Virus record (IMG/VR): IMGVR_UViG_3300036852_000217
Location: 1-29,425 of that record
DNA: 29,425 bases
Origin: a virus
Reading direction: 5' to 3' (one strand)
In this document: positions 1 through 29,425 of the stretch, in pieces
Layout: the number at the start of each line of letters is the position of its first letter
Position numbering within the stretch: the stretch's first letter is position 1
Notes under the pieces: generated by a model
The model's database searches: none
What the model saw: only the letters and a program-made list of their open reading frames with translations
What the model was told of the DNA's origin: nothing
Translations under genes and position numbers: made by a program

Positions 1-1033
1 TTTGCTTAGGATGACCCTCAAAATCGAGCTTGTATTCAATCATTCTAGGTGCAGGAATCTTACTGCCAATATCTTCACGTGTACGTGCAAGATAGAAATG
101 GCTAATTTTATTGATCAGAGTTTTCAAACCCATCTCAGAGAATATCCATTTATTCTGAGATACGTTCACACAGTAATCAAAGAGGAATTTGTTTTCTCTA
201 GGAAACGATTGAGGATACAAAGCATGGAGAAGAGAGAACATCTCCTGTGGCCGATTTTTAATTGGAGTTCCTGTTAATTCCAAAACCTTAGGAATATTAT
301 CAGCAATTTTAAAGAATCCCTGAGCAGTTGAAGTGTTTGAGTTCTTAATATGATGAGCTTCATCAAGAATTACAGCATCATATTCAATTTGAAGGATATC
401 TTCTGTAGTTTTTTCAATACTACGACGCCATGATTCGATATTTGTAACTACAACAAATTCCTTTTGATGCTTGAGAAGCATCGCAGCATAGTTACGAGTT
501 TGAGAAGTTGCACCAATAAGAGAGTAAACAAAAAGTCCTGGCTCACGAATATTAATTTCTTTAATAAAATCAAACGCTACTTCTTTACGCAGACATACAA
601 GAGTCTTCTTAGATCCTTGAAAACGTCTCCATGCTATAGCACTTAGAGTCTTACCAAGTCCTCTTCTGTCTCCAAGTAAGGCTCTCTCTGGAAGTCTTAA
701 GGCTCCATCAATTTGCCAATCATAAATAATATCTTTCCAAGGAGCCTCTGCGAGAATCTTCTCTGCTTCTTTTCTCTTTTCTTCTAGTGACTTTTGAATT
801 AAAGCAGCTTCTTTTTCAAGTTCCAATTTACGAGTAGCTGATTCCTTGTCGCGTGTGGCTAGTTTAATTTTATGATTAATTTCATAACGAGAATCTCGTA
901 ATCTAGAAATCTCCAAACGCAATGCAGAAATCTGCATGTTAAGTTCTGCTTCTTTAGCATTAGTTTCTTTAATTTCATCTTGATATTGTTCAAGCTGCTT
1001 ATCGATATCTTTCAAGTCTTGGTCAGTTGTCAT
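1..1033 (-). CDS. SNF2-family DNA helicase/ATPase, N-terminal part (runs off the left edge)
   Basis: An open frame of 344 codons starts at ATG 1033 and is still open at base 1. Residues 5-95 are charged and predicted coiled coil. The superfamily 2 helicase core follows: Walker A GLGKT at residues 125-129, DEAH at 224-227, a TGTPIKNRP motif III region at 254-262, and a YLARTREDI stretch at 314-322 typical of SNF2 proteins. The expected role is ATP-driven translocation on duplex DNA in replication or recombination; this comes from the family, not from the sequence. The GGAAAGAAG ribosome site lies just upstream and the start overlaps the preceding gene by 11 bases. The C-terminal RecA-like domain lies outside the window. 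Family call is confident; the exact role is not. Confidence 0.9.
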   Translation of the reverse strand, partial: MTTDQDLKDIDKQLEQYQDEIKETNAKEAELNMQISALRLEISRLRDSRYEINHKIKLATRDKESATRKLELEKEAALIQKSLEEKRKEAEKILAEAPWKDIIYDWQIDGALRLPERALLGDRRGLGKTLSAIAWRRFQGSKKTLVCLRKEVAFDFIKEINIREPGLFVYSLIGATSQTRNYAAMLLKHQKEFVVVTNIESWRRSIEKTTEDILQIEYDAVILDEAHHIKNSNTSTAQGFFKIADNIPKVLELTGTPIKNRPQEMFSLLHALYPQSFPRENKFLFDYCVNVSQNKWIFSEMGLKTLINKISHFYLARTREDIGSKIPAPRMIEYKLDFEGHPKQ

Positions 1034-1217
1034 TTATTTCTTCTTTCCTATTACTAGCAACATGAAGTTTACCACAATAGCATGTATAAGTATGCCATGA
1101 ATGTGAAGGAAATTCTTCTTCTTTAATATCTTCTTTTGTATCGAAAGGTACCTTAGGAATCCAAGTTTTGCCACCATCATTACTTCGATAATGCTCACGC
1201 AGCATTGTTAGTTTCAT
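1023..1217 (-). CDS. Small Cys-containing protein, 64 aa, unknown function
   Basis: ATG at 1217 follows AGAGGACTA, a good ribosome site. The gene overlaps the upstream 68-aa gene by 23 bases and the helicase start by 11, so it is translationally embedded in the operon. The middle holds a CYCGKLH motif preceded by HTYT, which could be half of a zinc site. No family is recognised. The N-terminal NDGGKTW resembles short loop motifs seen in repeats, but the protein is too short for a fold call. Confidence 0.7.
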   Translation of the reverse strand: MKLTMLREHYRSNDGGKTWIPKVPFDTKEDIKEEEFPSHSWHTYTCYCGKLHVASNRKEEINDN

Positions 1218-1401
1218 TAGTCCTCTTATTACAAGATGTATGAACTAGTCCTCTGCTAGTCCAAATATAGTCATGATCTGCAAAGATACCCCTACTACAA
1301 TCTGTGCATACTGATACTCTCTTATCTACCACCTTTCTATCTTTTTTAACGACAGGTCTTGCCTCTACAGTACGTCGTGGATTTAATATCTTTCTAACCA
1401 T
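1195..1401 (-). CDS. Small putative zinc-binding protein, 68 aa
   Basis: ATG at 1401 follows AGGGGGTCAAC, a strong ribosome site. The basic N-terminus (residues 1-28) precedes a CxxC at about residues 32-35 and a HTSC at about 54-57. This CxxC...HxxC spacing is compatible with one treble-clef or zinc-ribbon site. It lies directly downstream of the tRNA gene in the same leftward transcript. Function is unknown; a nucleic-acid-binding role is a guess from the basic tail and zinc site. Confidence 0.7.
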   Translation of the reverse strand: MVRKILNPRRTVEARPVVKKDRKVVDKRVSVCTDCSRGIFADHDYIWTSRGLVHTSCNKRTNETNNAA

Positions 1402-1427
1402 GTTGACCCCCTAAGTATTATCAAAAA

Positions 1428-1503
1428 TGGTGGCGATGGTGGGATTCGAACCCACACTGTATCGATTTTAAGTCGACTTCCTCTGCCATTGGGATACACC
1501 GCC
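1428..1503 (-). tRNA. tRNA-Leu (anticodon UAA), class I shape, CCA encoded
   Basis: Read on the minus strand, a 7-bp acceptor stem GGCGGTG/CATCGCC is closed by A73 and an encoded CCA (1428-1430). The T arm is GTGGG-TTCGAAT-CCCAC. The anticodon stem GTCGA/TCGAT encloses loop CTTAAAA, giving anticodon UAA. The D stem is only 3 bp (TCC/GGA). The variable region is 5 nt (ACAGT), whereas bacterial tRNA-Leu normally has a long variable arm. The identity therefore rests on the anticodon alone. UUA codons are common in this AT-rich phage, so a supplementary UUA decoder would make sense. Confidence 0.9.
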
Positions 1504-1506
1504 TAT

Positions 1507-1593
1507 TAGTGGTGACTTGAATCATTGACAGGCCATCCCGCCCAACTAGCTCAGCGGACTAATTCAAGTTCTTACCTAGCTATCAGACCACTA
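1507..1593. other. Candidate structured RNA beside the tRNA
   Basis: This non-coding gap between the tRNA and the stop of the 74-aa gene holds three nested helices. TAGTGGT (1507-1513) pairs perfectly with ACCACTA (1587-1593). ACTTGAAT (1515-1522) pairs with ATTCAAGT (1562-1569). CCGC (1538-1541) pairs with GCGG (1554-1557). TAGCT in the inner loop (1547-1551) could also pair with AGCTA (1578-1582). On the minus strand it would precede the tRNA by only a few bases in the same transcript. It does not fold as a tRNA because no T stem can form. Strand and function are unknown. Confidence 0.5.
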
Positions 1594-1600
1594 GGAAAAT

Positions 1601-1825
1601 CTATTGAGATTCTCCACGATTTTTCGCTTTATTTCTCGCTTTATTTTTCTCCTTTTTATAATTTCTTTTTGTTTTATTTCTGATATGAAAATGTCCTAAC
1701 ACCTCTGGACAGGGATAGATTTGAAAATTCCTACCCCAGTAATAAACTCTTATATGTTTATCTGCCTCTTCTTCCGTATAGAATATGACCTTACCAAGAT
1801 GTTGCGTACACCAATAAGGTCTCAT
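1601..1825 (-). CDS. Small Cys/His protein, 74 aa (CP...GxH type phage protein)
   Basis: ATG at 1825 overlaps the stop of the upstream gene in an ATGA arrangement. The N-terminus has YWCTQHLGK, and residues 37-47 read YPCPEVLGHFH, followed by a very basic Lys/Arg/Asn tail. The CxxH...CP...HxH pattern matches a class of short zinc-ribbon-like proteins common in actinobacteriophage early operons; that comparison is from memory. The basic tail suggests nucleic-acid contact. No defined function. Confidence 0.75.
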   Translation of the reverse strand: MRPYWCTQHLGKVIFYTEEEADKHIRVYYWGRNFQIYPCPEVLGHFHIRNKTKRNYKKEKNKARNKAKNRGESQ

Positions 1826-2031
1826 TCTTCGTACCAGTAGTCTGTAATACCTGCATTCTCTTGTCTTAGAAACAAATCAGCACGTTCTATGTAATCATAA
1901 ACTCTATGTGTTTCTCTTTCACAATATGCTTTATGGATAACAGGTTTATCATCATTTCTATATGCAAGACACGAATGACATTGATTAGTAGCTTTATCGT
2001 ATATGGCTCTATCATCATTAGTAAATGTCAT
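1822..2031 (-). CDS. Small Cys-containing protein, 69 aa, unknown
   Basis: ATG at 2031 follows AAGAAGAATA. It contains CHSC at residues 18-21 and a further Cys at about 37 with nearby His residues, giving a possible single zinc site. It overlaps the 48-aa gene upstream by 14 bases and the 74-aa gene downstream by 4 bases, which supports translation as part of the operon. No family is recognised. Confidence 0.7.
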   Translation of the reverse strand: MTFTNDDRAIYDKATNQCHSCLAYRNDDKPVIHKAYCERETHRVYDYIERADLFLRQENAGITDYWYEE

Positions 2032-2164
2032 TATTCTTCTTTTCTAAACGACGCCTACGTCTACTTGTTCGACGTTTGGCTCCCTTTTTACCTGAACGAA
2101 TTACAGCAAGAGTATCGGAATGTTTGCTTCTTAGTTCTTTAGCAATCTTTTCATACCATTTCAT
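2018..2164 (-). CDS. Arg/Lys-rich mini-protein, 48 aa
   Basis: ATG at 2164 gives 48 residues ending DIY. Residues 25-43 are almost entirely Lys and Arg (KKGAKRRTSRRRRRLEKK). The overlap of 14 bases with the next gene fits the packing of this operon. The basic stretch suggests binding to RNA or DNA, but no family is recognised. There is no strong ribosome site: AGGTACATAGTT precedes the ATG. Confidence 0.55.
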   Translation of the reverse strand: MKWYEKIAKELRSKHSDTLAVIRSGKKGAKRRTSRRRRRLEKKNNDIY

Positions 2165-2166
2165 AA

Positions 2167-2421
2167 CTATGTACCTAAATTGGAAGGATTATTAATTCGA
2201 TATTTTATAGTTTTGCCATTTCGTTGTGCAACTATCTCTGGTTCCCACTTTTTAATGGTAGTATTACCTCTACTATCAAAGTTATAGTGTTTGATCTTAC
2301 CATCTTCAAACTCTACTTTACACCATCCCCAATACATATTTACTTCAATAACTTTTCCTATTTTTCCTGTAGTTTTTATTTGAACAAATTCTTTAACAGA
2401 AGGTATCCATCTCTTAGCCAT
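2167..2421 (-). CDS. Small SH3/KOW-like barrel protein, 84 aa
   Basis: I start this gene at ATG 2421 rather than a TTG 48 bases upstream. The ATG overlaps the stop of the 55-aa gene (ATGGCTAA), and the upstream stretch is that gene's coding region in another frame. The sequence VQIKTTGKIGKVIEV followed by WCKVEFEDGK is the alternating pattern of a small KOW or SH3-like beta barrel. Such domains bind RNA, DNA or protein. Unknown function. Confidence 0.7.
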   Translation of the reverse strand: MAKRWIPSVKEFVQIKTTGKIGKVIEVNMYWGWCKVEFEDGKIKHYNFDSRGNTTIKKWEPEIVAQRNGKTIKYRINNPSNLGT

Positions 2422-2581
2422 TTCCAAAACACCTACCGGCTGGCTTCTTTTTATCAGGCCACCAAACAACCATACACATACCCCTAGAACATCTAATTAC
2501 AGGATGTCCCTTCATTACTGCTCTTATAGAGAAATCATGCTGTTCAAAACTATGAGGTTGAAATTTCCTTTTAGTTTCCAC
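2414..2581 (-). CDS. Small protein, 55 aa, GTG start
   Basis: GTG at 2581 is preceded by AAAGGAGAATA, a strong ribosome site. The frame runs 55 codons to TAA 2414-2416 and shares 8 bases with the next gene. Residues 31-40 (CSRGMCMVVW) contain two Cys. Met-Val-Val-Trp-Trp is a short hydrophobic patch, not a membrane segment. No family is recognised. Confidence 0.65.
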   Translation of the reverse strand: METKRKFQPHSFEQHDFSIRAVMKGHPVIRCSRGMCMVVWWPDKKKPAGRCFGNG

Positions 2582-2595
2582 TATTCTCCTTTATT

Positions 2596-2658
2596 GTGAG
2601 GAAACCCACCTGACCTCACCGTCACATCCCCGCCATATCTATAATACCCAGTTATAGA
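2596..2658 (-). other. Two hairpins in the leader of the 55-aa gene
   Basis: The 98-base gap 2582-2679 holds TCTATAA/TTATAGA (2638-2644 with 2652-2658), a perfect 7-bp stem with a 7-nt loop, and GTGAGG/CCTCAC (2596-2601 with 2614-2619). Neither is followed by a T-run on either strand, so neither looks like a simple terminator. The second ends 14 bases before the GTG start, so it could affect access to the ribosome site. Confidence 0.4.
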
Positions 2659-2679
2659 CAGGCACACCAGAATAAAAGT

Positions 2680-2838
2680 CTATTGTTTACGATTAACTAT
2701 AAAACCGATCGGCCATGGTCCAACTAGAAAAAATAAAGTTAGAAAGAATAACCCAAGTGGAATCATTTTTACTGTTTGAAATGGTTCAATTTTCAAACAT
2801 GCAAGAATAAAACAAACTAACGCCGCCACACCTGCCAT
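2680..2838 (-). CDS. Small membrane protein with two hydrophobic segments, 52 aa
   Basis: ATG at 2838 follows CTTAGGAGAGTTAA, a strong ribosome site. Residues 3-14 and 25-49 are hydrophobic, separated by the linker KIEPFQTVK, and the tail is NRKQ. The longer second segment should span the inner membrane. It may be an early membrane-acting protein such as an exclusion or host-takeover peptide, but nothing specific supports that. Confidence 0.65.
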   Translation of the reverse strand: MAGVAALVCFILACLKIEPFQTVKMIPLGLFFLTLFFLVGPWPIGFIVNRKQ

Positions 2839-2847
2839 TTAACTCTC

Positions 2848-3138
2848 CTAAGCAGAAGCAAAGAATGGAGTAGGTTGCACTTTCAATTCGTATACTTCAA
2901 AATACCCTACATTGGATTCCACAGCAGTTAGAATCCAACTGGCCAAATCCTTTGCAGTGTTTACTTGGAGGTTAAGCCAGGTTTCTTCGCCTGTCTTTAA
3001 ATAATGCCATTTGGAGCCACTTGCTGCCGAAAATACAACAACTGTTCCGAAAGGGAATGTATCAGAAGGAACTCGATTCATAATATCTAACTTACTCTGA
3101 AGATCCGCTATTTGTTCTTGTATCTCTGCTCTTTTCAT
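2848..3138 (-). CDS. Hypothetical phage protein with N-terminal coiled coil, 96 aa
   Basis: Residues 1-22 have heptad character (EIQEQIADLQSKLD). The rest alternates as a small beta-rich domain with the stretch FGTVVVFSAASGSKWHYLKTG. It sits between the small membrane gene and the 98-aa gene. The ribosome site is weak (GAGTAAGA). Unknown function; oligomerisation through the helix is likely. Confidence 0.7.
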   Translation of the reverse strand: MKRAEIQEQIADLQSKLDIMNRVPSDTFPFGTVVVFSAASGSKWHYLKTGEETWLNLQVNTAKDLASWILTAVESNVGYFEVYELKVQPTPFFASA

Positions 3139-3144
3139 TCTTAC

Positions 3145-3441
3145 TCATTTCTTGTGACAGGGACAATCACAATCCTGTGTAGTATTTCCCCGATCGGAAG
3201 AGGCCATGCCTACTCCATTATGTTCACACAAATCATGTTTATTCTCATTACAACGAACTGAGCGAACTTCATTATTTACATCATACATAGTTACTACAAG
3301 GACACCTTCTACACTAGTATCAGCAGGTTTAAAAACGATAGAGAAGTGTCTACTCTCATGCTTGTCAATCTGAAAATAAGCTGATGCTATTATCTTTTCA
3401 AGAGTGTCACTGGCAGTATAAAGCTTAGTAAATTTCTTCAT
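3145..3441 (-). CDS. Protein with C-terminal Cys/His cluster, 98 aa
   Basis: ATG at 3441 follows GAGGATGAGTAAGAA. Residues 1-60 form a mixed alpha/beta region. The C-terminal 35 residues hold C..N.H..C.H and end CDCPCHKK, dense enough for one or two zinc ions. A terminal CxCPCH cluster recurs in short actinophage proteins, as I recall them. Function unknown. Confidence 0.75.
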   Translation of the reverse strand: MKKFTKLYTASDTLEKIIASAYFQIDKHESRHFSIVFKPADTSVEGVLVVTMYDVNNEVRSVRCNENKHDLCEHNGVGMASSDRGNTTQDCDCPCHKK

Positions 3442-3496
3442 TTCTTACTCATCCTCATTTTGATAGCCTCAAGGCCAATTAATTCTAGTTGCCTCC

Positions 3497-3661
3497 CTAT
3501 GACCTATCTTCATCATCTCCATCTAATGGATACTGCCTTATATGAATAACTATAAGATTGTCGTCATCGTCCATTTCTAACTTAGTAACAATTACAGGTT
3601 CTTCGGGCAAACTAGGAGTTAGAATAGTTTCATCTTCGTATTGAAAATAGACTCTAGTCAT
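3497..3661 (-). CDS. Acidic small protein, 54 aa
   Basis: ATG at 3661 overlaps the TGA of the upstream gene (ATGA), a typical translational coupling. The 54 residues are acidic, with DDDD at 31-34 and DGDDEDR at the end, and contain a likely beta hairpin (NLIVIHIRQY). It is followed by 55 bases without a gene that carry the ribosome site of the 98-aa gene. No family is recognised. Confidence 0.65.
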   Translation of the reverse strand: MTRVYFQYEDETILTPSLPEEPVIVTKLEMDDDDNLIVIHIRQYPLDGDDEDRS

Positions 3662-3921
3662 TGCAGCAATTTTCCTAGTTTGAAAGTAGCATCATAGATT
3701 TGTTTAAGTGACTCGCGTGCCTCTCTTAAATCTTCAATATCAAATGCATTTTCTGCTGATTGTTCTAGAGTACGAATTTCTTCAGAGAATAGACTAAGTT
3801 GTTTTTGAAAAGCAACTAAAGCATGTGCTCTCTCAATCTTAGTTTTAGATAAATTCTTAGTCAAACTCACTACTCTTTCTACCATCTTTTCTGGATTAGG
3901 GATCTCTGTTTTAAAACTCAT
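3658..3921 (-). CDS. Helical/coiled-coil protein, 87 aa
   Basis: The start ATG 3921 overlaps the stop of the upstream gene (TAATG). Nearly the whole sequence is predicted helix with two amphipathic stretches, roughly residues 8-55 and 57-85. There are no Cys residues, in contrast with its neighbours. It may form a helical hairpin or oligomer. Unknown function. Confidence 0.7.
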   Translation of the reverse strand: MSFKTEIPNPEKMVERVVSLTKNLSKTKIERAHALVAFQKQLSLFSEEIRTLEQSAENAFDIEDLREARESLKQIYDATFKLGKLLQ

Positions 3922-4211
3922 TATTTCTTCTCTCCTTTAATAGTCACAGAGCAGGTCACTTCAATTTCATACGGTTTAACACCAAAGTTTTCACTAAAAA
4001 AAGTGAGAACTTCTGTAGCATTCCATTCTGGATCGTAATGACCACAATGTGCACACTGAAAGATTTGACCATTTGTTATAATGAACGTATGTCCTCCAAA
4101 ATCAATGGCAAGACGCTTCTCAGTCCATACCGGGTTAGTGTCAACAGGCTTAGCAGATTCAATCCATTTTGTTATTCTTTTACGTGTGGCGTCTGAGGGA
4201 GATTCTTTCAT
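3921..4211 (-). CDS. Small protein with one zinc knuckle, 96 aa
   Basis: Two adjacent ATG codons (4214 and 4211) follow TTGAGGATATG. Only the second gives a usable spacing from GAGG, so I use 4211. Residues near the middle read FQCAHCGHYDPEW, a CxxCxH knuckle after an FGGHTFIITNGQ hairpin. The C-terminus is a beta strand region (EIEVTCSVTIKG). Function unknown. Confidence 0.7.
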   Translation of the reverse strand: MKESPSDATRKRITKWIESAKPVDTNPVWTEKRLAIDFGGHTFIITNGQIFQCAHCGHYDPEWNATEVLTFFSENFGVKPYEIEVTCSVTIKGEKK

Positions 4212-4218
4212 CATATCC

Positions 4219-4452
4219 TCAATTCACAATTATTACTTGGAAATAGTCAGCTGAGTATCTCAAATAGGGATCAGTAATGTAAGAAGGTATAAGGGAACTA
4301 GTCCGCCATAAGACTAAAATGGAACTACCATCTAAACAATTCATACTTTTCGGATGTGTAATTTTAGGATTCTTATATCTTTCTGCTATTTCCCAGATGA
4401 AGTAAGAACCGTCTGCCAATTGGTTGCAATTAAGCCATATTTTCTTTTTCAT
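4219..4452 (-). CDS. Hypothetical protein, 77 aa
   Basis: The ribosome site AATTGAGGATTTG precedes ATG 4452; a TTG at 4455 overlaps that spacing and is less likely. The same leader (AATTGAGGAT-TGATG) precedes the next gene, so the two starts look duplicated. The protein has a central stretch SSILVLWRTSSLIPSYI but no clear membrane helix. No family is recognised. Confidence 0.65.
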   Translation of the reverse strand: MKKKIWLNCNQLADGSYFIWEIAERYKNPKITHPKSMNCLDGSSILVLWRTSSLIPSYITDPYLRYSADYFQVIIVN

Positions 4453-4490
4453 CAAATCCTCAATTCAATTTTCAATTCCGGTCAATTTGT

Positions 4491-4721
4491 TTACGCTCCG
4501 TGTGGCTTAAGCCTAATAGAGTTTTTGCCTTCTCTAAGCAGTTGTTCTAATTTGATAGTCGCAATAGGAGCATAGAGTAAGTTAGTCTCTTTTGCTTTGT
4601 TGTTATCTATAACTGATTGATCAATCCATTCATCTCCTAATTCTTCAGTTTTATATACGTAACCATCTCTCCATTCTGTTATTTTGAAAACTGACTTTAA
4701 GAATTGTAATTCTCTTGTCAT
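4491..4721 (-). CDS. Hypothetical protein, 76 aa, first gene of the left operon
   Basis: A longer frame begins at ATG 4760, but that ATG lies inside the -10 box of the promoter and cannot be in the transcript. ATG 4721 follows ATGGAGGCTGGCAATTA, a proper ribosome site, so I start there. The protein has a WRDGYVYK hairpin and a basic C-terminus. As the promoter-proximal gene it should be expressed early. Function unknown. Confidence 0.7.
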   Translation of the reverse strand: MTRELQFLKSVFKITEWRDGYVYKTEELGDEWIDQSVIDNNKAKETNLLYAPIATIKLEQLLREGKNSIRLKPHGA

Positions 4722-4758
4722 TAATTGCCAGCCTCCATCCATTCCGCTATGTGGTACC

Positions 4759-4787
4759 ATTATATCATCTCATAATTGTATCGTCAA
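4759..4787 (-). promoter_or_regulatory. Strong sigma70-type promoter of the leftward operon
   Basis: On the minus strand TTGACG (4782-4787) is separated by exactly 17 bases from TATAAT (4759-4764). This is the best promoter match in the window. It lies 38 bases upstream of the chosen start at 4721 and reads into the 0-4.7 kb operon. Confidence 0.8.
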
Positions 4788-4813
4788 ATCGACAGACATC
4801 AATGCCTGATATG

Positions 4814-4877
4814 TTAAACGATCGTTAAAGTATATTTATTGCGAAGTTTAATTATTCGAATCGGACAAAACGGACAT
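4814..4877. promoter_or_regulatory. Putative operator region: palindrome and CGGACA repeats
   Basis: Between the divergent promoters lies the 10-bp perfect palindrome AACGATCGTT (4817-4826), flanked by TTA and AAA. It is followed by two direct CGGACA copies (4862-4867 and 4871-4876). The second reads CGGACATA, a motif repeated near 9806-9812 and 10561-10567. A DNA-binding site is plausible; the binding protein is unknown. A CGAAC/GTTCG hairpin (4953-4957 with 4971-4975) lies further right. The rest of 4788-5071 shows no gene. Confidence 0.4.
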
Positions 4878-4984
4878 AGAAATTTCTGAGATTGTAGAGA
4901 TCAAACACTGGCCAAGATGGCAGCTCACAGAGTAGACTCAAAGGGTACCGAGCGAACGGATGCTGTCTAGGTTCGGGCTGTTAA

Positions 4985-5015
4985 TTGACAATTGAAAAAT
5001 ATTAACAGTTACGAT
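4985..5015 (+). promoter_or_regulatory. Probable promoter of the 288-aa gene
   Basis: TTGACA (4985-4990) is a perfect -35 box. The best -10 is TACGAT (5010-5015), which fits the relaxed TANNNT pattern, but the 19-base spacer is long. The start codon is 57 bases downstream. This is the only rightward promoter-like pair before the gene. Confidence 0.5.
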
Positions 5016-5071
5016 TCTAGCTAGTATTTGGATCGCTCAAATTCTGTTATTCCCTAGAAAGGGGAAAGAAA

Positions 5072-5938
5072 ATGACCGCTCCTTCTACTGCTAAGAAGAC
5101 TTCTGCTAAGGCAAATCTGTCTGAGACAGTTAAGTCTGAAACTCCGGAAACGGAAACTCAGTCAGAAACTGTTAAGACGGAGGCTCCTAGGGTTTCTGAA
5201 ATTCTTTCTACGAATGCTATTCTTGCAGATTTCGTTCGTCAGTACCTTGAAGTGTTCGATGAGATTTCGAATTACAACAAGGAAGTATTGGCAGAGAAAG
5301 ACGCTGAGTGGACTTCTGGAAAGGTTTTGGAAAAGGGTCGTGAATTGGCGCGTCCTACTGATAAGGATGCTAAGCCTGACACAGAAGTCAAGACTGCAAT
5401 TGAAGCTTTCGAAAGTCTCGTAAATGAGATGAACAAGGCTCGTAAGAATGCTCTCGATATTGTTTCTAAGAGGTTGGGTATTACTCTTTCTGCTACGGCA
5501 GAGCGTAATCCCGAAATCGAAGCTCCAATGAAAGAGCATCGTAAGTTTGCTGTTGAGATTGGTACTCAGCTCGAAGTAATGGCAAAGATGCTTTCTGATG
5601 AGAAGGTAAGCTCTGCTATTAGTGAGTTTCTCAACAACTTCCCTCTTCCTGCAATTGGAAGGGACCAGGTCCGTACTTTCGGAAGCGATGAAAAGGCCAC
5701 TCCTAAGTATCGCGTTCATGTTTCCGTCTTTGATAAGGATGGAAAGGAAATTGTTAGCGAGGATGGTTTCACAAAGACTGTCCTTGCACTTCCTAAATAT
5801 TACGAGCGCGGAAAGGCTATTAAGTCTGATACGCTTCGTGACGTTTGGGAAAAGGCCGGTAACTCTACAGAGAAAACGGTTTCACCAACTGTCGAATTCA
5901 CTGACAATGAGTTGCATTTCGTAATTACCAAAAAGTGA
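5072..5938 (+). CDS. Solitary rightward gene, 288-aa protein of unknown function
   Basis: ATG 5072 follows AAGGGGAAAGAAA. Residues 1-40 are Thr/Glu/Lys-rich and probably disordered. Residues 45-190 are mostly helical with no membrane segment. Residues 205-288 look beta-rich (YRVHVSVFDKDGKEIV then ELHFVITKK at the end). The gene has its own promoter and a strong terminator and interrupts two leftward gene blocks. Its codon use differs from its neighbours (AAG, GAG, CGT, GTC and TCT favoured, fewer TTA and AGA), as in highly expressed genes. I recognise no family. It could be an abundant DNA-binding or host-takeover protein, or a moron gene. Confidence 0.85.
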   Translation: MTAPSTAKKTSAKANLSETVKSETPETETQSETVKTEAPRVSEILSTNAILADFVRQYLEVFDEISNYNKEVLAEKDAEWTSGKVLEKGRELARPTDKDAKPDTEVKTAIEAFESLVNEMNKARKNALDIVSKRLGITLSATAERNPEIEAPMKEHRKFAVEIGTQLEVMAKMLSDEKVSSAISEFLNNFPLPAIGRDQVRTFGSDEKATPKYRVHVSVFDKDGKEIVSEDGFTKTVLALPKYYERGKAIKSDTLRDVWEKAGNSTEKTVSPTVEFTDNELHFVITKK

Positions 5939-5944
5939 ATGAGA

Positions 5945-5983
5945 AAAGGCCCACCAGCCAATTTCTGGTGGGCCTTTCTTTTT
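5945..5983 (+). terminator. Strong bidirectional rho-independent terminator
   Basis: A perfect 13-bp stem AAAGGCCCACCAG (5945-5957) / CTGGTGGGCCTTT (5965-5977) with a 7-nt loop is followed by TTTCTTTTT on the plus strand. On the minus strand the same hairpin is followed by CTTTTCTCATT. It ends the 288-aa gene and also the leftward block arriving from 5986. Confidence 0.93.
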
Positions 5984-5985
5984 GC

Positions 5986-6081
5986 CTATAGGATTTTCAT
6001 ACATCTATTGCATTGAATTTTTACAGGAAATCCAACAGGTCGAGGCTGATGAATGCCAATCCAACAAAGAAATCTTCTCAT
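5986..6081 (-). CDS. 31-aa CxxC mini-protein
   Basis: ATG 6081 follows GAATTGAGGCTTATCAAT, placing GAGG 9 bases upstream. The peptide starts MRRFLCWIGIH, then a Pro-rich turn, then CNRCMKIL at the end. The pattern of a short hydrophobic CWxGxH followed by CxxC recurs in tiny actinophage proteins, as I recall them, and suggests one Zn site made of Cys6, His11 and Cys24/Cys27. It is the last gene before the terminator. Moderate confidence because of its length. Confidence 0.6.
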   Translation of the reverse strand: MRRFLCWIGIHQPRPVGFPVKIQCNRCMKIL

Positions 6082-6092
6082 ATTGATAAGCC

Positions 6093-6326
6093 TCAATTCC
6101 GGTCGAATTTGTCTTGCTCTCCACCGAACTTATCTATTTCTTGTAGTACAATTTCTGTTTTGGTAATATCAACTACACTAGACCAAGGAATAAAGAAAGT
6201 TGTCTGCTTAGTTAGATTAATAACTAAACCATTAGCATTCGCTATATGTTTACCCTCTTCTAATGGCATAGTGCGAATTTCGTCTCTAGGCCAGGTCACA
6301 TAACGTAGAGTTGTAAATTTGGCCAC
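6093..6326 (-). CDS. Hypothetical protein, 77 aa, GTG start
   Basis: GTG 6326 follows AGAAAGGATAAATA. The body is beta-rich: LRYVTWPRDEIRTMPL, then GLVINLTKQTTFFIPWSSVVDI. The start overlaps the preceding gene's stop by 1 base. Its last codons (FDRN) are written by the repeated GACCGGAATTG element. Possibly a small single-domain barrel. No family is recognised. Confidence 0.7.
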   Translation of the reverse strand: MAKFTTLRYVTWPRDEIRTMPLEEGKHIANANGLVINLTKQTTFFIPWSSVVDITKTEIVLQEIDKFGGEQDKFDRN

Positions 6327-6613
6327 TATTTATCCTTTCTAATTACAGCTACCAAATCAGAGAGTGGACATTCACATTCCGTATCGAGAATTGAATCCAA
6401 ACCGTTCGGGCCTTGGATAAAATGCAACCCCCGATTGAAAGGATCCTTTGTCAGATAGCGCGACCAAGGATGATTGTTGCAAGTCAATTCTTTTAATTCA
6501 AGAGAACTCCAATCAACTTCAGCCGTAGGCACCATTTCGTTTTCCAATGCCATAGGGTATTCAGGCGGAAACTTCTCTTTTAATTCCGCCAATTTCTCAG
6601 GAGTAAATTTCAT
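6326..6613 (-). CDS. Hypothetical protein with Cys/His motifs, 95 aa
   Basis: ATG 6613 lies 5 bases beyond GGAGAATTGAA, the start-associated sequence of this block. An earlier in-frame ATG at 6631 has no ribosome site. After a helical N-terminus (PEKLAELKEKF) come the motif TCNNHPWSRYLTKDPFNRG and a CECPLSDL near the C-terminus. Similar HPWxRxLTKDP...CxCP combinations occur in unnamed actinophage proteins, as I recall. A zinc site from C70s/H and the C-terminal CxC is possible. Function unknown. Confidence 0.72.
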   Translation of the reverse strand: MKFTPEKLAELKEKFPPEYPMALENEMVPTAEVDWSSLELKELTCNNHPWSRYLTKDPFNRGLHFIQGPNGLDSILDTECECPLSDLVAVIRKDK

Positions 6614-6614
6614 T

Positions 6615-6818
6615 TCAATTCTCCAATGCAATTAGTTGAGAATGGTCAAATCCGAATAGATCACCCGGCCGCCCACTTCCTTTAAATTTAACATGGTAAT
6701 CCCAATTTGTTACATTAACTGCGACTACTATTCCAACTTTGTCTTTCAGCATTTCTTGGATTGTTGGAATGACTGTTGAATCGTCTATTTTGACCTTATC
6801 ACCTTTGTTGAATCGCAT
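6615..6818 (-). CDS. Small KOW/SH3-like protein, 67 aa
   Basis: ATG 6818 follows GGAGAATTGAA; an in-frame ATG at 6842 lies before that site and is not used. MRFNKGDKVKI, then VGIVVAVNVTNWDYHVKFKGSG, reads as the strands of a small SH3-like barrel. Its last codons (LEN, TGA) are themselves the start-associated sequence of the next gene. It is similar in design to the 84-aa gene at 2167-2421. Confidence 0.7.
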   Translation of the reverse strand: MRFNKGDKVKIDDSTVIPTIQEMLKDKVGIVVAVNVTNWDYHVKFKGSGRPGDLFGFDHSQLIALEN

Positions 6819-6819
6819 T

Positions 6820-6996
6820 TCAATTCTCCAATTTTCCTGCATTATTGAGATTCAAGAATTCTTTTTGCAAAGTAGCTACGGCAGCATCATGCGTTTCATA
6901 TTTCGCAACGGTCAATGCGAAAATGTTAACGCCCAACTCGTGTTCTGTCATTGTAATTTCATAAGCTCTCTTTGTGATATTCCAAACTGCGTACAT
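6820..6996 (-). CDS. Hypothetical protein, 58 aa
   Basis: ATG 6996 begins a 58-codon frame ending LEN-TGA inside the start-associated sequence of the next gene. It has an N-terminal beta hairpin (YAVWNITKRAYEITM) and a C-terminal helix (THDAAVATLQKEFLNL). The ribosome site is weak (TTGAGATATATCA). The position between two tightly packed genes and the shared LEN ending support it. No family is recognised. Confidence 0.65.
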   Translation of the reverse strand: MYAVWNITKRAYEITMTEHELGVNIFALTVAKYETHDAAVATLQKEFLNLNNAGKLEN

Positions 6997-7005
6997 TGAT
7001 ATATC

Positions 7006-7203
7006 TCAATTTCCGGTCGAATTCGGCCTTTTAGGATGAGTATTTATGTACTGTTCTTTTTGTTCCTTTGTCATATGTTTTAGAGTAACCATATCATAAG
7101 CGTCCTCGTGTTCTTCGATATCTTTACCACATTCTGTTTGATAAAATTGATAAGTGCACAGTCTTCCATCACGAATACTACGCCAAGTGTGTTCTGTAAT
7201 CAT
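7006..7203 (-). CDS. Hypothetical protein, 65 aa
   Basis: I use ATG 7203, which sits 9 bases after AAGGAG. An upstream GTG (7251) would overlap the previous gene and has no ribosome site. The protein has an aromatic N-terminal half (EHTWRSIRDGRLCTYQFYQ), a single CGK, and a Lys/Thr-rich tail. Its final codons overlap the third copy of the GACCGG repeat element. Function unknown. Confidence 0.65.
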   Translation of the reverse strand: MITEHTWRSIRDGRLCTYQFYQTECGKDIEEHEDAYDMVTLKHMTKEQKEQYINTHPKRPNSTGN

Positions 7204-7216
7204 TAGAGCATTCTCC

Positions 7217-7450
7217 TTAGTAAATATAATTGTTGCAATACATTTCGCCACACGCAGGCAAACCGTCTCTAGTAGTAAATTTATAAAAAGGATGTCCGCA
7301 ATCTAGCAATTGTACATCTGAAACCATTTCTTGAAACAGCCTCCACTGCTCTTTATTAAAAGCAACAAAGTTGTCACCCATAAAGAGATAGGTAGAATTG
7401 TCGTCTGTTTCAATTTTAAGTAGTTGATAACCTCGAATAATGAGCTCCAT
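7217..7450 (-). CDS. Small putative zinc protein, 77 aa
   Basis: ATG 7450 follows AAGAAGAATAGTA. Residues 1-45 form a small alpha/beta region. The C-terminus carries DCGHPFYK and then CGEMYCNNYIY, a CxH...CxxxxC pattern that could bind one zinc ion. It is spaced 11 bases from the upstream zinc protein. No family is recognised. Confidence 0.7.
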   Translation of the reverse strand: MELIIRGYQLLKIETDDNSTYLFMGDNFVAFNKEQWRLFQEMVSDVQLLDCGHPFYKFTTRDGLPACGEMYCNNYIY

Positions 7451-7461
7451 TACTATTCTTC

Positions 7462-7752
7462 TTATCGCTTAATGAGATTCTTAGTGAATCTCCAATAGAT
7501 GTCGTATTTGAACATTTCAAAATCGCCATGCAAAAAGCAAGTTTTCCAACCTGAAATAGGGTGTGTTTCCAATTCCTTTCCACATTCAGGGCAGAATTTT
7601 AGTGCATTGTATGCACTAAATGAAATTTCTTCGATTTCCATTTCATTCTCCTTTTTACAAGTACATTGACGAACTAGATACTCACAAGTATTGCAACGAC
7701 GATTCATTGCGTCATCACGATGGGTTTTCGATCCGCATTTTTCGCAATTCAT
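7462..7752 (-). CDS. Double zinc-ribbon protein, 96 aa, with a possible internal start
   Basis: ATG 7752 follows AAGGAGAATTGAAA. The first half has NCEKCGSKTHR, a CNTC and a CTC. The second half begins after a clear internal ribosome site (AAAAGGAGAATGAA) at ATG 7641, in the same frame, and has CPECGKEL then CFLHGD. The internal start would give a 59-aa product. The protein may be a fusion of two formerly separate zinc-ribbon genes, or both products may be made. Likely binds nucleic acid or protein; function unknown. Confidence 0.75.
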   Translation of the reverse strand: MNCEKCGSKTHRDDAMNRRCNTCEYLVRQCTCKKENEMEIEEISFSAYNALKFCPECGKELETHPISGWKTCFLHGDFEMFKYDIYWRFTKNLIKR

Positions 7753-7767
7753 TTTCAATTCTCCTTT

Positions 7768-8040
7768 TCAGTGAACAATGATAGCGGAAAGGCCGTTAAC
7801 AGACCATGGTGTAAGAGTGCGTTCAGATGCAGTAATAACTGTACCTTTTACGTCGTGACTAATACGAATAAGAACTCCATTCTTGTTATCACGAATAAAT
7901 AAATCACCACCACCGTTGTTAATGACACTAAAGCCACTAAAAGCAGCGACTACCGTTCCGATTTCTACTACCTTTTTATGAGAGCACGTGCCATTGCGAC
8001 ATGCCTCATCATAAATACCGCATACATTGTACTGTGGCAT
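7768..8040 (-). CDS. Hypothetical protein, 90 aa
   Basis: ATG 8040 follows GAGAAAGGAAAAGAAA. The frame remains open upstream to 8103, but that stretch is the repeated intergenic element, not coding. The N-terminus has C..YDEACRNGTCSH, a possible zinc or disulfide cluster. Residues 25-90 alternate as beta strands with Gly turns (GGGDLFIRDNKNGVLIRI). Unknown function. Confidence 0.7.
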   Translation of the reverse strand: MPQYNVCGIYDEACRNGTCSHKKVVEIGTVVAAFSGFSVINNGGGDLFIRDNKNGVLIRISHDVKGTVITASERTLTPWSVNGLSAIIVH

Positions 8041-8131
8041 TTTCTTTTCCTTTCTCGAATTGATAACTTCACAGGGGAAATACAATTCCGGTCGAATTTG
8101 CACCAGAATTGCATTCCCGATTAATCATCAA

Positions 8132-8308
8132 TTAAAATGGAACATCGATTTTGTGCATGTCCCGAAAGTATTTCTTGAATACTCTTCGGTATTGTTTCGG
8201 AGTACAAACAAAGGCTGCATTCCAAAGAGAGTAATCAAACCTACCCGCATATTTATTTGCAAAGCCGTTAGTAACTGCGTATGCAGTAACTCGTTTTGTT
8301 GTGTCCAT
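8132..8308 (-). CDS. Small basic aromatic protein, 58 aa
   Basis: ATG 8308 sits in the start-associated sequence ATTGGAGAATTGAAATG. It reads 58 codons to TAA 8132-8134, in a different frame from a longer open frame (8128-8382) that has no ribosome site. The content is MDTTKRV, then an aromatic/basic stretch with TPKQYRRVFKKYFRDM. The leader contains a repeated TTATCAATT motif. Unknown function. Confidence 0.7.
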   Translation of the reverse strand: MDTTKRVTAYAVTNGFANKYAGRFDYSLWNAAFVCTPKQYRRVFKKYFRDMHKIDVPF

Positions 8309-8341
8309 TTCAATTCTCCAATCTTAATTGATAACTCCAAA

Positions 8342-8369
8342 GGGAGCACAGCATTTAATCTGTGCTCCC
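8342..8369 (-). terminator. Perfect 10-bp hairpin, possible terminator or attenuator
   Basis: GGGAGCACAG (8342-8351) and CTGTGCTCCC (8360-8369) form a perfect stem with an 8-nt loop. It lies 13 bases after the stop of the 96-aa gene. On the minus strand it is followed only by TTTGGAG, so the T-run is short. Partial termination or mRNA end protection is more likely than a full stop. Confidence 0.55.
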
Positions 8370-8382
8370 GAGTAGACATCAA

Positions 8383-8673
8383 TTAAACAGTAACTCTCCC
8401 CATCAATTGATCAGAAGTAAACTCCGCCACACCAGCGAACAATTCGGGATCTGAATTAATCAAACGTAGCCAAGTCTCCATTTCGATAAACTCGGCTGGG
8501 ATTGACATTTCCTTTTCGAATTGGAAAGAGAAAGTCTTGCCCAATTTGATGTTGCGAGTGTAACGGTGAGAGAGAACCCTTTCGTAATTCTCTTCTGTGT
8601 TGAGCACTAGGAATTGCTCGCTAATGTGATTGGTGAAATCGTGAATCTCAAAAGAGATTGTGTCGATTAGCAT
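8383..8673 (-). CDS. Hypothetical protein, 96 aa
   Basis: ATG 8673 follows AAAGGGAATTGAA. The frame is open to 8751, but the upstream ATG has no ribosome site. The sequence is a regular alpha/beta mixture, with EIHDFTNHISEQFLVLN then TRNIKLGKTFSFQFEKEM and a helical C-terminus. It is the first gene of the second leftward group. No family is recognised. Confidence 0.7.
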   Translation of the reverse strand: MLIDTISFEIHDFTNHISEQFLVLNTEENYERVLSHRYTRNIKLGKTFSFQFEKEMSIPAEFIEMETWLRLINSDPELFAGVAEFTSDQLMGRVTV

Positions 8674-8846
8674 TTCAATTCCCTTTCTTTTCCCGATTAC
8701 CCAGAGTAATCGTCTTTTAGGGCGGAATTCGCCTTCAATTGATTCTCTCATAAATCAGGACAGAAAGAAGAGTTTTTGAATGCCAATACTGTATACGTAA
8801 CTATTCACAAATGGGACAAAATCCGGTCAAATCCTACTTTAATATT
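8674..8846 (-). promoter_or_regulatory. Leader/promoter region of the second leftward group
   Basis: No gene is supported in this 173-base gap. On the minus strand TTGACC (8825-8830) could serve as a -35 box with TGAATA (8802-8807) 17 bases on, and TATACAGT lies slightly further; the assignment is weak. TTGACC is part of the repeated GACCGG element. A 7-bp hairpin CGATTAC/GTAATCG lies just before the ribosome site. Confidence 0.4.
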
Positions 8847-9134
8847 TTATAATTCGAATATTGTATTTAGTGACTTATCATCAGGCTTTTTATTTGATAC
8901 TACGTCACGATTTGTCTGCTTATATGGTGGTCTCTCTTCAACTGCTAAACTATCTGTAGTGATATGCGTGTCATTTGCTCTTTCAATGGTGCTTTGAGCT
9001 TTATTCATATGTTCTGCATAGTTTTCAGTCAGTTTTGCTACTATCTCAGTCATGTCACGACTTATTAATATAATTCTGCCATGCCTGCTTAGTATTATTA
9101 AATCTCCATAATCAGTCATGATTTCATATTTCAC
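8847..9134 (-). CDS. Hypothetical protein, 95 aa, GTG start
   Basis: GTG 9134 follows AAAGGAGATAAGACT and overlaps the TGA of the DNA-binding gene. The N-terminal 30 residues form beta strands (YGDLIILSRHGRIILISRD). A helix follows (residues 28-55), then a polar disordered tail. Co-transcribed with the winged-helix protein, so it may be a partner or co-regulator; that is inference from position. Confidence 0.7.
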   Translation of the reverse strand: MKYEIMTDYGDLIILSRHGRIILISRDMTEIVAKLTENYAEHMNKAQSTIERANDTHITTDSLAVEERPPYKQTNRDVVSNKKPDDKSLNTIFEL

Positions 9135-9748
9135 AGTCTTATCTCCTTTTGGTATTCTTTTAGCACGGCAACTACTTCATTTGATAAATCAACAGTTCTT
9201 TCTAGGAATAGTGATGTAATCTCGGTACTGAACTCACTATTCATATAGATAGTGCCTCTTTCTTTTATAAGTCTGTATAAATCAACGTTTTTAAGTAGCT
9301 CTTGGTATTCATCTGGACATTTCGAGATATACTTACTAAATACTGTATGCATATCTTTGGCAGCTTTGTTTAATTTGAGTATCTCAGGGTGTATATCAGG
9401 CATTATTCCAGCTACAGAGGCTGATGTGCCTTTATTTGCTTCAATAAGTGAGAGAGTCGCTCTGAATTGTGACATAAGTGTTTCTATTAGTGCTTGCATA
9501 CCCATAATCTGACTATTAATAACATCAGAGTAATTAGATGATACAACTGACATTTCTTCACTAGCAGATATTTCGGGTAAAACCCATTTGCGTGCATGGT
9601 TCTTTTTGAAATAGTTCTGATCTTTGTCTAGGTATTTCTGCATTGTACTAAGTGGAACGTTTAGTTCCTTTGATATCTGATTAACACCCATTGCACCATG
9701 TTGCTCTAACAATCGCCTGATATCCGCATGGTACTTGTCATTACTCAT
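9131..9748 (-). CDS. Winged-helix DNA-binding protein, 205 aa, putative regulator
   Basis: ATG 9748 follows TTGAGGGAGAAAC. Residues 5-55 form a winged helix: helix IRRLLEQH, then the HTH pair GVNQISKELNVPLSTMQKYLD, then a wing ending RKWVLPE. Residues 75-205 are helical and carry no enzymatic motif, suggesting an oligomerisation or ligand domain. The gene is first behind a strong promoter whose -10 box is embraced by an inverted repeat, so autoregulation is likely. It could be the switch repressor, a replication initiator helper or a partition-type protein; I favour a regulator. Confidence 0.8.
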   Translation of the reverse strand: MSNDKYHADIRRLLEQHGAMGVNQISKELNVPLSTMQKYLDKDQNYFKKNHARKWVLPEISASEEMSVVSSNYSDVINSQIMGMQALIETLMSQFRATLSLIEANKGTSASVAGIMPDIHPEILKLNKAAKDMHTVFSKYISKCPDEYQELLKNVDLYRLIKERGTIYMNSEFSTEITSLFLERTVDLSNEVVAVLKEYQKEIRL

Positions 9749-9805
9749 GTTTCTCCCTCAATTAGTTATTTCAGGATTCATCATTAATGCATGGCTAGGC
9801 AGCTT

Positions 9806-9827
9806 ATGTCCGATTTTACCCCCTAAT
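9806..9827 (-). repeat. ATTAGGGGGTA...CGGACAT box, left copy
   Basis: In the regulator's leader the minus strand reads ATTAGGGGGTA (9827-9817), AAAT, then CGGACAT (9812-9806). The same two words in the same order occur on the plus strand at 10535-10567, so the two boxes face outward in the leaders of the divergent operons. Confidence 0.5.
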
Positions 9828-9856
9828 GTCCATTTATTGATGTGCATGGGGACTGT

Positions 9857-9877
9857 CTATGGACCATGCTACCATAG
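9857..9877. promoter_or_regulatory. Putative operator over the -10 box
   Basis: The inverted repeat CTATGG (9857-9862) / CCATAG (9872-9877) with a 9-base spacer is centred on the -10 box (9866-9871) of the regulator's promoter. A dimeric repressor bound here would block RNA polymerase. The regulator at 9131-9748 is the natural candidate. Confidence 0.5.
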
Positions 9878-9894
9878 TACTAGATATCCGTCAA
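9866..9894 (-). promoter_or_regulatory. Promoter of the regulator operon
   Basis: On the minus strand TTGACG (9889-9894) is exactly 17 bases from TAGCAT (9866-9871). The -35 box is identical to that of the left operon promoter. The leader to ATG 9748 is about 110 bases and holds a GCATGG/CCATGC hairpin near its 5' end. Confidence 0.75.
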
Positions 9895-10016
9895 ACGGTG
9901 CATCTGATCCATATGAACAATTATGCACTTACTTCATGAATTTCAAGCATAAAACACTCTCTTCGTTCGTTATGCTTTTATTCATTCGTATAAATATAGT
10001 ATCGCATTACAAATTC

Positions 10017-10055
10017 GTGCATAACCGGACTTCGGCGAGCCTCCGTCCTATGCAC
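10017..10055. other. Rod-like hairpin in the control region
   Basis: GTGCATA (10017-10023) pairs with TATGCAC (10049-10055). Inside, GGAC (10027-10030) pairs with GTCC (10045-10048) and GGC (10034-10036) with GCC (10039-10041). It lies upstream of the regulator's promoter in a stretch without genes. It may be a cruciform protein site or a small RNA element. Confidence 0.4.
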
Positions 10056-10094
10056 TCATTTATATGCTTTGTGAATTAAATTAGAAGTGATTTC

Positions 10095-10118
10095 GCACTT
10101 TAATGGTCAGTGCTTTTT
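10095..10118 (+). terminator. Weak terminator-like hairpin
   Basis: GCACT (10095-10099) and AGTGC (10109-10113) form a 5-bp stem followed by TTTTT (10114-10118). It would stop any rightward transcript leaving the 9.75-10.1 kb region. The stem is short and overlaps a competing AAGTG/CACTT pair, so this is tentative. Confidence 0.3.
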
Positions 10119-10305
10119 ATTTAATTATATAATAACACATATCCGACACATCCCATTTTTCTATTGAAACAGCTATACATTAGTGCTTTCATACATATGA
10201 ACATATCAATGTACCTATGAAATACTCAGAGCTTAAACGAACAAGACCTATATGTCCTATCGATCTAGTATTAATTCATCTCCTATCGATACACTTGGTT
10301 TAATC

Positions 10306-10318
10306 TTCAACTGTTGAA
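10306..10318. promoter_or_regulatory. Inverted repeat TTCAAC-T-GTTGAA, possible operator
   Basis: A perfect 6+1+6 inverted repeat lies in the middle of the gene-free region. Two copies of TCCTATCGAT lie just upstream (about 10255 and 10281). Together they suggest protein binding, perhaps control of the rightward operon or an origin, but no protein can be named. Confidence 0.35.
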
Positions 10319-10400
10319 AGCTCAATTAAAACGTTTCAATATGTTGTCCAGAAATTCCAGGCGAGCTTGCGAGTGGTAGTCCCCTATTATCTACAAAGAA

Positions 10401-10474
10401 TTGTTAAATTTGGAAGAGTCTCATTAACTAGAAAAAGAAATCCTTTTGTTGGTGCAGCTTCGCTACCAAATAAT
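10401..10474 (+). promoter_or_regulatory. Two weak rightward promoter candidates
   Basis: TTGTTA (10401-10406), 17 bases, TTAACT (10424-10429); and TTGTTG (10446-10451), 17 bases, AATAAT (10469-10474). Neither is strong, but the rightward operon needs a promoter in this region. The remaining sequence to 10697 would be a long leader with the right-hand ATTAGGGGGTA box and no supported gene. Confidence 0.3.
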
Positions 10475-10534
10475 AATTACTTCAAATCAAAACAGAGTAG
10501 GTGTGGCGTACATAATTTGTTTTTGATCTTGAAT

Positions 10535-10567
10535 ATTAGGGGGTACAAAACAGAGCTAATCGGACAT
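10535..10567 (+). repeat. ATTAGGGGGTA...CGGACAT box, right copy
   Basis: ATTAGGGGGTA (10535-10545) and CGGACAT (10561-10567) repeat the words of the left box but are 15 bases apart instead of 4. Downstream the text runs TTTGGCCAGCTCAGAGC, which partly resembles GGCC and CAGCTCACAGAG downstream of the CGGACATA at 4871. The shared words suggest a common control element for three operons. Confidence 0.45.
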
Positions 10568-10697
10568 GAATCTACATTTGGCCAGCTCAGAGCATGTGAG
10601 ATAGGTCACAAACCCTGGTCATCGAGTCCTCCAACCCTTAGATTCAAACTGGGACTATAGATGCAGGCGCCGGAATAAGTGAGGATTGGGAGTTTTA

Positions 10698-10970
10698 ATG
10701 TCTTTGCAGGGCAAACCTGAAACTTTTCAGCAAAAAGCCATCCGTCTAATTACTAATTACGTAGAAGAACACTTCGATAAGTCTGACCCACAAGCACCTT
10801 ATTACGAGGTTTACGTAGTGTGGTTTTCTAAGACACTTCAAAACTGGAAAGCTCTGTTAAGTACTACTTTGCCAGACCAGATGTACTATGAAGTTACTTA
10901 TAACGGAGACCTAGGTGAAACCTACATTGACGCTTATAAGAAGATCGAAAACATGAAAGTGCCTGACTGA
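10698..10970 (+). CDS. DUF6275-like protein, 90 aa
   Basis: ATG 10698 follows GATTGGGAGTTTTA. After a helical N-terminus (residues 9-25) comes YEVYVVWFSKTLQNWKALLS, then MYYEVTYNGDLGETYIDAYKK. This signature is the one I associate with DUF6275, a small phage/prophage protein family of unknown function found in Gram-positive hosts. It overlaps the Acb2-like gene by 1 base (TGATGG), so the two are probably translated together. First gene of the rightward operon. Confidence 0.82.
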   Translation: MSLQGKPETFQQKAIRLITNYVEEHFDKSDPQAPYYEVYVVWFSKTLQNWKALLSTTLPDQMYYEVTYNGDLGETYIDAYKKIENMKVPD

Positions 10971-11239
10971 TGGATAAAGAGATGGAAGAATTACAAAAGA
11001 AAATCCAAAGAATTCCATATATCGCTGATGAACAACTAGAATGGAGATTTGCTTTTCATCCTGCTACAGATGTAGAAAAGAAGAACGATCACGCTTCTGT
11101 TCGTCAACACTGTTTAGAACTTGCTAAGTTTATTAACAAAAAGGTTCCAGAAGGACGCGAAAAGTCTTTAGCTATTACTAAGCTTGAAGAAGTTATGATG
11201 TGGGCTAATGCAGGAATTGCGAGGTCTTCAGAGAAGTGA
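10970..11239 (+). CDS. acb2: Acb2-like cyclic-oligonucleotide sponge (anti-CBASS)
   Basis: The 89 residues show the Acb2 family signature: RFAFHP at 26-31, a first helix with R and K residues (about 43-58), then GREKSLAITKLEEVMMWANA at 62-81 followed by GIAR. In characterised Acb2 proteins this helical hairpin assembles into a hexamer that sequesters cyclic di- and trinucleotides and so blocks CBASS signalling. The residue before His30 is Phe; I recall Tyr there in many relatives, and an aromatic would still stack on a base. About 20 extra residues extend the N-terminus. Placement at the start of the rightward operon fits a defence-countering early gene. Confidence 0.85.
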   Translation: MDKEMEELQKKIQRIPYIADEQLEWRFAFHPATDVEKKNDHASVRQHCLELAKFINKKVPEGREKSLAITKLEEVMMWANAGIARSSEK

Positions 11240-11415
11240 TGAATTCAATTTACCACTTTAACAGATTACGCGACATGCTAAATGAATACGAACCTTCTCG
11301 GGAACTTAGTTTAGTAAAAACTAAGATTGATGAAGCAGAACTCTGGCTTACTAAATGTCGTCCAACAATTGCTGCACGAGAACGAGATCAGATGAGTAGT
11401 AGCAACAGTGAGTAA
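11239..11415 (+). CDS. Short Acb2-hairpin-like protein, 58 aa
   Basis: ATG 11239 overlaps the stop of the Acb2-like gene (TGATG). Residues 21-36 (RELSLVKTKIDEAELW) match residues 63-78 of the neighbour (REKSLAITKLEEVMMW) at 8 of 16 positions, including R, E, S, L, T, K, E and W. A short helix and a Pro precede this, as in Acb2. The FxFHP entry and the WANA ending are missing. It looks like a truncated or diverged tandem paralogue, possibly a second sponge, an assembly partner or a decaying copy. Confidence 0.7.
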   Translation: MNSIYHFNRLRDMLNEYEPSRELSLVKTKIDEAELWLTKCRPTIAARERDQMSSSNSE

Positions 11416-11430
11416 TAACTGGGAGGGAGA

Positions 11431-12192
11431 ATGGCAAGTAGGCAACAATATTGGGCTATTAAAAATGCTTTGACTAAGTCAGAAAAAGACCTAATCAATT
11501 ACTACGAACTACAATGGTTCTTACGCCACAACGTACCCACTATTGAGCAAGTTGCTAAATATCTAAAGTTATCCCAAGTTACAGTTAACTATTACCTAAA
11601 ACGTAGACAAGTTATTAAAGCTTTAGAAGATAGAGGAATTCCTTGGAGACAACACTCACAAGGTGATTTAACAGCCACACAGGTTGCTGCTGCTATTACA
11701 GTAATGAACATGGTAGATGAGCGACCTATGTCTGAAAAATTAGACCAACTTGGAATTCTCCCAGCAACTTATTACGCTTGGTTGAACGACCCGCAATTTA
11801 AAAACTTAGTCAATAACTTAGCAGACCAAAACCTGAGTAATGTGCGTCCTGCAGCTGTGGCGGAATTTACTAAGAAAATTAATCAAGGTGATTGGAATGC
11901 AATTAAATATTGGTTAGATACTACTGGTGAATTGCAAAGCGATCAGCCACAGAGTGAACAGCTAATTATAATGATTATTGAGATTATTCAACGTCACGTT
12001 AAAGACCCTACAACTATGGTTGCTATTGCTCAGGACCTTAAAGCAGCTACTCAAAATAGAACTCTTGAAGTTATTACTCCCCCCCAAATTACTGGTGAGC
12101 TGGTAGAGGATCAAGAGTTAATAGCTGCTAAAAAACAATTAGGATTAGACCAGCTTCGTCCTGAATACGAAACAGTAGATAGGAGAAGCTGA
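11431..12192 (+). CDS. Putative terminase small subunit, 253 aa
   Basis: ATG 11431 follows CTGGGAGGGAGA, the best ribosome site in this part. Residues 35-60 form a helix-turn-helix (TIEQVAKYLKLSQVTVNYYLK). A second HTH-like stretch follows at about 100-118 (SEKLDQLGILPATYYAWLND) with a helical region after it. Two DNA-binding units and a charged C-terminus upstream of the packaging genes fit a small terminase that recognises viral DNA. The large subunit lies only 2.2 kb downstream, separated by structural genes. A general DNA-binding regulator is the alternative. Confidence 0.75.
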   Translation: MASRQQYWAIKNALTKSEKDLINYYELQWFLRHNVPTIEQVAKYLKLSQVTVNYYLKRRQVIKALEDRGIPWRQHSQGDLTATQVAAAITVMNMVDERPMSEKLDQLGILPATYYAWLNDPQFKNLVNNLADQNLSNVRPAAVAEFTKKINQGDWNAIKYWLDTTGELQSDQPQSEQLIIMIIEIIQRHVKDPTTMVAIAQDLKAATQNRTLEVITPPQITGELVEDQELIAAKKQLGLDQLRPEYETVDRRS

Positions 12193-12380
12193 TGGATTAT
12201 CTAGAAGATGGAGAGTTTTTCCAATTCGTAGATGTTTATCCTGATGGAACATTTGAGATTTCTCAAAGATTAAGGCGTTATTCCTTAAAGACTCTTAACT
12301 CAATCTACATCATGGATCATGATTCGGAGGGGAGATGTTATTGTAAATGGCAGTTACCTTCACCCCAAACATTGGTTTAG
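12192..12380 (+). CDS. Hypothetical protein, 62 aa
   Basis: ATG 12192 overlaps the previous stop by 1 base (TGATGG). The sequence is acidic at the N-terminus with a beta hairpin (FVDVYPDGTFEIS) and a CYCKW near the end. It overlaps the next gene by 34 bases, so the last 11 residues are encoded in a region shared with that gene's start. Unknown function. Confidence 0.65.
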   Translation: MDYLEDGEFFQFVDVYPDGTFEISQRLRRYSLKTLNSIYIMDHDSEGRCYCKWQLPSPQTLV

Positions 12381-12934
12381 CCAAACCAGACTTAACAGAA
12401 CTAGCTAAAGAGTGGGCTACTAACACTAAACTGTGCGAAGACAACAATCTTATTCTTATTGATAAAACAAATTTACCCCTTACTTCATACAACCCCACTA
12501 TGGTAGGTTCTTCTACTAACCCTAATGTTGGTGTTGGTTCTCTCATTGGTGAGTACACAGTATTTCAAGGATTTGTCTGGGGAAATTTTGTCATTAACTT
12601 TTTAAATCCAGGAGTTGCTTCTGGGAGTGGTGCTGGAGCATATGGAATTAGTTTACCTTTTGCTGCCGACACCTCATTCCACAATGTAGGAACTAGTTTA
12701 TCGGATATTCCCGGTGTGGCGAGCTGTATTGGTGAAGCGCATTTTATAACTTTTGTTGTAAATTCAGGAGGAACAGCTGTTTTGGATATAGTTGTAGTTG
12801 GTGGAGTTACTTATGCACGTATTGTTACAGAAACTTTTCCAGGGAAAACAGCTCCTTATTTCACTCCAGGTATGCCTTTTAATTTTGCAAATGGTGACCA
12901 TATAACCGGCCAATTCTTCTACAAGAAGGCTTAG
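12347..12934 (+). CDS. Beta-rich virion protein, copy 1 of 3 (fibre or receptor-binding type)
   Basis: 195 residues. The N-terminus has NIGLAKPDLTELAKEW. After a linker the beta-rich domain has NPNVGVGSLIGEY, then FVWGNFVINF, then GAYGISLPF at 97-105. The same words occur in the next two large genes, so this is a paralogue family. Gly-rich strand repeats closed by LPF are typical of jelly-roll or knob domains in phage fibres. GGAGGGGAG lies 12 bases upstream. Placement between terminase genes is unusual for adhesins. Enzymatic motifs are absent. Confidence 0.7.
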   Translation: MAVTFTPNIGLAKPDLTELAKEWATNTKLCEDNNLILIDKTNLPLTSYNPTMVGSSTNPNVGVGSLIGEYTVFQGFVWGNFVINFLNPGVASGSGAGAYGISLPFAADTSFHNVGTSLSDIPGVASCIGEAHFITFVVNSGGTAVLDIVVVGGVTYARIVTETFPGKTAPYFTPGMPFNFANGDHITGQFFYKKA

Positions 12935-12943
12935 GAGGTTTTT

Positions 12944-13033
12944 ATGAAATTAGTTGCTAGAATTACTTATAGTATTATAATGCTAGCTTTGATACTTACT
13001 TTGGCAGTTATAGCCTTTGGGAATTATCAATAA
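12944..13033 (+). CDS. 29-aa single-span membrane peptide
   Basis: ATG 12944 follows TTAGGAGGTTTTT, the strongest ribosome site in the window. Residues 7-25 form one hydrophobic span (TYSIIMLALILTLAVIAFG), with basic residues in front (MKLVAR). The stop overlaps the next start (TAATG). It may be a holin-like, exclusion or regulatory peptide; no family is recognised. The perfect ribosome site argues for real expression. Confidence 0.65.
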   Translation: MKLVARITYSIIMLALILTLAVIAFGNYQ

Positions 13034-13596
13034 TGGGTACCACCGTTAGTACTAATTTAGGTCTTATCAAACCAGATATTGATGAATCAATTAAAGAAGC
13101 TCTACCTACATTTGCTGGATGGCCTGCACAAAATAGCATTAATATGGATAAAATTGATGCTTTATTTAGAGCTAGTACAGGTATATATACAGTGAATCTA
13201 ACTGCTGATATTGCTAATCCTACATTAGGTGCGGGTGGATTTACAGAGGGAAAATGGGTTCGTCTATATCCAAGAATGGTAATTGTATTTTTTAGAATTT
13301 ATGCAGGAGTTGCTGGATTTGCTGCTGGTAACGGTGACTATAGAATTAATTTACCTTTTGCTGTTGATCCTGTTCTTGATGCTAGTGATAGTGGACGAGG
13401 TATTCCAATAGGTAAATGTGCATTTAAAGATAATAGTGCTGTTCTTACCAGTTCAGCTTTTCTTGTACTGTATGATGCTGTTAATGATGTTATTATTTTT
13501 GAATTATCTCAAGGAGATATTTTTGCTTCTTCATATCCTTTTTCAACAGATGATAGATTATCGGGGTATTTTATGTATCCAACGGCTGTAGCATAA
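13033..13596 (+). CDS. Beta-rich virion protein, copy 2 of 3
   Basis: 187 residues. The start NLGLIKPDIDESIKEA parallels copy 1. NSINMDKIDALF (34-45) parallels the NEVNCDLIDAY of copy 3. The beta domain carries NPTLGAGGFTEG, then FFRIYAG, then GNGDYRINLPF ending at residue 109. The shared N-terminus may be the virion anchor, with the C-terminal domain the exposed part. Start and stop overlap the neighbours by a few bases. Confidence 0.7.
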   Translation: MGTTVSTNLGLIKPDIDESIKEALPTFAGWPAQNSINMDKIDALFRASTGIYTVNLTADIANPTLGAGGFTEGKWVRLYPRMVIVFFRIYAGVAGFAAGNGDYRINLPFAVDPVLDASDSGRGIPIGKCAFKDNSAVLTSSAFLVLYDAVNDVIIFELSQGDIFASSYPFSTDDRLSGYFMYPTAVA

Positions 13597-14156
13597 TGGT
13601 ACTAGCTTTAGTTACACCTACAGGTCCAAATTTTATTAAAGATTGGCCTTCTCAAAATGAAGTTAATTGCGATTTAATAGATGCTTATGCTGGTCCATGT
13701 TTAATATCTCAACCATTACAGACGTACGTTCCTGTTCTTAGTGCTACTATTACTCCTCCTACTCTTGGAGCAGGTAATATCATTCAAGGTTACTATTATA
13801 GAATTTTTGATCAAATTTTTACTTGGGGTCATTTTAGATATGGAACTGGATTTAATGCAGGATCTGGTATTTATACTATAACATTACCCTTTAAAGTTAA
13901 AAATCTTATTGCTCTAGATACTGCTCTTGCTAATACACCTATAGTTGGCAATGGCCACGTATGGGATGAAAGTAATGCATTAGCTGGTGGACGACAGCCT
14001 GTTACTTGTCAATTAAGAACTAATCAGATATTAATGTTTGGTATTAGAATGAATTCAGGTGCAGCAGCTAGAGAAGTAAGTAATACTATACCTATTACTT
14101 GGGCTGTTGATGACGGACTAAAATGGTTTGCACGCTACCAAAGGGATCCAACATGA
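13596..14156 (+). CDS. Beta-rich virion protein, copy 3 of 3
   Basis: 186 residues. The N-terminus is shorter but keeps DWPSQNEVNCDLIDAY (16-31). PPTLGAGNIIQGYYY (54-68), then FTWGHFRYGTGF and GIYTITLPF (91-99), align with the other two copies. The last 100 residues differ most among the copies, as expected for a domain that meets variable receptors. It overlaps the next gene by ATGA. Confidence 0.7.
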   Translation: MVLALVTPTGPNFIKDWPSQNEVNCDLIDAYAGPCLISQPLQTYVPVLSATITPPTLGAGNIIQGYYYRIFDQIFTWGHFRYGTGFNAGSGIYTITLPFKVKNLIALDTALANTPIVGNGHVWDESNALAGGRQPVTCQLRTNQILMFGIRMNSGAAAREVSNTIPITWAVDDGLKWFARYQRDPT

Positions 14157-14425
14157 CACAGCCATTTAATAATTTAAGCTCTTCAGATGTTAGTAAAATA
14201 CATGCTAAATCTGATATAGATAGTAGTGTTACAGCACAACATCATACCTTAGGTATTGAGCATAACCAAGCTAGTCCTGGAGATCATATTCATAATGGTA
14301 AAAGCTCTAAGAGAATTGGAAAAGGTTTAGATCCTACTTTTCCTACTACTGCCAATGCAGTTTATACCCAGGCTCAAATACAAAGTATTATAGATGCTCT
14401 TCGTGATTTAGGATTTGGAACATAA
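14153..14425 (+). CDS. Small tail/fibre-associated protein, 90 aa
   Basis: ATG 14153 forms an ATGA overlap with the previous stop and follows AAAGGGATCCAAC; an earlier in-frame ATG (14123) lies inside the previous gene. Residues 29-51 hold the phage structural signature QHHTLGIEH, QASPGDHIHNGKSS. This HHxLG...QASPGDHxHxG pattern is common in small minor tail or head-fibre proteins, as I recall. The C-terminus is helical (AQIQSIIDALRDLG). It ends directly before the large terminase. Confidence 0.72.
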   Translation: MTQPFNNLSSSDVSKIHAKSDIDSSVTAQHHTLGIEHNQASPGDHIHNGKSSKRIGKGLDPTFPTTANAVYTQAQIQSIIDALRDLGFGT

Positions 14426-15865
14426 ATGAATGATTTTTTAGAACAACTTGCAAGTTCACTTGCAAACGCAGCTGCCAAACCGAATGTTTTATCTTATATT
14501 CCTAATTCTCCTACACATCAAGCATTTCATGAATCTCCTAAGGTAGGCCGTCTATTGCGAGGAGGCAATAGAAGTGGCAAATCTACCGCTGGTATTGTAG
14601 AGGATATTTGGAGAGCTACTGGAAGACATCCTTATCAAAAAACACATGATTTACCTGTAAGAGGCAGAATTGTAACTGTTGATAAAGATAATGGTATTGA
14701 AAAGATTATTAAACCTTTACTTGCACAATGGACTCCTCCAAGTGAATTAGTAAATGGTTCTTGGGAAGATTCGTGGAAGAATCGTGGCGCTCTTTTAACA
14801 TTTAGAAATGGCTCAACTATTGAAGTAATGACACACCAGCAGGAAGTCGAAGCTTTTGCTGGTATTCCTCTTCACTTTATACATTTTGATGAAGAATGTC
14901 CTAGTGCAATTTTTAACGAATGTCGTCTTCGTTTGATTGACTTTAATGGCTGTTGGTATATGACTATGACTCCTGTAGACGGTCAAGATTGGATTTTTGA
15001 TCGATTTATAGTAACAGAGAACAAAAATGTAGATATGTTTGAGGTAGACATCTCTAGTAATCCCCATTTGAATAAAGAAGCTTTAAAATTATTAGGTGAA
15101 GACTTAACACAGGAAGAAAAAGATGTTAGAGAAAAAGGTATCTTCGTTCCTCGTGGTGGTTTAATTCTTAGAGAATTTGATCTTAAAAGACATGTTATTG
15201 AAGGTGGGGGACCAATACCAAAATCTTGGTCAATTTATGTTTCTCTCGATCACGGATTTAATAATCCCACCGCAGTACTCTGGCACGCTGTATCTCCTAA
15301 AAGTAGCGTTGTTACATTCAAAGAACACTATAAAAGAAAAATGATAATTAAAGATCATGCAAAAAGAATTAAAGAAATTAATGAAGAATTAGGTGTAGAG
15401 CCTATCCTTTACGTATGTGATCCTTCTATGGCTCAGAGAACTGCAGAAACGGGTACTTCTTCCTTACAAATTTATAGAGATAATGGTATTCCCTTAGTTC
15501 CCGCTAAGAAAGATGTCGATGGTCGTATCAATAAAATGAATGAGTATTTTAAATATGATATGTGGCATATTACAGAGCAGTGTCCTAACACAGTTAGAGA
15601 GATTAGAAGTTACAGTTTTATGATTTTTAATTCTCCTAAAATTGCTGATAGAAATAATGTTAGAGAAGCACCTAAAAAGAAAAATGATCACTGTCCAGAT
15701 TCTGCGGGATACTTTTTTAACTTTATGCCCTATCTCACCCCTGAAATTAAATCTCTTGCTAAAGGGCACAGTTTAACTGAAATTAATAGAGAAGATTTTC
15801 CTTGGGAGGTTGATTCTCAATTTATACAAACAGAACCTGATGAGTATGCTTTTGGAGAAATTTGA
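14426..15865 (+). CDS. terL: Terminase large subunit
   Basis: 479 residues, a normal size. The N-terminal ATPase has Walker A GGNRSGKS (46-53), Walker B FIHFDEE (151-157) and a coupling motif MTMTP (179-183). The C-terminal RNase H-like nuclease has SLDHGFNNPTAV (273-284) with its first Asp at 275, CDPS (331-334) and a third acidic site at NDHCPDSAG (420-428). It cuts and pumps DNA into the procapsid through the portal. The start directly follows the previous stop and the next gene overlaps by 1 base. Confidence 0.95.
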   Translation: MNDFLEQLASSLANAAAKPNVLSYIPNSPTHQAFHESPKVGRLLRGGNRSGKSTAGIVEDIWRATGRHPYQKTHDLPVRGRIVTVDKDNGIEKIIKPLLAQWTPPSELVNGSWEDSWKNRGALLTFRNGSTIEVMTHQQEVEAFAGIPLHFIHFDEECPSAIFNECRLRLIDFNGCWYMTMTPVDGQDWIFDRFIVTENKNVDMFEVDISSNPHLNKEALKLLGEDLTQEEKDVREKGIFVPRGGLILREFDLKRHVIEGGGPIPKSWSIYVSLDHGFNNPTAVLWHAVSPKSSVVTFKEHYKRKMIIKDHAKRIKEINEELGVEPILYVCDPSMAQRTAETGTSSLQIYRDNGIPLVPAKKDVDGRINKMNEYFKYDMWHITEQCPNTVREIRSYSFMIFNSPKIADRNNVREAPKKKNDHCPDSAGYFFNFMPYLTPEIKSLAKGHSLTEINREDFPWEVDSQFIQTEPDEYAFGEI

Positions 15866-16497
15866 TGGGTTCTGTAGAGAACTTAATAAGAATGAAAGCT
15901 TTGGTGGATAAGTTTACTGAGAAGTATGGTAGGTTGCCAACGGAAGTTGATCCCGATTATCTGGAGATGCTACGCATGAGTAAATACAGAATCTTAAATG
16001 TTCCCGATTTTAAACCTGGAAAATGTGCTAATTGCGGAGCATCTAAAGATGATGGAAGAAAGTATATAGACTTTGGACTAGAGATTGATTGGTATGGGAC
16101 CGTGTATTTATGCGGAGAATGTTTAACAGACATCTCTAATGAGATGGGTTTATTCGACAGGCTAAAGGCAGAATTATTAGAAACTAAATTAGGCAATGCA
16201 GAAATAGCAAATTTACAAGCAAAAGGAGTAGAACTCCACGAAACTGTAGTTAGAACTTTTAGGAGTCTTGAGGATTTTTATGCTAGTATACATTCTCTTG
16301 GGGATAATAGTTCTCTTAGCCCTCCTCCTGGTGCTGTTCCTATGGAAACAACCAGTGAATCAGGAACTGATAAGACAGAATCAGGAACTAAGAAAACAAG
16401 TTCAAGAACTTCTAAATCGACTACAAGCACCGGACGCCAGAACGTTCGCAGCCTTACAGACTTACTCAATGATGCAGGTGGAAACTACTCAGGATGA
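15865..16497 (+). CDS. Zinc-ribbon virion-module protein, 210 aa
   Basis: The ATG at 15865 shares its A with the terminase TGA. Residues 54-57 are CANC and about 83-86 CGEC, with FGLEIDWYGTVYLCGEC between, so a single zinc ribbon is clear. After a helical region (95-135) the C-terminal 65 residues are Ser/Thr/Gly-rich, and that part overlaps the next gene in another frame. Similar zinc-ribbon proteins sit between terminase and portal in actinophages, as I recall. Function unknown. Confidence 0.78.
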   Translation: MGSVENLIRMKALVDKFTEKYGRLPTEVDPDYLEMLRMSKYRILNVPDFKPGKCANCGASKDDGRKYIDFGLEIDWYGTVYLCGECLTDISNEMGLFDRLKAELLETKLGNAEIANLQAKGVELHETVVRTFRSLEDFYASIHSLGDNSSLSPPPGAVPMETTSESGTDKTESGTKKTSSRTSKSTTSTGRQNVRSLTDLLNDAGGNYSG

Positions 16498-16636
16498 ATA
16501 TATTAGTCAAGATGATGAAGCAGAAGCTAAAAGAGTAAAAGATACTTCTGGTTATGGTGAAATCCTTACTACAGATGATGTTAGAGCTTACTCATTAAGT
16601 GATCTGGGAATGATGTCAGATGACTTATCCAGATAA
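16280..16636 (+). CDS. Membrane-anchored coiled-coil protein, 118 aa, overlapping gene
   Basis: ATG 16280 follows CTTGAGGATTTTT. Residues 2-22 form one membrane span (VYILLGIIVLLALLLVLFLW), followed by a coiled coil (residues 25-50, QELIRQNQELRKQVQELLNRL) and an acidic tail. The first 218 bases are shared, in a different frame, with the Ser/Thr-rich end of the zinc-ribbon gene. The ordered membrane and coiled-coil design suggests this frame is the older one. The last 17 bases overlap the portal gene. Confidence 0.75.
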   Translation: MLVYILLGIIVLLALLLVLFLWKQPVNQELIRQNQELRKQVQELLNRLQAPDARTFAALQTYSMMQVETTQDEYISQDDEAEAKRVKDTSGYGEILTTDDVRAYSLSDLGMMSDDLSR

Positions 16637-18707
16637 TTCTAATGGTTTAACTAGTGTTGGTGAAATCTTTACTGCTGAGGGTAGAGACGCTGATAAGTTA
16701 AGAGAAAGATTAGTTGCTATTGGTATGCAATGGTTTCATGTATGTCAAGAGCAGAGAATTAAACAAGAACGACAGTGGTATTTGAATTTGGCTTTCTACT
16801 ATGGTAACCAACATGTACAATTTCGTCAAGTTACTGTTAACGGTGCTTTTGATTTATACACGCCTAAAGCTCCGCGATGGAGAGTGCGTATTGTAGTTAA
16901 TCAGATTCGCAAGATTATTCGTAAAGAGATTTCTAGACTTACTGCTCAGAAACCTAATGCCTTTGTAGTTCCTGCTTCTTCTGAAGATGCTGATGTTTTC
17001 GCTGCACAAGCAGGAGAACAAATTTGGGACTCGCTGTGGCGGGAAAAGAAACTCAATAAAACTCTTAGAGATGTAATTTTCTGGCAAGCTGTTTGTGGTA
17101 ATGGATTTATTAAAGCTTATTGGGATCCTAATGCAATTGCTAAAAATGGTTCTGAGGATCCTGGTTCTGAAAGTACTGATGTATATGGTGATATTTGTAT
17201 TGAAAAAGTAACACCATTTCATATCTATGTACCTGATTTGATGAGTACTGAATTAGAAGATCAACCTTATATTATCCATGCGCAAATTAGAAATAATTCT
17301 TGGCTTAGACAGAATTTTGGAATTGAAGCTGGAACTGCTAAGTTAGAATCAGTTGATGATAGTTTATATAATGCAATGGGAATTAGTAGAAATGACAATA
17401 AAAAGGATCAGAGTATTATCTTAGAAATTTGGGTTAAGCCTGGATACTTACCAGAATTACCTAATGGTGGAATGTTTACAATTGCTGCTAATAAACTTGT
17501 ACAAGGATTTGATCAATGGCCTTATGAACATGGTCAGTATCCTTTTGCTAAACTGGATGGTACTCCTACTGGCAAATTTTATACATCATCAATTATTGAA
17601 GATTTAATTCCTCTACAGCAAGAATTAAATCGCTCGCGTAGTCAACTAATTGAATCTAAAAACCGGATGAGTAAACCCCAGATACTTGCTGAAAAGGGTT
17701 CAGTTGAAGCTAAAAAAATTACTACTGAACCTGGACAAGTTATTGAATATGCTATGGGACATACTCCGCCACAGCCGCTTCCACTTCAAAATCTTCCAAG
17801 TTATGTAACAGAAGAAATTAATCGTCTGTATGATGATATGGCAGATGTTAGTGGTCAGCACGAAGTAAGTAATGGAAGTACACCGCCTGGGGTTACCGCC
17901 GCAACTGCAATTAGCTTTTTGCAAGAGCAAGATGAAACAATGATTGCTGGTAATTACTCTTCTATTGAAGAGGCTATTGAAAAAGTTGCTGCTCAGTGTC
18001 TAACTTATGTTAAGATGTATTGGGATGAAGCGCGTACTGTTAAGATTGTTGGTTTAGACGGTACATTTGATGTTCAAATTTTTAAAAATTCCGATCTTCG
18101 TGGTAATACTGATGTTAGAGTTGAATCAGGTTCTGCACTACCGACTTCAAGAGCTGCTAAACAAGCATTTATTATGGATCTTATGAAAATGGGCTTTATT
18201 CAACCTGATGAAGGTTTGGAAATTCTTGAAGTTGGTGGTCTTAATAGGATTTATGAACGTATTCAAGTTGATAAGCGTCAAGCACAAAGAGAAAATCTAA
18301 AGATGCGTGTTATTACAGAAGAAGATATACAGAAGCACACGGAGGAATGGCAAAATAGTAATCCAGAAGGTCAAAAAGACATTGATGCTGGTTTGAAATT
18401 AGAACCTCCTCCAATTGTGCCTACCCATACCTACGATAATCACGAACTTCATATTCAGATTCACAATATGTATCGAAAAAGTCAAAACTTTGAAAGTGCT
18501 TCTCCTGTAACAAAAATACTATTTGAAGAGCATGTTAGACATCATATGGAAGCATCTATGGCTGCATTTACTGGGCGATTACCTGTTGATCCTAATTCTC
18601 TTCCTACTAATGTAGAACAACAAGACCAAGGACAAGAAACTACAGGCCCAGAACCAATGCCAACATTAGAAGGAGAACAGCAACCTACTGAAGGAGCAGT
18701 TGCATGA
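16620..18707 (+). CDS. Portal protein, P22-like family
   Basis: 695 residues. The N-terminal region reads QERQWYLNLAFYYGNQHVQF, then RWRVRIVVNQIRKIIRKEIS and RLTAQKP. The central part holds GNGFIKAYWDP, and further on QELNRSRSQLIESKNRM and a GVTAATAISFLQEQDE stretch. These are hallmarks of the large podovirus-type portals. The C-terminus is Gln/Pro/Glu-rich. As a dodecamer it forms the DNA entry vertex and binds the terminase. It overlaps the next gene by ATGA. Confidence 0.9.
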   Translation: MTYPDNSNGLTSVGEIFTAEGRDADKLRERLVAIGMQWFHVCQEQRIKQERQWYLNLAFYYGNQHVQFRQVTVNGAFDLYTPKAPRWRVRIVVNQIRKIIRKEISRLTAQKPNAFVVPASSEDADVFAAQAGEQIWDSLWREKKLNKTLRDVIFWQAVCGNGFIKAYWDPNAIAKNGSEDPGSESTDVYGDICIEKVTPFHIYVPDLMSTELEDQPYIIHAQIRNNSWLRQNFGIEAGTAKLESVDDSLYNAMGISRNDNKKDQSIILEIWVKPGYLPELPNGGMFTIAANKLVQGFDQWPYEHGQYPFAKLDGTPTGKFYTSSIIEDLIPLQQELNRSRSQLIESKNRMSKPQILAEKGSVEAKKITTEPGQVIEYAMGHTPPQPLPLQNLPSYVTEEINRLYDDMADVSGQHEVSNGSTPPGVTAATAISFLQEQDETMIAGNYSSIEEAIEKVAAQCLTYVKMYWDEARTVKIVGLDGTFDVQIFKNSDLRGNTDVRVESGSALPTSRAAKQAFIMDLMKMGFIQPDEGLEILEVGGLNRIYERIQVDKRQAQRENLKMRVITEEDIQKHTEEWQNSNPEGQKDIDAGLKLEPPPIVPTHTYDNHELHIQIHNMYRKSQNFESASPVTKILFEEHVRHHMEASMAAFTGRLPVDPNSLPTNVEQQDQGQETTGPEPMPTLEGEQQPTEGAVA

Positions 18708-19183
18708 CTCATCAATTAACTGCTATGCTCGCACCTGAATATGTAGATAAACGACGTTCTTATAGAAATGATTTTGAAACTCGTGTTGTTGCAGGTCCTG
18801 TTGTTTTTACTGCAAACGCGGGTGGGTCAACTACAACTATTGTTGGAGCCAATGCTGCTCCTGGTGCTGGTACTAATGTTGTTCGTATTGGTGATGAATT
18901 TAAACTCTTTACTGCTGCTGGAGTTTTAAAGGAAGAAACAGTTTTTACTGTTACTGCTATTGCTGTTGCTGCTAGTACTACAGTTACATTCTCTCCAGCA
19001 GCCGCTGCGGCGACGATCTCTACTGATACTATGAAATTAGTTGGAAATTATAATCAAAATAGTTCTGCTGAAATGGATCGTAGACTTGCTGTATTAGGAT
19101 TTACTACTGCTAGAATTAATACAATGACAGAAAATGATAAACAGTATCAATTACGCGTTAGCGATGATCCCGGAAGTATCTAA
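18704..19183 (+). CDS. Head-associated protein with a capsid-type beta domain, 159 aa
   Basis: Residues 32-114 form a Thr/Ala/Val-rich beta domain: GGSTTTIVGAN, then IGDEFKLF, then VFTVTAI, STTVTFSPAA and a final KLVG. The order and spacing resemble the insertion in the major capsid protein (SGTTTTFVVGS, IGMFVDVY, IEITDI, STLTVTLGTA). The C-terminus (SAEMDRRLAVLGF) is helical. Position between portal and scaffold suggests a head or portal accessory protein. The domain likeness is by eye. Confidence 0.68.
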   Translation: MTHQLTAMLAPEYVDKRRSYRNDFETRVVAGPVVFTANAGGSTTTIVGANAAPGAGTNVVRIGDEFKLFTAAGVLKEETVFTVTAIAVAASTTVTFSPAAAAATISTDTMKLVGNYNQNSSAEMDRRLAVLGFTTARINTMTENDKQYQLRVSDDPGSI

Positions 19184-19368
19184 TGCCCGCTGGTAGAGCT
19201 GTTGGGTATAGCGATTACTATAAAAATAATGATAATACTCCCGATTCTCCTGATTTTCCAACTCCTCAGAAAAATACAGATACTACAGCAGAACAACTTA
19301 AGAAGAAGGCTCTTAAACGTAGACTTAAGATACAGAGAATGAAAGCGGTTAAGAGATCTTATGAGTGA
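19183..19368 (+). CDS. Basic mini-protein, 61 aa
   Basis: The start overlaps the previous stop by 1 base. The first half is Asn/Asp/Pro-rich and disordered. The second half is a basic helix containing ALKRRLKIQRMK. The following 44-aa gene has the same ALKRRLK word, so the two may be related. It could bind DNA or the scaffold during head assembly. Function unknown. Confidence 0.65.
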   Translation: MPAGRAVGYSDYYKNNDNTPDSPDFPTPQKNTDTTAEQLKKKALKRRLKIQRMKAVKRSYE

Positions 19369-19495
19369 GAATGCAGGTTCGAGACCTGTTAAACAAGAAG
19401 CTGCTATCTTTTATAGTAAGCAACGAGAAGGTAAAATTACAAAGGAAGCCTTGAAACGTAGGTTGAAAGCATTGTATTCAAAGAAAGAGAGTTAA
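19361..19495 (+). CDS. Basic mini-protein, 44 aa
   Basis: ATG 19361 overlaps the previous stop by 8 bases, preceded by AAGAGATCTT. The tail KITKEALKRRLKALYSKKES repeats the ALKRRLK helix of the 61-aa neighbour. It ends 2 bases before the scaffold GTG. Probably real given the packing and the shared motif. Function unknown. Confidence 0.55.
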   Translation: MSENAGSRPVKQEAAIFYSKQREGKITKEALKRRLKALYSKKES

Positions 19496-19497
19496 GA

Positions 19498-20235
19498 GTG
19501 GGACAACCTAATCCTCCAGGAGACAATGTGCCTCTTATTGAGGGACTGGATTCTTCTTGGAACGAAATTGTAAGTGCTATTCCTGAAGATAGAAGAACCG
19601 AATTAGGTCCTAAACTTAAAGAACGTATTACTGCTACGACTTCGCAATATGAGCCTCTTAAGCAGTGGGAAGATCTTCAGAAATCTGGAATTACTCCTGA
19701 TTTTGCTGGTACGGCTATTGGTTTATTTAATCTCATTGAAAACGATCCTAAGCAGGTTTATGAAGCAATTGGAAAACATTTAAACATTACACCAGCACAG
19801 GCTAAAGAAGTTGTTGAAGAAGTTCAAGATGGAGATCAGGATGATCCTCGAATTCAAAGAATGGAACAACAACTTGAAACTTTAGCTCAAATTGCACTTG
19901 CACAACGTCAAATGACTGCTCAAGAACAACAAGCTGCCGAAGCTGATGCTGCTGTGGATAAAGAACTTAGTGACCTCAAATCTAAAGTTGGCGATTTTCC
20001 AGAAGATGAAATTGTTATGCGCATGTTGCATAAAGATATGACAGCTCAGCAAGCTTATGAAGAATACTCTGGTCGTGTTTCTGAACTTCAGAAGCGTCGT
20101 CCTGCACCTATGCTTATGGGTCAAGGTGGCTCTATTCCTTCTAGAGCTATTGATGTTAAGAAGTTGGATAGTAAGGAAACAAAAAATTTAGTGGCTCAGA
20201 TGCTTGAGTCGGCTAATGTAGAACGTAATAAGTAA
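19498..20235 (+). CDS. Scaffolding protein
   Basis: GTG 19498 follows AAAGAGAGTTAAGA. The 245 residues are acidic, helical and Gln-rich, with a coiled coil at about 115-165 (RIQRMEQQLETLAQIALAQRQ) and a short C-terminal helix (KETKNLVAQMLESA). This composition and the position directly before the major capsid gene identify an internal scaffold. It guides procapsid assembly and is released before DNA fills the head. No protease motif is visible here. Confidence 0.8.
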   Translation: MGQPNPPGDNVPLIEGLDSSWNEIVSAIPEDRRTELGPKLKERITATTSQYEPLKQWEDLQKSGITPDFAGTAIGLFNLIENDPKQVYEAIGKHLNITPAQAKEVVEEVQDGDQDDPRIQRMEQQLETLAQIALAQRQMTAQEQQAAEADAAVDKELSDLKSKVGDFPEDEIVMRMLHKDMTAQQAYEEYSGRVSELQKRRPAPMLMGQGGSIPSRAIDVKKLDSKETKNLVAQMLESANVERNK

Positions 20236-20236
20236 T

Positions 20237-20255
20237 TTGAGAATTAACTTCTCAA
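20237..20255 (+). promoter_or_regulatory. Hairpin and AT-rich leader before the capsid gene
   Basis: TTGAGAA (20237-20243) and TTCTCAA (20249-20255) form a perfect 7-bp stem directly after the scaffold stop. No T-run follows. TATAAT occurs at 20289-20294, but no good -35 box stands 17 bases before it. The hairpin may protect or separately regulate the capsid message. Confidence 0.45.
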
Positions 20256-20320
20256 CGTAGTTGAATTATTTTAAATTTACATTACTTTTATAATTCATTC
20301 TATGTTGGAGGGCAGTAACC

Positions 20321-21559
20321 ATTACTACCACACTTACAACCGCTGCTAATATTCTTAAGGAAGTTTACGAACCTCAGATTCGAGATCAGCTACAGTCTGA
20401 AGTTATTACTATTTCTCGAATTGAAAGAACCTCTGAAGGAGTTGCGAATGACTCTGTAGGAGGTAAATACGTTCGATTTGGTGTTCGAGTTAAGAGAAAC
20501 CATGGTATTGGTTCTCGAAATGAGATGGAAGCACTTCCTAACCCGAAAACTCAGGATTACCGAGATGCTCAGTTAAGACTTTCTTATGGTTATGGTGCTA
20601 TTCAGCTTTCTGGGCAGTCTTTCGAACTAGCAGAATCAGATGTTCAGGCTTTTGCGAGTGTTCTAGACCAAGAAACGACAGGTATTAAAGAAGGTCTTAA
20701 AAAAGAAACTAACCGTCAAGCGTATGGAACTTCTCAGGGTGTTTTAGCTGTTGCAGCTTCTGGTACTACTACTACTTTTGTAGTTGGATCTGCTTCTGGT
20801 TTACAGTACCTTGAAATTGGTATGTTTGTTGATGTTTACGATGCCACAAGCACTGTGGCTGCTCCTGTTTTAAATAATGCTAATATTGAAATTACTGATA
20901 TTACTCCTTCTACTCTTACTGTTACTTTAGGTACTGCTGTTACAGCTGTTGCAGTTGGTGACTTTTTAACTCGTACTGGTTCTCATCAAAAAGAGCCTGT
21001 TGGTTTTGAGCAGATTGTTGCAGGTTTAGCTTCTACTGCTACTGCTCTTGGTAACGGTGCTGGTGCTCTTTATAACATTACACATGGTACTTGGACTGGA
21101 AATATGGATACGACTGCAGGAGCTATCTCCGAAGGTCGTATGATTAATATGATTGATGCTATTCGTACTCGTGGTGGAACAACTACTGTTGGTTTTTGTT
21201 CTCTTGGTGTTCGTCGTGCATATGCTAACTTATTAGAACAGCAGCGTCGATATGTAAATACTACTAAGTTTACTGGTGGTTTTTCTGGTATTGCTTTTAC
21301 CACTGATAATGGTGAAATTCCTATTGTTTCAGATTTTGATTGCCAAGCTGGTCGTCTTTATTTTATGAATGAGAAAGAAGTTAAGATTTATCGTGCCGCT
21401 GATTGGTCTTTCATGAATCGTGATGGAAATATGTGGCAGCGACTTATTGACTCTTCTGGTGAATATGATGCTTATCGTGCTCGTATGTTTAGCTATTGGC
21501 AGATTGGTACTCACAGGCGTAACTCACACGGATTAATGACTTCTATTATTGAGGCGTAA
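20321..21559 (+). CDS. Major capsid protein (HK97-type fold), AUU start
   Basis: The frame is open upstream of ATG 20525 to an in-frame stop at 20291-20293. No ATG, GTG or TTG lies between. The ribosome site GGAGGG (20307-20312) stands 8 bases before ATT 20321. Starting there gives 412 residues beginning MTTTLTTAANILKEVYEPQI, a typical capsid N-arm. The Met of ATG 20525 is residue 69 and would lose that arm. Residues about 140-220 form a beta-rich insertion like that of the 159-aa protein. The remainder (FCSLGVRRAYANLLEQQRRY and the C-terminal domain) fits capsid subunits. It forms the icosahedral shell. Confidence 0.88.
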   Translation: MTTTLTTAANILKEVYEPQIRDQLQSEVITISRIERTSEGVANDSVGGKYVRFGVRVKRNHGIGSRNEMEALPNPKTQDYRDAQLRLSYGYGAIQLSGQSFELAESDVQAFASVLDQETTGIKEGLKKETNRQAYGTSQGVLAVAASGTTTTFVVGSASGLQYLEIGMFVDVYDATSTVAAPVLNNANIEITDITPSTLTVTLGTAVTAVAVGDFLTRTGSHQKEPVGFEQIVAGLASTATALGNGAGALYNITHGTWTGNMDTTAGAISEGRMINMIDAIRTRGGTTTVGFCSLGVRRAYANLLEQQRRYVNTTKFTGGFSGIAFTTDNGEIPIVSDFDCQAGRLYFMNEKEVKIYRAADWSFMNRDGNMWQRLIDSSGEYDAYRARMFSYWQIGTHRRNSHGLMTSIIEA

Positions 21560-21900
21560 TGTCATTACAAAAAGAACTTACTGTTATAGGATCTGGAGTT
21601 GTTGGTAATAACCAAGGAATTGGTGTTTTTGTTGCCTCAATTATAGATCCAGGTAAGGGCAGATGGCGAATTTGGGGTAATTGTCGACACACTCAACCAG
21701 ATGCAGTTAGATTAAGGATTGGTGCAACTGTTATTATTGCAAGAATTCCGTCTCCTGCGCTTGATATGACTAGTTTTGGTCCTATTACTGTTGATATTGT
21801 AAATACTACTGATGATATTATTTTAGACTTAGCTACAGCCACAGGAGCAGCTGAAACTTCTTCTGGAATTATCTATGCAGAGAGAGTTTCACCTTTGTGA
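21559..21900 (+). CDS. Beta-rich head protein, 113 aa, possible decoration protein
   Basis: It overlaps the capsid stop by 1 base. The sequence is strand-rich with no long helix: LTVIGSGVVGNNQGIGVFVASI, then GRWRIWGNC and VRLRIGATVIIARIP. The position behind the capsid gene suggests a decoration or cement protein. No family motif is certain. It might also be a neck component. Confidence 0.68.
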   Translation: MSLQKELTVIGSGVVGNNQGIGVFVASIIDPGKGRWRIWGNCRHTQPDAVRLRIGATVIIARIPSPALDMTSFGPITVDIVNTTDDIILDLATATGAAETSSGIIYAERVSPL

Positions 21901-22127
21901 TTACACATACTAGAACCCATGTACAGATTGGATTTGCCAATCCTTTTTTAGTTTGTGAAGAGTGCAGAAATAGAGTTCCTTATTGGCATGATCCAGGCCG
22001 GTGTGGCTGTGATGAGATTTCTTTTAATTATCCTTGTGAACATGCAGCGAATGTTGTTTCTATTTGTCCAACTTGGAGTCCTGTTGAAGGTTGTTCATGC
22101 GAAATACTGTGTGTTCAACCTAATTAG
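21897..22127 (+). CDS. Cys-rich zinc-binding virion-module protein, 76 aa
   Basis: GTG 21897 overlaps the previous TGA by 4 bases. Eleven Cys and three His include CEEC, CGC, PCEH, and the ending WSPVEGCSCEILC. The words WHDPGRCGC and CPTWSPVEGCSC occur in actinophage proteins of this place in the genome, as I recall. Two zinc ions are probable. Function unknown. Confidence 0.75.
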   Translation: MITHTRTHVQIGFANPFLVCEECRNRVPYWHDPGRCGCDEISFNYPCEHAANVVSICPTWSPVEGCSCEILCVQPN

Positions 22128-22132
22128 TGTTT

Positions 22133-22169
22133 AAGGTGGTCGTGGTTAACTCCGAATTGCGGCCACCTT
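22133..22169 (+). terminator. Hairpin in the 67-base gap before the acidic protein
   Basis: AAGGTGGTCG (22133-22142) pairs with CGGCCACCTT (22160-22169), 10 bp with one G-T pair and a 17-nt loop. Only TTT follows before CC, so it is a weak terminator. Partial termination after the capsid block is the likely effect. Confidence 0.5.
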
Positions 22170-22194
22170 TCCATATCTTTAGAAGGGTAATAAA

Positions 22195-22683
22195 ATGGCT
22201 CCTGCAAAGAAGGCTGCTCCTACTCTGAAAGAAGTACTCGAAGAAAAGGAAGCTCCTAAAGAAGAGGAATTCGATAGGGACGAAGATTACGTTGATGAAG
22301 AAAAAGATTCTTTTCTTTCAGAGAATGTAGTTGCGACTGTTCCTAATAAGACTCCTGCTGAACTCGCTGCTGAAACTCCTGATGAGACAGCAGCTCGTTA
22401 TAATATTAATACTGAAATTACAAAAGAGGATGCTGAGAATCCTCGTGTTCAGGTTTATCCTGAAACTGTTGTAAAGCAGGTTCCTAGTGGAACCCATCTT
22501 CATCCGGATATCGCAAAAGATTTAAGTAATCGTGGCATTGCTGAAATGCACACAGATAATGCTCTAGTGAGGCATCCTGATACTGCTCCTACATATGATT
22601 TTGCTCCTGATGCAGAAACTAATGATAAGTTCCAGAAGCCTGTTGAAGAAGATGAAGAAGAAGTTGTAACGGAAAAGTTATAA
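22195..22683 (+). CDS. Acidic virion protein, 162 aa
   Basis: ATG 22195 follows AGAAGGGTAATAAA. The first 12 residues are Ala/Lys-rich; the rest is strongly acidic with EEE, DEDYVDEE and a final EEDEEEVV. Such acidic proteins after the capsid gene may be head-surface or histone-like parts, but no family is recognised. Low complexity dominates the sequence. Confidence 0.68.
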   Translation: MAPAKKAAPTLKEVLEEKEAPKEEEFDRDEDYVDEEKDSFLSENVVATVPNKTPAELAAETPDETAARYNINTEITKEDAENPRVQVYPETVVKQVPSGTHLHPDIAKDLSNRGIAEMHTDNALVRHPDTAPTYDFAPDAETNDKFQKPVEEDEEEVVTEKL

Positions 22684-23124
22684 ATGAATCAGATTGATGA
22701 ATGGGTCAGCCAGGAGTTTCAGAATCTTGCGGAAGTCCTGGCTGACTACGATCGTTTTTTAGCACTTGAAATGGTACCTTTATCTGAATGGGGTAATTTA
22801 ATTGATAAATCTAAAGTTTTTAGAGTAGTAGATACTAGAAAAAATCAAATTGTATGTTACGCAGATTCGTTATCTAGTCCTCAAGATATCCTTGCTAGAG
22901 TCTGGAGTATGGATCAAAATAAGAATAATGTTGTAGCTAATTTGGATGCTAGAAATGCTGCTGCTCAAGCTTTAATGATGAAGAAACATATGGATGAACT
23001 GGAAGCACAAAAAGACTTTGCTTTATTTGTTGCTAGAAATCAAAAGAGTAATTGGCATCATGAAGGACGAGTAAGAGACGAACATTTTAGAGACTTGGGT
23101 CCAGTACGTAAGGTAATCGAATGA
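22684..23124 (+). CDS. Helical head/neck protein, 146 aa
   Basis: The start directly follows the previous stop. It is almost all helix, with FQNLAEVLADYDRFLALEMVP at the N-terminus, then a short sheet (VFRVVDTRKNQIVCYAD), and a long basic helix (residues 80-125) ending DEHFRDLG. Conserved in type among phage genes near the neck. It overlaps the next gene by ATGA. Function unknown. Confidence 0.68.
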   Translation: MNQIDEWVSQEFQNLAEVLADYDRFLALEMVPLSEWGNLIDKSKVFRVVDTRKNQIVCYADSLSSPQDILARVWSMDQNKNNVVANLDARNAAAQALMMKKHMDELEAQKDFALFVARNQKSNWHHEGRVRDEHFRDLGPVRKVIE

Positions 23125-23774
23125 TTGCTAGCGATGTAGTTACTCGTGTTCGTCGTATTTTCGGAGATGACGCGGCAGTCCAGGTACAAGATGCTGATGT
23201 TATTCGTTGGATTAATGATGGACAAGTTGAAATTGTAAAACATAATGATGGTGCTTTACAAAAAACAGGCTTAATTGATTTAGTTGCTGGACAGTCTTCT
23301 TATACTTTGCCTACCGATTTATTGATTTTACGTTCCTTGCGTTATAAGTATGCAAGTATGTTAAGTTTTAGTTCGATAAAATATAAAAATATGCAAGAAT
23401 TTGACGATTCTATTGATGGTTGGGATGGTATAGCGTATCCTGTATCTTCTCCAGAATTATTTACTATGTATGAAGGTAAAGCAATTCTTTTTCCTACTCC
23501 CGATCAATCCGTTACTGGTGGTTTAAAAGTTCTTTACAATCAAAAACCTACAGACGTTGTGCTTGTATCCGATGCTTTAGCTTTACCTTTGATTTATCAT
23601 AATACACTTCTTAAATATTGTATGTGGCAAGCTAGTTTGCTAGATGAAGATCATGATCCTGCTGCTATGTATAGAAATGATTTTCAGTCTGATATGGATC
23701 TATTATTAACTAGAGAAACGACTGAGGCTGTTGCAACTTATCCCACAATCACAGTATTGGAGTATGACCAATAG
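23121..23774 (+). CDS. Head-tail connector (adaptor) protein, 217 aa
   Basis: Residues 1-40 read VVTRVRRIFGDDAAVQVQDADVIRWINDGQVEIVKH, the N-terminus of adaptor proteins that dock under the portal (gp4/gp6-like, DUF6682 type). SSYTLPTDLLILRSLRYK (residues 60-77) and a C-terminal helix with LLKYCMWQASLLDEDHDPA complete the pattern. It probably forms a ring that joins the portal to the tail. Confidence 0.75.
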   Translation: MIASDVVTRVRRIFGDDAAVQVQDADVIRWINDGQVEIVKHNDGALQKTGLIDLVAGQSSYTLPTDLLILRSLRYKYASMLSFSSIKYKNMQEFDDSIDGWDGIAYPVSSPELFTMYEGKAILFPTPDQSVTGGLKVLYNQKPTDVVLVSDALALPLIYHNTLLKYCMWQASLLDEDHDPAAMYRNDFQSDMDLLLTRETTEAVATYPTITVLEYDQ

Positions 23775-23786
23775 AAAGGAGGTTAA

Positions 23787-25361
23787 GTGGCTACTGAAAT
23801 TCTTAGACTTGGGCCTTTCTCAGGTGGACTAAATATTGGTTCTGATCCTGTTTTAATCGGCGATAATGAGCTTATCGAATGTCTTAATTTTGAACTTGAT
23901 ACTGATGGATCTTTAGTTAGTAGACCAGCAATTCAAGTTACCTTTCAAGGAGCAACAAATCAAAGACTTCTTATTTTTGGTTCTATCGTATTTAGTGGTA
24001 CTCTTTACTTATTCGCTACCAGGGCTGGTGCTACTTTTGTTAGTTCTAATGCGGGAAGTTCGTGGACGGAATTAAATCCTGGTGCAGTATCTCGTGAGTG
24101 CAAAACTATGGAAGTTTATAATAATACAGTTTGGTTACCCGCCACACCTTTAAGTGCAAATGGTGGAATGTCTTGGACTCCTGGTGGTGGAGCAGTTGCA
24201 GTAGCAGCCATGCCAAGAGCAGAAAAATGTGTAGTTCATAAAAATAGACTTTATTTATGTCCAGGAGAAACTGCTACAACTAACGCATCTAGATTATCTT
24301 TTTCTCAATCTGCTGATTTTACTACGTGGCCTGGTCCTAATTTTATTGATGTGCAGCCAGGTGATGGGGATACTTTAAATAATGTTGCTATTTATCAAGA
24401 TAACTTACTTCTTTTTAAAGGTGAAAGTACACATGTTCTTGCCTACGATTTAGATCCTGTTGATGCTATTCTTCGTGAAATTAATCCCGTTGTAGGTTCT
24501 GGTGGAAGCTTTGGCGTAGTGCAGTATGAGAATACTGTGTATTGTATGCACAGAAATAAGATATATGAAATTACTAACTTTAATTTTTCTTTAATTAATT
24601 TAAAGGTTCCTCTAGTTTTCGATAATTCTTTACCTATTGGAACAACTGCACGCTATGAAAATCAACATATAAGTACATTAGGTGAACGTTTAATTGTTCG
24701 TTATTTTAATAGAACATATTCTTTTCAATTAAGAACACGTACATGGTCTGAATGGAAAAAAACTGATGATAGTTCTACTATTGAATGGCATGTTTTTGGT
24801 CCTTTAGTTAGAGCTAGAGATTTAACAGGTTCTGGATTAGATAGTTATTATACAGGATATTCATTTGATGTTTCTTCTGGTGGTTATAAAGTAATTAAGA
24901 TTATAGATGGTAGATTTAGTGGTAATAAAGAAGGTACAGGAATTCACAAATTTTATTGTATAGCAACTACAAAAGACTATGATATGGCTGATCCTGTTAG
25001 GTATAAGAGATTATTTTGGTGGGGTGCAGATGTTATTACAGGTCAGGATATTTTAGGATCACTTACTCCTATTACTCTTATTAGTTCAACTACATGGGAT
25101 GCGTTAACTACTGAAACATGGGCTAGCCTCCTTACTTGGGAAGCACCTATAATTGGACCTGTGGCGTTTCAAGAAACTATTACTGGAGATTCTATTGCTA
25201 ATACTAATAAATTGATTAAGTTTGGAAAATCTATGCGATTTAGAAAAGCTAATTTCTCAGTACGTATGGAAACTGAGGGAAGTCCTGCTCAACCAACAAA
25301 AATTTTCCAATTTACTGCTGTTGTAGCAATGAAGCAAACTGTATCTGCGAGAGTTTCCTAA
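23787..25361 (+). CDS. Beta-propeller-like tail/stabilisation protein, 524 aa
   Basis: GTG 23787 follows AGAAAGGAGGTTAA. The sequence is mostly strands with repeated blade-like units (LIFGSIVFSGTLYLFATRAG, WTELNPGA, CKTMEVYNNTVWLPATP). Short-tailed phages have a P22 gp10-like or nozzle protein of this kind next to the adaptor. It would bridge the neck ring to the tail tip. Family inferred from repeat pattern and position. Confidence 0.7.
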   Translation: MATEILRLGPFSGGLNIGSDPVLIGDNELIECLNFELDTDGSLVSRPAIQVTFQGATNQRLLIFGSIVFSGTLYLFATRAGATFVSSNAGSSWTELNPGAVSRECKTMEVYNNTVWLPATPLSANGGMSWTPGGGAVAVAAMPRAEKCVVHKNRLYLCPGETATTNASRLSFSQSADFTTWPGPNFIDVQPGDGDTLNNVAIYQDNLLLFKGESTHVLAYDLDPVDAILREINPVVGSGGSFGVVQYENTVYCMHRNKIYEITNFNFSLINLKVPLVFDNSLPIGTTARYENQHISTLGERLIVRYFNRTYSFQLRTRTWSEWKKTDDSSTIEWHVFGPLVRARDLTGSGLDSYYTGYSFDVSSGGYKVIKIIDGRFSGNKEGTGIHKFYCIATTKDYDMADPVRYKRLFWWGADVITGQDILGSLTPITLISSTTWDALTTETWASLLTWEAPIIGPVAFQETITGDSIANTNKLIKFGKSMRFRKANFSVRMETEGSPAQPTKIFQFTAVVAMKQTVSARVS

Positions 25362-25591
25362 TGCTGGGTAGAGAATTTGTAATAGGTCCATATCCTGCTT
25401 TATACATGCCGCCGAAAATGACTACAGGTATGTATGGAATGCTCAGAAAACATGCAGATAAATTTGCTAAAAGTATTAATAGAGAATTAGCCGAAGGTCC
25501 TACTTTATTTCTTCCTTATAATCATTATGGACCTGTTGAATTATGGCCTCTTGTTATGGAAGAGGGTGATCGTAATCCTATATCAGGGTAA
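25361..25591 (+). CDS. Hypothetical virion protein, 76 aa
   Basis: It overlaps the previous stop by 1 base. It begins with a strand-turn region (FVIGPYPALYMPPKM), then a basic helix (MLRKHADKFAKSINREL). It ends within the start of the next gene. Probably a small tail or internal part. No family is recognised. Confidence 0.65.
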   Translation: MLGREFVIGPYPALYMPPKMTTGMYGMLRKHADKFAKSINRELAEGPTLFLPYNHYGPVELWPLVMEEGDRNPISG

Positions 25592-25787
25592 ACAGTTTCT
25601 TCCCTATAGTGTAGGAAATAAAGTATATGGGGGAGGACGAGACGCGCCTAATCTTGGGCCTGTAGATCCTACTGGGCATAGAGAACGTGATTTAAAATAT
25701 CAGGCACGACGTGCAGCAATGTTACGTAGATTAAAAGCTCAACAAGCAGGTAATTATGGAAGTGAAGATATAGGAAGGATAATTTAA
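25566..25787 (+). CDS. Small basic protein, 73 aa
   Basis: I use GTG 25566, in the overlap with the previous gene. The core VYGGGRDAPNLGPVDPTGHRERD and the following basic helix QARRAAMLRRLKAQQAG are of a kind frequently seen at this place in actinophage genomes, as I recall. The exact start is uncertain: an ATG lies at 25527 and no clean ribosome site precedes either. It ends directly before the poly-Gly gene. Confidence 0.65.
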   Translation: MIVILYQGKQFLPYSVGNKVYGGGRDAPNLGPVDPTGHRERDLKYQARRAAMLRRLKAQQAGNYGSEDIGRII

Positions 25788-26501
25788 ATGCCATTAGACG
25801 CTGGTTCTAGTTCAGGTGGTACAGCTTCTAGTATAGCTAGATTAGGTGCTGCACGAAAAAGGTCGTCTTCTACTGGTTCTTCTCTGGGTGGTATTGCAGG
25901 TAGAATTGGAAGTTCTGTAAGAAGGTCAGCTCCATATCGTTCTTCTACTTCTTCTCGTCGTTATTCTTCTAGAAGTTCTGGAAGTTCTAGAAGTTCTTCT
26001 TCTAGACGTTCCTTTTCTTCTGGAGGTGGAGGTGGAGGAGGCGGTGGAGGTGGTGGAAGTCGTGTAACAACTGCTCCTAAACCACCATCGCTTGCATCTT
26101 ATTTAGGTACTGACGCAACTTATCAGCAATCTGTTCGCGGTGGAAAAAGAAGTTTAGCTGATTATCTTAGTGAATTAGGTCGTAGACGTGGTGAAGCAGG
26201 AACTCAATTTAATCAAACTATGGGTTCTATGGAAAGAGATCGTGTTCAGCAATTAGAAGATTTACGTAATGAATTTGCTTCTCGTGGTTTGATTCAATCT
26301 GGTCTTTATGGTGAAGAACAAGGAAAGTTTCAGCAGAAATTTGGAGAACAGCAAACAGCTTTAAAACAACAGCAAGCTGCTTTATTAGCAGATTTATTAA
26401 GTCAAGAAAAGAATTATCGTAGAGAAAATGATCTTACTCTTGAACAGGCAAAACAAGACGCTCTTATGCGCAGAGCACAAAAATTTAATATTGGCGGTTA
26501 A
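25788..26501 (+). CDS. Ser/Arg/Gly-rich internal virion protein, 237 aa
   Basis: Residues 1-90 are Ser/Arg-rich low complexity ending in a run of 12 Gly. Residues 100-237 are helical, with DYLSELGRRRGEAG, FASRGLIQSGLYGEEQ and a Gln-rich helix. ASRG...SGLY is a word I associate with internal or ejection proteins. The basic disordered start could bind packaged DNA. The neighbours support a role inside the head or in DNA ejection. Confidence 0.68.
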   Translation: MPLDAGSSSGGTASSIARLGAARKRSSSTGSSLGGIAGRIGSSVRRSAPYRSSTSSRRYSSRSSGSSRSSSSRRSFSSGGGGGGGGGGGGSRVTTAPKPPSLASYLGTDATYQQSVRGGKRSLADYLSELGRRRGEAGTQFNQTMGSMERDRVQQLEDLRNEFASRGLIQSGLYGEEQGKFQQKFGEQQTALKQQQAALLADLLSQEKNYRRENDLTLEQAKQDALMRRAQKFNIGG

Positions 26502-26503
26502 CT

Positions 26504-27781
26504 ATGGGATTTTTTGATCCTTCACCTTCAATTATAGATACTTTAGTTAGATTAGTTCGTAGTCCTCGTGTTCAATATTTTGGTAATCAAATTGCAAGAA
26601 CAGCACAAACACAAGGTCCTCAACCTTTTAGATTGCCTAATAATTATCGTATTACAGGTGCTTCTCCTAAACCTAGTTGGAATGCTGGAGCTGCTGGACA
26701 AAGTGTAGGATCAGCTCTTGGAAATCTTGCAGGATTATTTTCAGGTGCTCAACCACAGCAGCAACCTGCAGATCCATTAATGCAACTTTATGCACAATTA
26801 ATTGATCAATTACGACAGCCTGTTAATATGCCTACTGGTATTGATACTGCTGATCTTATGCGTCAAGTTAGAGCTGCTATTGATCCTATTTATAACCAAA
26901 GAGAGGCTACAGCAAGAACACAAACTGGTCGTGCAACAAAAGATGTTCAATCAATGTATGGTCAATTAGCTAATGAATATGAAAAATTAGCGCCACAGCA
27001 AGTTGCACAGGCTAACGAAGCTAAAAAGCAAGTTGAACAATTATATGGTCAATTGAGAAGCAATATTGAAGGTAGCTATTCAAGAGTTTCAGAAGAACAA
27101 AGTGACCTTTTTAAGAGTCTAGGTATTGAAGCTGCATTGCCTGATGTTTTAGCCGACCAAGCCCCAGCAGAAGAAGAAGCTTTAACAGCAGCTTCTGAAA
27201 ATCAGGCACAACAGCAACAGCGTTATATGGATATGGGCCAAGCTGATGCAACTTATTATCGTGAAGGTGCTCCTCAAGCTATAATGCAAGGTAATGAGCT
27301 TTCTGTTGATATGCTTAATAGATTACAAGATTATATTAATCAGGCTGAAGCTGAAAGAAGTTCTGGAATTCAAACTGGATATTTGGATCAACTTGGACAA
27401 GCTCAAACTCGTTTAGGACAGCAACAACAAGCAGCACAAAGTGAAGCTGCACGTCGTCAAGGTATGCTTTGGGATATGCTACAAAGTCAAATGCAAGGTA
27501 AACAACAGCAAGCATTAACTCCAGATACTTTTATGCAACAGTTACCTCCTAATATTCAGCAATCTGTTGCTGGTGCATTTACTCGATTGCAACGTAGCCC
27601 AGAAGCTGTTTACGGTAAAGTTGAAGATAAACGGAGTCCTGTTCCCGGTACTTTTACTACCACTACACCTGAATGGTATTTAGCTCAAGCAGACAGAATG
27701 CTTCAAAATGGTGAAATTGATCCCACTACCCATCAAGCTCTTTTAATGTATATCCAACTTAACTTCAAGATGGGTCAGTAG
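26504..27781 (+). CDS. Gln-rich helical internal virion protein, 425 aa
   Basis: The start is 3 bases after the previous stop. The protein has an N-terminal region with Pro/Gly linkers, then long helices (residues about 95-320) rich in Gln and Ala, including EKLAPQQVAQANEAKKQVEQL. The C-terminus has WYLAQADRMLQNGEIDPTTHQALL. Such proteins are packaged in the head and ejected with the DNA in short-tailed phages. Role inferred from composition and order. Confidence 0.68.
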   Translation: MGFFDPSPSIIDTLVRLVRSPRVQYFGNQIARTAQTQGPQPFRLPNNYRITGASPKPSWNAGAAGQSVGSALGNLAGLFSGAQPQQQPADPLMQLYAQLIDQLRQPVNMPTGIDTADLMRQVRAAIDPIYNQREATARTQTGRATKDVQSMYGQLANEYEKLAPQQVAQANEAKKQVEQLYGQLRSNIEGSYSRVSEEQSDLFKSLGIEAALPDVLADQAPAEEEALTAASENQAQQQQRYMDMGQADATYYREGAPQAIMQGNELSVDMLNRLQDYINQAEAERSSGIQTGYLDQLGQAQTRLGQQQQAAQSEAARRQGMLWDMLQSQMQGKQQQALTPDTFMQQLPPNIQQSVAGAFTRLQRSPEAVYGKVEDKRSPVPGTFTTTTPEWYLAQADRMLQNGEIDPTTHQALLMYIQLNFKMGQ

Positions 27782-27783
27782 TT

Positions 27784-29425
27784 GTGGGAAGTAATCAAGA
27801 ACTTACTAATATTCTTGCAGAACTTGTAAAAACAAATGCTATGAATAGACAGCCTAATTTTCAGCAAGTTACTGGACTTTCTCAAGCTATTCTTTCCGGA
27901 GTAGGTTTGCAGAAACCTTATGAGACAGAACAGCAGAATACTCCTGATATTCGTGGTCCTAGTTTTGTTAATCGTGTTCTCGATATTTTATCTAGGCCCA
28001 TGTACGCAGCTGAAAATATGCTAAAGGGTAATCTAGAAAGAAATCAAGTTAATATAGATAATCCCGATCCTACAGGCGCAGCTAGAGATTCTTTCTTAGA
28101 AGCATTAAATCCCTTAGCTACTCTTGAAAGACTTAAAGATATCTGGGCTGGTCTATCTGGAAAAGAAAAAACTACAGGTAAAGATATTCTTGATACAACA
28201 GGATTTAGTGAAGTAATGCCTGGACCTGCAAAAGCTGCTGTGGGTTTTGGTCTTGATATAGCTGCTGATCCACTAACTTATGCTGGGGGAGTGGGGCTTC
28301 TTCCAAAAGTTGGAAAAGCAGCTAGAACAAGTACCGAAGCACTTGCAACAATTGAAAAAGGTACAAGCGAAACAGCTCAAACTTTAAGTGAAGAAATTTC
28401 TCGTCGAGCTGCTCAACAAGCACAAAAAGCTAATGTTGAAATTCCTACTAGAGGTTTACCGGCACCAGAAATTGGTGCTCCTCCAAGAACTTTTGCAGCA
28501 GGTCCAGCACCAGAAATTATTGAACAATTTCCATTACCAGCACCAAAGCCTAGAGTTCCAATTGCTGAATTAACTGCTACTCCTGCTGAAACTCCTTTAG
28601 GGGCATTATTAAAAAGAAAGCCTGGTAGCGCTAATGTAATTAAAGATACGGCTAAAGTATCAGTTGCTTTTCCAACTGAAGAAGTTCCTGCAATTCTTAA
28701 TAAAATTAGAACGTTACACAAGAGTATTTCTAGTACTAGTAGTCCTATAGCTAAGAATGTTTTTCGTAAAGAAATTGAAAAACTTCAAGCTGGAGTAAAA
28801 CCAGCAGACATTTTGAGTCAAGCTAGAGTTAGTCCTCCACCATTCCCTGAGCTGACTATCAATCAGAGATGGATTGATTCAGCTAGAGCTGCAGCTCAGA
28901 GTTTCTTAAAGACTAATAGAATGAAAAATATCAATGAAGTTGGACAGACTAATCTTTACAATAGAGTATTAAATGCTGCTAGTAAGGTACGTAAAGATCG
29001 TAGGCAATTTCATGTTTTACAGATGCTTAGAGTTGCAGAAGAAGAAATTCTCAAGTCTGGTCGTCACTTAGTTGATGCTGAGGGTATTAGTGTTCGTTTA
29101 AGTGATATAGCAAATATGTCTGGGGGAGCACGTACACTAACTCCTAGATTAGTTGATGATTTTAGAAAAGCTAGACCTTCTCAGCAAATTGAAAATTTAA
29201 AAGCTTTTACTACGCCACAGGTAGCCAGTGAAATTCTTGATCCTGTTATCAATACAGGAGCAAAAGTTGCCGATGCTGTTAAAGATTTGCCGCCTAGCCA
29301 AACGGTAATGATTGGATCTCAACTATCTAAGGAACTGGTGAAACTTGCAGAGAGTGCCGGAGCATCCAGTAGAGAAGCCAAAACAGCAAAAGCATTTATT
29401 GATGATCTATTCAACCCTGTTCGCG
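27784..29425 (+). CDS. Large internal virion protein, N-terminal part (runs off the right edge)
   Basis: GTG 27784 begins 2 bases after the previous stop and the frame is open for 547 codons to the window end. It has DILDTTGFSEVMPGPAKAAV (residues about 133-152) and then GFGLDIAADPLTYAGGVG, a hydrophobic motif that recurs in giant phage virion proteins, as I recall. A Pro/Ala-rich linker (about 220-280) and helical segments follow. The catalytic part, if any (lytic or polymerase domain), would lie beyond the window. Confidence 0.75.
   Translation, partial: MGSNQELTNILAELVKTNAMNRQPNFQQVTGLSQAILSGVGLQKPYETEQQNTPDIRGPSFVNRVLDILSRPMYAAENMLKGNLERNQVNIDNPDPTGAARDSFLEALNPLATLERLKDIWAGLSGKEKTTGKDILDTTGFSEVMPGPAKAAVGFGLDIAADPLTYAGGVGLLPKVGKAARTSTEALATIEKGTSETAQTLSEEISRRAAQQAQKANVEIPTRGLPAPEIGAPPRTFAAGPAPEIIEQFPLPAPKPRVPIAELTATPAETPLGALLKRKPGSANVIKDTAKVSVAFPTEEVPAILNKIRTLHKSISSTSSPIAKNVFRKEIEKLQAGVKPADILSQARVSPPPFPELTINQRWIDSARAAAQSFLKTNRMKNINEVGQTNLYNRVLNAASKVRKDRRQFHVLQMLRVAEEEILKSGRHLVDAEGISVRLSDIANMSGGARTLTPRLVDDFRKARPSQQIENLKAFTTPQVASEILDPVINTGAKVADAVKDLPPSQTVMIGSQLSKELVKLAESAGASSREAKTAKAFIDDLFNPVR

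Follow-up and report, generated by a model that had tools for sequence, protein, structure and literature searches.

A putative Acb2-family sponge gene followed by a second, hairpin-only gene next to a terminase-like gene of an uncultivated phage

The best guides to the gene described here are the Acb2 proteins, whose protomer is laid out as a short helix plus a long helical hairpin (PMC10419184). For Vs.4, the Acb2 of phage T4 (PDB 7UQ2; Pfam PF24729, phrog_717), the cGAMP contacts and the interface positions have been published, and the change F82A weakens binding more than 25-fold (PMC10097602); T68 belongs with the positions probed by mutation or located at the ligand (PMC12657230). Tad1 (Thoeris anti-defence 1; PDB 7UAV and the 8KB series) has a hairpin domain behind an N-terminal beta domain and binds isomers of cyclic ADP-ribose. 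The proteins of phrog_1454, a group frequent in actinobacterial phages and found in Mycobacterium, Gordonia, Streptomyces and Arthrobacter phages, belong to the same family as ours, with up to 65% identity. Among actinobacterial phages, genes are also named 'CBASS antagonist' in the genome notes of Xandras and BigBubba (PMC11953737) and 'Acb2' in the genome note of Statler (PMC13348362), and these are likened to ours by name only. Work on Panoptes shows that a sponge can also betray its phage (PMC12657218, PMC12657230).

The window, by which we mean the whole stretch of 29,425 nucleotides that was analysed (IMG/VR record IMGVR_UViG_3300036852_000217), has a G+C content of 37.5% and carries the following features:

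10698..10970, + strand: DUF6275 gene, 90 aa, the first gene of the cassette (PF19791, E 8.5e-33, 112.5 bits)
10970..11239, + strand: Acb2-family gene, 89 aa (PF24729, E 6.3e-21; AlphaFold2 pLDDT 88.1)
11054..11224, + strand: PF24729 domain of that protein, residues 29-85, including F29-H30-P31, R45, R63-E64, T70, E73 and W78
11239..11415, + strand: hairpin-only Acb2-like gene, 58 aa (PF24729, E 4e-6, 27.4 bits)
11431..12192, + strand: HTH / terminase-small-subunit-like gene, 253 aa, which closes the cassette (PF13022, E 2.3e-10; phrog_24579, E 4.8e-9)

The genes are tightly packed: the DUF6275 gene overlaps the Acb2-family gene by TGATG, the stop codon of the latter overlaps the ATG of the 58-aa gene in the same manner, and the terminase-small-subunit-like gene starts at 11431, behind GGGAGGGAG. 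The initial annotation had put the Acb2 gene at the head of a rightward operon; it is actually the second gene, being preceded by that for DUF6275. Promoter-like sites between 9700 and 11500 number two, fewer than in shuffled sequences (mean 6.1). The match of the 253-aa protein, phrog_24579, is a terminase small subunit in PHROGs; no relative of this protein was found in genome contigs and hence no host is named. By its large terminase the phage is closest to phages of Arthrobacter, Microbacterium and Cellulosimicrobium, at about 37% identity. The gene just before the large terminase (14123-14425) encodes a short protein in which the pattern HHTLG...H.HNG occurs, and a protein of this pattern is also found upstream of Acb2 in the Arthrobacter phage Jasmine (L126, 953-1225). 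Elsewhere in the window there is a tRNA-Leu gene with anticodon TAA (1428-1503, minus strand).

The reading frame at 10970-11239 begins with ATG, and the two motifs that the initial annotation reported in its product, RFAFHP and GREKSLAITKLEEVMMWANAGIAR, are both to be read there exactly. The same annotation assigned the protein to the Acb2 hairpin family and proposed a profile comparison, and on this point it was right: the Pfam profile PF24729 ('Acb2/Tad1, hairpin domain'; curated cut-off 27 bits) matches the 89-aa protein with 74.8 bits (E 6.3e-21), much as it matches two Acb2 proteins with solved structures that served as positive controls, T4 Vs.4 (70.3 bits) and the Acb2 of Pseudomonas phage PaP2 (65.3 bits). 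Nothing in 14 cellular control genomes rose above the cut-off. Among the PHROGs, the window protein falls in phrog_1454 (E 5.5e-29) and not with Vs.4 and PaP2 Acb2, which are members of phrog_717 (merely E 0.15 for the window protein); Vs.4 itself matches phrog_1454 at E 7e-4. A search of PDB sequences with a profile of 74 sequences gave 'Acb2 homolog 43' (9PTQ) at E 6e-10, Tad1 at E 3e-5 and nothing else below E 0.01. The former, the best sequence match among solved structures, has a nearly identical PEGREKS...TKLEE core, although it lacks the W-A-N and the final Arg of the window clade; we found no literature on its ligands. Searches of NCBIfam and PADLOC returned no family for either of the two hairpin proteins. 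Judged by these profile scores, the product of 10970-11239 belongs to the Acb2/Tad1 hairpin family, far beyond chance, and the counter-defence gene carried here is of an already known kind.

AlphaFold2, run on single chains with the 74-sequence alignment, predicts four helices for the 89-aa protein (residues 3-13, 20-26, 35-58 and 63-85; pLDDT 88.1), that is, an N-terminal extension of about residues 1-18, a short helix and then two long ones. The predicted protomer matches the Acb2 layout. The N-terminal extension, which had been remarked on at the outset, is real and can be aligned to that of a relative (L006). In fold comparisons Vs.4 with cGAMP was among the top matches (Z 6.5 over 56 residues), and Acb2 and Tad1 were listed with Z 5.6 and about 5, but equal values are reached by unrelated helical proteins, including spider-silk N-terminal domains and succinate dehydrogenase subunits. 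Of the structural check that the initial annotation had proposed, the helical hairpin is thus present in the prediction, while the fold search is not decisive; a match of predicted monomers is weak when taken alone, and supports the assignment without proving it.

Comparison with Vs.4 is instructive with regard to the ligand. The two proteins agree in their Pfam domain and in their score, but share only 21% identity, and the window protein has a shorter stretch between the long helices besides its N-terminal extension. At such identity the mapping of single residues is less certain for the N-terminal part than for the last helix; with this proviso, the aromatic Y8 of Vs.4 becomes F29 and the basic K23 becomes R45 (both conservative changes, with R in 73 of 74 sequences at the latter), the interface positions L29, A66 and A77 are kept as L51, A68 and A79, and T68 is kept as T70. 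On the other hand, two cGAMP contacts in the last helix, R79 and F82, are replaced by alanine (A81 and A84), a difference that the initial annotation had not remarked on, and H11 is likewise not kept. As aligned, therefore, the known dinucleotide pocket is preserved only in part in the phrog_1454 clade, and with these two contacts replaced the ligand of the 89-aa protein need not be that of Vs.4. The residues invariant in the 74 sequences are F27, R63, E64, T70, E73 and W78. Position 29 is occupied by F in 45 sequences, Y in 24, H in three, W in one and A in one; the suggestion of the initial annotation that Phe here departs from a usual Tyr consequently does not hold for this clade, in which F is the commonest residue, and F29 as a special substitution was ruled out.

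The family membership, the predicted protomer fold and the several conserved Vs.4 positions are best explained, and in our opinion probably so, if the product of 10970-11239 is an Acb2/Tad1-family sponge with a shortened paralogue encoded directly behind it. By analogy with T4 Vs.4, the protein would assemble as a compact hexamer whose subunits pack together by their long helices; this hexamer would bind, without cleaving it, an alarm signal in the form of a cyclic di- or trinucleotide, belonging to CBASS or to another cyclic-oligonucleotide system, and with its signal bound the effector would not be switched on. One variant of this explanation is that the protein prefers trinucleotides or resembles Tad1 more closely, using the R-E...T..EE..W motif of the hairpin for a cA3-like ligand on the threefold axis while the dinucleotide pocket is weakened. 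R63 and E64, invariant in all 74 sequences, are common to Tad1 ('SRENACALTHVEEALMW'), with which the window protein shares an R-E...T..EE..MW pattern, and are absent from Vs.4; R63 aligns with R67 of PaP2 Acb2, which we take to be a residue of the cA3 pocket; and the loss of R79 and F82 points the same way. Against this, the N-terminal residues of the dinucleotide pocket (the aromatic F/Y29 and R45) are strongly conserved, and the protein, with 89 aa and an all-helical model in which there is no strand, does not have the beta domain of Tad1. We consider the variant tentatively as a real but minority possibility, and the broader reading, a sponge for a cyclic di- or trinucleotide, as the one to retain.

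The second hairpin gene (11239-11415) is an addition to the initial annotation, which had missed it. Its 58-aa product clears the PF24729 cut-off marginally (27.4 against 27 bits), which, together with the lack of any close relative found in phage records or viral contigs, might suggest a decaying duplicate or a chance frame instead of a working gene. However, an in-house profile scores it at 12.6 bits, as against a maximum of 8.8 among shuffles (0 of 2000 as high), the gene has the TGATG overlap already mentioned, and its codon score is 0.224 in frame and negative in both other frames; for the structural genes the 5% point is higher (0.359), and the DUF6275 gene scores about the same as the 58-aa gene. 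A 66-aa hairpin gene in the same place in Jasminevirus is, moreover, under purifying selection and 92-100% identical across the genus. That the 58-aa frame is not a working gene seems to us rather improbable. AlphaFold2 predicts a two-helix hairpin (helices 4-16 and 22-57, pLDDT 80.5) that lacks the F-x-H-P region and keeps the Arg aligning with R63, and in pairwise tests it resembles its own Acb2 and Acb2 homolog 43, not the small hairpins of Jasmine or of the relative L029. It is most plausibly a shortened paralogue from which the N-terminal portion of the dinucleotide pocket is missing. Such a protein may widen or adjust the range of ligands, and it probably acts alone and not as an obligate partner, since similar small hairpins persist elsewhere without an intact Acb2.

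Relatives of the family are widespread. By tblastn they are encoded in 397 of 50,697 phage records, mostly of Mycobacterium, Paenibacillus, Gordonia and Streptomyces phages, and in 367 of 418 candidate stretches of viral contigs; compared with the phrog_1454 proteins named at the start, the window copy stands out by its N-terminal extension and by the second hairpin gene. Syntenic relatives, found by searching with the 253-aa terminase-small-subunit-like protein, carry a varying complement of these genes. Both DUF6275 and Acb2 occur in L006/L021, L022-L024 and L026, with DUF6275 in the same position in L006, L024 and L026; L004/L027/L028 have Acb2 without DUF6275; in L025 neither was seen; and in L029/L030, which do not differ from each other over 800 bases at this place, Acb2 is broken by two frameshifts. 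The frameshifted gene lies at 2530-2724 of L029/L019 with an intact Acb2-like hairpin gene next to it; two contigs agree on this, and a sequencing error is possible. As a speculation, betrayal of the kind known from Panoptes may explain why some relatives have lost or broken their Acb2.

Small hairpins in front of a terminase gene recur, by sequence similarity, in two other lineages. In L029/L030 the gene immediately ahead of the terminase small subunit encodes an Acb2-like hairpin of 74 aa (23.6 bits, a score reached by 0 of 2000 shuffles; phrog_1454, E 2e-5). In Jasmine, as in the window, a full Acb2 (gp09, E 3.8e-19) is followed by a small hairpin (gp10, 66 aa), and the next gene is a terminase gene, here terL; gp10 scores 21.3 bits with PF24729, below the cut-off, and E 1.5e-16 with phrog_1454. 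Jasmine differs in having no DUF6275 at this place, and orthology between its gp10 and the 58-aa protein is not demonstrable. The 66-aa gene is also present, at 92% identity, in Brad, Adat, GurgleFerb, Nellie and Casserole. In Brad, where no Acb2 was found, DUF6275 occupies the place of Jasmine's Acb2, and comparison of gp10 between Jasmine and Brad (pN 0.042, pS 0.337) indicates purifying selection. Given these rates and the cases of L029/L030 and Jasmine/Brad, we conclude from the sequences that small hairpins are retained as genes, in some cases without an intact Acb2. Pairwise tests link Jasmine's small hairpin with that of L029; the idea that these two and the window's are one orthologous gene is not supported by them. 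Other small ORFs before the terminase showed no hairpin similarity in the shuffle test (55 aa in L022/L024, 69 aa in L026, 57 and 56 aa in L027, and 81 aa in L029). Two intact copies of the family were seen in one of 48 other family-bearing viral contigs, L095, as a plain tandem duplicate; this contig of 122.8 kb has two complete and clearly different Acb2 genes (2977-3219 and 3268-3483). A bolder proposal is that some phages possess a cassette of two sponge genes, in which a full Acb2 is joined by a hairpin-only mini-sponge. The latter would have a ligand range of its own (trinucleotides only, for example) and could work in the absence of Acb2, and the cassette would be maintained immediately in front of the terminase in at least three lineages. 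We regard this proposal as unlikely.

The position of these genes raises the question of whether the hairpin might instead serve in packaging or in the head, as an accessory protein unconnected with counter-defence. Both in the window's phage family and in Jasmine the Acb2 gene lies next to the terminase; several other phages have it by portal, terminase or head genes, and its neighbour DUF6275 is likewise often found by head or packaging genes. Yet Acb2 has very different neighbours from one phage to the next (portal, terminase, RNase H, ParB, helicase, endolysin); L025 lacks it and in L029/L030 it is frameshifted, and all of these keep the terminase small subunit; and those members of the family that have been characterised are sponges. 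An accessory role of this sort is, in our estimate, very unlikely, and we keep to the sponge. As to DUF6275 itself, whose function is unknown, it adjoins terminase, portal or scaffold genes in L113, L116, L119, L123 and L125; the phages with DUF6275 in such surroundings are those of Lactobacillus, Enterococcus, Lactococcus, Microbacterium and Streptococcus.

The locus adds a confident member to the Acb2 family from an uncultivated group of soil phages in which no cultured close relative was found. We found no published ligand binding for any phrog_1454 protein and, since the dinucleotide pocket is only partly preserved in this clade, the ligands of its proteins should be measured and not assumed. 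The companion small hairpin is the part worth following up: recurring as it does, it provides a naturally occurring minimal fragment for studying which part of Acb2 suffices for signal binding.

Follow-up and report, generated by a model that had tools for sequence, protein, structure and literature searches.

A hairpin-only relative of the Acb2 and Tad1 sponges encoded beside a full-length Acb2-like gene

The window examined here, a 29.4-kb virus contig analysed over its whole length of 29,425 nucleotides, carries two neighbouring genes for proteins of the Acb2/Tad1 hairpin superfamily, one of the full-length type and one of only 58 aa. Acb2 is a family of phage proteins that sequester bacterial alarm molecules. 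Comparison of the short protein with its relatives points to a conserved, hairpin-only member of the superfamily with an origin apart from its neighbour, and the pairing of the two genes recurs in other phages. The likeliest role of the short protein, to which sequence and model comparisons lead us to give about an even chance when all forms are taken together, would be that of a minimal, hairpin-only second sponge alongside Acb2.

The short gene and its setting

From position 10698, the gene order of the window is DUF6275, Acb2-like, short hairpin and terminase small subunit, with the terminase large subunit, portal and major capsid protein genes further downstream (Table 1). The sequence-only reading had described a 58-aa frame overlapping the stop codon of the Acb2-like gene, and this frame was recovered with its ATG at 11239 and its stop codon ending at 11415; an alternative start, the GTG at 11236, would give 59 aa. 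The ATGA overlap of the two genes is arranged as in translational coupling. Phages of Arthrobacter, Microbacterium and Cellulosimicrobium have major capsid proteins ~36% identical to that of the window, a similarity that hints at an actinobacterial host.

Two other features of the window were recorded in passing. Successive genes of 186-195 aa lie upstream of the terminase large subunit gene (12347-12934 and 13033-13596, perhaps also 13596-14156), and look like a small tandem family; the first two have similar N-termini (FTPNIGLAKP and VSTNLGLIKP). A tRNA-Leu (taa) is encoded on the minus strand at 1428-1503.

Table 1. Positions of the paired hairpin genes, their neighbours and related loci
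Record	Feature	Position	Strand	Basis or remark
Window	DUF6275 protein, 90 aa, first gene of presumed operon	10698-10970	+	PF19791 E 8.5e-33; phrog_918 E 1.9e-35
Window	Acb2-like protein, 89 aa, full-length type	10970-11239	+	PF24729 74.8 bits, E 6.3e-21
Window	RFAFH of Acb2-like protein	11045-11059	+	aligns with cGAMP-contacting Y8...H11 of T4 Vs.4
Window	REKSLAITKLEEVMMW motif of Acb2-like protein, residues 63-78	11156-11203	+	sequence
Window	GTGATG overlap	11236-11241	+	Acb2-like stop TGA 11237-11239 shares its A with the short-gene ATG 11239-11241
Window	Hairpin-only Acb2/Tad1-family protein, 58 aa	11239-11415	+	PF24729 match, predicted hairpin, clade, purifying selection
Window	RELSLVKTKIDEAELW motif of short protein, residues 21-36	11299-11346	+	sequence
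Window	Terminase small subunit-like protein, 253 aa, directly downstream	11431-12192	+	phrog_24579 E 4.8e-9
L002	DUF6275 gene beside hairpin gene	4882-5151		
L006	DUF6275 gene beside hairpin gene	4666-4947		
L023	DUF6275 gene beside hairpin gene	3017-3445		
L030	DUF6275 gene beside hairpin gene	4607-4957		
L197	DUF6275 gene beside hairpin gene	1681-1944		
L299	DUF6275 gene beside hairpin gene	4004-4345		
L127	Streptomyces prophage Acb2-like locus	4977-5195		
L128	Streptomyces prophage Acb2-like locus	4515-5204		
L135	Streptomyces prophage Acb2-like locus	4854-5201		

Membership of the hairpin family

The short protein scored 27.4 bits (E 4e-6) against the Pfam family PF24729 (Acb2_Tad1_hairpin), just above the curated cut-off of 27 bits. 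Its homologues scored about 18 to 34 bits against the same family, with L021, L031 and L033 above the cut-off (34.4, 32.3 and 28.4 bits), L030 just below it (25.6 bits) and L002 at 18.3 bits. Across 14 control genomes the family gave 0 matches at E <= 0.01. Against phrog_15810, a group of short hairpin proteins, the window protein reached E 0.005 and its L030 relative E 9.3e-7; searches with PADLOC and NCBIfam returned nothing useful.

Eight of 16 positions had been said to be shared by the two neighbours, and the count held when residues 21-36 of the short protein (RELSLVKTKIDEAELW) were set against residues 63-78 of the Acb2-like protein (REKSLAITKLEEVMMW). BLASTP of the two proteins gave 12 identities in 32 positions (E 4e-4), which is beyond chance. 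Kinship to the immediate neighbour alone is nevertheless weak, because a profile built from 13 full-length relatives only scored the short protein at 8.7 bits, a value that 13 of 20,000 shuffles also reached; it is therefore the wider family, together with intermediates, that carries the case for relatedness. Among 17 relatives, the R, K, E and W of the short-protein motif were invariant. The long-only profile gave a comparable score for another ORF of the window, 25361-25591, which had no Pfam match and was set aside as a chance likeness.

Comparison with the sister phage L002 gave 63% identity for the short protein, with pN 0.25 and pS 0.81, values indicating that the gene is under purifying selection and conserved like a functional gene. 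It is more conserved than its full-length neighbour (63% vs 54%); the corresponding identities were 76% for DUF6275 and 67% for the terminase small subunit.

Predicted structure and comparison with known sponges

AlphaFold2, supplied with the short protein and 16 relatives, predicted helices at residues 7-14, 21-38 and 44-56, with a mean pLDDT of 84.3 and values >90 in the hairpin. In helices 7-14 and 21-38 the model has the two antiparallel helices expected of PF24729, with a short first arm. From the predicted helices it follows that what the short protein retains is the turn, flanked by the final third of the first arm and by most of the second. The proposal of a helical hairpin trimmed at its N-terminus and encoded in tandem with an Acb2-like gene was upheld, the hairpin itself by this prediction (mean pLDDT 84). 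The Acb2-like neighbour was predicted by AlphaFold to have helices at 3-12, 20-26, 35-58 and 63-85 (mean pLDDT 89.9), the last two being its hairpin arms, and it carries an N-terminal RFxFHP segment, of which RFAFH is absent from the short protein.

Foldseek comparison of the short model with the PDB returned CbTad1 as nine of ten matches, a cA3-bound entry among them, at E 1.5 to 3; for the Acb2-like model, T4 Vs.4 came second at E 2.8, which is not significant. Among viral models, seven of the first nine matches to the short model carry the UniProt name 'Acb2/Tad1 hairpin domain-containing', and several of the viral matches are only 50-66 aa long. The solved sequence nearest to the short-protein profile is 'Acb2 homolog 43' (PDB 9ptq, 76 aa, six chains; E 2.3e-7 over residues 17-60), which is 18 residues longer than the window protein.

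With Acb2 itself (T4 Vs.4 and relatives; PF24729, phrog_1454, phrog_717), the short protein shares the hairpin fold, the second-helix TK..E...W positions and its encoding by a phage, and its gene adjoins that of a full-length member. It differs in a first arm of ~8 residues against 24, in the absence from the alignment of the N-terminal dinucleotide-contacting segment (Y8, H11 and K23 in T4 Vs.4), and in having Leu at the A77 position. In Vs.4 numbering, the paired short proteins have L at position 77, and another group of the family has I. The short-protein motif, RE.S...TK..E...W, aligns to Vs.4 positions 61-76, at the hairpin turn and second helix, and T4 Vs.4 itself lacks the RE of the motif.

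Two further relatives bear on the comparison. ClubL gp11 (55 aa, phrog_15810) has in common with the window protein its length, an RE.S...TK..EA..W motif and the missing N-terminal segment, but the ClubL and Smoothie genomes have no full-length Acb2-like gene, whereas the window protein is paired with one and overlaps it. The C-terminal hairpin of Tad1 (CbTad1, Thoeris anti-defence 1), with RE....T..EEA..W, resembles the short protein, the Foldseek matches all being weak; compared with eight Tad1 sequences, the short protein lacks the N-terminal beta domain and the RGVEGT-type tail, and it falls outside the Tad1 clade.

Origin apart from the full-length neighbour

The short gene had been proposed to be a duplicate of its neighbour, and the phylogeny spoke against this. 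A maximum-likelihood tree was built from 60 hairpin cores over 31 columns, and because so few columns were available, only strong forks were counted. The window short protein grouped with the short proteins of L002, L030, L031, L033 and L214 with support of 96/88, and its core was far more similar to other short proteins than to full-length ones. A sister relationship between the short protein and its own neighbour was rejected by the AU test on these 31 columns (p-AU 0.0017). The tree and this test together speak against a local tandem duplicate of 10970-11239, which we reject, and the short gene is, as judged from these core alignments, an older separate branch with an origin apart from its neighbour.

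An origin from Tad1, hinted at by a WLxK ending and by the Foldseek matches, was also rejected, since Tad1 formed its own clade (support 96/97) and core similarity of the short protein to Tad1 was the lowest. The hairpins of ClubL gp11 and of Faecalibacterium phage FP_oengus fell outside the window protein's clade, so either the short form arose more than once or the tree does not resolve this part. Placement of T4 Vs.4 among the clade of the short proteins is unsure because of its very long branch.

The pair in other phages and the association with DUF6275

The terminase small subunit, used as a synteny anchor, led to the related contigs L002, L004/L005, L006, L019/L020 and L023. The sister phage L002 has DUF6275, Acb2-like and short genes in the same order, with a similar overlap near 5366. 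L006 and L023 have DUF6275 and Acb2-like genes without the short hairpin, and in L004 the Acb2-like gene is accompanied by two small ORFs unlike the short hairpin, one of them without a Pfam or PHROGs match. As a separate observation, the Acb2-like gene of L019 (2480-2724; likewise in L020) has a broken frame, and the divergent 74-aa hairpin-like gene that follows it at 2944-3168 is intact; L019 and L020 are metagenome contigs that are identical across 5.7 kb at this locus.

In an unrelated 58.7-kb contig, L030, the DUF6275 gene is followed first by that of a 51-aa short hairpin and next by that of a full-length Acb2-like protein, so that the order of the hairpin genes is reversed relative to the window, and the two hairpin genes do not overlap. 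When whole records were searched with PF24729, the window, L002 and L030 each yielded two matches, and other records usually a single one. The pair therefore recurs when other phage genomes are searched and is known from three phages, two of them sisters. The sequence-only reading had known of no described pair; no paper describing paired or hairpin-only Acb2 was found in a partial coverage of the literature that did not include the main Acb2 structure papers, but the pair itself is not confined to the window. None of 25 bacterial genomes that encode full-length relatives showed a short partner beside them, and the sole prophage among them with two close hairpin genes, in Gracilibacillus, combines Tad1 with Acb2 (L131 3298-3681 and 4965-5225, 1.3 kb apart). 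Tad1 and Acb2-like genes are adjacent in Lactococcus phage 1706 as well, as orf70 and orf71 (L190 258-578 and 580-933).

Hairpin proteins lacking the N-terminal segment also occur alone: 55-aa proteins of phrog_15810 in Gordonia phages ClubL and Smoothie, and proteins of 80 and 74 aa in L031 and L033. Whole-record searches of these four found no second PF24729 match and no full-length Acb2-like gene, so a partner is not obligatory. The kinship proposal had been staked on there being no homologue that both stands alone and lacks the pattern, written there as RE.S...TK...E...W; solo homologues do exist, and all of them keep it. Hairpin-only proteins as such are thus an already known, uncharacterised class. 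A full-length Acb2-like protein of the cultured Gordonia phage Bantam (L204 53229-53471) is the best phage match of the window Acb2 (56%) and would be useful experimentally.

DUF6275 adjoins hairpin genes in the window, L002, L006, L023, L030, Faecalibacterium phage FP_oengus and Arthrobacter phage Brad, where the order is DUF6275, a 66-aa hairpin and terminase. It is not an obligate companion, as six other cultured-phage DUF6275 loci have no nearby hairpin gene, and no mention of DUF6275 was found in the part of the literature covered. A link between DUF6275 and nucleotide-signal evasion, suggested by gene neighbourhood, would be worth a test.

Reciprocal motif state of the partners

A motif survey covered 126 distinct full-length hairpins, which form 83 clusters at 80%; in Vs.4 numbering, R61 was kept in 80 of the 83 clusters and T68 in 79. 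Both residues were lost in only three lineages: L002, L030 and a group of Streptomyces prophages. L002 and L030 are partnered, and their short proteins keep the R, E and S of the motif; that of L030 keeps the T also, and that of L002 has I in its place. With three partnered clusters, three that lost both residues and an overlap of two among the 83, a hypergeometric calculation by hand gave ~0.003, in a set that over-represents the motif, most loci having been retrieved with motif-holding patterns. In a set of 34 loci retrieved through their N-terminus only, a choice blind to the motif, both residues were lost in L002 only; none of the ~30 unpartnered relatives fetched in this way had lost both R and T.

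A strict rule that motif loss requires a partner does not hold. The Streptomyces prophage proteins have GAE for GRE and F for T, and in whole-genome PF24729 searches of L127, L128 and L135 nothing beyond chance level appeared as a second hairpin. In Arthrobacter phage Brad, too, the hairpin has neither motif nor partner. In the window both copies keep the motif, and a division of labour is therefore not visible there. The reciprocal motif state is suggestive, and only that, of a division of labour between the pair members.

Possible functions of the short protein

Known Acb2 and Tad1 sponges are homo-oligomers that hold two kinds of ligand site within one protein. Acb2 proper forms a hexamer, takes up both cyclic di- and trinucleotides, and counters the CBASS defence. 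T4 Vs.4 binds cGAMP through Y8, H11, K23, R79 and F82, and its hexamer requires L29, A66, A73 and A77, with A77I disrupting it (PMC10097602). For cyclic trinucleotides Acb2 has separate pockets, which lie at the trimer interface within the central channel and do not depend on those for dinucleotides (reviewed in PMC12043709).

On the reading we favour, that of a second sponge alongside Acb2, the short gene would be co-translated with the full-length Acb2-like gene in a small DUF6275 operon just upstream of the terminase genes, and its product would sequester a nucleotide alarm signal. Sequestration would most likely occur through the surface of the RE.S...TK..E...W motif, which from its position would line the trinucleotide site, that is, through a three-fold-axis, trinucleotide-type site and not a dinucleotide site. 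The short protein would complement its Acb2-like partner, which would supply the dinucleotide pocket, and it might act as a homo-oligomer or join the Acb2 assembly, either way being possible.

How closely the two proteins work together can be read in several ways. It is quite possible, if short of even, that the short protein is an independent sponge for another ligand, forming separate homo-oligomers and lying beside Acb2 because anti-defence genes cluster. The separate clade of the short proteins argues for this, as do related short proteins that occur alone with the motif retained and the stacking of different sponges, Tad1 plus Acb2, in L131 and Lactococcus phage 1706; against it, clustering alone would not readily account for two unrelated phages sharing the trio of DUF6275, Acb2-like and short genes, nor for the reciprocal motif loss. 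A hetero-oligomer, in which the short protein would insert into the Acb2 hexamer or cap its trimers, leaving fewer dinucleotide sites and altered trinucleotide sites, is doubtful but has a real chance of being right. It would fit the ATGA overlap in both sister phages, the complementary motif state in L002 and L030, and the retention of the half that has the second helix, where the Vs.4 hexamer contacts A66, A73 and A77 lie. It fits less well with short hairpins that need no partner elsewhere, with the separated genes of L030, and with L at position 77 of the paired short proteins, given that A77I breaks the T4 hexamer (PMC10097602), though another group of the family has I there. We regard as unlikely a split-site sponge, in which the full-length protein would keep only the dinucleotide pocket and the hairpin subunit would carry the trinucleotide-type site, the two cooperating or co-assembled.

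Truncated subunits can poison oligomers, and the short protein might accordingly be a regulator or decoy that limits or releases Acb2, for example to avoid Panoptes-type guards sensing Acb2. Panoptes can punish Acb2 activity (PMC12657218). A poison subunit, however, has no need of a conserved putative ligand motif, and most of that motif is gone from the long partner in L002 and L030 and not from its short companion, which leaves this reading improbable. Very improbable is a decaying or unrelated small gene with a convergent likeness: the shuffles that equalled its 8.7 bits and the simplicity of helical hairpins as folds speak for it, but it is opposed by the independent Pfam match above cut-off and by purifying selection, and is largely refuted by the intermediates L030, L031 and L021.

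With half the fold in one member, and with the two sites apparently parting in two phages, such a conserved pair would allow the separability of those sites to be tested. The pair would also test how small a working sponge can be and whether phages make mixed sponges, and the short class can be tested without delay through its solo relatives in cultured Gordonia phages.

Follow-up and report, generated by a model that had tools for sequence, protein, structure and literature searches.

A probable AUU start codon conserved in the major capsid gene of a clade of soil phages

Conserved AUU-type start codons are known in few genes, mostly regulatory ones, in which weak initiation is the point. AUU and other codons without a final G are discriminated by initiation factor 3 (IF3; PMC4611024). 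In Streptomyces, IF3 represses sigR, a gene with a GTC start, and thereby sets the balance between SigR and RsrA (PMC5472188), and in S. aureus cvfC1 a conserved AUU is combined with a strong, extended Shine-Dalgarno (SD) sequence, non-canonical starts in that system giving about one-tenth of the expression obtained with AUG (PMC13009471). In the open PMC subset, no phage capsid gene turned up that is described as starting at AUU; this absence is weak evidence, as much of the older literature lies outside that subset.

Here we analyze a candidate for such a start in a virus record of 29,425 bases (IMG/VR record IMGVR_UViG_3300036852_000217; "the window" denotes this whole stretch), in which a first-pass annotation had read the major capsid gene from an ATT at position 20321. 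An IMG/VR scan yielded 20 relatives, and two wider scans added more. Our main reading, to which we assign a probability of about 0.78, is that this ATT is a genuine start that arose once and was kept, with initiation that would be lower and sensitive to IF3 and with an SD and leader that would offset the weak codon.

Position of the capsid start

Four features define the region, all on the plus strand of the window:

20321 to 21559, plus strand: major capsid protein gene as read from ATT 20321, 412 codons and a stop, PHROG 14242 major head protein
20321 to 20323, plus strand: candidate ATT start codon, shared by 14 contigs (9 distinct sequences); outgroups have ATG, GTG or TTG at the aligned codon
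20525 to 20527, plus strand: first in-frame canonical start, an ATG at codon 69 counted from the ATT and the pick of a standard ORF caller
20307 to 20320, plus strand: Shine-Dalgarno sequence GGAGGG with spacer CAGTAACC; GGAGGGCAGT is identical in 9/9 distinct AUU loci and absent in L004, a close relative

A TAA stop at 20291–20293 closes the capsid frame upstream, leaving it open from 20294 to 21559. As the first-pass annotation had stated, the window sequence contains no ATG, GTG or TTG in this frame between the stop at 20291 and ATG 20525, and GGAGGG (20307–20312) does stand 8 nt ahead of ATT 20321, with the spacer at 20313–20320. After the ATT the window reads ACT ACC ACA CTT (TTTLTTAANILKEVY). 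The match to phrog_14242 spans capsid residues 2–412 in a profile comparison (E 5.6e-81), as for a full-length member of the family, and no in-frame canonical start yields the conserved capsid protein, the pattern expected of a gene with a non-canonical start.

The boundary of coding sequence falls at the ATT. Per-codon-position differences were computed over ten loci, namely the nine AUU loci and L004. Codons 2–9 show a clear coding pattern (differences of 0.083, 0.044 and 0.494 at positions 1, 2 and 3, respectively), and codons −8 to −1 in the same frame are patternless (0.436, 0.472 and 0.464). Since periodicity runs from the ATT onward and is absent before it, coding appears to begin at the ATT. 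The spacer between SD and ATT is one base shorter in L012 and L018, which rules out a conserved frame upstream, and ATG 20302, which lies upstream in a different frame in the window, is missing in several relatives. Together, the boundary, the shifted spacer and the non-conserved ATG 20302 leave the ATT as the sole near-cognate boundary codon common to all AUU loci. That its third base never varies says little by itself, because Ile codons in the capsid gene are mostly ATT (216 ATT and 23 ATC, or about 90% ATT) and, among the columns of the capsid alignment where Ile is invariant, half contain nothing but ATT; the main support for the start assignment therefore comes from the coding boundary and from the alignment to known start codons.

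Conservation and origin of the AUU codon

ATT occupies the homologous codon in the window and in 13 IMG/VR records from different metagenome accessions, and the nine distinct sequences among them have capsid identities to the window of 70–88%. It is kept there together with the SD, with one reversion, in L004 (85% identity), which carries ATG at the capsid start. More distant relatives (45–59% identity) begin with ATG, GTG or TTG, many exactly here and others 1–3 codons off, and the capsid start is ATG in the isolated relatives Microbacterium phage Shocker, Cellulosimicrobium phage DS1 and Arthrobacter phage Jasmine. Whether relatives carry ATG at this place, a point raised by the first-pass annotation, therefore has a divided answer: close relatives have ATT, apart from L004, which like the outgroups starts canonically. 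Comparative evidence strongly supports the earlier proposal that the capsid protein begins at this codon: the starts of relatives align with it, codon periodicity sets in at it, the frame upstream is not conserved, and SD and AUU are. The full-length protein thus very probably begins at this AUU.

In a maximum-likelihood tree, the AUU sequences and L004 form one clade (100/97), within which the ATG-bearing L004 is nested as the sister of L002 (98/97). These sequences are most simply explained by a single change from ATG to ATT at the base of the clade and a single change back in L004, whose ATG is a probable reversion. On our main reading, AUU would have arisen once in the clade ancestor, at a codon that is ATG in the nearest outside relatives, and would then have been retained.

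Conservation extends to the sequence around the start. In the nine AUU loci, GGAGGGCAGT, a spacer of 3 or 4 bases and ATTACTAC are nearly invariant, and bases farther upstream diverge; L004 has AGAAGGGTTTGGA ahead of its ATG and lacks GGAGGGCAGT. With as many as 3 mismatches allowed, the leader pattern TGGAGGGCAGTANCNATTAC has a single occurrence in the window vs. 0.02 expected. The SD of the AUU capsid genes is above the median of clade starts and not extreme, about 20–23% of other starts scoring as high or higher. An IMG/VR pattern scan for GGAGGGCAGT with NT[ACG] codons and AC-N-AC returned 83 matches, with no capsid relative among the readable loci, and four extra matches of the ATT pattern were rejected as chance. 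Separately, the ATT is bracketed by a short inverted repeat, AGT(A)..(T)ACT (window 20314–20326); the repeat is present in AUU loci, with only three-base arms in L003, and missing in the ATG-using L004.

Non-canonical initiation appears to be confined to the capsid gene. Searching by homology for further non-canonical starts proved too noisy, and a targeted start table was used instead. In nine clade genomes, the other structural genes start canonically at the homologous position or close to it, with a few short or overlapping ORFs ambiguous; the 120 structural-gene starts, chosen as canonical, comprise 106 ATG, 13 GTG and 1 TTG. We therefore rejected a clade-wide or host-wide AUU habit, as no AUU start was seen in the other structural genes of these nine genomes.

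AUU could also be the true start and have no regulatory role, being mildly weak, fixed, and offset by a strong SD and strong late transcription. The return to ATG inside the clade in L004 implies that AUG is viable, and the capsid SD falls in the stronger part of the distribution, both of which suit such a neutral history. However, AUU and the exact GGAGGGCAGT have been retained across 70–88% identity although one base change restores AUG, and the capsid gene alone does so when compared with the other structural genes of nine genomes. We regard a start of no regulatory consequence as somewhat unlikely.

Leader element and alternative readings

Two further features lie upstream of the capsid gene:

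19498 to 20235, plus strand: upstream gene with a GTG start, PHROG 33339 (unknown function), whose stop is 85 nt before the ATT
20237 to 20263, plus strand: leader element, a hairpin of TTGAGA (20237–20242) and TCTCAA (20250–20255) overlapped by CAACGTAGTTG (20253–20263)

The upstream gene probably encodes a scaffolding protein, judging by its position and the gene order. In all ten loci, including L004, the leader element sits 62–76 nt upstream of the start, directly after the stop of the preceding gene, and consists of TGAGR-loop-YCTCA followed by CAACGTAGTTG, with an arm base altered in L002 and a single substitution in CAACGTAGTTG in L005 and L012. RNAalifold predicts two small leader stems with two pairs changed on both sides, including a stem with a two-sided G-C/A-U exchange. 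A sigma-70 promoter was rejected as an identity for the leader on inspection of the sequences, because the spacing from the conserved motif to an AT-rich box is inconsistent between loci. The covarying hairpin and CAACGTAGTTG hint at further control of the capsid gene.

Such control could take the form of a translational switch, in which the leader hairpins (TGAGR..YCTCA and CAAC-GUA-GUUG) would be bound by a protein or base-pair with the ribosome-binding site and the weak start would create the dependence. Retention of the element in 10/10 distinct loci, with its two-sided exchange, is consistent with a switch, as is the minimum-energy fold of the window, a single-sequence fold that pairs the leader with the SD region (z −3.63). 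Against it, the predicted SD-blocking folds are not the same from locus to locus, and some score no better than shuffled sequences (L017, z 0.23; L012, z −0.09), L004 retains the leader element despite its ATG start, and an Rfam search with the element returned no matching family. A switch of this kind is unlikely, and masking of the SD by the leader is only a suggestion from predicted folds.

Initiation elsewhere, whether at codon 69, at a non-AUG codon farther upstream or at an upstream ATG followed by a frameshift, is very improbable. Although gene callers choose ATG 20525 in the window, a start there would delete conserved N-terminal capsid residues; residues 1–68 are conserved and under purifying selection, and we rejected ATG 20525 because these residues stand before it. 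Ahead of the ATT, the frame shows neither conservation nor a coding pattern, and a frameshift from ATG 20302 was rejected on account of the loss of that ATG in several relatives. A further in-frame ATG, at codon 5 and 20 nt from the SD, occurs in L005–L011 and L017, where initiation at codon 5 may take place; it is absent from the window and from five other AUU loci (L001, L002, L003, L012 and L018). An ATG-to-ATT sequencing or assembly error at 20321, which the first-pass annotation had named, as regards sequencing, among the observations that would overturn its reading and for which nothing more than the rarity of AUU starts speaks, has a negligible probability, as independent assemblies refute it with the identical base in 14 contigs from different metagenome accessions, diverged sequences included.

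Proposed mechanism and comparison with known systems

On the preferred reading, that of a genuine and retained AUU start, ribosomes would bind GGAGGG and thereby place AUU in the P site, where fMet-tRNA would pair with it through two standard pairs and a third-position mismatch, giving a capsid N-terminus of (M)TTTLTTAANILK. Sequence comparison establishes where the codon lies, that it is conserved, that the capsid gene alone uses it and that it arose once; from there we infer initiation with fMet, at a lower rate per mRNA than with AUG and with sensitivity to IF3. AUU probably lowers capsid initiation per mRNA in this way, with the strong SD and fixed leader compensating, and its use would adjust the amount of capsid protein to that of the upstream product or to the state of infection. 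The first-pass suggestion that the codon sets a translation level or is under IF3 control would fit the known biology of non-canonical starts (PMC5472188, PMC4611024). Nonetheless, it is odd that a phage should reduce initiation on the most abundant protein of its virion, and this counts against the explanation. AUU may have been kept for balance with the upstream, probably scaffolding, gene, for timing during infection, or as a neutral change. More specifically, the clade might gate capsid synthesis through the combination of AUU, the fixed SD and spacer motif and the RNA element, dependent on IF3 or the state of initiation and serving to time the capsid or balance it against the upstream gene; we advance this tentatively, as a possibility that is more probably wrong than right.

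The phages come from soil, and their host is probably an actinobacterium, because the closest isolates infect actinobacteria and one Streptomyces genome carries a relative at 49% identity. No IF3_C match, as autoregulation of the infC type would call for, was found in 11 phage records, several of them partial; nor was an IF1 or KsgA-like factor found in the phage records searched, several of them likewise partial, or an initiator-like tRNA in the phage records searched.

Two other observations concern the gene content of these phages. A tRNA-Leu(UAA) lies at window 1428–1503 on the minus strand, and likewise in four long relatives (G004–G007); the phage uses TTA heavily (147/334 Leu codons in 16 structural genes). 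Clade phages also contain matches to the peptidase inhibitor I36 family, one above the Pfam cut-off (G004:C1:22965-23186, L222) and one below it (G006:C1:42801-43013, L223).

An AUU fixed in the gene for the most abundant protein of a phage, accompanied by a leader conserved with it and by a relative that has naturally reverted to ATG, would make a clean system for testing the benefit of a weak start. Gene callers would cut 68 residues off such capsid proteins, or 4 where codon 5 is ATG (L005–L011 and L017), and miscalled capsid starts affect both annotation and structure work.

The known precedents for AUU-type starts (infC, pcnB, sigR and cvfC1) are mostly regulatory genes. The AUU start of E. 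coli pcnB reportedly limits translation, as we propose for the capsid AUU, and the pcnB product is a low-abundance cellular enzyme, unlike the capsid protein. In infC, which encodes IF3, an IF3-discriminated start is conserved, as in the capsid gene, in the form of ATT in E. coli, ATC in Streptomyces (PMC5472188) and AUA in S. aureus (PMC13009471). However, infC is an autoregulated cellular gene, whereas here the gene encodes a phage capsid protein and the phage records searched hold no IF3 gene. The sigR start resembles the capsid start as a conserved non-canonical actinobacterial start that sets the balance of neighboring gene products (PMC5472188), but sigR encodes a regulatory sigma factor and uses GTC, and its IF3 dependence was measured, whereas that of the capsid AUU is predicted. 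Like the capsid gene, cvfC1 has a conserved AUU behind a strong conserved SD (PMC13009471); it encodes a cellular protein of 61 residues, and the extended SD–anti-SD pairing of cvfC1 is not evident at the capsid gene. Finally, the Jasminevirus-like actinophages (Arthrobacter Jasmine, Microbacterium Shocker and Cellulosimicrobium DS1) have a homologous capsid protein (37–39% identity) in the same gene order, but start it with ATG after a gap of 14–36 nt from the upstream gene, compared with 85 nt here.
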